Source: Rhodospirillaceae bacterium
GTDB taxonomy: Bacteria > Pseudomonadota > Alphaproteobacteria > UBA6615
NCBI GenBank assembly: GCA_018667335.1
Contig: JABIVD010000005.1
Span: forward strand, 1 to 51,015
Length of the DNA stretch: 51,015 nt
Reading direction: 5' to 3'
Below, in pieces: positions 1 to 51,015 of the stretch (its first letter is position 1; the number at the start of each line of letters is the position of its first letter). Position numbers and translations under genes: made by a program. The notes under the pieces are model-generated. The model was given only the letters and a program-made list of their open reading frames with translations, searched no databases and had not been told where the DNA came from.

Positions 1-117
1 CGTGACGGTCGAGTAGCACCCGCGTCTTTGGTTCGTGTGAACCGCGTTCGGCGTTTGTTAACCACAATACGTGCATAACAGGATCGCTATTCTCGGAATA
101 GGCGAGAGGGATCTGAT

Positions 118-1035
118 ATGCGTTCAGCCGTAGATCTTCGGGCGCTGCGCGACGATTATCGCGAGGGCCGGAATGTCATTCACGCCTACAACGCGCGTGC
201 GGGCCTCGAGACCAATGCGCCCGAGGCGATCGAGATTGCCTACGATTTGCAGGCGGGACAGTACATCCGCAACCATGCCAGCGAGCCCGATTACTACAAT
301 GCCTACACCGATGAGCAAGCGGCGCTCCTCAACACCCATTTCCCGGACTGCGAGAGCCTGCTCGATGCGGGCTGCGGCGAACTGACCAACACCGCGTTGT
401 TGTTTGGGAAACTCGAAGCTGTGCCGAGCCTGTTCGCATTCGATCTGTCCTGGAGCCGGGTCCATGTGGGCCTGAACCATTTCCGGTCCATGGTCGATGC
501 AGGTTGTGTGGGGCGCACGCGGGCCTTCGTCGGCGAGATGTCGGGGATACCGCTTCCGGACAACAGCATCGATGTGGTGATGACGTCCCATGCGCTGGAG
601 CCCAATCATGGCCGCGAAACTGAGCTCCTCGGCGAACTGTTGCGTGTGTCACGCCGCGGCCTGCTGTTGTTCGAGCCGTCCTACGAGCTCGGCGATGACG
701 CCCAGCGATCAAACATGGAACAGCATGGTTATGTGCGCAGGCTTCCCGACCATTGTGAGCAGCTTGGCGCGGACGTTCTGGAACATCACTTCACCGACGT
801 GAACTACAACCCGCTGAACCGGACTTCTGTGACAGTCGTGCGTAAACCGGAAGCCGCCATCACAAATGCACCAGCGTTCGTCGATCCGGTGTCCCACACG
901 GCAATGGAATTCGATGATGTCGACCGGGTGTATTTTTCCCCCGAGCAGGGTGTCGTTTATCCGACGCTGCGGGGCATCCCGATACTGCGCGCGAGTGCCT
1001 CCGTCCTGGCGACAGGGTTTCGCGATCCGGCCTAG
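118..1035 (+). CDS. SAM-dependent class I methyltransferase with Trm112-like tail
   Basis: The 305-residue product carries a class I methyltransferase motif I (LLDAGCGE, residues 81-88) and a later acidic motif in a Rossmann-like region, so it should transfer a methyl group from S-adenosylmethionine. The substrate cannot be read from the sequence. The last 50 residues (DPVSHTAMEF to GIPILRAS) resemble a degenerate Trm112/zinc-ribbon-like segment (ending GIPIL) but lack the cysteines. ATG start with an upstream GAGAGGGA Shine-Dalgarno. Its TAG stop overlaps the stop of the convergent TauE/SafE gene in the shared tetramer CTAG. Cytoplasmic. Family confident, role unknown. Confidence 0.8.
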   Translation: MRSAVDLRALRDDYREGRNVIHAYNARAGLETNAPEAIEIAYDLQAGQYIRNHASEPDYYNAYTDEQAALLNTHFPDCESLLDAGCGELTNTALLFGKLEAVPSLFAFDLSWSRVHVGLNHFRSMVDAGCVGRTRAFVGEMSGIPLPDNSIDVVMTSHALEPNHGRETELLGELLRVSRRGLLLFEPSYELGDDAQRSNMEQHGYVRRLPDHCEQLGADVLEHHFTDVNYNPLNRTSVTVVRKPEAAITNAPAFVDPVSHTAMEFDDVDRVYFSPEQGVVYPTLRGIPILRASASVLATGFRDPA

Positions 1036-1847
1036 CGGCCCCAGATCAGCATCACGGCGAGAATGAACGTCACATAGCCGACGAACATTCGGTGGACCAG
1101 CAGGTCCGGAATCCAGTGCGACGCACGAATGCCGAACGGCGAGCCGATCAGCGCGCCCGCAGCGAGCCCGCCCGCGGCGGGCAGGTAGAGATACCCCAGC
1201 GAAAAGTCCGGTAGGCCATGTTCGCCGAACCCGCCATAGACATAGCCGCCCGTCGCCGACAGACCGAGTAGCCCGGCCAGTGCCGAGGCGGTCGCGGCGA
1301 CCATCGCCATGGAATAACGGCGCTTGCGCAGGTAGGGGCCGATCACGATCGCCGGGCCGGGCCCGAGCAGGGAGCCGGTGATCCCGGTCACCACGCCGTG
1401 GGACCACAGGCCGGGTCCGCGCACCTCGTGCAGGTCGCCGCCGCCATCGACCGTCTCATGGCCCTTGTAGAAGACGCCGCGAAGGATGGTCAGGACGAGG
1501 AAGCCCATGAAGATCACCTTCAGCACGTTGCCCGGCAGCAGATCACCGAACAGCGAACCGGCCACCGCGCCGATGATGATGTAGGGCACGAAGCGGAACA
1601 TCAGGGGCAGCTGCAGGTCGCCGATCCGATAACGCAGGATCGCCACATAGGCCGAGGTGGTGAACATCACCGCCAGCGAAGTGCCGACCGACAGATGCAT
1701 CACGTGATGTTCGGGCACGCCCTGGAGCGGCAGGCCGATGATCAGGATCGGCGCCATTGTGAAGGCGCCACCCACGCCGAACATGCCCGAGACGAAGCCG
1801 GCGAGCGCGCCGGTGGCGCAATAGATCAGGATAATTTCGTAAAGCAC
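1032..1847 (-). CDS. TauE/SafE family permease, copy 1 of 3
   Basis: A 271-residue hydrophobic protein of the sulfite exporter TauE/SafE family, which moves small (often sulfur-containing or organic) anions across the inner membrane. The N-terminal FGVGGAF glycine motif (about residue 23-29) and the repeated-half GPGPA motif near the middle are family hallmarks, and about eight membrane segments are evident. It is the last gene of a tandem triplet, 16 bp after copy 2 on the same strand, probably one operon. Substrate unknown; the triplication suggests related but diverged substrates or hetero-oligomers (inference). Confidence 0.88.
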   Translation of the reverse strand: MLYEIILIYCATGALAGFVSGMFGVGGAFTMAPILIIGLPLQGVPEHHVMHLSVGTSLAVMFTTSAYVAILRYRIGDLQLPLMFRFVPYIIIGAVAGSLFGDLLPGNVLKVIFMGFLVLTILRGVFYKGHETVDGGGDLHEVRGPGLWSHGVVTGITGSLLGPGPAIVIGPYLRKRRYSMAMVAATASALAGLLGLSATGGYVYGGFGEHGLPDFSLGYLYLPAAGGLAAGALIGSPFGIRASHWIPDLLVHRMFVGYVTFILAVMLIWGR

Positions 1848-1863
1848 TCTGTCCCCCGTCCCG

Positions 1864-2685
1864 CTATCCGATGCGACCGTGCAGAAGCATCACCACGAGT
1901 ACGGCTGCAAGATAGACCAGATAGAGGCGAGACTGCAGGTGATCATCAAGCCGCCGGGAGAGGAGTATGCCGAACGGTGCCCCCGTCAGCCCGCCCGCGG
2001 CCAGGCCCACAAAGGCGGGCAGGTAGATATAACCGAAGCTCCATGCGGGCAGACCGGGCTCGTTGAACCCGCCGACGATATAGGCGCCGCCGGCGAACAG
2101 GCCGAGGCAGGCCGCCAGCGTCGAACAGGTCGCCACGGTCGTCGCCATGGAGAATTTGAGCTTCCGCAGAAACGGCGCGACCAGAACGGCGGGGCCAGGC
2201 CCCATAAGGGACCCCAGAAGCCCGGCCAGACTGCCGGAGATCCAGTATTCGAGGCCCCGCACACCGGTCAGGTCGGTGCCGCTCTGCAGGTTGACGATCC
2301 GTTTGGCGAGAAGTCCGCGTGAGATGGTCAGCGCGATGAAGAAGATGAAGATCGCCTTGAGGATGCTGCCGGGCATGGCGTCGCCCAGGGTGGCGCCGAT
2401 CACCGCGCCGACGGCGACCAGCGGGAAGAAGCGCGCCACGAGCCGCCAGTTCGTGTCACCGGCCCGCCAGCGCAGGACCGCGCTGAAGCTTGCCGTGATG
2501 AAGATGACGGCCTGGGTCGTGCCGACGGTCAGATGCATGGTCCGATCGCCGCCGATGTCCTGGAATGTCAGCGCGATCAGGAGGAGGGGGGCGACGGCAA
2601 AACCTCCACCGACGCCGAACATGGCCGCCACGACGCCGGCAAACATGCCCGACGCCACATAGATCAGGATGGTCTCGTACAGCAC
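1864..2685 (-). CDS. TauE/SafE family permease, copy 2 of 3
   Basis: A 273-residue integral membrane protein closely resembling its two neighbours: the start MLYETILIY parallels MLYEIILIY of copy 1, then FGVGGGF and a central GPGPA. Length is normal for the family. It starts 7 bp downstream of copy 3 and ends 16 bp before copy 1, so co-transcription and probably translational coupling are likely. No soluble partner or substrate-specific gene is adjacent, so the substrate remains open. Confidence 0.88.
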   Translation of the reverse strand: MLYETILIYVASGMFAGVVAAMFGVGGGFAVAPLLLIALTFQDIGGDRTMHLTVGTTQAVIFITASFSAVLRWRAGDTNWRLVARFFPLVAVGAVIGATLGDAMPGSILKAIFIFFIALTISRGLLAKRIVNLQSGTDLTGVRGLEYWISGSLAGLLGSLMGPGPAVLVAPFLRKLKFSMATTVATCSTLAACLGLFAGGAYIVGGFNEPGLPAWSFGYIYLPAFVGLAAGGLTGAPFGILLSRRLDDHLQSRLYLVYLAAVLVVMLLHGRIG

Positions 2686-2692
2686 CCGGGCG

Positions 2693-3508
2693 TCAGATCG
2701 TGTGGGAGATCATGATGACGAGCACGACGGAGAGGTAGCCGATGAACAGCCAGGCCTGGGTGCGATCCTTCATCCAGTGTGAAGCACGGATGCCGATGGG
2801 TGACCCGACCAGCGCGCCGAGAGTCAGCGCCGCGAAGCCGGGCAGGTAGAGATATCCCAGGCTGTGGGCGGGCAGGCCGACCTCGTTGAAGCCGCCGACG
2901 ATATACCCGCCTGCGGCCATGATGCCGACCAACCCGGCGAGGGCGGCATTCGAGGCCGCGATCACCGGCATCGCGAAGTCGAGGCGGCGGAGTTGCGGTG
3001 CCAGCAGGATCGCCGGGCCGGGCCCGAGAACTCCGCCCGAGGCCCCTGAGAGCGTGGCGAAGAACCAGATGGTGGGCCCACGCGCGGCCGAGGCATCACG
3101 GCCCATCCCGACTTCGATACGGCGCGATTGCAGGATCAGCGCGCGCACGATCGAGATGGCGACGAAGCCGATGAACATGAGTTTCAGGGCGATCCCCGGC
3201 AGCGCATCGCCGATGCCCGCGCCGATCAGGGCACCGACGGCGACAAAGGGTGCGAGCCGCCGGATCAGTGGCAGTAGGAGATCGCCGGCCCGGTAGCGCA
3301 GGGCCGTCGTCAGGATGGCGGTGACGACCTGGGTCGCCAGAGAGGTGGCGATGGTCAGATGCATGATGTGGACATCGGCCACGCCCTGGATCGTCAGGGT
3401 GATGATCAGGGCGGGTGCCAGCGCGAAGGCGCCGCCGACCCCGAACAGGCCCGACACGAAACCGGAGAACACGCCCGCGGCGAGGTAGATGACGATGATC
3501 TCGGTCAA
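2693..3508 (-). CDS. TauE/SafE family permease, copy 3 of 3 (first in operon)
   Basis: A 271-residue membrane permease, start MTEIIVIYLAAG, with FGVGGAF and GPGPA motifs in the two repeated halves. It is the promoter-proximal gene of the triplet. The 86-bp divergent region to the DUF805 gene contains a perfect 14-bp palindrome that could be an operator for either side. Inner-membrane location follows from the family; the transported anion is not known. Confidence 0.88.
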   Translation of the reverse strand: MTEIIVIYLAAGVFSGFVSGLFGVGGAFALAPALIITLTIQGVADVHIMHLTIATSLATQVVTAILTTALRYRAGDLLLPLIRRLAPFVAVGALIGAGIGDALPGIALKLMFIGFVAISIVRALILQSRRIEVGMGRDASAARGPTIWFFATLSGASGGVLGPGPAILLAPQLRRLDFAMPVIAASNAALAGLVGIMAAGGYIVGGFNEVGLPAHSLGYLYLPGFAALTLGALVGSPIGIRASHWMKDRTQAWLFIGYLSVVLVIMISHTI

Positions 3509-3538
3509 GCGGTGGTTTCCCGGGCCGGCGGCTTTTTG

Positions 3539-3552
3539 CGAATGCGCATTCG
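3539..3552. promoter_or_regulatory. 14-bp perfect palindrome in divergent promoter region
   Basis: CGAATGC/GCATTCG is a perfect 14-bp palindrome between the divergent TauE/SafE operon and DUF805 gene. A dimeric repressor could bind here, but chance occurrence is not excluded. Confidence 0.35.
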
Positions 3553-3594
3553 GTATAGGCTATTTTTGGGCCAATTGAGAAATGGGGGGATGCG

Positions 3595-3984
3595 ATGAAT
3601 TTTGCACAAGCAATATCTTCGGGATTTCGGAACTATGTCGGATTTACCGGTCGAGCGTGCAGGTCGGAGTTCTGGTTTTGGCAATTGTTCGTTTTTGTCG
3701 CGTCGATATGTTTATCGGTGTTGGACTTGGCGGCATTCGCATCAGCAAATTGGAGTCCGCTAAGCACGGTCTTTTCGCTGGCGATATTGCTGCCGGGAAT
3801 TGCTGTTGGTGCGCGACGCCTGCATGACATCAACAAATCGGGTTTTTGGCTGTTTCTCTGGTTCCTGCCTATTATCGGTTGGATAATCATGATCGTTTGG
3901 GCCATCAAAAAAGGTGATCAAGGCGACAACCGCTTTGGCTCCGACCCTCTGGCTGCACTAGCAGCGGAGCCCGCGCAAAGCTGA
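3595..3984 (+). CDS. DUF805 family small membrane protein
   Basis: A 129-residue protein with three or four hydrophobic segments, the DUF805 signatures GRACRSEFWFW (about residues 22-32) and GARRLHDINKSGFW (about 77-90), and a short polar tail. Function of DUF805 is unknown; members are inner-membrane proteins. ATG preceded by GGGGGATGCG. By eye the gene is clearly more AT-rich than its neighbours and uses more A/T-ending codons, which suggests more recent acquisition or relaxed codon selection. Confidence 0.85.
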   Translation: MNFAQAISSGFRNYVGFTGRACRSEFWFWQLFVFVASICLSVLDLAAFASANWSPLSTVFSLAILLPGIAVGARRLHDINKSGFWLFLWFLPIIGWIIMIVWAIKKGDQGDNRFGSDPLAALAAEPAQS

Positions 3985-4109
3985 GCCGGCCTTAGCGCTT
4001 TCCGTCTGCCGTACCAAAGATCCGCAAACTGATGTGACCGTTCGGGCGTTTGCTTTTGCGCGAGCCCACGCTAAGTAACATGCGCATACATCATGAAGAG
4101 AGACGTCCC

Positions 4110-5474
4110 GTGAGCGATTTCGATTACGACCTGTTTGTCATTGGCGCCGGTTCCGGCGGTGTTCGTGCGGCCCGGTTTTCCGCTGGTTTCGGCGCGAGTG
4201 TTGCGGTCGCGGAAGACCTGCACATGGGCGGCACCTGCGTGAATGTGGGCTGTATCCCCAAGAAGCTGTTCGTCTATGCCGCCCATTATCATGAGGATTT
4301 CGAGGACGCCGCCGGTTTCGGCTGGACCGTCGGGCCGCGGGCGCACAACTGGCGCACCCTGGTCGAGAACAAGGACAAGGAGATCTCGCGGCTCAACGGC
4401 ATCTACCAGCGGCTGCTCGAGAATTCCGGTTGTGAAGTGATCAATGGCCGCGCGACGGTCGTCGATGCGCATACCGTGGCTGTCGGCGACAAGACCTATA
4501 CCGCCGAACGTATTCTGGTGGCTGCCGGCAGTTGGCCAACCGATCTCTCCTACGAGGGCGGTGAGCATGTTATCACCTCGAATGAGGCCTTCTATCTCGA
4601 CGAATTCCCCCAGCATGTGGTGATCGAGGGCGGTGGGTATATCGCCGTCGAGTTCGCCGGCATCTTCCATGGCCTTGGCGCCGAGGTGACCCTCGTCTAT
4701 CGCGGCCCGATGTTCATGCGCGGCTTCGACGACGACATCCGCGAACATCTCGCGGGCGAGATGGACACGCAGGGCATCAACCTGAAATTCAACACGACCT
4801 TCGAGCGTGTCGAAAAGACCGACGAGGGCTATCGCGTCCATCTTTCCGACGGCAGTGCGCTCGACACCGATTGCGTGATGTCGGCCATCGGGCGTCGCCC
4901 AAAGGTGACCGGTCTCGGTCTCGAGGAGGCGGGTGTCGCGCTCAAGGAGAACGGCGCGATTGTCGTGGACGACCATTTCCAGACCAGTGTTCCGTCGATC
5001 TATGCGATCGGCGACATCATCGACCGCTTCCAGCTGACGCCGGTGGCGCTGGCCGAAGGCACGGCGCTGGCCAAGACCCTCTACAACGACACACCGACCA
5101 CGGTGGACTATGAGAACATCGCGACCGCGGTATTCAGCCAGCCGCCCATCGGCACGGTGGGACTGAGCGAGGCGGAGGCCCGCGCGGAGTATGGCGCGGT
5201 GTCGGTCTTCAAGAGCAGCTTCCGGGCACTCAAGAACACGCTTTCGGGTCGCGCCGAGCAGACCCTAATGAAGATGATCGTGGACAAGAAAAGCGACCGG
5301 GTCGTCGGCGTCCACATGATCGGTCCGGATTCCGGCGAGATCATCCAGGGCATCGCCATCGCCCTCAAGGCTGGCGCAACCAAGGCGGTGTTCGATTCAA
5401 CGATCGGCATCCACCCGACCTCGGCCGAGGAATTCGTGACCATGCGCGAGCCGGTCGCCGAGGCCGCGGAGTAG
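4110..5474 (+). CDS. gor: glutathione-disulfide reductase
   Basis: Class I pyridine nucleotide-disulfide oxidoreductase of 454 residues that reduces oxidised glutathione with NADPH. Seen: FAD-binding GAGSGG near residue 12, redox pair C43 and C48 in GGTCVNVGC, a second nucleotide-binding GGGYIAVEFAG, the ATAVFSQPPIGTVG dimer-domain start, and the C-terminal catalytic HPTSAEE. I chose the GTG at 4110 (SDFDYDLFVIGAG follows, AGAG upstream) over the TTG at 4050, which would add 20 residues not typical of the family. Cytoplasmic. It would supply reducing power for the glutaredoxin encoded at 23.5 kb. Confidence 0.93.
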   Translation: MSDFDYDLFVIGAGSGGVRAARFSAGFGASVAVAEDLHMGGTCVNVGCIPKKLFVYAAHYHEDFEDAAGFGWTVGPRAHNWRTLVENKDKEISRLNGIYQRLLENSGCEVINGRATVVDAHTVAVGDKTYTAERILVAAGSWPTDLSYEGGEHVITSNEAFYLDEFPQHVVIEGGGYIAVEFAGIFHGLGAEVTLVYRGPMFMRGFDDDIREHLAGEMDTQGINLKFNTTFERVEKTDEGYRVHLSDGSALDTDCVMSAIGRRPKVTGLGLEEAGVALKENGAIVVDDHFQTSVPSIYAIGDIIDRFQLTPVALAEGTALAKTLYNDTPTTVDYENIATAVFSQPPIGTVGLSEAEARAEYGAVSVFKSSFRALKNTLSGRAEQTLMKMIVDKKSDRVVGVHMIGPDSGEIIQGIAIALKAGATKAVFDSTIGIHPTSAEEFVTMREPVAEAAE

Positions 5475-5639
5475 GTGCCGAGTAGGTGATGCGTATTTGA
5501 TAGCGCGTTGAATTCGTGCGATTCTTGCTGGCGTTCGCGCCCCTGAGGGCCTATAGGCATGGCCCGCGCGATAGCGCGACCTGGTAGAACAAGAAGATGG
5601 ACGGACCGGGCGTTTTACGGCGCCGGACCGGATACTGAG

Positions 5640-7034
5640 ATGTCGAAAAACTGGCAGCCCGAGAGTTGGCGTAGTCGCGATATTCTGCAGGTCCCCGAAT
5701 ATGGGGATGCGGACGCGTTGGCCCGTGTCGAGGAAACCCTTCGCAAACAGCCCCCGCTGGTGTTTGCCGGCGAGGCGCGCGCCTTGCGGGCGCAGCTGGC
5801 CAAGGTGGCCGAGGGGCAGGCATTTCTGCTCCAGGGCGGCGACTGTGCGGAAAGCTTCGCCGAATTCCATGCCGACAACATCCGCGACACCTTCAAGGTG
5901 CTGCTGCAGATGGCGATCGTGCTGACCTATGGCGCCGCTTGTCCGGTCGTAAAGGTCGGGCGCATGGCCGGCCAGTTCGCCAAGCCGCGTTCTTCCAACA
6001 CGGAAGAAGTCGATGGCGTATCCCTGCCGAGCTATCGCGGTGACATTATCAATGACACAGCATTCACCCCGGAATCGCGTGAACCCGATCCCGATCGTAT
6101 GCTGCGCGCCTACAACCAGGCCGCCTCGACCCTGAACCTGCTTCGCGCCTTCGCCCAGGGCGGGTTCGCGGATTTGAACCAGGTGCATCGCTGGAACCTG
6201 GACTTCGTGAAGTCGAGCCCCCAGGGCGCGAAGTTCGAGGAACTGGGCGCGCGGATCGACGAGACGCTGGCCTTCATGGCGGCGTGCGGCCTGACCAGCG
6301 CCAACGTCCCGCAGATGGCCGAGACGGATTTCTACACCAGCCACGAAGCGCTGTTGCTGGTCTATGAGCAGGCCCTGACCCGCCAGGATAGTTTGACCGG
6401 CAAGTGGTACGACACCTCGGCACACATGCTCTGGATTGGCGACCGGACCCGGCAGCCTGATGGCGCCCACGTCGAATATCTCAGCGGCGTCGAGAACCCG
6501 CTCGGGCTGAAATGCGGCCCGTCGATCGATATCGATGATCTGCTGCGGCTGACCGACATCCTGAACCCGGAGAATGACCCGGGCCGCCTGACCCTGATCT
6601 GCCGTATGGGCGCAGAGAAGGCCGAGGAGCATCTTCCCGGTCTCGTACGTGCGGTGGCAAGTGAAGGCCGGAACGTCGTGTGGTCCTGCGACCCGATGCA
6701 TGGCAACACGGTGTCGTCGTCCAGCGGCTACAAGACCCGCGCCTTCGATGCGATCCTCTCGGAGGTCGATACGTTCTTCGAGGTGCATCGCGCCGAGGGC
6801 ACCCATGCCGGCGGCGTGCATTTCGAGATGACCGGCCAGGACGTCACCGAATGCATCGGCGGCGCTCAGGAGATCACCGAAGAGGGTCTGAGCGACCGGT
6901 ATCACACCCATTGTGACCCGCGCCTCAATGCCAGCCAGTCCATCGAATTGGCGTTCCAGATCGCCGAACGGTTGAAACGTCAGCGCGATCTGACGGCGGC
7001 AGAGAATGCGGAACGTTTGGCAGTGGCCAACTAG
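5640..7034 (+). CDS. aroG: 3-deoxy-D-arabino-heptulosonate 7-phosphate synthase, class II
   Basis: First enzyme of the shikimate pathway, condensing phosphoenolpyruvate and erythrose 4-phosphate. The 464-residue length and motifs are those of the plant/actinobacterial-like class II enzymes: [32 protein letters not shown] and [15 protein letters not shown]. The ATG at 5640 gives [10 protein letters not shown], the usual class II start; an upstream in-frame ATG at 5559 would add 27 unconserved residues. Metal-dependent, cytoplasmic. Class II enzymes are the common form in alphaproteobacteria. Confidence 0.94.
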
Positions 7035-7145
7035 CCGAGACGTCGTTCGGTATCTTCGAATGGGTCCCAACAGCGGGCTTTCCCATCCGGCCGTCACGCG
7101 CCAAACTGCAATTTCGCTCAATTAGGGGCGACCAGCGGGGACGAT

Positions 7146-8345
7146 ATGAGCACCGTTAAATCCAGTGACGCCAAATCTGCTGATGCCGTAGCCGGTTCAT
7201 CCGAGGTGGGAACTGCACGTGCGGAACCACATCCGCGCATCGACGAGATTTCGGCACTTACAGATACCTATTTCAACAAGACGCGCGCGATCGTCGGCAA
7301 GTTCGGCGACACCAGAGTTACCTATGCGGTGTTCATGCGCCGACCTGTGATCTCGGCGCCGCGCCTGGCGCTCGACTGGTTGGAGGCCGTCGCCGCCGCG
7401 CGCAATGCCAGCTTCGAAATCGATCTGCGGTTTGACGAGGGCCGCTGGGTCGGTGCGGGCGAGCCGCTTCTGTACATATCCGGCTCTTTCCACGATCTGG
7501 TGGATCTCGAAACGCTCTATCTGCAGAAGCTCGGGGCGGCCTGCGTCGCCGCCTACAATGCGGCGGCCATGTGCGTCGACCTGCCGAACGTGTCTTTCAT
7601 GGCGTTTGATGCGCGTCACTGCACGGGCCCGGACATGGCCGAGATGATGGCCTACGCGGCCTCGGTCGGCTCCGGCCGGGCGCATCGAAAGGTGGGCGCG
7701 ATCGGCTTCGTCGGCAACGCAACAGACGCGACGGCGCATTTCTTCGGCCAGGAGCGCGGGCTCGGCACCATGCCCCACGCGCTAATCGGTTATGCCGGAT
7801 CGACCGTGCGCGCGGCCGAGATGTTCCAGGAGACCCATCCCGACGAGCCGCTGACCGTGCTTGTCGACTATTTCGGACGCGAAGTCACGGACAGCCTCGA
7901 GGTCTGCCGCCGGTTTCCGGAGATGGTACGGGCCGGCAGGTTGTCCCTGCGCCTCGACACGCCGGGCGGTCGTTATATCGAGGGGATCGACCCTTCTCAG
8001 AGCTACGCGGTCCTCGAGCGCCATGCACCCGACGCGATCCGCGGCTATCGAACGGAGGCCGAGCTGCGCCATCTGATCGGCGGCGGCGTGTCTGCTGCGG
8101 CGATCTGGCATTTGCGTGAGCGCCTCGACGAGGGCGGCTTCGAGGGTGCCAAGATCGTGGCGTCGTCCGGCTTCGGCCCCGAGAAGTGCAAGGTCATGGC
8201 GGCCGCCGACGTGCCGATCGACGCGATCGGAACCGGCTCCTTCCTGCCGGGCGACTGGCAGGAAACCTATGCCACCTCCGACATCGTCGAGTATGGCGGC
8301 ACGAAGCGGGTCAAGGTCGGTCGCGAGTTCCTGCTGCGCCGATAG
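7146..8345 (+). CDS. pncB: nicotinate phosphoribosyltransferase
   Basis: Converts nicotinate and PRPP to nicotinate mononucleotide in NAD salvage. The 399-residue protein has the family features SALTDTYFNKT near residue 37, HRKVGAIGFVGNATDA, the LVDYFGREV and LRLDTPGGRY segments of the phosphoribosyl-binding barrel, and IVASSGFGPEKC near the end. The first about 25 residues are low-complexity Ser/Ala/Asp. It is followed by a small membrane protein and then nadE, placing two NAD-synthesis steps together. Confidence 0.85.
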   Translation: MSTVKSSDAKSADAVAGSSEVGTARAEPHPRIDEISALTDTYFNKTRAIVGKFGDTRVTYAVFMRRPVISAPRLALDWLEAVAAARNASFEIDLRFDEGRWVGAGEPLLYISGSFHDLVDLETLYLQKLGAACVAAYNAAAMCVDLPNVSFMAFDARHCTGPDMAEMMAYAASVGSGRAHRKVGAIGFVGNATDATAHFFGQERGLGTMPHALIGYAGSTVRAAEMFQETHPDEPLTVLVDYFGREVTDSLEVCRRFPEMVRAGRLSLRLDTPGGRYIEGIDPSQSYAVLERHAPDAIRGYRTEAELRHLIGGGVSAAAIWHLRERLDEGGFEGAKIVASSGFGPEKCKVMAAADVPIDAIGTGSFLPGDWQETYATSDIVEYGGTKRVKVGREFLLRR

Positions 8346-8354
8346 AGCCTCGTG

Positions 8355-8675
8355 ATGGATGATTTTAGGGATTGTCTTGGTTTGGTCGCGAACTTCGCCG
8401 CGATCGCGACGGCGTTCGTCGCCTTGGTCGGTTCTGGCTGGTACGTCGTCGAGCGCTGCAAAAAGAAACACCGTCTCGAAGCCTATCTCAAGGCCGAACG
8501 CGACAAGGGTGCGGACAAGGGGCAGAGGTCGGTCCTGCATCTCATCGCCAGGGTCGGACTGACCGAGCAGGAAATTCTGCAGGTCAGTTTCCGGAGCAAA
8601 CACATTGGGCGAGTCCTAACGACGAACAAGGCCGATGGGATCGCGAAAGACATCCTTCTCGAATATCGCGACTGA
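8355..8675 (+). CDS. small membrane-anchored protein of unknown function
   Basis: A 106-residue protein with one hydrophobic segment (LGLVANFAAIATAFVALVGSGWYVV, split here as residues about 8-32), followed by a basic stretch and a cytoplasmic domain of about 70 residues whose LHLIARVGLTEQEILQ pattern resembles a helix-turn-helix or winged helix. ATG at 8355; a GTG lies one codon upstream. It sits between two NAD-synthesis genes with short gaps (9 and 78 bp). I do not recognise the family; the position is the only functional hint. Confidence 0.65.
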   Translation: MDDFRDCLGLVANFAAIATAFVALVGSGWYVVERCKKKHRLEAYLKAERDKGADKGQRSVLHLIARVGLTEQEILQVSFRSKHIGRVLTTNKADGIAKDILLEYRD

Positions 8676-8753
8676 TCGCCGATACAGCGCGTTGACACTC
8701 CGCAGCGTGGTGCCTACCGTCCGCCGCGTTCCACCCCGTCCCGGTTCCCGATT

Positions 8754-10418
8754 ATGACCGACAGTTTGAAAATCTCACTCGCCCAGCTCAATCCGGTTGT
8801 CGGTGATATCGAAGGCAATGTCGCCAAGATCCGTGCCGCGCGGCTCGCCGCTGCGGACAGCGGCGCTGATCTGGTGATCGGCACCGAATTGTGCATCACC
8901 GGCTATCCGCCCGAAGATCTGATCCTGAAGAACGCCTTCGTGCGCGCCGCAATGGCGGCGGTCGAGGCACTGGCGGCAGAAACAGCCGATGGCGGCCCGG
9001 GCCTGATCGTCGGCGCACCCTGGTTTGACGGTGAGGACAGCCGCTACAACGCGGCCGTCGTGCTCGACGACGGCAAGGTGCAGACGGTTCGATGCAAGTG
9101 GGATTTGCCGAACTACGGCGTGTTCGATGAAAAACGCATCTTCAAGGCGGGCGAGCTACCCGGTCCGGTGAATTTCCGTGGCGTGCGCCTGGGCCTCGCG
9201 GTCTGCGAGGACATGTGGACGTCGGATGTCTGCGAGACCCTGATGGAATCGGGGGCGGAGATCCTCGTGATTATCAACGGCAGCCCCTATGAGCGCGACA
9301 AGGTCGACGTGCGCATGAACTACGCCGTGGCGCGGGTGACCGAGACCGAACTGCCCCTGATCTATGTGAACCAGGTGGGCGGCCAGGACGAGCTCGTGTT
9401 CGACGGCGGATCCTTCGTGCTCGGCGCTGACAGGCGCATGGTCGCGGCCTCAAAGCAGTTCGTGGAAGACCTGACCCTGACGGAATGGGTCCGGACGGGA
9501 GAGGGCTGGACGTGCAAATCCGATGACATGGCCGAGTGGATCGAGGGCAGCGAGCGTATTTACCAGGCGATGGTCCTTGGCCTGCGCGACTATGTGAACA
9601 AGAACGGGTTCTCAGGTGTGGTGCTCGGCCTGTCGGGTGGCATCGATTCCGGCATAACGGCCGTTGTGGCAGTCGACGCGTTGGGCGCCGATCGGGTGCA
9701 TTGCGTGATGATGCCGTCGCCCTATACGAGCGAAGACAGCCTCGAGGATGCCCGCGAACTCGCCGAACGGCTCGAGGTTCGCTACGACAGCGTGGGCATT
9801 GGCCCCGCCATGTCGGCCTTCGACGAGATGCTGACCGAAGCGTTCAACGAGCCGGCCTCGGGCATCACTGCGGAGAATATCCAGAGCCGCGCGCGCGGCC
9901 TGACCCTGATGGCGATCTCCAATACGACGGGCGCGATGCTGGTCACCACCGGCAACAAGTCGGAGATGTCGGTCGGCTACGCCACGATCTACGGCGACAT
10001 GGCCGGGGGCTACTCGGTCATCAAGGATGTGTACAAGACCGACGTGTTCAAGCTGTGCCACTGGCGCAACAAAAACCATCCCGCGGGCGTGTTGGGCCCG
10101 GATGGGGGCGTGATCCCGGAGCGGATGATCTCCAAGCCGCCGTCCGCCGAGCTGCGTCCGGACCAGAAGGATGAGGATTCCCTGCCGCCCTATGAGGTGC
10201 TCGACGCCATCCTGCATGGCCTGATCGAGGAGGACCTGGGCGGGGCGGAACTTGAAGCCAAGGGGTTTGAGCCTGCGACCGTGCAGCGCATCTGGCGCCT
10301 GCTGGAGCTGTCGGAATACAAGCGTCGCCAGGCACCGCCGGGGGTGAAGCTCACCAGCCGTTCATTCGGACGGGACCGACGTTACCCGATCACCAACGCA
10401 TTCCGGGGCAAGGCCTGA
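8754..10418 (+). CDS. nadE: glutamine-dependent NAD(+) synthetase
   Basis: Amidates nicotinate adenine dinucleotide to NAD. The 554-residue protein has an N-terminal nitrilase-type glutaminase domain (catalytic cysteine C151 in LAVCEDMW, glutamate in GTELCITGYPPED) and a C-terminal ATP-pyrophosphatase domain with the P-loop SGGIDS at residues 294-299 and TTGNKSEMSVGY. Length is normal for the two-domain form. Cytoplasmic. With the upstream pncB it forms the last step of the nicotinate route. Confidence 0.95.
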   Translation: MTDSLKISLAQLNPVVGDIEGNVAKIRAARLAAADSGADLVIGTELCITGYPPEDLILKNAFVRAAMAAVEALAAETADGGPGLIVGAPWFDGEDSRYNAAVVLDDGKVQTVRCKWDLPNYGVFDEKRIFKAGELPGPVNFRGVRLGLAVCEDMWTSDVCETLMESGAEILVIINGSPYERDKVDVRMNYAVARVTETELPLIYVNQVGGQDELVFDGGSFVLGADRRMVAASKQFVEDLTLTEWVRTGEGWTCKSDDMAEWIEGSERIYQAMVLGLRDYVNKNGFSGVVLGLSGGIDSGITAVVAVDALGADRVHCVMMPSPYTSEDSLEDARELAERLEVRYDSVGIGPAMSAFDEMLTEAFNEPASGITAENIQSRARGLTLMAISNTTGAMLVTTGNKSEMSVGYATIYGDMAGGYSVIKDVYKTDVFKLCHWRNKNHPAGVLGPDGGVIPERMISKPPSAELRPDQKDEDSLPPYEVLDAILHGLIEEDLGGAELEAKGFEPATVQRIWRLLELSEYKRRQAPPGVKLTSRSFGRDRRYPITNAFRGKA

Positions 10419-10584
10419 CGGCCAACCCTTTGAATTGCTTTGATTTCCGGGCCGGGGTATACACCGCCCGTGATGATCAATCGTTCCCATCGATGTTGCT
10501 GCCCCGGCGGACGAATTACCGCCTGACAGGCCCTGTCCGCGCGCGGATGATCCGCGCGCACTCCGCAATCAGTCCCGGGAACTC

Positions 10585-11976
10585 ATGATGACCCTTCATC
10601 TCCACAATACTTACACGCGTCAGAAAGAACTGTTCGAGCCGATCGATCCGGCCAATGTGCGCATGTATGTCTGCGGGCCGACGGTCTATGACGACATCCA
10701 TATCGGCAACGCCCGCCCGCTGGTGATCTTCGACGTACTCGCCCAGTTGCTGCGCCAGAAGTACGGTATCGGTCACGTGACCTACGTCCGCAACATCACC
10801 GATGTGGACGACAAGATCATCGAGCGCGCGGCCGAGAATGGTGAGGACATCGACGCGCTGACCGCGCGGACCACGGAGAACTTCCACACCGCGGCCGCCG
10901 CGGTTGGATGTGTGGCGCCCGATATAGAGCCGCGCGCGACCGATCACATCGCCCAGATGATCGCGCTGATGCAAAATTTGATCGCCAAGGAGCATGCCTA
11001 CGAGGCCGAAGGTCATGTGCTGTTCCATGTGCCCTCGATGCCGGAATACGGCAAGCTTTCGGGCCGCAACCGCGACGAGATGATCGCGGGCGCGCGGGTC
11101 GAAGTGGCGCCCTATAAGCGCGACCCGTCGGACTTTGTGCTGTGGAAGCCATCGAGCGACGAACAGCCCGGATGGGACAGCCCGTGGGGCCGGGGCCGCC
11201 CCGGCTGGCATCTCGAATGCTCTGCCATGAGCGAGGAACATCTCGGCCGTTCCTTCGACATCCATGGCGGCGGCGTCGATCTGGTGTTTCCGCACCATGA
11301 AAACGAGATTGCCCAGTCGCTTTGTGCGCATCCCGATGAGAGCTTCGCGCGCTACTGGGTGCACAACGGCTACCTGATGAGTGAAGGCGAGAAGATGTCC
11401 AAGTCGCTGGGCAACTTCTATACGGTCACCGGCCTGCTCGACGAGTTTCCCGGCGAGGCGCTGCGCCTGGCGTTGCTCAAGTCGCACTACCGTCAGCCGC
11501 TGGACTTCTCCAAGGACGGCGTCCGCGAGGCGCGCCAGGAGCTGAACCGCTTCTACCGTGCCCTGGGCATGCGTACCGCGGCACTGGAGGGTGAAGTGGG
11601 GCCGAAGGACACATCCTATGTCGTCCCCGCCGACGTGGTGGCGGCACTGCAGGACGATCTGAATACGCCGCTGGCCATCGCGGGACTGCATGTTGCGGCC
11701 GACGCCGTGTTCGCGGCCGAGACCCCGGCAGACGTTCTGCGGACCACGGGTGCCCTGAAGGCCGCCGGGCGTTTTCTCGGACTTCTGCAGACCGATCCGG
11801 AGGTCTGGTTCCAGGGCGATGGCGACGCGGCCATCGATGCATTGATTGCAGAACGTATCGCGGCACGCGGTGCGAAGGATTTTGCCCGGGCCGACGAGAT
11901 CCGCGACGAGCTCACGGCGAAGGGTGTCGTTCTCGAGGACGGCGCCGGCGGGACCACCTGGCGCCGCGAAGGTTAG
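10585..11976 (+). CDS. cysS: cysteinyl-tRNA synthetase
   Basis: Class Ia synthetase of 463 residues charging tRNA-Cys. Seen: [13 protein letters not shown] with the HIGH-type motif at 39-42, the zinc-site segment [22 protein letters not shown], and KMSKS at 270-274, then the DALR-type anticodon region. Two adjacent ATG codons open the frame; either may serve. The 166-bp gap to nadE shows no further gene. The next gene (citramalate synthase) begins 3 bp after the stop, so the two are probably co-transcribed. Confidence 0.96.
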
Positions 11977-11979
11977 CCG

Positions 11980-13569
11980 GTGGCCGAGCGTATCCATATA
12001 TTCGACACGACCCTGCGTGACGGCGCGCAGACCCGCGGCGTCGATTTCTCCGTCGATGACAAACGAACGATCGCCCGCGCGCTCGACGAGGTTGGGATCG
12101 ATTATGTGGAGGGCGGCTGGCCGGGTGCCAACCCGGTCGATGACGCATTCTTTGCGTCCTCTCCCGGTCTCAAAAATGCGCGATTTACCGCGTTTGGTAT
12201 GACCCGGCGCCCGGACCACAGCGCCGCCAATGACCCCGGCATCAACGGGCTGATTTCGACCGTGGCGGATTCCATCTGCATGGTCGGAAAGACCTGGGAT
12301 TTCCATGTCGATCTGGCACTCGGCATTCCGCGCGAAGACAATGTTGTGATGATCGCCGAGAGCATCGCCTATGCCGTGACGCGCAAGGATGAGGTGCTGT
12401 TCGACGCCGAGCATTTCTTCGATGGTTATAAGGCGAACCCGGACTATGCGTTGTCATGCGTGAAGGCCGCCCATGACGCGGGTGCGCGCTGGGTCGTGCT
12501 GTGCGACACCAACGGCGGCACGCTACCTCACGAGATCTCGCGCATCGTCGCCGAAGTGTTGACGCATATACCCGGTGACCGGGTCGGCATTCACACCCAT
12601 GACGATACCGGCAATGCGGTCGCCAACACGCTGGCCGCGGTCGAGGCAGGCGTGCGCCACGTGCAGGGAACACTCAACGGATTGGGCGAGCGCTGCGGCA
12701 ACGCCAATCTCGTCACAGTCCTGCCGAACCTGATGCTCAAATATGACGGCGCCTATGAGACCGGCCTCGACGCGGCCGGATTGCGGCGATTGACCCATGT
12801 CTCGCGTCTCCTCGACGAACTGCTCAATCGTGCGCCTGACCGCACCGCGCCCTATGTGGGTGAGGCGGCGTTCACCCATAAGGGCGGGTTGCACGTCTCG
12901 GCGGTGCAGAAGGATCCCGCGACCTACGAACATGTCGACCCCGAGATCGTCGGCAATGCCCGCCACATCGTGGTCTCGGATCAGGCCGGCCGTTCCAACA
13001 TTCTCTCGCGGCTGCGTGACGCCGGGATAGAGGTCGACAGCAAGGATCCGCGGATCTCCCGCCTGGTCGAGGATGTGAAGGCCCGCGAGTTCGAGGGCTA
13101 TGCCTATGACGGAGCCGAGGCGAGCTTCGAGCTCCTCGCGCGGCGCGCGCTGGGCGCGGTGCCAGAGTTCTATCGGGTCGAGAGTTTTCGCTCCGAGGTT
13201 GAACGGCGCTTCAATGCCCGCGGCGAGGTGACGACGATCAGCCAGGCCGTGGTCAAGATGAAGGTCGGGGAAACCCACTCCATGCAGGTGGCCGAGGGCA
13301 ATGGCCCGGTCAACGCGCTCGACGACGCCATGCGAAAATCCCTGCTGCCGAAATATCCCGAGCTCGAGGCCATGCGGCTTGTGGACTTCAAGGTACGTAT
13401 CCTGACACCGCAACAGGCGACGGCGGCGGTCACGCGCGTGATGATCGAATCGTCGGACGATACCGGTCTGCGCTGGGGCACAGTCGGGATCTCGCCGAAC
13501 ATTATCGATGCGGCCTATGAGGCGCTGGACGACGCGATCGTCTTCAAGCTGCTGCAGAGCCGCAGCTAG
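11980..13569 (+). CDS. cimA: (R)-citramalate synthase
   Basis: Condenses acetyl-CoA with pyruvate to citramalate, opening a threonine-independent route to 2-oxobutyrate and isoleucine. The 529-residue protein has the HMGL-like TIM-barrel start IFDTTLRDGAQTRG, the metal-binding GIHTHDDTGNAVAN, the NGLGERCGNAN motif and a C-terminal LeuA-type allosteric domain. The GxDFSxDDK start distinguishes CimA from 2-isopropylmalate synthase. GTG start 3 bp after cysS. A leucine/isoleucine feedback role for the C-terminal domain is family knowledge. Confidence 0.92.
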   Translation: MAERIHIFDTTLRDGAQTRGVDFSVDDKRTIARALDEVGIDYVEGGWPGANPVDDAFFASSPGLKNARFTAFGMTRRPDHSAANDPGINGLISTVADSICMVGKTWDFHVDLALGIPREDNVVMIAESIAYAVTRKDEVLFDAEHFFDGYKANPDYALSCVKAAHDAGARWVVLCDTNGGTLPHEISRIVAEVLTHIPGDRVGIHTHDDTGNAVANTLAAVEAGVRHVQGTLNGLGERCGNANLVTVLPNLMLKYDGAYETGLDAAGLRRLTHVSRLLDELLNRAPDRTAPYVGEAAFTHKGGLHVSAVQKDPATYEHVDPEIVGNARHIVVSDQAGRSNILSRLRDAGIEVDSKDPRISRLVEDVKAREFEGYAYDGAEASFELLARRALGAVPEFYRVESFRSEVERRFNARGEVTTISQAVVKMKVGETHSMQVAEGNGPVNALDDAMRKSLLPKYPELEAMRLVDFKVRILTPQQATAAVTRVMIESSDDTGLRWGTVGISPNIIDAAYEALDDAIVFKLLQSRS

Positions 13570-13680
13570 CCGAAGCTGCTCGCACCGATCACACCGAATT
13601 GAAGCCCTTGTCATGCGCAAGCCACCGGTCGGCGCGGTAGATTGGCGCGTGGTCAATCACGTGGCCGAGGAGACAATAAT

Positions 13681-14685
<1,005 letters not shown>

Positions 14686-14701
14686 AGGCTGCGTCCCTCG
14701 G

Positions 14702-15937
14702 TTACTCCGCGGCCGCCGCGTAGTCCGGAACCTCGAGCTCCGGCAGCACCTTATCCATGAAGAGCTGCATTTCCTCCAGCACCAGGTCCTTGGGCTGCTG
14801 GGCGAAATGCCAGATCAGCGTGATGTACTCGAACGGGGCCTGATCGAAGATCCCGCGCCAGTAGGCGATCGCGTCGTCGACCGTGCCGCCGGACAGGAAG
14901 CTGGTGTTCTTCATCGCCTGGAAAGCGGCGTCATCGCTCGAATCCGCCTTGTCGACATTGTGGTTGGCGAACGTGCTGTAGAAATTCTTGAAGATGTCGA
15001 CGTCGTATTTCTTCACCCGGCGCTCGAACTCATCATGGTTCTTCGCAATCCGTGTCTGGCGAACGATGTTCTGGCGCTCACCGAGCTGGAAGTTGTGGCC
15101 GTGCTTCTTGGATTCTTCCAGATACATCTTCGCCAGATCGATGACGGTGTCCGACGGATTGAAGTAACAGGGGTGGAAACCGTGTTTGGCGCAGTATTCG
15201 ATGGTTTCCGGGCTCTTGTGGACACCCAGGAATACCGGCGGGTGGGGCTTCTGCAGGGGTTTCGGCACCACGCAGATGCGCCGCACGGCACCATCTGCGT
15301 CGATCTCGCCTTCGGCGCCGGCCTCGCGCGCGATGTCGATGCCCTGATAGCCGACGACACCTGTGTCGATCGGATAGGGGGCCTGGTAGTGCTTGCCGCG
15401 CAGTTCCACCGAATCCTTGGTCCAGCAATCGAGGACCATCTGTACGCGTTCTTCGAATATTTCACGATTGTGCTTGTCGACGTCACTGCCGTCGGACGTC
15501 GATGCCTGGGCGTCGGTCGCCTGGCCCAGGATGTTGGTCCAGCGTGACTGATAGCCACGCGCGAATCCGACGAAATATTTGCCGTGAGAGAGGTGATCGA
15601 TGATCGCCGTTTCCTCGGCCACCCGGATCGGATCCTGGGTGGCGAGCACATAGCCCAGCGCACCCACATGCATGTTCTTGGTGTGGGCCGCCCAGTGCGC
15701 GTTCAACACACCCGGGTTCGGGCCGACCTCATAGCCTTCGGAGTGGAGATGATGCTCGACCGTAGACATGCCCCAGACGCCCATTTCATCGGCGGCCTTG
15801 ATGATGTCGGTCATCCCATGAACCGTCTCGTAGTAGGCGTCGCTGTCAGCACCCAGCGGGCGCCGCGCCTTGCGGTCTTCCTCTCCGTCCGACGGTATCA
15901 TCGGATACAACTGCACAATTACCTTGGGTTTTGCCAT
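14702..15937 (-). CDS. LLM class flavin-dependent oxidoreductase
   Basis: A 411-residue bacterial-luciferase-like monooxygenase (FMN or F420 TIM barrel). Seen: VEHHLHSEGYEVGPNPGV, HVGALGYVLATQDPIRVAEE, DHLSHGKYFVGFARGY and a C-terminal PFEYITLIWHFAQQP. Such enzymes oxidise small organic substrates with reduced flavin; substrate unknown. It lies 45 bp downstream of the OsmC gene on the same strand, probably one transcript, and is convergent with the DUF3179 gene. Confidence 0.88.
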   Translation of the reverse strand: MAKPKVIVQLYPMIPSDGEEDRKARRPLGADSDAYYETVHGMTDIIKAADEMGVWGMSTVEHHLHSEGYEVGPNPGVLNAHWAAHTKNMHVGALGYVLATQDPIRVAEETAIIDHLSHGKYFVGFARGYQSRWTNILGQATDAQASTSDGSDVDKHNREIFEERVQMVLDCWTKDSVELRGKHYQAPYPIDTGVVGYQGIDIAREAGAEGEIDADGAVRRICVVPKPLQKPHPPVFLGVHKSPETIEYCAKHGFHPCYFNPSDTVIDLAKMYLEESKKHGHNFQLGERQNIVRQTRIAKNHDEFERRVKKYDVDIFKNFYSTFANHNVDKADSSDDAAFQAMKNTSFLSGGTVDDAIAYWRGIFDQAPFEYITLIWHFAQQPKDLVLEEMQLFMDKVLPELEVPDYAAAAE

Positions 15938-15982
15938 GGTCGGTTCCTCCCGGAATATTCGGTTTCGTTGCTGCCTGGCTGA

Positions 15983-16483
15983 TCAGGCGTCGATCCAGCC
16001 GTCTTCGGTCTTCAGGCGATGCGCGACAAAGGTCGGTTCGCGTACGATCGCCTCGATGAAACATCCCTTTTTCGCGGCTTCGATGAGCCGCAGTCGATCT
16101 TCCACCGATGCGTCGCTGTCGAATTCGATATCCATACGCACGCCCTTGGGCGCGGCGACATAGGGATCGCGTCCCTCGACGGTGGCTTCCCATTCCGCGT
16201 GGCAGTTCACGACGGCGTCACGCACATCGATCCGCATTTTCTTGGCGAATGCGCGAACCTGGGTCATCAGGCAGCTGGTTAGCCCGGCCATGAAATAGGC
16301 CATCGGCACGGGTGCGGTGCCGTCACCGCCCTGGAACCCCGTCTCGTCGGACGCCATCTCCCAGCTCATTTGCTTGGGTTCGCGCCAATGTACGGTCATT
16401 TCAGAGCGCATTTTTCCAACAGCACGCGCCTCGCAGTCAAAGACTGCGGTAAAAGACTTCTGCATCGCTTCCGACATGGACAT
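15983..16483 (-). CDS. OsmC family protein
   Basis: A 166-residue OsmC/Ohr-fold protein, a family that often reduces organic hydroperoxides. The helix MAGLTSCLMTQVRAFAKK contains one conserved-type cysteine; the second is the later NCHAEWEA cysteine. Two ATGs compete: 16483 (MSMSEAMQK) and 16477; a GGAG lies better spaced for 16477. Family members can be selenoproteins elsewhere, but here the codon is a normal cysteine. First gene of a two-gene unit with the luciferase-like enzyme, divergent from trmJ. Confidence 0.85.
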   Translation of the reverse strand: MSMSEAMQKSFTAVFDCEARAVGKMRSEMTVHWREPKQMSWEMASDETGFQGGDGTAPVPMAYFMAGLTSCLMTQVRAFAKKMRIDVRDAVVNCHAEWEATVEGRDPYVAAPKGVRMDIEFDSDASVEDRLRLIEAAKKGCFIEAIVREPTFVAHRLKTEDGWIDA

Positions 16484-16563
16484 GCTCCGGCTTTGAAGCT
16501 TTCAATGCGATAGTGTAGCGGTATTTCTGTGGCGCCGTCAGGCGCGTGTTTGAGGGAAGATTC

Positions 16564-17376
16564 ATGGCCGGTACCGACCGTACACAGGCGCCGACGCTCG
16601 GTGGGCCACGCGTGGTTCTGATCGAACCCCAGCTCAGTGAGAATGTCGGGGCCGTGGCGCGCGCGATGCTGAACTGCGGGCTCGACCGGATGTCGCTGGT
16701 CAATCCGCGCGAGGGCTGGCCGAATTCCAAAGCCTATGCGATGGCGTCGGGGGCGACCGAGGTTCTGGAGGCCGCGCAGGTCTTCGCGACGGTGGAAGAG
16801 GCGGTGGCGGATGTCTCCGTATTGTATGCCACCACGGCGCGCCCGCGCGAACTGACCGTACGTGTTCTCACCCCGCGCGAGGCGGCGGCCGATATGCGGG
16901 CCGTCCAGGCGCGCGGCGAAAAAGTCGGCGTGCTGTTCGGCCCCGAACGGTCGGGGATGACGAACGACCACATTGCGCTGGCCGACACGGTGATTTCTGT
17001 GCCTCTGAACCCGGCCTATTCCTCGCTGAACCTCGCCCAGGCGGTGTTGCTGGTCGCCTATGAGTGGTTCACCGCCGCCGACGAGACGCCGGCGGACACA
17101 CTCTCGATGTCGGGCACGCGGCTCGCCGAGAAACAGGAGCTGATCGGCCTGTTCGATCGGCTGGAGACCGAACTGGACGATGGCGGGTTCTTCCGTGCTC
17201 CCGATCTGCGGCCAACCATCATGCGCAATCTGCAGTCCATGCTCCAGCGTGGCCGCCTGACCGAGCAGGAGGTGCGGACCTTCCACGGGATGATCAGCGC
17301 GCTCACCCGAAGCTGGCAGCACACGCAGAACGCCAAGCGGCGACGGGAGCTTGAAGGCGATAAGTCTGCAGATTGA
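16564..17376 (+). CDS. trmJ: tRNA (cytidine/uridine-2'-O-)-methyltransferase TrmJ family
   Basis: SPOUT-fold RNA 2'-O-methyltransferase of 270 residues, expected to methylate position 32 of tRNAs. Motif 1 is PRVVLIEPQLSENVGAVARAM, written here as PRVVLIEPQL then SENVGAVARAM; the knot motifs are GVLFGPERSGM and ISVPLNPAYSSLNLAQAV. I chose ATG 16564, preceded by GAGGGAAG, over an upstream GTG at 16546. Cytoplasmic. Divergent from the OsmC gene with about 80 bp between them. Confidence 0.9.
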   Translation: MAGTDRTQAPTLGGPRVVLIEPQLSENVGAVARAMLNCGLDRMSLVNPREGWPNSKAYAMASGATEVLEAAQVFATVEEAVADVSVLYATTARPRELTVRVLTPREAAADMRAVQARGEKVGVLFGPERSGMTNDHIALADTVISVPLNPAYSSLNLAQAVLLVAYEWFTAADETPADTLSMSGTRLAEKQELIGLFDRLETELDDGGFFRAPDLRPTIMRNLQSMLQRGRLTEQEVRTFHGMISALTRSWQHTQNAKRRRELEGDKSAD

Positions 17377-17424
17377 AGAAGCCGGGCTGATATATACTTT
17401 CGTGACGACAAGGGGCGCATCGGC

Positions 17425-18675
17425 GTGACTGAAATAACAACCTCTCAATTTGATCTGCTGCCGCTGCATGGCACGAATGCCTGGCTGGTGGACCAGGGAG
17501 TAGGTGACGTCGGCCTCGCTGAAATTGTGCGGGGGCTCGGGCAAAATCTTGTGGAGCGTGGGATCGCCCTGCACAGGATTGCCGTCGGCGGCATGTTGCT
17601 CCATCCGGTGTTCGGTGCGCGCGATGTGATCTGGGACGCCCGCTCAGACCATGTGAAAAGCGAGATGGCGACCCGCAACATCATCCATTCCGAGGAATTT
17701 CAAAACTCGCCGTTCTTCAATGCGTTGAGCAACGGTCTGCCGTTTGAGCGATACCGATTGGACGGAGAAGAATCGCTTCCCTTTCCCATACTGGACACGC
17801 TCCGGGACGAGGGCGTCACGGATTATCTGGTTTTTTACCGTGACTATGGCCGCCGGGGCCTGACCCTCTGGGAGGGATTGCCGCAGGGCCTGGAAGGGAC
17901 GGTCACCTCGTTTTCCACGCGGCGTCTGAGTGGCTTTACAGATGAAGAGGTTGCGTATCTGACGGCGCTGAACGGATTGCTCACCTTGATAGTCAAAACC
18001 AAGACCACCCAGGAGCTGTCGATGACGCTGCTGGAGACATATCTCGGGACATATTCGGGTGGCCACGTGATGGATGGGCTGGTTGAACGCGGCGATGGTC
18101 GGCGCATCGAGTGCGTGATCTGGCAGTGCGATTTGCGGGGCTCGACTGCTCTCGCGGAAACGCTACCTATGGAAGACTATCTCGCCACTCTGGATGCCTA
18201 TTTCGATTGTACCGCCGGGGTGGTCCTCGAACATGGTGGCGAGGTGCTCAAGTTCATCGGCGATGGGGTCCTGGCGATCTTCCCCGTCGACACCGAAACG
18301 CGTCGTGTTGAGAGCATGTGTCGCTCGGCAATTTCCACCGCGCGCGAGGCACTGGAGCGTGCGGCCCGTATGAACACGAAACGCGAAGGTTCGAATATGC
18401 CGCCGATAAAGTTTGGCATGTCTCTGCATGTTGGTGAGGTCGTATATGGCAATGTGGGAACCGACCGACGGCTCGACTTCACGGTGATCGGCTCCGCTGT
18501 CAACGAGGCCGCGCGCCTTGAAGGGCTAACCAAAAACCTCGATGTGCCAGTCGTGGCGTCGGCGAAATTCGCGGACGCGGCACCGGAGACGCTGGTTACG
18601 CTTGGGGCACATAAAGTGCCGGGTGTCTCGGGGGAGCTTGAGGCATTTACGCTTCCGGAATTGACCGCGTCCTAG
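17425..18675 (+). CDS. class III adenylate/guanylate cyclase with N-terminal sensory-like region
   Basis: A 416-residue soluble protein. The C-terminal half is a class III nucleotide cyclase domain: metal-binding aspartates D236 (CDLRGST) and D280 (KFIGDG), a lysine at 276 consistent with ATP as substrate, and the DFTVIGSAVNEAARLE segment holding the transition-state Asn and Arg. The N-terminal about 220 residues have no membrane segment and may form a GAF-like sensor domain. GTG start with AGGGG upstream, 48 bp after trmJ. Its TAG stop overlaps that of the convergent EamA gene in CTAG. Confidence 0.87.
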   Translation: MTEITTSQFDLLPLHGTNAWLVDQGVGDVGLAEIVRGLGQNLVERGIALHRIAVGGMLLHPVFGARDVIWDARSDHVKSEMATRNIIHSEEFQNSPFFNALSNGLPFERYRLDGEESLPFPILDTLRDEGVTDYLVFYRDYGRRGLTLWEGLPQGLEGTVTSFSTRRLSGFTDEEVAYLTALNGLLTLIVKTKTTQELSMTLLETYLGTYSGGHVMDGLVERGDGRRIECVIWQCDLRGSTALAETLPMEDYLATLDAYFDCTAGVVLEHGGEVLKFIGDGVLAIFPVDTETRRVESMCRSAISTAREALERAARMNTKREGSNMPPIKFGMSLHVGEVVYGNVGTDRRLDFTVIGSAVNEAARLEGLTKNLDVPVVASAKFADAAPETLVTLGAHKVPGVSGELEAFTLPELTAS

Positions 18676-19556
18676 TTTTTGGTGGCTGCCTCACGAAGGC
18701 CGATCGCAAAGTGAATGGCCAGCGTCCCCAGAATCACCGCGCCGCCGATCAGTGAGAGCGTGCTCGGCGTCTGGGAGATGAACCACCAGGCCCAGATCGG
18801 GCCGAGCACGGCCTCCAGCAGCATGATCAGGCTGACCTCCGGCGCGGGCAGGTGGCGCGGGCCGAGCATGATCATGAAGAATGAGATCGGCAGGACGACG
18901 AACCCCAGGAGGCCAAGCCAAAGCATGTCCAGGGTGACCACGGCGATCGTGGGCGCGACGATCAGCGCCAGGGCGGCGACCATATAGCCGCTCAGGGCCA
19001 TGGCGGGCGCCGGATCATCGATCTGCGCGTGGCTGAGAACGACCACCATGCCCGCCCAGGTCAGCGCTGTCGCGACGGCCGCCAGATTGCCGAGCAGATC
19101 GCCCCGGCCGAGACCCTCGGCGAAAATGACCGCCATCGCACCGATCGCGATGATGATCGTGATGATTGTCCGACCGGGCACGCGTTCACCCAGGAATACA
19201 CGCGCGAAAATGGCTGCAAACAGCGGCGCACAGGCGACGATGAACAACGTATTGGCGACGCTGGTGGTCACGATGGCGACGACCCAGCCGATCGATGAGC
19301 CGGTGAAGAGGAGGGCCACCGCCAGATATGAGCCCTGCCGGAGCCGTGTGAATATCTGCCCGAGATCGCGCCGGTAACGCACGACGACGAAGAGCGTCAT
19401 CGCGATACCGAGGAGGAGGCCGCGCCAGAACAGCGACGTGCGAATGTCGGCGGACACAAGTGAGGTGATCAGCCCGTCAGGTGACAGTATCGCTACACCC
19501 GTGGCGGTTATGGCTATACCCTTGAGATGATTGCCGGATCGGGAACTGGACGCCAT
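18672..19556 (-). CDS. EamA/DMT family transporter
   Basis: A 294-residue inner-membrane protein with about ten hydrophobic segments in two EamA repeats, a family that exports metabolites such as amino acids. Seen: an early GVAILSPDGL, the end of repeat one IFARVFLGERVPGRT, and LEAVLGPIWAWWF in repeat two. The frame stays open far upstream, but that extension is antisense to rpsD and lacks membrane character, so I start at ATG 19556 (a GTG four codons earlier is possible). Substrate unknown. Confidence 0.87.
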   Translation of the reverse strand: MASSSRSGNHLKGIAITATGVAILSPDGLITSLVSADIRTSLFWRGLLLGIAMTLFVVVRYRRDLGQIFTRLRQGSYLAVALLFTGSSIGWVVAIVTTSVANTLFIVACAPLFAAIFARVFLGERVPGRTIITIIIAIGAMAVIFAEGLGRGDLLGNLAAVATALTWAGMVVVLSHAQIDDPAPAMALSGYMVAALALIVAPTIAVVTLDMLWLGLLGFVVLPISFFMIMLGPRHLPAPEVSLIMLLEAVLGPIWAWWFISQTPSTLSLIGGAVILGTLAIHFAIGLREAATKN

Positions 19557-19611
19557 ATGTCGATGCACCTCGGAAGCGTGAAAAACGGGCGTTCGAACAC
19601 GCCATACGAGT

Positions 19612-19639
19612 TTGACATAGTGCCGCCGATCCCTATAGT
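19612..19639 (+). promoter_or_regulatory. sigma-70 type promoter for rpsD
   Basis: A consensus -35 TTGACA (19612-19617) is separated by 16 bp from a -10 TATAGT (19634-19639), about 100 bp upstream of rpsD. This is the best vegetative promoter in the window by match to consensus. Confidence 0.7.
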
Positions 19640-19742
19640 GCGCGCCATTCCCGTGTATGAGGACCGGCAACGACCGGATCCCGTATCGCGTGTTATAGCG
19701 CGGTGCTGATCGGGACAACAAAGACAAGAATGGATCTGTAAT

Positions 19743-20357
19743 ATGACTAAGCGGCATTCCGCGAAGTACAAGATTGATCGCCGTCTCGGCGAGAATCTCT
19801 GGGGCCGGCCCAAGAGCCCGGTCAACCGCCGTGAGCACGGCCCGGGCGAGCATGGTCGCCGCCGCAAGAAGCCGTCGGATTACGGCCTCCACCTGATGGC
19901 CAAGCAGAAGCTCCGCAAATATTACGGTGATGTCGGCGAACGTCAGTTCCGCCGCTATTACGATGAAGCCGTGCGCCGCCGCGGTGACACGGGTGAGAAT
20001 CTGATCGAGCTCCTGGAGCGCCGCCTCGATGCGGTCGTGTACCGGATGAAGTTCGTCCCGACGATTTTCGCCGCGCGCCAGTTCGTCAACCACGGACATA
20101 TCCGGGTGAACGGCAAGAAGGTGAACATCCCGTCCTTCTCAGTGCAGGATGGTGACGTGATCGAAGTGAAGGAAAAGTCACGTGAGCTGCCGCTGGTGCT
20201 GGAAGCGATTGCTTCATCCGAGCGCGATCTGGCCGAGTATATGGATGTCGACCTGAACAGCTTGAAGGGCACCTATCTCCGTGGTCCCAAGCTGGCCGAT
20301 GTGCCTTATCCTGTGCAGATGGAGCCGAACCTGGTCGTCGAGTATTACTCGCTCTGA
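19743..20357 (+). CDS. rpsD: 30S ribosomal protein S4
   Basis: Primary 16S rRNA-binding protein of the small subunit, 204 residues as usual in alphaproteobacteria. Starts [20 protein letters not shown]; the S4 RNA-binding domain ([35 protein letters not shown]) is complete. As often in alphaproteobacteria it stands apart from the alpha operon. It has its own promoter upstream and a strong intrinsic terminator directly downstream. It ends with UGA, which shows UGA still works as a stop codon in this genome. Confidence 0.98.
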
Positions 20358-20382
20358 TCTGTCGTTCGATCCGGACAAATAC

Positions 20383-20410
20383 AAAAGGCCGCCCTCTGGG
20401 CGGCCTTTTT
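20383..20410 (+). terminator. intrinsic terminator after rpsD
   Basis: GGCCGCCC (20387-20394), loop TCT, GGGCGGCC (20398-20405), then five T, with AAAA before the stem. A textbook Rho-independent terminator 30 bp after the rpsD stop; the A-tract also allows it to work for the convergent minus-strand gene. Confidence 0.92.
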
Positions 20411-20438
20411 CGTTGTGCGTCGGGCGGCGGGGCGGCCG

Positions 20439-21056
20439 CTAGCTGGTCGCGTCCTCGCGCAATACAGCCAACACGTCTTCGATGTCGGGGCGCGTGGTGT
20501 AGTGGCGCTCGGAGAAGCGGTGGCTGACATTGCCCGCCGCATCGAGAACAACGATGGCCGGGTGGGGCACGCCATAATAGAAGCTGCCTTGCGGATAGTT
20601 CTCCGCCAGCAGGCCGAACGCCCGGATGATGTCCGAGTTCACGTCCGACAGCATCGGATAGTCGATCTTCTGCCGTCGTTCGAGGCGCCGCAGCTTGCCG
20701 ACATCGTCATATGTAACGGTGGCGACCTCGTAGCCGAGCTCTCGGATTTCATCGATCCTGTCGTTCCAGGCGACCGCCTGGACAATGCAATAGGGTCACC
20801 AGGACAGGGACCGGGAGAAGATCAGGATCAGGCCGCGAGTCTTCTTCAGGGTGACGAAGCTTTGTACCTGATTGCTCTGGTCGGGGACCGTCAGGTCATG
20901 GGGCAGGGGCGTGCCCACCTGCACGCCCTCGCGGATGGCATCCGCGACCTGCGCGGTTGCTGTGTTCGACGACGCCAGGCCGAACAGCAAGACCGCGGCA
21001 AAAGCCAGCGCCCATGCCTTGCGCCATGCCAAGCGTACGTTGTGGGCTATTTTCAT
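20439..21056 (-). CDS. exported peroxiredoxin/thioredoxin-like selenoprotein (UPYC), first of tandem pair
   Basis: Read through an in-frame UGA at 20796-20798, this is a 205-residue AhpC/TSA-like (redoxin) protein. Residues 1-36 form a signal peptide (hydrophobic core ALAFAAVLLFGLA, then SSNTATAQ), so it should act in the periplasm. The active site reads FSRSLSW-U87-PYC90; cysteine homologues of this family have WCPYC at this point. Downstream, QAVAWNDRI, YPMLSDVNSDIIRAFGLL, GVPHPAIVVLDAAG complete a normal redoxin fold ending in VLREDATS. ATG 21056 has GAGG upstream. A SECIS-type hairpin follows the UGA. Probable role: peroxide or disulfide reduction. Alternative reading (nonsense mutation) is unlikely because three further genes show the same pattern. 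Confidence 0.9.
20766..20781 (-). promoter_or_regulatory. candidate bacterial SECIS hairpin, seleno-peroxiredoxin A
   Basis: On the minus-strand mRNA, CCAGGC - GGUC - GCCUGG forms a 6-bp GC-rich hairpin. The GGUC loop begins 20 nt after the UGA, within the usual distance for a SelB-binding bSECIS, and resembles the GGUCU apical loop of the Escherichia coli fdhF element. Confidence 0.75.
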
Positions 21057-21163
21057 ACGAGCCTCAGTTTGGGTGCGTGAAACGTCACGCCGAGACCTGT
21101 AGTGCTTGATTGCGCGGCGACGTTCAAAACACGTTCGTTTGAAGACAGCTCACGCAAATAGCT

Positions 21164-21769
21164 CTACTGGCTTTTCGGGCCGCCCGCTTCTTCGACCGCG
21201 TTGTTCACGATCGTGGCGATCTCATGATCCTCTGTGTAGCCGTGACCGTTGTAGGTGTGGGTCACTATCCCTTCGGCATTCACGACCACCACCATGGGAA
21301 TGGCTGTCCCGCGATAGCGGCTGCCCTCCGGGAACCGATCGTTGAACAGCCCGAAGGCGTTAATCACGCCGCGGTTTTCATCCGAGAGAAGCGGGAAGTC
21401 GATCTTGCGGATCTTGGCGAAGCGCTGAATGGTCGCGACATCATCCGCGGTAACCGACACAACCTCGAGGCCGAGGGATCTGATTTTTTCAATATTTTCG
21501 TTCCAGACGACCGCCTGGTGAATGCAGGTTGGTCACCACGCAAGGGAACGCGAGAACAGCATAACAAGGCCCTTCGTTCCCCGCAGGGTCTCGAAGCCGC
21601 GTACCTGATCGCTCTGATCGGGCACCTCGAGCATATGCGGGATGATCTTGCCCGCAGCGACGTTCTGCGCTTCGGCAGTGCCGGGATTGTGCAGGCTTGC
21701 GGCACCGATCAGCGCCGTGATGGCCAGTGCCTTGCCGAGCTTCGTGGAGAGTAATCTTTTGCCGAACAT
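21164..21769 (-). CDS. exported peroxiredoxin/thioredoxin-like selenoprotein (UPTC), second of tandem pair
   Basis: A 201-residue paralogue of the downstream gene, read through the in-frame UGA at 21533-21535. It has a signal peptide (ALAITALIGAASL, then GTAEAQ), the active site FSRSLAW-U79-PTC82, then IHQAVVWNENIEKIRSLG, FPLLSDENRGVINAFGLF and a C-terminal redoxin half ending in GGPKSQ. ATG 21769 is preceded by GGAG. It is 107 bp upstream of its paralogue on the same strand, probably one transcript. The upstream 105 bp is unusually AT-rich and probably holds the promoter. Likely a periplasmic thiol/seleno-peroxidase or disulfide reductase; the electron donor is not visible. Confidence 0.9.
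21503..21518 (-). promoter_or_regulatory. candidate bacterial SECIS hairpin, seleno-peroxiredoxin B
   Basis: mRNA CCAGGC - GGUC - GUCUGG: the same hairpin as in the paralogue with one C-to-U change that keeps pairing as G-U. The loop again begins 20 nt after the UGA. Confidence 0.75.
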
Positions 21770-21874
21770 AAAACGGGGCTCCGACGTGAACTGTTACCTA
21801 CTAAACACCGTCGATATCAGATTATTCCGTTATATTTCAATTTTCTTATATTCACGTATGCTTTACCGCCGAAC

Positions 21875-22435
21875 CTAGACGTTGCGGGCGCGCTGCTTCG
21901 GTTCGCGGATCGGCTTGGGATGCCCCAGTTTCTTGTTGGTCTTGGACGTCTTTGCCTTGGACTTCTGCAGCGGCATCGGCGGGGTCGTGTTGATCTCCGC
22001 GCCCTTCTTGAAACGGCGGCGTGACGCTGCGCTGTTCCCGGGGAATGGATCCATATCGTCCTTGTCGGTCGCAGCGTACTGGACCTCGATCTTGTTGCCG
22101 TCCGGGTCAAAAACGTTGACCTGGACCATGTTGATGTCGAGCAGAGGCACCATCTCATAGGGTGCGTCATGGTCGCGCAGCTTGCGCTGAAACGTCTTCA
22201 TGCTGCCGCCGGCGCGCAGGGCGAAATGCTCCACCTGGGCTTCGCCGGGTTTGATTTTCTTGACCGATTCCACGAGGTGGACGATCGCGTTGGTGCCGCA
22301 ATAATGCCACGCGCCGCCGAACTGGAAGTTCGGGCGCTTGCCGCGCTTCAGGCCAAGGACGCCTTCATAGAAGGCGGACATATCGTCCAGTTGGGCCGTG
22401 CGGATATTCACATGGTCGAGCCAGAACATAGCCAT
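21875..22435 (-). CDS. VOC (glyoxalase/bleomycin resistance) family protein with basic tail
   Basis: A 186-residue protein. Residues 1-125 form a vicinal-oxygen-chelate fold: start MFWLDHVNIRTAQLDDMSAFYEGVLGL split as DHVNIRTAQL and MSAFYEGVLGL, and end INMVQVNVFDPDGNKIEV. His and Glu in DHV, VEHFAL and KIEV could be metal ligands. The last 50 residues are a Lys/Arg/Pro-rich tail (QKSKAKTSKTNKK) not usual for VOC proteins. Function unknown. It lies upstream of the seleno-peroxiredoxins on the same strand with a 105-bp AT-rich gap. Confidence 0.85.
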   Translation of the reverse strand: MAMFWLDHVNIRTAQLDDMSAFYEGVLGLKRGKRPNFQFGGAWHYCGTNAIVHLVESVKKIKPGEAQVEHFALRAGGSMKTFQRKLRDHDAPYEMVPLLDINMVQVNVFDPDGNKIEVQYAATDKDDMDPFPGNSAASRRRFKKGAEINTTPPMPLQKSKAKTSKTNKKLGHPKPIREPKQRARNV

Positions 22436-22519
22436 CGTGGTTCTCTCCTTTTTTCACCGTTGGCGCATTTTGCGCTGTGTTAGCCGGTGATTCAACGCGT
22501 CAGGCCGTCACATAGGGCA

Positions 22520-23368
22520 CTAAACGATCCGGGTGCGCCAGATTTCGGCGGTGTAGATGATCAGCGCCAGCCAGATGAAGGCAAAGGTGATGATCTCGGC
22601 CGTGCCAAAGGGCTGGGGGAAGAAGGTCACGGCGAACACCAGATAGAATGATGGGGCGATGTACTGCATCAGGCCGATGGTCGCGAGTTTCACGCGCCGT
22701 GCCGATGCGGCGAACATCAGCAACGGCAGCCCGGTGACGATACCGGACAGGGCGATAAGGGCGTCGAAACCGTGCCCGTGTTGGCCGAAAGAGCCCGTTC
22801 CCCGGAATTCGAACAAGAGCAGTGCGCCAAGTGCCAATGGCGCGATGGCCACGCATTCGACGAACAGTCCGACCGCAGCACCGGCGTTCACGGTTTTGCG
22901 GAGCAGGCCGTAGAGCCCGAAAGAAAAGGCGATGACCAGCGCGATCCAGGGCACCTGGCCGAATGCGACGATCTGGATGCCCACGCCGATCGTGGCCAGT
23001 GCGACGGCGATACGTTGGCCGTTCGACAGGCGCTCGCGCAGCACCGCGAATCCCAAAAGCACATTGACCAGCGGGCTCAGGAAATATCCCAGGCTCGCTG
23101 CGAGCAACTGGTCGGTGACGACCGAGAAGATGAACATGCTCCAGTTGACGCTGATCAGGGCCGAGGTCAGGAACAACGTGGCCAGCACCCGGGGGCTGCG
23201 GATCGCCTGGGCAAGTGCTGCCCACTGGCGCCCGATGAACAGCACGACGGCCGTGAACGGGATGCACCAGAGGAAACGATGGGCAACGATCTCGACGACC
23301 TGCATTTGCTGGATCGCCTCGAAATAGAAGGGCGTGAAGCTCCATATCAGGAACGCGCCGATGCCCAT
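22520..23368 (-). CDS. rarD: EamA family transporter RarD
   Basis: Inner-membrane DMT-superfamily protein of the RarD type with ten hydrophobic segments. Seen: GAFLIWSFTPFYFEAI, EIVAHRFLWCIPF, LISVNWSMFIFSV, ASLGYFLSPLVNVLLG and the C-terminal LMQYIAPSFYLVFAV, all RarD hallmarks. Function of RarD is poorly known (named for chloramphenicol sensitivity). The start is uncertain: ATG 23368 gives 282 residues but a short lead, while a TTG at 23476 would give 318 residues yet abuts the terminator of grxD. The true start may lie between. Confidence 0.85.
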   Translation of the reverse strand: MGIGAFLIWSFTPFYFEAIQQMQVVEIVAHRFLWCIPFTAVVLFIGRQWAALAQAIRSPRVLATLFLTSALISVNWSMFIFSVVTDQLLAASLGYFLSPLVNVLLGFAVLRERLSNGQRIAVALATIGVGIQIVAFGQVPWIALVIAFSFGLYGLLRKTVNAGAAVGLFVECVAIAPLALGALLLFEFRGTGSFGQHGHGFDALIALSGIVTGLPLLMFAASARRVKLATIGLMQYIAPSFYLVFAVTFFPQPFGTAEIITFAFIWLALIIYTAEIWRTRIV

Positions 23369-23479
23369 TGCCAGCCCGGAGGTTTCCGCGCCGGAGAATT
23401 GGCGGCGGCCATTCGTCGATGTCGGGGGCTGAGACAGGAGAGGCGCTCCGGCAGAGCATGAGATGGAGAGGGGCAAACA

Positions 23480-23508
23480 AAACGGGCCGCGAATATCGTG
23501 GCCCGTTT
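23480..23508 (-). terminator. intrinsic terminator of the purC-grxD operon
   Basis: Perfect 9-bp inverted repeat AAACGGGCC (23480-23488) and GGCCCGTTT (23500-23508) with an 11-nt loop. On the minus strand it is followed by TTTTGTTTG-like T-rich sequence (including the stem end), 21 bp after the grxD stop. Confidence 0.8.
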
Positions 23509-23529
23509 ACATTAGCGGAAGGTCTTTGT

Positions 23530-23868
23530 TCAGGCAGCTTCGCGGGCGATGCCTTTTTCCTCGAACATCTGCTCAAGTTCGCCAGCCTCGAACATCTCGC
23601 GGATGATGTCACAGCCGCCGACGAACTCGCCCTTCACATAAAGCTGCGGGACGGTCGGCCAGTTGGTGAATTCCTTGATGCCGTCCCGGATCGCCGGGTC
23701 GACAAGCACGTCGGCGCTGCCGAACTTCACACCCACATGGTTCAGGATCTGGACCACGGCGGCGGAGAAGCCGCATTGCGGGAAAACCGGGGTACCTTTC
23801 ATGAAGAGCATGACTTCATTCTGGTCGATGTCGGTCTTGATGCGCTCGTGCACGGGGTTGTCGGTCAT
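23530..23868 (-). CDS. grxD: monothiol glutaredoxin, Grx4/Grx5 family
   Basis: A 112-residue CGFS-type glutaredoxin that binds and delivers [2Fe-2S] clusters with glutathione. Active site FPQCGFS with C32; glutathione-binding WPTVPQLYVKGEFVGGCDI is complete. It follows bolA by 21 bp; Grx4 and BolA proteins form a [2Fe-2S]-bridged complex, so this adjacency has functional meaning. Last gene of the purC-purS-purQ-purL-bolA-grxD series, ended by an intrinsic terminator. Confidence 0.95.
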   Translation of the reverse strand: MTDNPVHERIKTDIDQNEVMLFMKGTPVFPQCGFSAAVVQILNHVGVKFGSADVLVDPAIRDGIKEFTNWPTVPQLYVKGEFVGGCDIIREMFEAGELEQMFEEKGIAREAA

Positions 23869-23889
23869 ATCGAACTCCGATTGATGTGA

Positions 23890-24129
23890 TTAGCTGGCTT
23901 CCGGGGTCGCGGTCTGGAGAGCGAGCGCATGGAGCTCGCCTCCCATGCGGCCCTGGAGGGCGTCGTAAACCATTTGATGTTGCTGGACCCGGGATTTTCC
24001 GGCGAATGCCGAAGACACGACATAGGCCAGATAATGGTCGCCATCACCGCGCAGATCGTCGATGCGGATTTCGGCATCCGGCAACGCGTCTTTGATCAGA
24101 TTCTCGATCTCGCTGGCAGCCATTGGCAT
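23890..24129 (-). CDS. bolA: BolA family protein
   Basis: A 79-residue BolA-like protein (class II-like, KH-type fold), partner of CGFS glutaredoxins in iron-sulfur handling. Seen: IENLIKDALPDAEIRIDDL, DHYLAYVVSSAFAGKSRVQQHQ split at VVSSAF and the invariant histidine-rich HQMVYDAL, then GGELHALAL. I start at ATG 24129 (a second ATG lies two codons later); the longer open frame upstream overlaps purL and is not credible. 38 bp downstream of purL. Confidence 0.92.
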   Translation of the reverse strand: MPMAASEIENLIKDALPDAEIRIDDLRGDGDHYLAYVVSSAFAGKSRVQQHQMVYDALQGRMGGELHALALQTATPEAS

Positions 24130-24167
24130 TTGGGTAATTCCCCCGGTGATTGCGGTGTCGCGCCAGA

Positions 24168-26356
<2,189 letters not shown>

Positions 26357-26360
<4 letters not shown>

Positions 26361-27058
26361 GCCGCAATCGCCTCTGCCAGGGCTGTAAACATGGGAGCAC
26401 CGTCCGTGCCGCCGAGCAGCGGGTCGGCCAGCCGTTCCGGGTGGGGCATCATCCCCAGCACGTTGCCGGTTTCGTTCAGGATGCCCGCGATGTTGGCCAG
26501 CGAGCCGTTGGGATTGGCCGCATCCGTGATTGCGCCGTCCGGTGCGCAGTAACGGAATGCGACGCGCCCGTTATCTTCGAGCGATTTGAGCGTGTCCGGG
26601 TCGGTGAAGTAATTGCCGTCATGATGGGCGACCGGCACCCGGATGACATCGCCCGCGCCATACCCGCTGGTGAAGACCGTGTCGCTCCGCTCGACCCGCA
26701 GATCGACGTCGCGGCAGATGAATTTGAGGCTGGCATTGCGCATCAGCACGCCCGGCAGCAGACCGCATTCGGTCAACACCTGGAACCCGTTGCAGATGCC
26801 GAGCACCGGCACGCCGCGCCCGGCCTGGGCGACGACTTCGCGCATGATCGGGCTGTTCGCCGCCATGGCGCCCGAGCGCAGGTAGTCGCCATAGGAAAAG
26901 CCGCCGGGCACGGCAATCAGATCGACCTTCGGCAGGCTGCTATCGCCATGCCAGACCATTTGCGGGGCGTGACCCAGCGCAGCCTCGAGCGTGACGGCGA
27001 TATCGCGATCACAATTCGATCCGGGAAAGACGATGACGGCTACGGAGGGTGCTGACAT
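26357..27058 (-). CDS. purQ: phosphoribosylformylglycinamidine synthase subunit I (glutaminase)
   Basis: A 233-residue class I glutamine amidotransferase supplying ammonia to PurL. Seen: [12 protein letters not shown] at the start, [16 protein letters not shown], the nucleophile GICNGFQ (cysteine near residue 93) and the C-terminal His-Glu of MMPHPERL. Overlaps purL by 4 bp. The 145-bp gap to purS contains no credible gene, wider than usual for this operon. Confidence 0.97.
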
Positions 27059-27203
27059 GGGCGCTTGTGGGCCTTGCGGTAACCTTGGAATTCAATCCAT
27101 TCCTGCTATCAGCCGGGCTTGCGAGTCGCAAAGCGGGTCGCTTGTGGATGACAGGACTGGACGTTTTGCGGTGCGCCGCCGCCGCAGACAGTCAGGCGCT
27201 TAA

Positions 27204-27461
27204 TCAGGTCTCGATTTCGACCGTGTAATTCTCGATCACGGTGTTGGCGAGCAGTTTCTCGCACATCTCAGCGACCCGGGCCTTCGCAGCCTCGGCATCG
27301 CCGTCGGCGAGTTCGAGCTCGATGAACTTGCCCTGGCGCACGCCTTCGACACCGTCGAATCCGAGCCCTTCGAGGGAATTGTGGATAGCCTTGCCCTGGG
27401 GGTCCAGGACGCCGTTCTTAAGGGTGATATGTACGCGTGCTTTCAACGGAACCGCCGACAA
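27204..27461 (-). CDS. purS: phosphoribosylformylglycinamidine synthase subunit PurS
   Basis: An 85-residue small subunit that bridges PurL and PurQ. Seen: KARVHITLKNGVLDPQGKAI split as KARVHITLKNGVLDPQG, the LEGLGFDGVEGVRQGKFIEL segment and a C-terminal NTVIENYTVEIE, all typical of PurS. Starts 6 bp after purC on the same strand. Confidence 0.95.
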   Translation of the reverse strand: MSAVPLKARVHITLKNGVLDPQGKAIHNSLEGLGFDGVEGVRQGKFIELELADGDAEAAKARVAEMCEKLLANTVIENYTVEIET

Positions 27462-27467
27462 ATTGGG

Positions 27468-28235
27468 TTACTGGATGGTCGAGGGACCCTTGATATCCTG
27501 TTGCCCTGATTCGGGCGTGATACCCAGCCGCCGCGCCACTTCCTGATAGGCCTCGGCGACCCCGCCCATATCGCGGCGGAACCGGTCCTTGTCCATCTTC
27601 TCGTTGGTCTCGACGTCCCAAAGGCGGCAGCCGTCGGGCGTGATCTCGTCGGCCAGCACGATCCGCATCTGGTCGTTTTCGTCATACAGGCGGCCATATT
27701 CGAGCTTGAAGTCGATCAGGCGGAGGCCGACCCCGAGGAACAGGCCGGTCAGGAAATCGTTGATCCGCAGGCTGAGCGACAGCATGTCGTCGATTTCCGG
27801 CGGTGCGGCCCAGCCGAAGGCGGTGATGTGCTCTTCGGAAATCAGCGGATCGCCGAGCTCGTCATTCTTGTAATAATATTCGACGATCGAGCGGGGCAGG
27901 GCCGTGCCTTCCTCGATATTGAAGCGCTTGCAGATCGAGCCTGCTGCGATGTTGCGTACGACCACTTCGACCGGGACGATCTCGACTTCCTTGACGAGCT
28001 GCTCGCGCATATTCAGGCGGCGCACGAAATGGGTCGGTATGCCCACTTCTGCCAGCCGCAGCATCAGGTATTCGGATATCCGGTTGTTGAGGACACCCTT
28101 GCCCGTGATGACGCCCTTCTTCTCGTTGTTGAAGGCGGTCGCATCGTCCTTGAAATACTGCACGAGCGTGCCCGGCTCGGGGCCCTCGAAGAGGACCTTG
28201 GCCTTGCCTTCGTAGATTTTTCTGCGTCGCGTCAT
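27468..28235 (-). CDS. purC: phosphoribosylaminoimidazole-succinocarboxamide synthase
   Basis: SAICAR synthase, 255 residues, ligating aspartate to CAIR with ATP. Seen: [13 protein letters not shown] at the start, [36 protein letters not shown] and the C-terminal [16 protein letters not shown]. First gene of the minus-strand purine operon; the 186-bp region to the divergent cupin gene should carry its promoter, though I see no clear consensus there. Confidence 0.97.
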
Positions 28236-28421
28236 GGTCTTGAAATCCGCGGTGTTGATGCGCTTCGGATGGTGTTTGCACGCCCGCGAGGTATAGCAAC
28301 AGTGGGGCGGGTGAACAATCGGTTCAGGCGGCGACCGGTGGACAGCTTCTCCCGGACCCGGTGGCCGATGATAGAATAGTGCTTCTCGCGGTCATGGGCC
28401 GCGAAAACAAGGAGATAGCGC

Positions 28422-28907
28422 GTGACCAATGATGCATCACAGATACTGCCTGCGGTCATGGCCGATCAGGTGCCGCCGCGGACAAAGCCGTCGAATTATC
28501 CCGAGCCGTTCTTCAGCCGGATGCAGGGACGCAGCAAACGACAACTCGGCGATGTATTCGGTCTCGCGAACTTCGGCGTAAACCTCACCGAATTGGTGCC
28601 TGGGGCTGAATCCGCGCTACGCCACAGCCACAGTCGTCAGGATGAGTTTATTTATGTGCTGGAAGGCTCGCCGACGCTCGTGACCGAGAGTGGCGAAACG
28701 CTTCTCGCGCCCGGCATGTGTGCCGGCTTTCCGGCCGGCGGCGAGGCGCATCAGCTTCAGAATCGCACCGATGCGACAGTCGTGTTTCTGGAGGTCGGCG
28801 ACCGGGTCCCGGGGGATTCCGTCCATTATCCTCGCGACGATATTCAGGCCGAACTCGATGGGTCCGGGCAGTGGGTGTTCCGCCATAAGGACGGAACCCC
28901 CTACTGA
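28422..28907 (+). CDS. cupin domain protein
   Basis: A 161-residue single-domain cupin. Motif 1 is RHSHSRQDEFIYVLEG (two His and Glu as metal ligands); motif 2 lies around PGMCAGFPAGGEAHQLQN. A conserved N-terminal PPRTKPSNYPEPF precedes the barrel. GTG start after AAGGAGATAGC, a good Shine-Dalgarno. Could be a metal-binding sugar or small-molecule enzyme or a sensor; not determinable. Divergent from purC. Confidence 0.82.
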   Translation: MTNDASQILPAVMADQVPPRTKPSNYPEPFFSRMQGRSKRQLGDVFGLANFGVNLTELVPGAESALRHSHSRQDEFIYVLEGSPTLVTESGETLLAPGMCAGFPAGGEAHQLQNRTDATVVFLEVGDRVPGDSVHYPRDDIQAELDGSGQWVFRHKDGTPY

Positions 28908-28923
28908 GCCAAGCGACTTAGGT

Positions 28924-29676
28924 TTAGTAGTCGGCGCGGCCGCCGGAGATATCGAACACCGCGCCAGTGGTGCCCGAGCAATCCTCCGACGCCGCCCAGA
29001 CCGCCAGCGCCGCGATCTCATCAGGCTCGATCAGGCGGTCCAAAGGCATGGCCGAGGCGATCTGTCGGGCATATTCGGCGGGCAGGCCGTCAAACAACTC
29101 GGTGTTGGCGCCGCCGGGCGCGACTGCGTTGACGAGGACGCCCGATTTCGCCGTTTCCTTGGCCAGTGTCTTTGTGATGCTGATGACCCCCGCCTTTGCC
29201 GCGGCATAGGGTGAATTTTGCAACGTGGCCATCTTGCCGGCGTTCGAGGCGATGTTGACGATCCGGCCATAGCCGTTTTCAAGCATGTGCGGGGTCACGG
29301 CGCGGCAGCACAGGAATGTGCTGGTCAGGTTGAGGGTGAGCATCCGTTGCCAGTTCTCGATCGGTTGTTCCCAAAGTGGGGCGACTGTCCCGACGGAGCC
29401 GGCGTTGTTGACGAGGATGTCCACTTTGCCGAACGCCGCAACGGCATCGTCGAGGCCCCGCGCGATTGCCTCAGGATCGGTGACGTCGATGGTATCTCCG
29501 CGAACGGCCCCACCGGTATCGAGCGCCTTGATGGTCTGCTCCGTTCGGGCCGCATCGATATCCCAGATGCTCACGCGTGCACCCGAGGCCAGGGCCCGTG
29601 CTGCGATGGCCTGTCCGATGCCCTTGGCACCACCGGTGACGATGGCATGGCGGTCTTTGAGATCGATCTGGTTCAT
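28924..29676 (-). CDS. SDR family NAD(P)-dependent oxidoreductase
   Basis: A 250-residue classical short-chain dehydrogenase/reductase: VTGGAKGIGQAIA nucleotide-binding motif near residue 13-25, NNAG near 90, catalytic serine region IASNAGKM and the YAAAK pentapeptide, then DISGGRADY at the end. The acidic residue after the second strand (IWDIDAAR) suggests NAD rather than NADP. Substrate unknown; likely a 3-oxoacyl or alcohol dehydrogenase of a catabolic route. Confidence 0.9.
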   Translation of the reverse strand: MNQIDLKDRHAIVTGGAKGIGQAIAARALASGARVSIWDIDAARTEQTIKALDTGGAVRGDTIDVTDPEAIARGLDDAVAAFGKVDILVNNAGSVGTVAPLWEQPIENWQRMLTLNLTSTFLCCRAVTPHMLENGYGRIVNIASNAGKMATLQNSPYAAAKAGVISITKTLAKETAKSGVLVNAVAPGGANTELFDGLPAEYARQIASAMPLDRLIEPDEIAALAVWAASEDCSGTTGAVFDISGGRADY

Positions 29677-29736
29677 GGATTTCTCACTTCGCGGTTCAAT
29701 TTTATGGAGATCATAGACCCGGCCGGGGGCGATTTT

Positions 29737-29758
29737 GCGCCGATTTCGCGCCGATTTC
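29737..29758. repeat. short tandem repeat, two 11-bp copies
   Basis: GCGCCGATTTC is repeated twice directly, followed by a partial third copy (GCGTCGCC), in the gap between the SDR and quinone reductase genes. Probably slippage; no function assigned. Confidence 0.6.
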
Positions 29759-29776
29759 GCGTCGCCGGTCTTGCGG

Positions 29777-30769
29777 TCAGGGCACCAGCACGACCTTGCC
29801 GGTGACGTTACCGCCCTCGAGCAGCTGGTGTGCCGCCGCCGCTTCGGCGAGGGGCATTGTCGTATGGATGTGTGGCGATATTTCGCCCTCTGCGAGGGCG
29901 GACATTGCAGATTTCATGGCACCGCGACGAATGCCGGGCTTGTCATCGAGGACATGGATGCTGAACAGGCGAAAGCCGATGCTGTCGCCGAACTTTGCCC
30001 GCATGTGGGCAAACAGGTCCGGGTCCGGGTCGCCGCCGAGATAGCCGAACATCACGACCGTTCCCATCGGGGCGAGCATTGCAAAGTCATTCGACAGACC
30101 GGGCCCGGCGACGGAATCGTAGATGAAATCGACGCCTTCGCCACCGGTCAGATCTGCTGTTCGCGCGCCGATATCCTCGCTGTTGCGATCAATCACCGCG
30201 TCGGCGCCTTGTTGCATCACGTATTCCGATTTTGCCTTCGAACCGGCGATTCCGAAGACCGTCAGGCCCATGCTTTTCGCAACCTGGATTAGCGCGCTAC
30301 CGACGCCCCCCGCGGCCGCGTGCACGAGGATACGATCACCAGCCCGCGGTGTGCTGGCGTAGTTCAGCAACAGCCAGGCCAGTTGGTAGTTTCCGAGTGC
30401 GACCGCCTGCGCGGCATCGACATTGTCCGGCATGGCGAATGCCGCGGCGGCCGGCACAACCATTGCCTCGGCGTAGCCCCCGCCGCGTTGCGGCAGTTCG
30501 CGTGAATTGACATAGACCCTGTCACCGACCGCAATTGTCTCCACGCCGTCGCCCACAGCATCGACGGTGCCGGCCAACTCGTTGCCGGGGACCACAGGCA
30601 AGGGCGGTATCCATTCATAATTGCCCCGGCGCATCAGAACGTCCGGCACGCCGACCCCGATGGCTTTTGCACGGACCCGAACTTCACCCGGCCCGGGCTC
30701 GGGATCGGGGACGTTTTCGACGCGCAGGACTTCGGGCCCGCCGAATTCGTGGAAGCGAACGATTTTCAA
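29777..30769 (-). CDS. zinc-independent quinone oxidoreductase (MDR superfamily)
   Basis: A 330-residue medium-chain reductase resembling NADPH:quinone reductase. Seen: N-terminal GroES-like half with GNELAGTVDAVGDGV, then the Rossmann motif HAAAGGVGSALIQVAKSMG, and GGVDFIYDSV-like GGEGVDFIYDSVAG. No structural zinc cysteines are present, as in the quinone reductase branch. Divergent from the alpha/beta hydrolase gene with a 73-bp shared upstream region. Confidence 0.9.
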   Translation of the reverse strand: MKIVRFHEFGGPEVLRVENVPDPEPGPGEVRVRAKAIGVGVPDVLMRRGNYEWIPPLPVVPGNELAGTVDAVGDGVETIAVGDRVYVNSRELPQRGGGYAEAMVVPAAAAFAMPDNVDAAQAVALGNYQLAWLLLNYASTPRAGDRILVHAAAGGVGSALIQVAKSMGLTVFGIAGSKAKSEYVMQQGADAVIDRNSEDIGARTADLTGGEGVDFIYDSVAGPGLSNDFAMLAPMGTVVMFGYLGGDPDPDLFAHMRAKFGDSIGFRLFSIHVLDDKPGIRRGAMKSAMSALAEGEISPHIHTTMPLAEAAAAHQLLEGGNVTGKVVLVP

Positions 30770-30842
30770 CGTCCGTTACTCCTCATTGCCGTTCTCTTGC
30801 TTGTTCGTCAGAGTTGAGAACAAGGATAACAGGGGAAACGAT

Positions 30843-31751
30843 ATGACCGAACGTGAAAAGGTCTGGGAAGACATCACCTACTTCAGCGACGGGATCGAAA
30901 TCGCGGCGCATCTCTACACGCCGAAGGACTGGAAGCCCGGTGATCCGGCGCGTCCGACCATCGTTTGCCTGCACGGCTACAGCGGCATGAAAGAGGTGTA
31001 CGGCATGGATGTGCCGCGGCGCTTCTGGGAGGAGGGGTACTTCGTACTGGCGCCCGATCATCGCGGATTTGGCGAGAGCGGCGGCGATCGAGGCCGGCAC
31101 CGGCCGCTCGAGCAGGCCCAGGATGTCTATGACGCCTTCACCTATATGGAAACGGTTGCGGGCGTTGATCGCGACCGGATGGGCTGCTACGGCACCAGCT
31201 GGGGCGGGGCGTCCGTCATCTGGTGTGCGGCCTTCGATGAACGCATCAAGGTGATCGTCAACTCCGTCGGCGTGTCAGACGGGGAGCGCTGGATGAAGCA
31301 GGCGCGACGGCCCCACGAATGGCTCGATTTCAAGGACAAGGTCGCCGAGGCGGCGCGCAAGCGCGTGACCACCGGCGAGCATACCTACTGGCCGCTCCTC
31401 GACATCATGCTCACGGACCCGCACACGCTGGACATCATTCAGAGCCAACATCAGAAGCACGAACATTATGTGTCCGACTATGACCTGGAGAGCGCCGAGA
31501 CCTGCCTGCGGTTCAAGCCGGAGGCGGTCGCGCACCTGATTTCGCCGCGGCCGGTCCTTGTGGTCTACGCCGAGGATGACTGCACGGTACCCCCGGAGGA
31601 ACAGTTCGGCTGTTACGCGCAGTTGGGTGAACCCAAGAAGCTGGTCAAGCTGCCCGGGGCACACCACTACGAATCCTACTATTTCGTCAGCCCCGAGATG
31701 CACGAGATCGGCATGTCGGAGGCGGTCGCCTGGTTCGAGAAGTATCTCTGA
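30843..31751 (+). CDS. alpha/beta hydrolase (dienelactone hydrolase-like or S15-like)
   Basis: A 302-residue hydrolase. Seen: VCLHGYSGMKEV oxyanion segment, PDHRGFGESGG, the nucleophile elbow GTSWGG (serine near residue 119), an acid in VYAEDDCTVPPEE and the histidine in PGAHHYES. These are ester or lactone hydrolase features; substrate not determinable. ATG 30843 has AGGGGAAACGAT upstream; the longer open frame reaching 30621 overlaps the divergent gene and is rejected. It is followed after 14 bp by an enoyl-CoA hydratase gene. Confidence 0.88.
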   Translation: MTEREKVWEDITYFSDGIEIAAHLYTPKDWKPGDPARPTIVCLHGYSGMKEVYGMDVPRRFWEEGYFVLAPDHRGFGESGGDRGRHRPLEQAQDVYDAFTYMETVAGVDRDRMGCYGTSWGGASVIWCAAFDERIKVIVNSVGVSDGERWMKQARRPHEWLDFKDKVAEAARKRVTTGEHTYWPLLDIMLTDPHTLDIIQSQHQKHEHYVSDYDLESAETCLRFKPEAVAHLISPRPVLVVYAEDDCTVPPEEQFGCYAQLGEPKKLVKLPGAHHYESYYFVSPEMHEIGMSEAVAWFEKYL

Positions 31752-31765
31752 GGGGGGAATGAAAA

Positions 31766-32596
31766 ATGTCTGATTCAGAAAAAGAGTACGGAACGCTGCA
31801 CATCGAACGGCGCGACAATGTCGCGACGATTCATATGTACAATCTGACCGATGGCATCGTCGCCGGCCGGAAGCTCGATTTTCACTGGGAAATCGCCATG
31901 GCGTTGGGCGAATTGCGCGACGACCAGGATATTCGCGTCGTCGTGATGACAGGCGCGAAGGATGGCGAGTTCATGGTCTCGCCGCGCACGCCCCATTACG
32001 AGGATCCGGGGGCGCTTGCGGGCCACAACGAACCCAAGGGGTCGTGGAAGATCTTCAACGGGATTATCCGCGCCCACACCACGCTGACAGAGATGGAAAA
32101 GCCGGTGATTGCGCGGGTGAACGGCGACGCCGCCGGGTTCGGGCAGAGCCTGATGTTCGGCTGCGACATGATCATCGCGCGCGAGGATGCCCGGATCGCG
32201 GATATCCATATGGGTATGGGCGATGTGGCGCCCTACGGTCCGCCGTTCGCGCTGGTGCCGGGCGACGGTGGCGCATCACTCATCCCGCTCTACATGTCAC
32301 CCGCCCTGGCGAAGGAGTATCTGATGCTCGCCAAGGAATATACGGCCCGCGAGATGGCCGATATGCACATCATCAACTATGCGGTGCCGATGGACGAACT
32401 GGATGCGAAGGTCGACGGGATTGTGGCCAAGCTTCTCGAGAAGCCGCCGCTGACCCTGGCCTGGACCAAGCGCTCGGTGAACCGCTACATCGCCGACCAG
32501 CACAACCGCACGCTGGATGCGGCGGCGGCCTACGAGATGGTCAATTTCCTGCAGTGGGAGCGCGCGGGCTACAAGCAGGACATGGACTTCGAGTAG
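31766..32596 (+). CDS. enoyl-CoA hydratase/isomerase family protein
   Basis: A 276-residue crotonase-fold protein. Seen: DIRVVVMTGAKDGEFM, KPVIARVNGDAAGFGQSLMFGCDMI split around the oxyanion GDAAGFG, and ARIADIHMGMGDVAPYG, where hydratases carry catalytic glutamates; here the second site reads MGDVAP, so the chemistry may differ from standard hydration. Likely acts on an acyl-CoA in the same route as the preceding hydrolase. AGGGGGG Shine-Dalgarno. Confidence 0.88.
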   Translation: MSDSEKEYGTLHIERRDNVATIHMYNLTDGIVAGRKLDFHWEIAMALGELRDDQDIRVVVMTGAKDGEFMVSPRTPHYEDPGALAGHNEPKGSWKIFNGIIRAHTTLTEMEKPVIARVNGDAAGFGQSLMFGCDMIIAREDARIADIHMGMGDVAPYGPPFALVPGDGGASLIPLYMSPALAKEYLMLAKEYTAREMADMHIINYAVPMDELDAKVDGIVAKLLEKPPLTLAWTKRSVNRYIADQHNRTLDAAAAYEMVNFLQWERAGYKQDMDFE

Positions 32597-32620
32597 GGAG
32601 CGGCGGCCATACCGCCACCC

Positions 32621-33301
32621 TCACGCTGTCGGTGCGGTCGGGAATTCGTCCGGCCAGTTGTCGAGCAGATGCTGCAGATAGGCCTTCAGCGCGTCCGGGC
32701 TGACCTGTGACCCGGCGCCGACCGCGTCCGCACCCGCGGGCGGGTCGGGGTCCAGATGCAGGGAATCATGCATCCGGTTCCGCATGTTGCGGAACGCGCA
32801 CATGGTCGTCAGCTCGACGATCTCGGCCTCGTTGAAGACGGCGGCGACCGTGTTGAAAACGTCGTCCCGGTTCTTCGCCGTGTTCAGCGTGACATGCTCC
32901 GTCCAAAGCAAAGTCGCCTTCTCGCGGGCCGTCAACAGATCGGACTCCATGTAGTTGTCCGACTGAATGACCTCGAGTTCTTCTTCTGTTACCCCCGCCA
33001 CCCGACCGAGCGACACATTGTGATGGGTTCAGTAGAAGCAGTCATTGATGGTGCTCGTCTTGATGTCGATGAGGGTCTTGATCTTCGCGGGCAGGATACT
33101 GCCCGCGCCGTTGCGCTGCATCGCGGCGATCAGTGGCGCAAGCCAGCGGGCGACCAGCGGGATGTGTGAGATCAGCTTCAGGGAATTGATCGTCGAGGCG
33201 CGCGCGCCAAACAGAATATCGTTTGCTGCGTAGTTGGTCTCGATGTCGTCTTTCAGATGACCGGGCGCGTTTGTCGCGTCGATCAGGCTAACCCGGGCCA
33301 T
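32621..33301 (-). CDS. AhpD/carboxymuconolactone decarboxylase-like selenoprotein (CxxUxxH), copy 1
   Basis: Read through the in-frame UGA at 33029-33031, this gives a complete 226-residue CMD-fold protein. The AhpD-type catalytic motif CxxCxxH appears as C88-FY-U91-TH-H94 in the helix following IKTLIDIKTSTIND. Downstream, NVSLGRVAGVTEEEL, LTAREKATLLWTEHVT and EIVELTTMCAFRNMRNRM are typical of the family. ATG 33301 has AAAAGGAAAAAC upstream. Without readthrough the gene would be cut right after CFY. The motif spacing is identical to the cysteine paralogue at 36520. Role: probably a thiol/seleno-peroxidase or disulfide reductase, or a step in the neighbouring catabolic route. Confidence 0.9.
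32996..33015 (-). promoter_or_regulatory. candidate bacterial SECIS hairpin, AhpD-like selenoprotein 1
   Basis: mRNA UGUCGCUC - GGUC - GGGUGGCG forms an 8-bp stem including four G-U pairs. The GGUC tetraloop begins 21 nt after the UGA, the same as in the other AhpD-like selenoprotein. Confidence 0.7.
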
Positions 33302-33329
33302 TGTTTTTCCTTTTGCTGGAGTTTGGGCG

Positions 33330-34064
33330 TCAGACTTTTGGCCACACACGCCGGCCCGCATGGGGGCTGCCGGGTGCATGGGTAACGTATTCGAGGACGT
33401 GCGGGCCGGACCATTCTTCGTTGCGGTCGGCTTCGATGAAACGGGGCTCGAACGAGTAATCGTCCGGGCCCAGTTCGGTGCCCTCCCACAACACGCCGTG
33501 CTTGGCCCAGCCGGTGACGGACAGCATCTTGCGGCCGCGGATGATGCCGCGCGAAACCGCAATGCGCGGGAAGCGCTCGGCGCGATACCAGCGTGCCAGC
33601 ATCTCGTTGTGATCGGTGGTGTCTGCGTTGAACGAGCCGATCTGCATGGCCGGGGGCGGTCCCGCGCCATAGGGCATGACCCGCTCCTCGGGGCCGTTGA
33701 CGACCTTCTCTTCGACAAACACACAAACGCGATGATTGCGCCATGCGCCGAGCCTGTCCGCATTTGCGGTGTACAGCGCATCGACCTCGTTGTTGGGGCC
33801 GAGGAAGGTGTCGGTCGACAGGCCGGACGACAAAACCACATTCTGCCAGCCCGTGGGGATGGCTGGATCCGTCGTTTCCTGTTTCGCTGGTGCGCCCTCG
33901 ATATAGGGACGGGGAGGATGCGCGATGATGTCGTAGTGGCCTACCCAGGCGACGCCCTGGGCGGCTCTCACGGCCGGCAGGAACTCACTGTGCATCCATG
34001 CCCAGTCGGCTTCGCGGTCCTCGTCCGCCAGATCGAACCAGTCGGCCCGTAAAACTTCACCCAT
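33330..34064 (-). CDS. protein with two EthD-like/dimeric alpha-beta barrel halves
   Basis: A 244-residue soluble protein I cannot assign to a named enzyme. Two internal halves look alike: DREADWAWMHSEFLPAVRAA followed by a VAWVGHY strand, and DHNEMLARWYRAERFPRIAV followed by MLSVTGW. This pattern is that of duplicated dimeric alpha-beta barrels (EthD/Dabb type). ATG 34064 after AGAGGAATTACGTG. It sits 28 bp upstream of the AhpD-like selenoprotein on the same strand and 32 bp after an SDR gene, so the three are probably co-transcribed. Confidence 0.7.
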   Translation of the reverse strand: MGEVLRADWFDLADEDREADWAWMHSEFLPAVRAAQGVAWVGHYDIIAHPPRPYIEGAPAKQETTDPAIPTGWQNVVLSSGLSTDTFLGPNNEVDALYTANADRLGAWRNHRVCVFVEEKVVNGPEERVMPYGAGPPPAMQIGSFNADTTDHNEMLARWYRAERFPRIAVSRGIIRGRKMLSVTGWAKHGVLWEGTELGPDDYSFEPRFIEADRNEEWSGPHVLEYVTHAPGSPHAGRRVWPKV

Positions 34065-34096
34065 CACGTAATTCCTCTTTCTCGCGTCGAATTCGG

Positions 34097-34867
34097 CTAG
34101 ATCATGACTTCGCCGCCGCAAACCGCAAGTGTCTGGCCGGAGATGAATGAGCTTGCAGGCGAGGCCAGGAACATCGCCGCGCCAATCAGATCGTCGGGCG
34201 TGCCGGCGCGCTTCACGAGCCGCTTGTTCTGGATGAACTCGTGCAGATCGTCATCCATGCTCGCATGCTCGACTTCCGTCGTCGTGTAGCCGGGCATCAG
34301 CGTGTTCACGTTGATGTTGTGATCGCTGAGCTCACGCGCCATCACCCGCGTCATGCCAATAATCGCCGACTTCGAGGTGACGTAATGCATGAAGCCCGGG
34401 ACACCCTGCGGCACGGTGCCCGATGAGATGTTGATGATTCGACCCTGGCCGGCGGCCATCATGGGTTTCGCAACGGCGCTCGAGCAGAGATAGGAGCCGG
34501 TGATGTTCACATGCATCACCTTGTTCCACTCCTCGAACGGAATGTCATAGAAGGGGCGCTGGGGCAGGGTGGCGAAGATCGCAGCATTGTTGATCAGCAC
34601 GTCGATCCGGCCATAGGTATCCAGCGCGGCGGCGACCATCGCATCGACGGAGCCCGGGTCACCGACATCGGTCTCGACCGCCAGGGCCGTGCCGCCTGCG
34701 GCTTCAATCTCGGCAGCGACGTTGCGCATATTCTCGCCATTGAGCTCGGCGAGGACGGGCATCGCACCTTCCGCTGCGAACGCCAGCGCGTATTCGCGGC
34801 CCAGGCCCTGACCGGCTCCGGTGATGACGATGACGCGATCACTCACGTCGAAACGGTCGTTTCCCAT
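34097..34867 (-). CDS. SDR family oxidoreductase
   Basis: A 256-residue classical short-chain dehydrogenase. Seen: ITGAGQGLGREYALAFA near residue 15, NNAA, the ISSGTVPQGV serine region and YVTSK catalytic pentapeptide, then SGQTLAVCGGEVMI at the end. Start MGNDRFDVSDRV. It differs from the SDR at 28924 in the GREY motif typical of steroid/2,3-butanediol-like subgroups. Substrate unknown. First gene of a probable unit with the tandem-barrel protein and AhpD-like selenoprotein. Confidence 0.9.
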   Translation of the reverse strand: MGNDRFDVSDRVIVITGAGQGLGREYALAFAAEGAMPVLAELNGENMRNVAAEIEAAGGTALAVETDVGDPGSVDAMVAAALDTYGRIDVLINNAAIFATLPQRPFYDIPFEEWNKVMHVNITGSYLCSSAVAKPMMAAGQGRIINISSGTVPQGVPGFMHYVTSKSAIIGMTRVMARELSDHNINVNTLMPGYTTTEVEHASMDDDLHEFIQNKRLVKRAGTPDDLIGAAMFLASPASSFISGQTLAVCGGEVMI

Positions 34868-34901
34868 GGTCTATCCATTCCGTGATGTTGGTTGGAGAAT
34901 A

Positions 34902-35288
34902 TTATTCATCTGCGTTGGCGACCTCGATCAGGTTGCCGTCGGGGTCTCGGAAATACACCGATATTATCGGACCGGTAGCGCCCGTACGCGGGACCGGCCC
35001 CTGGATGATCTCGATATCCATAGATTCGAGATGTGTAACCAGCTCTTCAACCGGCGTATCCGTCAGAAAACACAGATCGCCGCTGCCGGGCGTGGCCCTG
35101 TCGGCCTTCGGTTCAAATTCGTTTCCTGCCGCGTGCAGGTTGATCTTCTGATCACCGAACCGCAGCGCGTGGCGCCGCCCTTCGGCAAATATCTCGACAT
35201 CCATGCCCAGGACGTCCGTATAGAACGCACATGTCGCTTCAATCGACGCGACGGTCAGGACCAGATGGTCGAGCGATCGGACTTTCAT
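34902..35288 (-). CDS. VOC family protein
   Basis: A 128-residue single VOC domain: start VRSLDHLVLTVASIEATCAF split as SLDHLVLTV and CAFYTDVLGMD, two beta-alpha-beta-beta-beta halves, and SVYFRDPDGNLIEVAN at the end. Putative metal ligands H (LDHL), H (INLHA) and E (LIEV) are present, as in glyoxalase I or extradiol-type proteins. Overlaps the NRDE stop by ATGA, so it is translationally coupled. Substrate unknown. Confidence 0.88.
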   Translation of the reverse strand: MKVRSLDHLVLTVASIEATCAFYTDVLGMDVEIFAEGRRHALRFGDQKINLHAAGNEFEPKADRATPGSGDLCFLTDTPVEELVTHLESMDIEIIQGPVPRTGATGPIISVYFRDPDGNLIEVANADE

Positions 35289-36049
35289 TGGGCGCCCAGC
35301 GACAGGATCACATGCTCGTAGGGGGTCGCGTCGGGCCGCCCCGGCGCAAAATGCCAGACCGCATCCACATCCGGGCGTTCGGCCGACGGCAGGGCGACCA
35401 GCGTGCTTGAGACGGTCCCGTAGCCCTTGTCGGTGACGATGCACATCGTCTCGCGTGGGTCCTCGTCGCTGGAGTGCAGGCGCGTGGCGAGCAGGTTTTC
35501 CCAGGCCGACCAGTCGCCTGTCTCGACATCCGGTTCGTCGGCGGCCCGGAACCGCGGCAGAAAACGCCCGACCCGCGCGCTTTCCGCGTCGTTGAGTTCG
35601 CGCGAGGTGATCATGTGCAGGCCCGGCGGGATTTCGACCACTTCGACCTTCGGTTGTTCCGTCCCTCGGATCCAATAGGCGTCATGATTGTCCGCGACGA
35701 TGAGATTGAAGGAGCGGTACGCGCTCCCGTCCAGCTCCAGCATGGCCTCGGCGGCCACTGCGGCGTCGGGGTGGTCGACCGCCTCAAGGACCAGCTCGCC
35801 GCGCGAACGTTTGTCGATTGTGGGGCCGAGAGAGCCTTCGCGGTTCAGAATGGCGGCTGTGACACCGTTGTCGTTGAGCGCGAGCCATGTGCCGCCGGCC
35901 AATTCATCCAGCCCGCCGACCACATCTTCGCGGTCCGGCCAGTGGCGCGCGGGAGATTGCCAGGCGCGATCGATCATTTCGTCGCGGTTGGCTGCGATCA
36001 GCAGCGGCCATGAGTGGCCGGGGCGGCGAAGAATGACGAGGGTGCACAT
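35285..36049 (-). CDS. NRDE family (TANGO2-like) protein
   Basis: A 254-residue protein with the N-terminal MCTLVILRRPG and the namesake LIAANRDEMIDR motif, then ETMCIVTDKGYGTVSSTLVAL near the C-terminus. The cysteine at residue 2 is conserved in the family and resembles an N-terminal nucleophile hydrolase start. Function of NRDE/TANGO2 proteins is not settled; heme or lipid handling has been proposed. Translationally coupled to the VOC gene. Confidence 0.87.
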   Translation of the reverse strand: MCTLVILRRPGHSWPLLIAANRDEMIDRAWQSPARHWPDREDVVGGLDELAGGTWLALNDNGVTAAILNREGSLGPTIDKRSRGELVLEAVDHPDAAVAAEAMLELDGSAYRSFNLIVADNHDAYWIRGTEQPKVEVVEIPPGLHMITSRELNDAESARVGRFLPRFRAADEPDVETGDWSAWENLLATRLHSSDEDPRETMCIVTDKGYGTVSSTLVALPSAERPDVDAVWHFAPGRPDATPYEHVILSLGAQ

Positions 36050-36135
36050 GAGATTTCAATTCAAACCGGGGCGATGGAACACTATATCTATCTTCTAAGA
36101 ACGACCGGCAAGAAAGCAACGGAGAGTGATTGGTT

Positions 36136-36459
36136 ATGGCGACTTTTGATGAGCGCGAGAAGGGCTTCGAAAACAAGTTCAAGCTCGACGAGGAGTTCAA
36201 GTTCAAGGCGACCGCGCGTCGCAACAAGCTGCTGGGTCTGTGGGCCGCAGATCTCCTGGGTTTGAATGAAGCCGAGGCGCAGGCCTATGCGCAGGAAGTC
36301 GTGAAGTCCGACTTCGAGCGTCCCGGTGACGACGATGTTCTTGAGAAGGTGTTCGGCGACTTGCAGGCCAAGGGCGTCGACTCGTCCGAGCATATCGTGC
36401 GCAAGCACATGGACGAGCTTCTCATCGAGGCCATGCAGCAGGTCCACGACGGCGTCTGA
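36136..36459 (+). CDS. ATP synthase inhibitor subunit zeta (DUF1476)
   Basis: A 107-residue acidic helical protein starting MATFDEREKGFENKFK, the diagnostic DUF1476 start, with RRNKLLGLWAADLLG and the C-terminal DELLIEAMQQVHDG. In Paracoccus this family inhibits F1-ATPase; it is essentially restricted to alphaproteobacteria and is the strongest taxonomic marker here. I use ATG 36136 rather than the TTG two codons upstream because it matches the family start. Confidence 0.93.
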   Translation: MATFDEREKGFENKFKLDEEFKFKATARRNKLLGLWAADLLGLNEAEAQAYAQEVVKSDFERPGDDDVLEKVFGDLQAKGVDSSEHIVRKHMDELLIEAMQQVHDGV

Positions 36460-36519
36460 CGCCGTTCGTGCATGCGCACGATGATTTCAATCTGAAAGAA
36501 GAATGCCCGGGGGCAGTCG

Positions 36520-37119
36520 ATGGATGACGTGGTTCAGGCCGCAGGGCACAATTGTCTCGTGCCGCTCGTGGAAGATGAAGATTTTTCGGCGCCGTTTCGC
36601 AAGTCCGCCGAACGGGTGTCGGGCCGGGTTGGCATGGTCGCCAACAATGTGCGGGCGATGGCGAATTCGCCTGAACTGGGCGCCACCATGCGGCAGTTTC
36701 TGGACGATGTCTGGGATCAGGGCGAGCTCCCGAAGCCCCTCAAGGCGCTGATCCGTCACAAGGTCTCGAACATCAACGCCTGCCTCTACTGTTCTGCACA
36801 CCAGGTGCGGGTGATGGAGAGTCAGGGGGTTGCGCGCGAAAAGATCGACAACATGCACGACTTCCGGTCACACCCGGAATTTTCGGACAAGGAGCGTGCC
36901 ATCCTCGCCTATTGCGAGGCGCTGGCGCTTGATGCCGGTACGATTCCCGAGGATGTGGTCGCGACATTCGTTGACCAGACGACCGCCCAAGAGCGTACTG
37001 AAGTGACGATCGTCGCGGCGACGATGGGATTGCTGAACCAACTGAACGACGGGCTGCGGGTGCCGCTCGAAGAGCCAATGCTGGAGATCGCCAGCGGCAT
37101 CTCCTTCGAACCTCGGTAA
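36520..37119 (+). CDS. AhpD/carboxymuconolactone decarboxylase-like protein (CxxCxxH)
   Basis: A 199-residue CMD-fold protein with the canonical motif C88-LY-C91-SA-H94 in INACLYCSAHQ, at exactly the residue numbers where the selenoprotein at 32621 has C88, U91 and H94. It is the cysteine paralogue of the two AhpD-like selenoproteins. Then FSDKERAILAYCEALAL and TEVTIVAATMGLLNQLND complete the fold. ATG 36520, upstream GGGGGC. It is followed by a hydrolase after 10 bp. Likely a thiol-based reductase or peroxidase; exact substrate unknown. Confidence 0.88.
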   Translation: MDDVVQAAGHNCLVPLVEDEDFSAPFRKSAERVSGRVGMVANNVRAMANSPELGATMRQFLDDVWDQGELPKPLKALIRHKVSNINACLYCSAHQVRVMESQGVAREKIDNMHDFRSHPEFSDKERAILAYCEALALDAGTIPEDVVATFVDQTTAQERTEVTIVAATMGLLNQLNDGLRVPLEEPMLEIASGISFEPR

Positions 37120-37129
37120 GGCAGCGGAC

Positions 37130-37939
37130 ATGGCACGTATCGATATCGGACACATCACGCTCAACTGCGCTGACGAAGGCGAGGGGGCGGCATTTGTATT
37201 CATTCCCGGGCTCGTCGGCCTGCATGATGCATGGTCGTTTCAGCTCGAGCATTTCGCACAGCGATATCGCTGCGTGACGTTCGATCACCGTGGGACGGGC
37301 GAAAGCGACAAGCCGACAGGTCCCGGCGCCTATTCGACCCAGGCTATCGCCGATGATGTCATCGCGCTGATGGACACGTTGGGGATCGAGAAGGCGCATG
37401 TCGTCGGCACCTCGACCGGCGGTTGCATCCTGCAGAACCTTGCGCTCGATCATCCCGATCGCGTGCGCGCATGCATCTTCAACAACACATGGGTGACGGC
37501 GGATGAGTTCATCACCCGGGTGGCGCTCACGCGGAAACGCATCGCAGAATCCTATGGCCCCGAGGAGTATGTGAAGGTCTCGTCGATGTTCACATCGGGT
37601 GCCGATCAGTTTCGTCATAATTTCGACGCCGTCATGGAGCTTGAACGCAGGGCGCTGGAGACCATCGGGTCGGTGGAAATCCTGACCGCACGCCTCGATA
37701 TGATGCTGGCGCACAACCGTACCGACGAGATCAGTTCCATCGACAGGCCGGCACTCGTAATTGGCACCGTCGATGATGCGACCATCCCGTATTATTTTGC
37801 CGAGGATCTGCACGCCGCCATCCCGGGCTCGCAGGTGATGATGTTCGATGATGGCGGTCATTATTCCTATCGCCGGCATCCCGAGAAGTGGAACGCGGCA
37901 GTCTCGGCGTTTCTGACGGAGGCGGAGAAGACCGTCTAG
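37130..37939 (+). CDS. alpha/beta fold hydrolase
   Basis: A 269-residue hydrolase of the 3-oxoadipate enol-lactonase/haloperoxidase-like group. Seen: FIPGLVGLHDAW oxyanion segment, FDHRGTGESDKP, nucleophile elbow GTSTGG (serine near residue 98) and histidine in DGGHYSYRRHPE. Starting 10 bp after the CMD-like gene. Pairing of a CMD-like protein with an enol-lactonase-like hydrolase recalls the protocatechuate branch, but neither motif set is specific enough to claim that pathway. Its TAG stop lies inside the loop of an intrinsic terminator. Confidence 0.88.
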   Translation: MARIDIGHITLNCADEGEGAAFVFIPGLVGLHDAWSFQLEHFAQRYRCVTFDHRGTGESDKPTGPGAYSTQAIADDVIALMDTLGIEKAHVVGTSTGGCILQNLALDHPDRVRACIFNNTWVTADEFITRVALTRKRIAESYGPEEYVKVSSMFTSGADQFRHNFDAVMELERRALETIGSVEILTARLDMMLAHNRTDEISSIDRPALVIGTVDDATIPYYFAEDLHAAIPGSQVMMFDDGGHYSYRRHPEKWNAAVSAFLTEAEKTV

Positions 37940-37950
37940 ACGGTCTTTTT
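37928..37950 (+). terminator. intrinsic terminator overlapping the hydrolase stop codon
   Basis: AAGACCGT (37928-37935), CTAG loop containing the TAG stop, ACGGTCTT (37940-37947), then TTT (five T in all with the stem end). The terminator is built into the last codons of the preceding gene. Confidence 0.85.
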
Positions 37951-37980
37951 CAAACCCAACGCACCGACTAGGGGGAAACC

Positions 37981-38274
37981 ATGGCCAAGGCGTATTGGAT
38001 TGCGGCGTATCGGGAGATACACGACCCGGCGAAACTCGCGGCGTATCTCGAACTCGCGGGTCCGGCGATCGTCGCCGGCGGTGGAAGGTTTCTTGCCCGC
38101 GGCCCTGCCGCAAAAGTCTATGAGGCGGGGATTCCCGAGCGCACGACGCTCATCGAGTTTGAATCCCTGGATGCGGCGGTCGCGGTGCATGACAGCGCGG
38201 CCTATCAGGAAGCGCTGAAGCTTCTCGGCGACGGCGTGACACGCGATCTGCGGTTCGCGGAGGGGCTCGATTAG
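37981..38274 (+). CDS. DUF1330 family protein
   Basis: A 97-residue dimeric alpha-beta barrel protein: MAKAYWIAAYREIHDPAKLA, then GGRFLARGPAAKVYEAG and RTTLIEFESLDAAVAVHDS, the DUF1330 pattern. Function unknown; the family is related to small barrel oxygenases. ATG after GGGGGAAACC. Preceded by a terminator, so it is probably transcribed on its own. Its stop lies in the loop of a strong hairpin. Confidence 0.88.
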   Translation: MAKAYWIAAYREIHDPAKLAAYLELAGPAIVAGGGRFLARGPAAKVYEAGIPERTTLIEFESLDAAVAVHDSAAYQEALKLLGDGVTRDLRFAEGLD

Positions 38275-38282
38275 CCCCTCCG
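38258..38282. terminator. strong hairpin at the end of the DUF1330 gene
   Basis: CGGAGGGGCT (38258-38267), 5-nt loop, AGCCCCTCCG (38273-38282): a perfect 10-bp stem overlapping the TAG stop, but without a T-run on either strand. Terminator-like or mRNA-stabilising. Confidence 0.5.
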
Positions 38283-38301
38283 AACCTCGAAATACAGCCG
38301 G

Positions 38302-38634
38302 CTAGAAAATATCGTAAGGGTGCCAGCCCTCGCGGTGCTCGATCTCGATCACCCAAAGATCGGGATCACGCGCGACCGCGCGATCTATATAGGCGTCGGC
38401 TTCAGGCTCGGGGATCGCGGCTCCGTCCAGCGCCGGGAACCAGGTCAGTTGGCCGTCCAGGTCTCGCGTCTGGGTGAGGATCCGGCAGCCCCTGTCGAGC
38501 TGATTGAGCTTCAGGATCACCGTGCCCGACTGACGCTCGCCCTTGCGCACGAGCGCGATGGGAACACTCTCGTCAGAGGCCCGGCGCAGACCGGCACTGA
38601 CCCATAGGTCCGTCGGCAGCCGGTTATCGCTCAA
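38302..38634 (-). CDS. DUF1491 family protein
   Basis: A 110-residue protein with the DUF1491 pattern: LPTDLWVSAGLRRASDESVP near the start, a GTVILKLNQLD strand and a terminal RDPDLWVIEIEHREGWHPY. The family is of unknown function and largely confined to alphaproteobacteria. Start ATG 38634. Same strand as purB, with a convergent DUF1330 gene on its 3' side. Confidence 0.85.
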   Translation of the reverse strand: MSDNRLPTDLWVSAGLRRASDESVPIALVRKGERQSGTVILKLNQLDRGCRILTQTRDLDGQLTWFPALDGAAIPEPEADAYIDRAVARDPDLWVIEIEHREGWHPYDIF

Positions 38635-38669
38635 GGCTGGGCTCCGATCCGCATAGGATCAGGCGCGGT

Positions 38670-39983
38670 TCAGGCCGCGCCGAACACGCGGGTGAAGATC
38701 GTGTCCACATGCTTGGTGTGATAGCCGAGGTCGAAACTCTCGGCGAGGTCGTCGTCGGAAATGAGCTTGCTCACCTCCTCGTCGCCCTGGAGAAATGACA
38801 GGAACGCACCTTCGCGCTCTGCCTCCGGCAATCCCCAGACCTTCATCGCGTTGCGCTGTACCGCCTGGTAGGAATTCTCCCGGCTCATGCCGGCCTGGGT
38901 GAGGGCGAGGAGGACCCGCTGGGAGTGGATGAGCCCGCCGAGCTTCTCCATGTTGGCCGTCATGGTCTCGGGGTAGACCAGCAGCTTTTCGACCACGCCG
39001 GTCAGGCGCACCAGCGCAAAGTCCAATGTGACCGTCGCGTCGGGGCCGATCATCCGTTCGACTGAAGAATGCGAGATATCGCGTTCGTGCCACAGGGCTA
39101 TATTTTCCATCGCCGGCACGACCGCCGCACGGACCACCCGGGCAAGGCCCGTCAGGTTCTCCGTCAGGATCGGATTGCGTTTGTGGGGCATCGCGCTGGA
39201 GCCCTTCTGGCCCGCCGCGAAAAATTCCTCTGCCTCGCGTACTTCCGTGCGCTGGAGGTGCCGGACCTCGACCGAAAGCCGCTCCACGGCACCTGCAACC
39301 ACGCCGAGCACGGCGAAGAACATCGCGTGCCGGTCGCGCGGGATGACTTGCGTCGAGACTGGCTCCGACGACAGGCCCATTTTCTTGGCGACATGAACTT
39401 CGACCGACGGGTCGATGTTGGCGAATGTCCCGACCGCGCCAGAGATCGCGCAGGTGGCGATTTCCGCGCGGGCTGCGACCAGCCGTTCCCGGCAACGCGC
39501 GAACTCTGCGTAGTGGCCGGCCAGTTTGACGCCGAAGGTTGTGGGCTCCGCATGAATGCCGTGGCTGCGGCCAATGCAGACATCGTCTTTGTGTTCGCGC
39601 GCACGTTTCTCCAGTGCGGCGAGCAGCCCGTCGAGGTCGGCCAGCAGGAGATCGGCGGCCTGGGTGAGTTGCACGGAGAGGCAGGTGTCGAGCACGTCGG
39701 ACGACGTCATCCCCTGATGCACGAAGCGCGCGTCATCGCCCACATGCTCGGCCAGGTTCGTCAGGAATGCGATGACGTCATGGTGGGTCTCGCGCTCGAT
39801 CTCGTCGATCCGGTCGATTTCCCAGGCGCCCTTGTCCCACACCGTTTTGGCGGCAGATTCGGGAATCACGCCGAGCGCGGCCTGGGCATCACAGGCATGC
39901 GCCTCTATTTCGAACCATATCCGGAACTTGTTCTCCGGTTCCCAGATATCGGTCATTGCGGGGCGGCTGTAGCGGGGGATCAT
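38670..39983 (-). CDS. purB: adenylosuccinate lyase
   Basis: A 437-residue fumarase-superfamily lyase acting twice in purine synthesis (SAICAR and adenylosuccinate). Seen: MIPRYSRPAMTDIWEPENKF start (split here), GMTSSDVLDTCLSVQL, GRSHGIHAEPTTFG, and the signature SSAMPHKRNPILTEN with the catalytic serine. ATG 39983 chosen; the frame stays open upstream but only this start matches the family. It is 11 kb from the purC-L operon. The gene upstream region is nearly empty. Confidence 0.96.
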   Translation of the reverse strand: MIPRYSRPAMTDIWEPENKFRIWFEIEAHACDAQAALGVIPESAAKTVWDKGAWEIDRIDEIERETHHDVIAFLTNLAEHVGDDARFVHQGMTSSDVLDTCLSVQLTQAADLLLADLDGLLAALEKRAREHKDDVCIGRSHGIHAEPTTFGVKLAGHYAEFARCRERLVAARAEIATCAISGAVGTFANIDPSVEVHVAKKMGLSSEPVSTQVIPRDRHAMFFAVLGVVAGAVERLSVEVRHLQRTEVREAEEFFAAGQKGSSAMPHKRNPILTENLTGLARVVRAAVVPAMENIALWHERDISHSSVERMIGPDATVTLDFALVRLTGVVEKLLVYPETMTANMEKLGGLIHSQRVLLALTQAGMSRENSYQAVQRNAMKVWGLPEAEREGAFLSFLQGDEEVSKLISDDDLAESFDLGYHTKHVDTIFTRVFGAA

Positions 39984-40142
39984 TTGTGTCGGCTTTCGCT
40001 TTGCGGGACGTTCGGACGGCGACCTAACTCTGTCAGCGAGTGATACCTCGGCAAGGCGAGTCGGGGATTGTGGACGGCTATTACAGGCGATCGGCGGAAC
40101 CGGCACAAAACCGGCATCACACAGGAGTACCGTTAATACATT

Positions 40143-40158
40143 TTAACGAAGCTTTAAC
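40143..40158 (+). promoter_or_regulatory. CtrA-type box TTAA-N7-TTAAC
   Basis: TTAA CGAAGCT TTAAC matches the full CtrA consensus exactly (7-nt spacer), with a second TTAA just upstream (40133-40136). CtrA is the cell-cycle/motility regulator of alphaproteobacteria. It lies 46 bp upstream of a short ORF. Confidence 0.5.
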
Positions 40159-40203
40159 GGGTCGCGGGCGATGCTATCGCACACGCATGAGGCGAGAAAC
40201 ACG

Positions 40204-40326
40204 ATGTCTGTGACCTACCCAGGAACGATCCCGGCGCGCCGGACGATATTTAAAAGGCAGAGCCGCTGGCCTGGTCTCGTGCGTCGGCTGATTGTGCTTT
40301 GCTTGGTGATGATCGCCACTGCCTAA
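40204..40326 (+). CDS. possible 40-residue small protein
   Basis: ATG to TAA, 40 residues: MSVTYPGTIPARRTIFKRQ, a basic middle, then the hydrophobic LIVLCLVMIATA end, which could be a membrane-inserting tail. It lies downstream of a CtrA-type box, with a weak GAGG upstream. Coding nature is not proven; too short for statistical support. Confidence 0.3.
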   Translation: MSVTYPGTIPARRTIFKRQSRWPGLVRRLIVLCLVMIATA

Positions 40327-40343
40327 GGCGCGTTCCGGTTCGT

Positions 40344-41024
40344 TCAGATAAGCCCCAGCGCGCGCATGCTGGCGTGCCGTCCCCGCGCGATAATGACGTG
40401 ATCATGCAAAGCCACGCCAAGGCTTTGTCCCGCCGCCTCGACGGCCCGGGTGATCTCGATGTCGGCATCGCTCGGCGTCGGGTCGCCCGATGGATGGTTG
40501 TGGACCATCACAAGCGCGCTGGCATTGAGTTCGAGTGCCCGTTTGATGACTTCACGTGGATAGACGGACGTCTGATCGACCGTGCCGGCGCTTTGTTGTT
40601 CAGCGGTGATCAAACCGTTTTTGCGGTCCAGAAACAGAACATGAAAGCTCTCGCGCGACAGGTGCCCGATGGCCGCGCGGCAATAAGCCAGAACCTTGTC
40701 CCAGGAATCGAGAATATGGCGTTCCTGCAAGTCCTCGCGGGCCTGGCGAATGCCGGCCTGATGCACGGTCTTGACCAGTCCGGCGACGCCCGGCCCGGCA
40801 CCCTCCACCTGGATGATGTCAGCGCGATCGGCGGCCAGCACGCTGGCCAGGCTGCCGAAGCGCTCGATCAAACGTTTGGCCAGTGGTTTGGTGTCGCGGC
40901 GGGGTATGGCGCTGAACAGGATGAGTTCGAGGAGCTCATAGTCCGGCATCGACGCGCCGTCGTCGGCGGCAAACCGCTCGCGCAGCCGGCTGCGGTGGTC
41001 TTGCTGATTATCGGGCGCGGCCAT
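40344..41024 (-). CDS. radC: RadC/JAB-domain protein
   Basis: A 226-residue protein. N-terminal helix-hairpin-helix region (DYELLELILFSAIPRRDTK), C-terminal JAB/MPN metalloprotease-like domain with the zinc motif HNHPSGDPTPSDAD. Despite the name, a role in DNA repair is doubtful; the MPN motif suggests peptidase-like chemistry. ATG 41024; 13 bp after map on the same strand, probably sfsA-map-radC transcript. Confidence 0.93.
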   Translation of the reverse strand: MAAPDNQQDHRSRLRERFAADDGASMPDYELLELILFSAIPRRDTKPLAKRLIERFGSLASVLAADRADIIQVEGAGPGVAGLVKTVHQAGIRQAREDLQERHILDSWDKVLAYCRAAIGHLSRESFHVLFLDRKNGLITAEQQSAGTVDQTSVYPREVIKRALELNASALVMVHNHPSGDPTPSDADIEITRAVEAAGQSLGVALHDHVIIARGRHASMRALGLI

Positions 41025-41037
41025 GGGTCCGTCGGCG

Positions 41038-41856
41038 TCAGTCGTAGGGCGGTTTGTCCCAGCCCTTGGGCGAGTGGGTGAAAATCTCGCAACCGTCGGC
41101 GGTGACGCCAATCGAATGCTCGAACTGCGCCGACAGAGAGCGATCCTTGGTCACGGCGGTCCAGCCGTCGCCCAGAATTTTCACGTCAAACCGGCCGACA
41201 TTGACCATCGGCTCGATCGTGAAGAACATGCCTTCACGCAATTCGGGGCCGGTGCCGGGCTGGCCGAAATGCAGGATCGACGGGGCGTCGTGGAACACCT
41301 GCCCGAGCCCGTGCCCGCAGAAATCGCGGACCACGGAGAAGCGCTCCGCCTCGACAAACACCTGGATCGCGTGGCCAATATCACCAACTGTGGCGCCCGG
41401 ACGGACGACATTGATCCCTTCCCACAAAGCCTGATGGGTGATCTCGACCAGCCTTTCGGCGAGCCGCTTGACCTTGCCGACGTTGTACATCCGGCTCGTG
41501 TCGCCATGCCAGCCATCGAGAATGACCGTGACGTCGATGTTGACGATGTCGCCATCGCCAAGCCGTTTGTCTCCGGGTATGCCGTGACAGACGACGTGAT
41601 TCACCGACGTGCAGATTGATTTCGGGAAGCCGCGGTAGCCGAGCGGGGCAGGGACCGCGCCATGGTCGAGAATGAATTCGTGGCAAATACGGTCGAGTTC
41701 TTCGGTCGAGACGCCGGGCACCACATGTGGTGTCACATGGTCCAGTGTCTCGGCGGCAAGTTTTCCGGCCTGGCGCATGCCTTCAAAGGCATCTGCGTCG
41801 TGAATGCGAATGCGGCGCGCTTCGGAATCGAGGGAGGCGGATTGCGTGTCGTTCAT
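41038..41856 (-). CDS. map: methionine aminopeptidase, type I
   Basis: Removes the initiator methionine from nascent proteins. The 272-residue enzyme shows the catalytic and dinuclear-metal residues: YRGFPKSICTSVNHVVCHGIP split around SVNHVVCHG, DGWHGDTSRMY, GHGLGQVFHDAP, TIEPMV and QFEHSIGVT. An N-terminal extension of about 15 residues precedes the catalytic domain. 33 bp after sfsA. Confidence 0.97.
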   Translation of the reverse strand: MNDTQSASLDSEARRIRIHDADAFEGMRQAGKLAAETLDHVTPHVVPGVSTEELDRICHEFILDHGAVPAPLGYRGFPKSICTSVNHVVCHGIPGDKRLGDGDIVNIDVTVILDGWHGDTSRMYNVGKVKRLAERLVEITHQALWEGINVVRPGATVGDIGHAIQVFVEAERFSVVRDFCGHGLGQVFHDAPSILHFGQPGTGPELREGMFFTIEPMVNVGRFDVKILGDGWTAVTKDRSLSAQFEHSIGVTADGCEIFTHSPKGWDKPPYD

Positions 41857-41889
41857 CTTTGTATTCGGCTGCCAATTGGTGATTTGAAT

Positions 41890-42615
41890 TCAAATGTTGA
41901 TCGGCAACGGCCGGGTGATCTCGATGCGTTCGGGCGAAACGTCGCACGCATAGCAGATTGCCTCAACCCCCCGACGCCGGGCGTCCGCGAACGCGGCTGC
42001 ATAGTCCGGATCGATGTCGTCGGCCAGTCGAAAATTGTCGCAATCGCCACGCTGGACCACGTAGACCATGACTGCACGCGCGCCGGCTTCGACGGCATTC
42101 GCCAGCTCCCGCAGATGCTTCGTGCCGCGCTTGGTGACGCTGTCGGGGAACGCCGCCGTGTCGGATCCATCCGTCTCGTCACGCTTCAAAGTTACATTCT
42201 TGACCTCGACATAGCAGTCCGGCCGACCCGGGTTTTCGAGCAGAATATCGATGCGGGAATTCTCGCCGTAGCGCACCTCGCGGCGGCGGCTCTCATAGCC
42301 GGAGAGTTCGGCGATCCGCCCGGCCGCGATCGCCTCTTCAACCAGCGTGTTGGGCAAGGCCGTGTTGATTCCCACATGGTGTGTGCCGACCCGAATGATC
42401 TCCCACGTGTATTTGAGCTTACGATCCGGGTTGCGGGCGGGCGAAACCCAGACATCCGAGCCCGGTTCCTTGAGTCCGAGCATTGCGCCCGGATTGGGAC
42501 AATGCGCCGTTATCTCGGCCCGCACGCCGTCGCTGTCGACGATCTCGATATCGGACAGGAAGCGCTTGTAGCGCTGGGTCAGGCGGCCGGGAATGAGCGG
42601 GTCGGGGAATTCCAT
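41890..42615 (-). CDS. sfsA: SfsA family DNA/RNA nuclease-like protein
   Basis: A 241-residue SfsA protein. Seen: RFLSDIEIVDSDG OB-like N-terminal region, AHCPNPGAMLGL, and the PD-(D/E)xK-type core IDILLENP..DCYVEVKNVTL with EVKNV, then FPDSVTKRGTKHLRELA. Originally linked to maltose gene regulation in Escherichia coli; a nuclease fold is family knowledge. First gene of the sfsA-map-radC set. Confidence 0.94.
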   Translation of the reverse strand: MEFPDPLIPGRLTQRYKRFLSDIEIVDSDGVRAEITAHCPNPGAMLGLKEPGSDVWVSPARNPDRKLKYTWEIIRVGTHHVGINTALPNTLVEEAIAAGRIAELSGYESRRREVRYGENSRIDILLENPGRPDCYVEVKNVTLKRDETDGSDTAAFPDSVTKRGTKHLRELANAVEAGARAVMVYVVQRGDCDNFRLADDIDPDYAAAFADARRRGVEAICYACDVSPERIEITRPLPINI

Positions 42616-42730
42616 GATGCCGGGAAACTATGAAGACGGAATGCGATGATCAAGACATCCTGTGTTTTGACTGTCATTCGGGTGCATGATAGGGCGACGG
42701 ATTGGTTCAGTTCAGTATGGAACAACGCGC

Positions 42731-43042
42731 ATGAAACCTGTTCTGCTTTTGATGTTCGTCCTCGCGCTCGCGGCGTGCAGCGGCACGGGCGCTGCCTGGG
42801 TCAAGGAGGGCGCCGGCAAGGATCAGGTGCGCGCCGATCAGGCGGCCTGCCGCACCCAGGCGGAAGGCGCGATCGGGCGCAACGAGAGCTTCACCCGCGA
42901 TATCCGCAACTCCACGAGCGGCGGCCGGGAAGACACGCGCGCGATCGTCTCGGAGTCCCGAGACCGGCGTGCGGCCCAATCCTTTGAGAGGTTATTCGAT
43001 CGTTGCATGGCGGCGCGCGGTTACGTGCACCCGAAAACCTGA
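42731..43042 (+). CDS. small lipoprotein of unknown function
   Basis: A 103-residue protein with a lipoprotein signal: MKPVLLLMFVLALAACSG, lipobox LAAC with C17 or C18 as the lipidation site, then a charged domain with two cysteines (AACRTQAEG and LFDRCMAARGY) that may form a disulfide. ATG 42731 is 15 codons inside a longer open frame; only this start gives a signal peptide. Outer-membrane-anchored, periplasmic by inference. Confidence 0.72.
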   Translation: MKPVLLLMFVLALAACSGTGAAWVKEGAGKDQVRADQAACRTQAEGAIGRNESFTRDIRNSTSGGREDTRAIVSESRDRRAAQSFERLFDRCMAARGYVHPKT

Positions 43043-43082
43043 GTACGCGAAACAGACACCAGCACATAGGTAGCAAGAGAAT

Positions 43083-43865
43083 ATGAGCGACCCCAAACGC
43101 GTGACCGCAGCGGTACTGATCATCGGTAACGAGATCCTCTCGGGCCGGACCAAGGACGCCAATCTGCCCTTTCTGGGGACCGAGCTGAATCTCATGGGCA
43201 TTCAGATGCGCGAGGCACGCGTGGTGGCAGACATCGAAGAAGAAGTCATCGACGCGGTGAACACGCTGCGTGCCAAATATGATTATGTGTTCACGACGGG
43301 CGGCATCGGGCCGACCCATGACGACATCACCTCGGCCTGCGTCGCCAAGGCGTTCGGCCAGAAGCTTATCCGCCATCCCGAGGCCGAACGTATCCTGCGT
43401 GCGCGCATGACCGAGATGGGGGTCGAGGCGACCGAGGCCCGGTTGAAGATGGCCGAGACGCCGGAATTTGCCGAGCTGGTCGACAACCCGGTCAGTGGGG
43501 CACCGGGTTTTCGGGTCGAGAATGTCTATGTCATGGCGGGAATTCCGCGGATCATGCAGGCGATGTTCGAAGGTGCGAAGGGCCAGCTCAAGGGCGGTGT
43601 GACCCTGCAGTCCGTGACCGTTGGCAGCTACGTGCCGGAGGGTGCCATCGCCACCGAGTTGGGCCTCTTGCAGGACGCCTATCCCGATCTCGATATCGGC
43701 AGCTATCCGTTCTTCTTCGACGGCAAGCCGGGCACCAACCTCGTGTTGCGCGGGCCCGATCAGGCGCGGCTCGATGAGGCGGCTGGCCGGTTGGGGGATT
43801 TGATCCGGAACCTCGGGCAGCAGCCGATCGAGGGTGGGGTCGAGGTTCCCAAGTCCACGGACTAG
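43083..43865 (+). CDS. CinA-type molybdopterin-binding domain protein
   Basis: A 260-residue protein with the MoCF/CinA N-terminal domain: VLIIGNEILSGRTKDANL, TGGIGPTHDDITSA and NPVSGAPGFRVENVYVMAG. It lacks the C-terminal CinA deamidase domain, as in the short alphaproteobacterial form. Possible roles include nucleotide (NMN/ADP-ribose) hydrolysis or competence-related functions; not determinable. Upstream AGAGAAT. Confidence 0.9.
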   Translation: MSDPKRVTAAVLIIGNEILSGRTKDANLPFLGTELNLMGIQMREARVVADIEEEVIDAVNTLRAKYDYVFTTGGIGPTHDDITSACVAKAFGQKLIRHPEAERILRARMTEMGVEATEARLKMAETPEFAELVDNPVSGAPGFRVENVYVMAGIPRIMQAMFEGAKGQLKGGVTLQSVTVGSYVPEGAIATELGLLQDAYPDLDIGSYPFFFDGKPGTNLVLRGPDQARLDEAAGRLGDLIRNLGQQPIEGGVEVPKSTD

Positions 43866-44008
43866 GCGCGGGTCGATCTGGCCCGGCAAATTCATGCCGG
43901 TGATCTGGTGCGTGTGCGCTTGGCGCTATGGGGCGGTCCGCATACACTTTGGGGTGAATTGCCAATCAACGGCATGAAGATTGGTGCCCGGTGAAAGGAC
44001 GTGGCCAT

Positions 44009-45181
44009 ATGGCTGACCGACATCTGCGTTTTGGAACGTTTCTGGCCCCGTTTCACAGCCCCGACGAGAACCCCACCCTGGCGCTCGAGCGCGACCTCGA
44101 TCTGCTCGTCCACATGGACGAACTCGGCTACGACGAGGCGTGGATCGGCGAGCATCATTCCGGCGGCTACGAGATTATCGCCTCACCCGAAGTGTTCATC
44201 GCGTTTGCCGCATCGCGCACCAAGCGCATCCGCCTGGGCACCGGGGTGTCGTCGCTCGCCTATCATCACCCGTTCATCAACGCGGACCGGATCAACCAGC
44301 TCGATCACATGACACGGGGTCGCGTGATGTTCGGGGTCGGGCCGGGCTCGCTGCCGTCAGATGCATTTGCCATGGGCTTCCACCCGAAGGAGCAGCGCCG
44401 CCGGATGAACGAGGCGATCGATGTGCTGGTCCCGCTGCTGCGCGGCGAGCGGGTCAATGCCGAGACGGATTGGTTCACACTCGTCGATGCGAAGCTGCAA
44501 TTGTCGAGCTACACCAAGCCGATGGTCGAGATGGCGGTTGCATCCCTGCGCTCGCCATCCGGTGCGCTGGCGGCGGGCAAACACGGCATCGGGCTGTTGT
44601 CGCTGGGCGGCACGAATGACGAGGCGCTGGCCTTTCATGCCGAGAACTGGCGCAAATGCGAAGAGGCGGCGGATGAACACGGACAATCTGTGGACCGCAA
44701 CAACTGGCGCATCGTGACCCTGATGCACATTGCGGAAACCCGCGAGCAGGCCGAGGCGAATGTTCAGTTCGGGATCGAGGCGTTCGCGGACTATTTCCGC
44801 CATATCGCGCCGACCCCGATCGTCCCGCAGGGGGTCACGGACCCGGTTGCGTATCTGCGTGAATCGCAAATGGCAGTGATCGGCACGCCGGACGATGCCA
44901 TCGAGCATATCGAGCGGTTGTGGCAGGGCTCGGGCGGGTTTGGCGCCTTGCTGGACCTGGCGCACGACTGGGCCGACCGGGAGCACACGTGGAAGAGCCA
45001 TGAGCTGCTGGCGCGCTATGTCATGCCGCATTTCCAGGGATCGATGGAGACCCGGCGCGAGGCCTACACCCACACCAAGAAGAGCCGCGCGCTCTATGTC
45101 GGTGCGGTCGACGACGCGATCAAAACGGAAATTCAGCGCTACGAGGATCGCAAATCAGGCAAAGCCGCCGGCGACGACTAG
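44009..45181 (+). CDS. LLM class flavin-dependent oxidoreductase
   Basis: A 390-residue bacterial-luciferase-like monooxygenase, start MADRHLRFGTFLAPFHSPDE. Seen: ELGYDEAWIGEHHSGGYE, RIRLGTGVSSLAYHHPF, NQLDHMTRGRVMFGVGPG and, near the end, SGGFGALLDLAHDWADRE. Acts with reduced flavin on an unknown substrate. ATG 44009 has AAGGACG upstream; the frame extends 6 codons to a GTG. Distinct from the luciferase-like enzyme at 14.7 kb. Confidence 0.9.
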   Translation: MADRHLRFGTFLAPFHSPDENPTLALERDLDLLVHMDELGYDEAWIGEHHSGGYEIIASPEVFIAFAASRTKRIRLGTGVSSLAYHHPFINADRINQLDHMTRGRVMFGVGPGSLPSDAFAMGFHPKEQRRRMNEAIDVLVPLLRGERVNAETDWFTLVDAKLQLSSYTKPMVEMAVASLRSPSGALAAGKHGIGLLSLGGTNDEALAFHAENWRKCEEAADEHGQSVDRNNWRIVTLMHIAETREQAEANVQFGIEAFADYFRHIAPTPIVPQGVTDPVAYLRESQMAVIGTPDDAIEHIERLWQGSGGFGALLDLAHDWADREHTWKSHELLARYVMPHFQGSMETRREAYTHTKKSRALYVGAVDDAIKTEIQRYEDRKSGKAAGDD

Positions 45182-45188
45182 GCGTGGC

Positions 45189-45365
45189 CTAGCCGGGTTG
45201 CCAGACGGCGGTCCAGAGCAGCACGCCGACGCCGCCCATCGCCATCCAGAACACCGGATTGGCCAGCGTGCCTTGTCGGTCACGCCACAGGAAATACAGC
45301 GCAGGGGCGACAATGGCGATGGCGCCGATGAGCGCAAACAGGCGGGCGAGGTCGTATCCGTCCAT
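45189..45365 (-). CDS. 58-residue two-helix membrane protein
   Basis: A small protein with two hydrophobic stretches (LARLFALIGAIAIVAPALYFLW and VFWMAMGGVGVLLWTAVW, the first about 20 residues) separated by the charged RDRQGTLANP loop. ATG 45365. No recognisable family name; similar tiny conserved membrane proteins occur in alphaproteobacteria. Convergent with the flavin oxidoreductase gene. Confidence 0.6.
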   Translation of the reverse strand: MDGYDLARLFALIGAIAIVAPALYFLWRDRQGTLANPVFWMAMGGVGVLLWTAVWQPG

Positions 45366-45385
45366 GGCTGGCTGTCCGTTGGTGT

Positions 45386-45414
45386 TTGGCAGTGCGGCGT
45401 GTGGTTCGCTACAA
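45386..45414 (+). promoter_or_regulatory. candidate promoter of tRNA-Leu
   Basis: TTGGCA (45386-45391), 17-bp spacer, CTACAA (45409-45414), placing a start about 6-10 bp before the mature tRNA. -35 match 5 of 6, -10 match moderate. Confidence 0.45.
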
Positions 45415-45426
45415 GTATAGACGGAA

Positions 45427-45513
45427 GCGGGCGTGGTGAAATTGGTAAACACAAGGGACTTAAAATCCCTCGGCCTCACGGCTTTGCCGGTTCAAGTCCG
45501 GCCGCCCGCACCA
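45427..45513 (+). tRNA. tRNA-Leu (anticodon UAA)
   Basis: 87-nt cloverleaf with encoded CCA. Acceptor GCGGGCG pairs with CGCCCGC (45503-45509); anticodon stem AGGGA/TCCCT encloses CTTAAAA with anticodon TAA; long class II variable arm; T-arm GCCGG-TTCAAGT-CCGGC (45486-45502); A discriminator then CCA. The long variable arm and UAA anticodon identify tRNA-Leu reading UUA/UUG. Not a tRNA-Sec: the anticodon is not UCA. Confidence 0.96.
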
Positions 45514-45543
45514 AATTTCCACAACTGTACCCGCATTGTGCCG

Positions 45544-45993
45544 TCAGTCCGGCCTGCGCTGCAGCAGGAAGGCCTGGACCGCGTCCTGCACCATCTCGTC
45601 GCGCTGGTTGAACACCTGGAGCTGGCGTTTCATCACGCCGCGGTCCGACTTCGACGTTTCACGCTTTTCCAGCACCTTGATGCGCACGCGGATGGTGTCG
45701 CCGGCGACAACGGGCTTGGTGAATTTCAGGCTGTCGAAGCCAAGAAAGGCGATGAGCGTGTCGTCGTAGAGATGGAGCTGGAACATCAGCCCCGCTGCGA
45801 TTGCGTAGATCAGCGGTCCGTGCGCAATGCGCGTCCCGAACTGCGTAGTCTTGCAGAACTCCTCATCGATGTGCAGCGGGTTGTAGTCGCCGGACAGCCC
45901 GGCGAAATTCACGATATCGGCCTCGGTGATGGTGCGCGCCGGGCTCTCAAGCTCGGCACCGATCTCCCATTCCTCCCAGTACATTCCCGTCAT
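45544..45993 (-). CDS. MaoC family hot-dog dehydratase
   Basis: A 149-residue (R)-specific enoyl-CoA hydratase-like protein. The catalytic Asp-His pair is in NFAGLSGDYNPLHIDEEF, followed by RIAHGPLIYAIAAGL; both are MaoC/hydratase-2 signatures. ATG 45993 after GGAGAG. It ends the acyl-CoA dehydrogenase-CoA transferase-MaoC series (19 bp after the CoA transferase), so it likely hydrates the enoyl-CoA made by the first enzyme. Confidence 0.9.
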   Translation of the reverse strand: MTGMYWEEWEIGAELESPARTITEADIVNFAGLSGDYNPLHIDEEFCKTTQFGTRIAHGPLIYAIAAGLMFQLHLYDDTLIAFLGFDSLKFTKPVVAGDTIRVRIKVLEKRETSKSDRGVMKRQLQVFNQRDEMVQDAVQAFLLQRRPD

Positions 45994-46012
45994 CGGGTCT
46001 CTCCTGTTGTGT

Positions 46013-47203
46013 TCATTTGACGGCGCCAGCGGCGCGCAGTGCCGCGATCGTCGTGGCATCGAGCCCGAGCAGTTCCGAGAGAACCTCGTCGGTATGTTCT
46101 CCAAGCATCGGCGCGGGCGTGGAGATCGTTCCCTCCATCCCCGACATCTTGATCGGATTGCCGGGCAGGCGGACCTTGCCGACCTGCGGATGATCATATT
46201 CCACGATCATATCGCGCTCGGCGACCGGCGGCTCGGCGAAGACGTTGTCGAGGTTGTTGACCGGTGCGGCCGGAATGCCGTCGGCGCGGAACCGCTCCAT
46301 CCACGCGTCGACCGTTCGCCGCGAGAGGATGTCCTCGAGAATCGGGACCAGAGTGTCGCGGTTGGCAATCCGGTCGGGGTTTTTGGCGAAACGCGGGTCG
46401 GCCGCCAGTTCCGGCGCCTCGATCGCGTCGCACAGGCGCGTCCAGAACACCTCCTGGCGCGTCGCGATGACGAGATAGCCATCGGCGCATTCGAAGGCCT
46501 GCCACGGCACCGAATACATGTGCCCCGAGCCCGGCGGCTCGGCCAGTTCGCCCTTGGTCAGCCACATGGTGGCCATATAGCTGAGCAGGCTCAGCATGCC
46601 GTCGAACATGGACAGCTCGATGTAGCGGCCTTCGCCGGAGCGCTCGCGGTCGAACAGGGCCGCAAGGATCGCCTGCGACGAAAAAATACCGCCAGACAGA
46701 TCGGCGATGGGGATCCCGGTTCTCACCGGCGGGCGGCCCGGCTCGCCGGTGACCGCCATGTAGCCGGCATACGCTTGAATGATGATGTCGAGCGCCGGGG
46801 CATCCTTGTATTCTCCGCTCGCGCCGAAACCGGTGATCGAGCACTGAATGATATCGGGCTTGATCTCTTTCAGGGTCGAATAGTCGATCTTCAGCCGCTC
46901 GAGAACGCCGGGGCGAAAATTGTCGACGACGACATCGGCAGTCTCGACCAGGTCGTAGAAGATCTTGAGGCCTTCGTCGCTCTTCAGGTTGATGGAGATG
47001 CTTTGCTTGTTGCGGTTGAGCGTCAGGAACAGCGCGCTCTGTCCCTTGTAGGGGCCGACCGAGGGAATGCGGCCGATATCGCCTTCCGGGGTCTCGATCT
47101 TGATCACCTCGGCGCCGAGGTCGGAGAGCACGAGGCCGCCATAGGTGCCGGCGATGATCTGACCGAGTTCGAGAATGCGTACGCCTTCGAGCGGAAATCC
47201 CAT
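46013..47203 (-). CDS. CaiB/BaiF family CoA transferase
   Basis: A 396-residue class III CoA transferase. Seen: GVRILELGQIIAGTYGGLVLSDLG split at the AGTYGG loop, RNKQSISINLKS, and the catalytic-type aspartate D168 in IADLSGG; SMFDGMLSLLSYMA follows. Transfers CoA between acids, probably activating the substrate of the adjacent acyl-CoA dehydrogenase. Starts 4 bp after that gene. Substrate unknown. Confidence 0.93.
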   Translation of the reverse strand: MGFPLEGVRILELGQIIAGTYGGLVLSDLGAEVIKIETPEGDIGRIPSVGPYKGQSALFLTLNRNKQSISINLKSDEGLKIFYDLVETADVVVDNFRPGVLERLKIDYSTLKEIKPDIIQCSITGFGASGEYKDAPALDIIIQAYAGYMAVTGEPGRPPVRTGIPIADLSGGIFSSQAILAALFDRERSGEGRYIELSMFDGMLSLLSYMATMWLTKGELAEPPGSGHMYSVPWQAFECADGYLVIATRQEVFWTRLCDAIEAPELAADPRFAKNPDRIANRDTLVPILEDILSRRTVDAWMERFRADGIPAAPVNNLDNVFAEPPVAERDMIVEYDHPQVGKVRLPGNPIKMSGMEGTISTPAPMLGEHTDEVLSELLGLDATTIAALRAAGAVK

Positions 47204-47207
47204 GCTC

Positions 47208-48353
47208 TCAGAGTCCCAGGCTGCGGGCGATGATGTTGCGCTGGATTTCCGACGAACCCGCGCCGATCACCGCGAGGCGCGCGTCGCGGTAGAACCGCTG
47301 CATCGGGTACTCCATGCAATAGCCGTAGCCGCCGAAGATCTGCAAACCCATATCCGTCACCGCCTTGTAGGCCTCGCTGGTGTAGAGCTTGAGGATCGCC
47401 GCGTCATGGCGGGTCGGCTCGCCTTCGTCCATCGCCCAGGCGAAGCGGTAGAACAGCAGGCGCGAAATCTCGAGCATCATTTTCATATCGGCGAGCTTGT
47501 GGCTGATCGCCTGGAACTTGCCGATCGGACGGCCAAACTGTTCGCGGCTCTTGGCGTAGTCCAGCGCCAGCTCGAAGGCCGCCTGCGCCGTGCCGGTGCG
47601 GGCCGCCGACAGGCACAGGCGCTCGTACCACAGGCACGCATCGACCGACGTCCAGCCATTGTCGACCTCGCCGATCACCATATCGGCCGGCACTTCCACA
47701 TCGTTGTAGAAGACCTGCGTGGTGCCGATCGCGCGGTGGCCGAGCGTGTCGATCTTGCGCACCTCGATTCCCGGGAGCTTGGTATCAACCAGGAACATGG
47801 TAATGCCTTCCTGCTTGCGCTCGCGCTTGGAGGTGCGCGTGACGAGCAGGCAATAGTCGGAAATGTCCATGCCGGAGGTGAAGACCTTCTGGCCGTTGAT
47901 CAGGTAAGAACCGTTGCCGGTCGCCTCGGCGCGGGTTGTCAGCGCCGCGGCGTCCGAGCCCGACTCCGGCTCGGTCAATCCGAAGCAATAGGTGAGCTCG
48001 CCCTTGGCGATTTTCGGCAGGAATCGCTTTCTTTGCGCCTCGGTGCCGAGCGCCATGATCGCGTAGCCGCCATAGGTCATCGTGCGGAATACCCACATGG
48101 CAAGCTCTTCGGATTGGCGGCCGATCTCCTCGAGAAGGATCGCCAGATCGATGGCCGATCCACCGGCGCCGCCGTATTCGGTCGGAATGATCAATCCGAG
48201 CCAGCCCTGCTCCGCGAGCTTGTCGAAGGCCTCGCGTGGCGCGCGCCCTTCGACGTCGCATTTTTCCACATAGTCGGGCGGGCATACGGCTTCGAGGAGG
48301 TCGCGCGCATGACGGCGCAGGTCTTCCTGATCCTGAGTAAAGGAGAAATCCAT
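47208..48353 (-). CDS. acyl-CoA dehydrogenase
   Basis: A 381-residue FAD-dependent acyl-CoA dehydrogenase: MDFSFTQDQEDLRRHARDLL start, CFGLTEPESGSDAAAL flavin/substrate loop, NGQKVFTSG, and the C-terminal GGYGYCMEYPMQRFYRDAR and SSEIQRNIIARSLGL. ATG 48353 has AAAGGAG; longer frame upstream rejected. First gene of the acd-CoA transferase-MaoC operon. A 17-bp inverted repeat, a likely operator, lies 28 bp upstream. Confidence 0.94.
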   Translation of the reverse strand: MDFSFTQDQEDLRRHARDLLEAVCPPDYVEKCDVEGRAPREAFDKLAEQGWLGLIIPTEYGGAGGSAIDLAILLEEIGRQSEELAMWVFRTMTYGGYAIMALGTEAQRKRFLPKIAKGELTYCFGLTEPESGSDAAALTTRAEATGNGSYLINGQKVFTSGMDISDYCLLVTRTSKRERKQEGITMFLVDTKLPGIEVRKIDTLGHRAIGTTQVFYNDVEVPADMVIGEVDNGWTSVDACLWYERLCLSAARTGTAQAAFELALDYAKSREQFGRPIGKFQAISHKLADMKMMLEISRLLFYRFAWAMDEGEPTRHDAAILKLYTSEAYKAVTDMGLQIFGGYGYCMEYPMQRFYRDARLAVIGAGSSEIQRNIIARSLGL

Positions 48354-48380
48354 GACGGTGTCGGTCTCACTTCTTGTAAC

Positions 48381-48397
48381 TGATTGGTATGCAATCA
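48381..48397. promoter_or_regulatory. inverted repeat, candidate operator of the acyl-CoA dehydrogenase operon
   Basis: TGATTG-GTATG-CAATCA, perfect 6-bp arms with a 5-nt centre, 28 bp upstream of the acyl-CoA dehydrogenase start. Typical size for a GntR- or TetR-family site; no regulator gene is in the window. Confidence 0.45.
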
Positions 48398-48619
48398 ACC
48401 CTGAGGGCTGAGTTGGCGTCAAGCCTGCGAGACCTCGAGAAATGCCACGTCACGCCTTCGTCGAGGTCAAACCATATACATGTTGGGATTCACATACAGG
48501 GCCCAGAGACGGCATTGATTTGGCTCGGTCTCTTTAAGGCGTCCGCGTCGGGATGATTGGCGGGAGGCGGGAACAAAAATGGCCCGAATCCCGGCACTGC
48601 ATCGGCATTTCTGAAAGGC

Positions 48620-48657
48620 TGCCAGACCGCGGTCCGGATAAGAATCGCAGTCTGGCA
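48620..48657. repeat. 8-bp inverted repeat with 22-nt spacer
   Basis: TGCCAGAC (48620-48627) and GTCTGGCA (48650-48657), spacer containing CCGCGG. It sits 19 bp after the selenoprotein stop, so it may act as a 3' hairpin or terminator, but no T-run follows. Confidence 0.45.
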
Positions 48658-48675
48658 TCGCACATCAGCTTCCGA

Positions 48676-49338
48676 CTATTTGTCTCCGGCTTGAAACTCG
48701 ATCCGCTTTCCGGGCGGCTCGACCACCAGATGCAGCGCCTCCGCCATCCGGCCCGACATGTTCCACATGCCGCACAGGACCGTCAGTTCGACGATCTGCC
48801 GCGAGGTGTAATGCTCCTGCATCGCCTCGAATACGGCCCGGTTCTGTTTGGCGCGCAGGTTCGTTACCTCGTCTGCCCACCAGATCGCGGCCTTCTCCTT
48901 GTCTGAAAACAACTCGCTGTCACGCCAACCGTCGCCGGTCAGCAAATCGATTTGTGCGTCACTAATTCCTAGACCCCGACCGAGCTCTACGTTGTGACCC
49001 ACTCAATTGTTGCATTCGGTCAGGAGCGCCGTTTTGACGATCACGAGTTCCTCGATCTTGACCCAGTCCGGATCCTTCTTGAGGTAGTCGACCCGGATTT
49101 TCTGGTCGAGTTGCATCCAGCCCTCAACAGCGCCCGGCGCATGGCCCAGCATCTGGAGAAAGCGCGGGACCGTTCCCCACATTTCTTTCGACCATTCGTA
49201 TGCCGGCCCGAGTTCGGCCTGCAGGTCTTCCGGAATGTTCTCCGGATCGATGAACGGCACGCGGGGATCCGGGTGCGCCATCATCTCTTCGGTAATGCCC
49301 ATATCGGAGGCAAGACCCGTGTTGTGGTCGACTGCCAT
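48676..49338 (-). CDS. AhpD/carboxymuconolactone decarboxylase-like selenoprotein (CxxUxxH), copy 2
   Basis: Read through the in-frame UGA at 49003-49005, this is a complete 220-residue CMD-fold protein. The motif is C109-NN-U112-VG-H115, following KIEELVIVKTALLTE; cysteine homologues of this subfamily read C..CVGHN. Downstream are NVELGRGLGISDAQIDLL, LFSDKEKAAIWWADEVTNL and RQIVELTVLCGMWNMSGRM. ATG 49338 has a strong GGAAGGAG. It shares only the CMD core with copy 1, its N-terminus is longer, so they are distinct subfamilies. Divergent from the tripartite transporter genes. Substrate unknown. Confidence 0.9.
48970..48989 (-). promoter_or_regulatory. candidate bacterial SECIS hairpin, AhpD-like selenoprotein 2
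   Basis: mRNA UAGA-G-CUC - GGUC - GGG-G-UCUA: 7 pairs interrupted by one G-G mismatch, GGUC loop beginning 21 nt after the UGA. Confidence 0.7.
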
Positions 49339-49510
49339 ATGGTTTCTCCTTCCATAATCATTCATTGGAATGTGTCTAATTCACACAAAAAATACGTACT
49401 ATTGGCAGGCTAAAATGGACATGCCCCGACCACAAGACGCAGATTGTCACATCCGGCGCGACCGCATGCTGGCGCAGTCTTGCCGGAGTTGGCCATCCTG
49501 TTGGAGAGTG

Positions 49511-49521
49511 TGGTCAGACCA
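49511..49521. promoter_or_regulatory. TGGTC-A-GACCA palindrome, GntR-type operator candidate
   Basis: TGGTCAGACCA matches the TGGTNNGACCA-like core seen in FadR/PdhR-group operators. It lies between the selenoprotein 2 and tctC promoters. Confidence 0.4.
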
Positions 49522-49593
49522 TGCCGCCAGGCCGGGCTTACCTTCACATGTGCCGCCCAAACCGGGGCAGGGTCAGAATTCGAGAACAAAAAA

Positions 49594-49605
49594 TCTTATA
49601 TAAGA
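49594..49605. promoter_or_regulatory. TCTTATATAAGA palindrome upstream of tctC
   Basis: A perfect 12-bp AT-rich palindrome just upstream of the tctC promoter-like elements, plausible repressor or activator site (GntR FCD-type sites can look similar). Confidence 0.4.
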
Positions 49606-49617
49606 CATGGTCACAGC

Positions 49618-49646
49618 TTGACTGATCTCGAGCTTTATCACAGAAT
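49618..49646 (+). promoter_or_regulatory. candidate tctC promoter
   Basis: TTGACT (49618-49623), 17-bp spacer, CAGAAT (49641-49646); 5/6 and 4/6 matches to sigma-70 consensus, about 170 bp before the tctC start, leaving a long leader. Confidence 0.45.
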
Positions 49647-49816
49647 TTTTACTGACAGTCCGAATGGGGTATCGGGGAAATCTTCCCGAGTTTTCTCGTG
49701 TCACTGGTGCTGTCGCCCGCCGGCTGTTTTTTGGCTGTGCGGAATGGAAAGCGTAATCGAGCCGGGAAGAAAATCCCGACCGTCAGATAAAAATAAACCG
49801 CACGAGAGGAAACAAA

Positions 49817-50752
49817 ATGACGAAACAGCAGAAGAAACATGGCGGCAGAATTCTCGCCGCGGGCCTGGGCCTGCTGACGGCTGTCGCCGCATTCGGCACT
49901 GCCAGCGCCCAAAGCTTCCCCGACAAACCCATCACCTTCATCGTTCCCTATTCCCCGGGTGGCGGCTCCGATCAGATGGCGCGCCGGCTCCAGCCGGGCC
50001 TGGAAAAGGCCCTCGGCGTCGACGTCCGGATCGTCTACAAGACCGGCGGCGGCGGCGCTGTCGGGTTCAACGAGCTGTGGCGCTCGAAGGCCGATGGCTA
50101 CACCATCAGCAACGTGGTTGTTCCCAACGTCGTCATTTCGGCCCAGGGCAAGGACGTCGGCTTCAAGCCGGGTGAGTTCGCCTATATCGGCATGACGGTG
50201 CGCTCCGTCGGCGCGCTCATGGTGCCGAAGGGCAGCAAGTACGGCTCGCTGTCCGAGTTCGTGTCTGCCGCCAAGGCAAACCCGGGCAAGTTGACCGTCG
50301 CGGGCGTCGGCAGCACGGGTGGGCGCAACTTCGCTGAGCTCGCCAAGATTCTCGGCATCGAGACCACCTACGTGCCGGTGTCCGGCGGCGTCGGCAAAAT
50401 GATGCCGATGTTGCAGGGCAACCATGTGGATGCGGGCATGACGGCGTCCAATCACGCGGTGAAGCACAAAGCCACGGTGGACACGCTGGTCATCGCCGGC
50501 CCGAAATCCACCGCCGCACTTCCGGGCGTACCGAGTGAGCCCCAGTGGACCTACACCACGACATGGGGAATCATGGCGCCTCCGGGCACCCCGGCTGATC
50601 GTGTCGCGAAGCTCAACGACGCGCTCTACCAGGCGACAGCCGCCCCCAACGTCGTCAAGATCGTGACCGATCTCGGGTTGGTGCAGATGCGCCAGACGCC
50701 GGCCCAAGCCAAGGCCTATGTCGACGTGGCGATCAAGAAGTTCGCGCAGTAG
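49817..50752 (+). CDS. tctC: tripartite tricarboxylate transporter substrate-binding protein
   Basis: A 311-residue periplasmic binding protein of the Bug/TctC type. Signal peptide with core LGLLTAVAAFGTASAQ, then SFPDKPITFIVPYSPGGGSDQMAR split at the diagnostic PGGGSD loop that contacts carboxylates, and KANPGKLTVAGVGSTGGRN. The ligand is probably a carboxylic acid. ATG 49817 with GAGAGGAAAC. Its partner permease gene follows after 159 bp. Confidence 0.93.
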   Translation: MTKQQKKHGGRILAAGLGLLTAVAAFGTASAQSFPDKPITFIVPYSPGGGSDQMARRLQPGLEKALGVDVRIVYKTGGGGAVGFNELWRSKADGYTISNVVVPNVVISAQGKDVGFKPGEFAYIGMTVRSVGALMVPKGSKYGSLSEFVSAAKANPGKLTVAGVGSTGGRNFAELAKILGIETTYVPVSGGVGKMMPMLQGNHVDAGMTASNHAVKHKATVDTLVIAGPKSTAALPGVPSEPQWTYTTTWGIMAPPGTPADRVAKLNDALYQATAAPNVVKIVTDLGLVQMRQTPAQAKAYVDVAIKKFAQ

Positions 50753-50767
50753 CGGATTTCCAGGCTC

Positions 50768-50809
50768 CGGGCTGTCCTTGCATCCACACTCGGGTGACGG
50801 GACAGCCCG
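50768..50809 (+). other. long hairpin between tctC and tctA
   Basis: CGGGCTGTCC (50768-50777) and GGACAGCCCG (50800-50809) form a perfect 10-bp stem, with an inner 5-bp stem (50781-50785 with 50792-50796). No T-run follows, so it is probably a stabiliser or partial attenuator after the abundant binding-protein message. Confidence 0.6.
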
Positions 50810-50911
50810 TACGCTTGCACTTCATGATCACGTCTGTCCGCCGGCCAGGGGCCGGATGGGCAACACACATATAAACACCACACCTACAAACATAATGATG
50901 GGAATTGCGCG

Positions 50912-51015
50912 GTGATCGAAGGTCTCATGCAGACGCTCACCTGGTCGGTCATGTTCTGGCTGACGGTCGGCGTCATGATCGGCATGGTGGTGGGCACCCT
51001 CCCGGGCCTGACCGC
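50912..51015 (+). CDS. tctA: tripartite tricarboxylate transporter permease TctA family, 5' part
   Basis: Only the first 34 codons are in the window: GTG start, IEGLMQTLTWSVMFWLTVG, then IGMVVGTLPGLTA. The GTLPGLT motif is the hallmark of the TctA membrane subunit start. It follows tctC with no tctB in between; the small subunit may be encoded downstream or fused. Runs off the right edge. Confidence 0.75.
   Translation, partial: MIEGLMQTLTWSVMFWLTVGVMIGMVVGTLPGLT

Follow-up and report, generated by a model that had tools for sequence, protein, structure and literature searches.

Two neighbouring genes in the genome of a member of the Rhodospirillaceae are each interrupted in frame by a TGA codon, at what would be the active site of a peroxiredoxin-like protein. 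The locus raises the question of whether these codons are read as selenocysteine (Sec) and, if so, what redox work the two products would perform. The stretch of DNA analysed, 51,015 nucleotides in all, is referred to below as the window, and the two genes are called A and B. The features of the locus are as follows.

21164..21769, minus strand: gene A, coding for a probably exported candidate selenoprotein of the peroxiredoxin (Prx) fold, 201 aa (open reading frame, PF00578 match, own-genome search)
21533..21535, minus strand: in-frame TGA assigned as U79 of gene A, in the motif SLAW-U79-P-T-C82 (translation, homologues)
21665..21769, minus strand: putative signal peptide of A, about residues 1-35 (...GTAEAQ; hydropathy and reading of the sequence)
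20439..21056, minus strand: gene B, the tandem paralogue, 205 aa (open reading frame, PF00578 match, own-genome search)
20796..20798, minus strand: in-frame TGA assigned as U87 of gene B, in the motif SLSW-U87-P-Y-C90 (translation, homologues)
20949..21056, minus strand: putative signal peptide of B, about residues 1-36 (...NTATAQ; hydropathy and reading of the sequence)
20383..20409, no strand assigned: terminator-like inverted repeat of 12 pairs, between B and rpsD, whose 3' ends converge

Gene A, on the minus strand, runs from an ATG at 21769, preceded by GGAG, to a TAG at 21164-21166, and its sole interruption is the TGA, exactly where the initial annotation had placed an in-frame UGA within SLAW-U-PTC. 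Gene B follows in the same direction, 107 bp behind gene A. Both proteins match PF00578 above its cut-off of 26 (72.2 bits for A and 71.9 bits for B). When protein A was searched against its own genome (E <= 0.001), A and B alone were returned, with one internal TGA each, B being 47% identical to A over the matched part. The tandem paralogy proposed in the initial annotation is supported, and B has a UGA of its own. Each protein contains one Sec and one Cys and no other Cys. A changed genetic code was considered and ruled out: rpsD, which lies in the same window and is convergent with gene B, terminates in TGA. Since TGA remains a stop there, the reading at A and B would be a local recoding and not an altered code.

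The terminator-like repeat was the best of four sites in the region and was reported for the minus strand only (shuffles averaged 1.6). No sigma-70-type promoter-like site was found in 20300-21950, and Rfam at gathering thresholds returned nothing in the window except one tRNA. The conserved neighbours, named from the translations read, are rpsD, a VOC/glyoxalase-like gene, an EamA/RarD-type transporter, a monothiol glutaredoxin and purL. A functional partner among them was considered and rejected, as the arrangement looks like ordinary chromosomal synteny in the loci viewed. Export of both proteins, claimed by the initial annotation, is probable from N-termini that look exported by hydropathy and by reading of the sequence; the putative signal peptide of A coincides with a low-confidence part of the structure model. 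Elsewhere in the window (13642-14685, plus strand) lies a gene for a DUF3179 protein (272.7 bits) that looks exported and carries a CPLC motif; PMC13188914 lists Sec forms (UxxC/T) of DUF3179.

The cell is predicted to be able to make selenocysteine, since selA, selB, selC and selD are all present. A single contig of the same genome (C5) carries selA (PF03841, 537 bits), selB (466 bits, cut-off 242, with two SelB winged-helix domains), a tRNA-Sec (71.2 bits, gathering score 47; anticodon TCA) and a fusion of selD with a pyridine-nucleotide oxidoreductase domain; all of the sel genes are found in a stretch of about 13 kb. The oxidoreductase is the N-terminal part of this selD fusion (L016:16185-18416), which adjoins the tRNA-Sec and is of the Ndh-SelD type; such fusions are mentioned in the accessible part of PMC2398784. 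Across the order, selB was found in 20 of 24 genomes and tRNA-Sec in 18 of 24.

The UGA codon is conserved in homologues, with Cys in others. Our search of 24 genomes of the order (threshold 1e-15) gave 25 matches in 14 genomes, and TGA was kept at the same codon in 22 of the 25. The three matches without it were the Cys form SLDWCVFC of genome G010, one copy in G007 and a third copy in G002. The G010 gene is the only Cys form in the order, and neither selB nor tRNA-Sec was found in that assembly. The third, tandem G002 copy (L045) is missing the active-site/UGA stretch and its frame still continues. In the class, 385 genomes drawn from the larger group were searched at a threshold of 1e-20, with no more than eight candidates per genome scored; among the matches listed, 14 of the 385 genomes matched, and outside the family eight of 12 matches had TGA and four had Cys. 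The search of related genomes proposed in the initial annotation thus found UGA alternating with Cys in G010, and A and B together, both with UGA, in seven genomes of two genera (G000, G021, G022, G023, G003, G004 and G008).

Damage and loss were also observed. In G007, the A copy reads TAA in place of the Sec codon and contains two more TAA codons, and the B copy departs from the family's sequence after about residue 150, although the genome has selB and tRNA-Sec. Damage to both copies (L030, L042 / L022) indicates that decay does happen in the family; in this genome it could be genuine decay or poor assembly. G020 carries a single B-like gene with TGA, and its assembly yielded no selB and no tRNA-Sec. 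This counts against the selenoprotein reading; the assembly is 87% complete, however, and with the sel genes of the window's own genome as close together as they are, one absent contig could explain the missing genes. No homologue was matched in G018, G019 and G005, which belong to the same two genera as the carriers of A and B, although selB was found in them, so the function would be dispensable. G006 keeps A alone, with rpsD next behind it.

Folding and the alignment of relatives revealed a hairpin of the bacterial SECIS type after each UGA.

21503..21518, minus strand: SECIS hairpin of gene A, CCAGGC-GGUC-GUCUGG
20766..20781, minus strand: SECIS hairpin of gene B, CCAGGC-GGUC-GCCUGG

The loop begins 20 nt after the UGA in both genes, and a 6-bp stem closing a GGUC loop at this distance was present in 25/25 close TGA copies (22 from the order and three from the class, 22 distinct rows). 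Over the distinct rows, 132/132 stem cells were paired. One pair had changed on both sides in three sequences (G-C to A-U), two stem pairs were altered on one side with pairing kept (8 cells), and shifting the partner by 1-3 columns reduced pairing to 0-51%. Two of five whole-structure measures were no better than shuffles, namely pairs changed on both sides (195/500) and further pair types (500/500). In the 24 copies scanned, the stem was 6-7 bp, the loop GGUC and the spacing 20 nt; four remoter TGA copies have a 6-7 bp stem and a 5-nt loop at the same place, as does a fifth judged by eye. The SECIS-type stem was absent from all five Cys homologues, whose best stems (3, 5, 4, 2 and 4 bp) lay elsewhere, at different spacings. 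In the damaged A copy of G007, the stem pairs and the loop is GATT, no longer GGUC.

The protein sequence by itself favours the stem: among random synonymous versions of 24 sequences, generated with the family's codon use, 18-49% retained the stem and 3-9% the stem with a GGUC loop, per sequence, the sequences being related and hence not independent. The lowest-energy single-sequence fold of 63 nt was a competing helix in G000A, G003A and G006A, with hairpin probabilities of 0.92, 0.18 and 0.72, respectively, over the 60 nt after the UGA. When the first 11 nt were removed, the hairpin probability was 0.93-1.00 in 10/10 copies tested. The bSECIS rules, as given in the accessible text of PMC13188914, specify a loop of 3-9 nt, an upper stem of 4-16 bp, a G in the first two loop positions, a location 16-37 nt after the UGA and an energy of -7.5 kcal/mol or lower. 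The 16-nt hairpin alone has an energy of -7.4 kcal/mol in gene A, just short of this limit, and -10.1 in gene B; in a 49-nt context, the energies ranged from -8.5 to -18.4 in 10 copies. The hairpins of A and B fit these rules, which are loose, as the best stems in three of the five Cys homologues are also 4-5 bp.

The comparison of dN with dS on the two sides of the UGA, which had been proposed as a check, was made by the Nei-Gojobori method within a genus (4 genomes, 6 pairs; upstream part, 38 codons before the UGA); between genera, dS was near or past saturation. For gene A, dN was 0.00-0.05 and dS 0.65-1.26 before the UGA, and 0.05-0.10 and 0.41-0.70 after it. For gene B, the corresponding values were 0.00-0.05 and 0.42-0.65 before, and 0.06-0.10 and 0.34-0.56 after. 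With dN well below dS on each side, the counts point to purifying selection both before and after the UGA, somewhat weaker downstream. The G020 gene was exceptional before the UGA (dN 0.28-0.40 versus other B copies). At invariant residues, synonymous variation was seen at 2 of 18 positions in codons 1-9 after the UGA versus 113 of 217 elsewhere (P = 0.0009; 4 genomes of the genus), this bin having been picked from ten-codon bins after they were inspected; such low variation is as expected of an RNA element located there. The dip was weaker in genus g3, where 4/9 codons vary in A and 2/8 in B. Excess nonsynonymous change or downstream stops, which the initial annotation had named as grounds for refutation, were encountered in G007 only, among the genomes keeping A or B.

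It is highly improbable that the TGA codons are real stops, in decayed genes or through sequencing errors, because damage to both copies in G007 is outweighed by the same TGA codon in 22 of 25 matches from separately assembled genomes, by a dN that is low before and after the UGA within the genus, by SECIS pairing maintained through compensatory changes and by a Cys form in the order member without found Sec machinery. With the conserved codon, the hairpin and the sel genes together, the selenocysteine reading is upheld, as is the earlier dismissal of error and decay, and A and B are very probably a genuine tandem pair of selenoprotein genes. SelB and tRNA-Sec would decode each UGA, directed by the SECIS hairpin just downstream.

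The tree of 36 sequences suggests how the pair arose. The nine A copies were grouped (100/100), as were the nine B copies (93/92), and A and B were sisters (96/93), so one duplication would have preceded the divergence of genera g1 and g3. Divergence after this duplication was unequal (stem 0.47 for A and 0.11 for B). The g2 copies and the single G011 copy (genus g6) formed their own group (95/92), for which a separate duplication in another lineage is the simplest reading; the g2-type pair of G001 likewise adjoins rpsD. The G020 gene (L031, L071) was considered as a clean A/B chimera, and this was rejected: in ten-codon steps before the UGA, it was nearer A at two and nearer B at three. In the stretch from the last ten codons before the UGA to some 80 codons past it, the gene was nearer B, a pattern that is only suggestive of recombination between A and B.

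The functional pair or redox relay suggested in the initial annotation is a possible reading; a dedicated Sec-to-Sec relay, in which one of the two proteins reduces the other, seems to us unlikely. It would suit two genes 107 bp apart on the same strand, both with UGA in seven genomes and with unequal divergence after duplication; however, G006 has A alone, G020 has one B-like gene, and A and B are about 2.2 kb apart in G021. The A-only and single-gene genomes indicate that the pair is not obligatory. Similarly doubtful is a broader form of the proposal, that labour was divided after duplication, that A and B act as an in-series periplasmic selenol-to-selenol couple fed by DsbD, and that the duplication was favoured twice independently at the same chromosomal place. 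Such a couple would be the selenium version of the reducing pathway that leads from DsbD to TlpA/DsbC.

Whether the products of this selenoprotein gene pair are peroxidases or thiol:disulfide oxidoreductases depends on the fold and the active site. The structure model of A (nine sequences) had a mean pLDDT of 73; the ten-residue blocks from 71 to 190 reached 82-95, and residues 1-35 and 45-61 were under 50. The best of the 50 Foldseek matches listed and re-ranked with VIA-align was Bcp4 (3hjp; Z 20.4, rmsd 2.5 over 152 residues), and the predicted fold of A is that of a peroxiredoxin. In the model, U79 is located directly ahead of helix 80-91. U79 replaces the Thr of TPGC in the 5epf alignment, and Cys82 aligns with the Cys of TPGC. 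Pro158, invariant in 22/22 sequences, is matched in 2cx3 by the Arg of KRAVFIV; in the PrxQ alignments, the Arg lies one column before Pro158, a position occupied in the family by Ile, Val, His, Tyr or Trp, never by Arg. We take the Arg aligned near Pro158 to be the catalytic Arg of peroxiredoxins, and it is missing either way, as neither alignment puts an Arg at the position; thioredoxins carry a cis-Pro at the position of Pro158.

A peroxiredoxin proper is defined by TxxC together with the active-site Arg. Here, the Thr position is occupied by Sec79, and a residue other than Arg was found at the Arg position in 22/22 sequences. Because Sec replaces the Thr of TxxC and the Arg is missing, the active site is a thioredoxin-like UxxC on a peroxiredoxin scaffold. 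The term seleno-peroxiredoxin in the initial annotation therefore suits the fold and not the active site. The two window proteins scored below the cut-off of every NCBIfam model listed: the SelL-related redox protein (NF040769) scored 25.3 and 29.3 bits, below its cut-off of 120, and ResA (NF002854) scored 35.8 bits for A, below its cut-off of 170, B not being among the matches listed.

We somewhat favour DsbD-linked thiol:disulfide work over peroxidase work. The genome encodes DsbD (DsbD_N, DsbD_TM and Thioredoxin_7), and DsbD_N is fused to a UGA-containing UxxC Prx-like domain in both long homologues scanned out of three (L058 and L065; 38.2 and 37.9 bits, cut-off 25). These distant fusions hint that the family takes electrons from DsbD. 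The probably exported products would fold as a peroxiredoxin/TlpA-like thioredoxin domain, and since the Sec and the Cys of U-x-x-C are the only redox residues, the chemistry would have to go through the selenolate. The selenolate would attack a disulfide or a peroxide, the partner Cys would resolve the intermediate as a selenenyl-sulfide, and the most likely reductant to recharge this bond in the periplasm would be the transmembrane DsbD-type enzyme of the genome. The open reading frames, UGA codons, SECIS hairpins, Sec machinery, conservation, single Sec/Cys pair, missing Arg, DsbD gene and DsbD_N fusions are seen in the sequences themselves; export, the substrate, the reductant and any division of labour between A and B are points that we infer.

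The strongest competing explanation is a true thiol peroxidase, with Sec79 or Cys82 as the peroxidatic residue and UxxC as an intramolecular resolving couple. It is a possible reading, which we consider the less probable one. Foldseek and HMMER place peroxiredoxins above thiol:disulfide oxidoreductases, the best sequence and fold matches being Bcp/PrxQ, AhpE and related peroxiredoxins, and this ranking, like the alignment of Cys82 to the Cys of TPGC in 5epf, keeps a peroxidase role in consideration. However, the Thr of TPGC is replaced by Sec79, Pro158 is invariant with no Arg at it or one column before it, and neither window protein reached an NCBIfam peroxiredoxin cut-off.

Compared with Bcp/PrxQ and AhpE (3hjp, 2cx3 and 5epf), A shares the overall fold (Z about 18-20) and the position of Cys82 but differs in having Sec for the Thr of TxxC, in lacking an Arg both at the Arg position and beside it, and in having no other Cys. 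ResA-type thiol:disulfide oxidoreductases have a cis-Pro near the active site. They are exported, as A and B probably are, and have a CxxC-type pair where the first helix begins, whereas their sequence similarity to A and B is weaker (22-31 bits).

The closest likeness is to a Prx-like thiol:disulfide oxidoreductase selenoprotein ('Prx-like 1', pfam00578, UxxC) described in the accessible portions of PMC1088965, PMC1794560 and PMC2398784 and of the reviews PMC9312934 and PMC13188914, in which reviews the 'Prx-like UxxC' family is given as predicted. A and B appear to belong to this family, being placed there by PF00578 and the motif (UPTC and UPYC) and not by a published representative sequence. 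They resemble it in the PF00578 domain, in UxxC replacing TxxC/TxxU, in the existence of Cys forms and in the bacterial SECIS; they differ in forming a tandem pair, probably exported, within a single alphaproteobacterial family, and stand apart by the invariant Pro near the lost peroxiredoxin Arg.

An annotation that takes TGA as a stop would truncate both genes at the active site. The Cys form, the damaged pair, the single-gene survivors and the apparent second duplication make the family a comparative case for why Sec is kept over Cys. Side-by-side selenoprotein genes are reported in PMC2398784 and PMC13188914, and our limited search of the open literature, as far as its text was accessible, found no case of Prx-like paralogues paired in tandem. 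The published neighbours are of different families, whereas A and B are paralogues by local duplication; the protein type is already known, and the conserved side-by-side gene pair is a new example.
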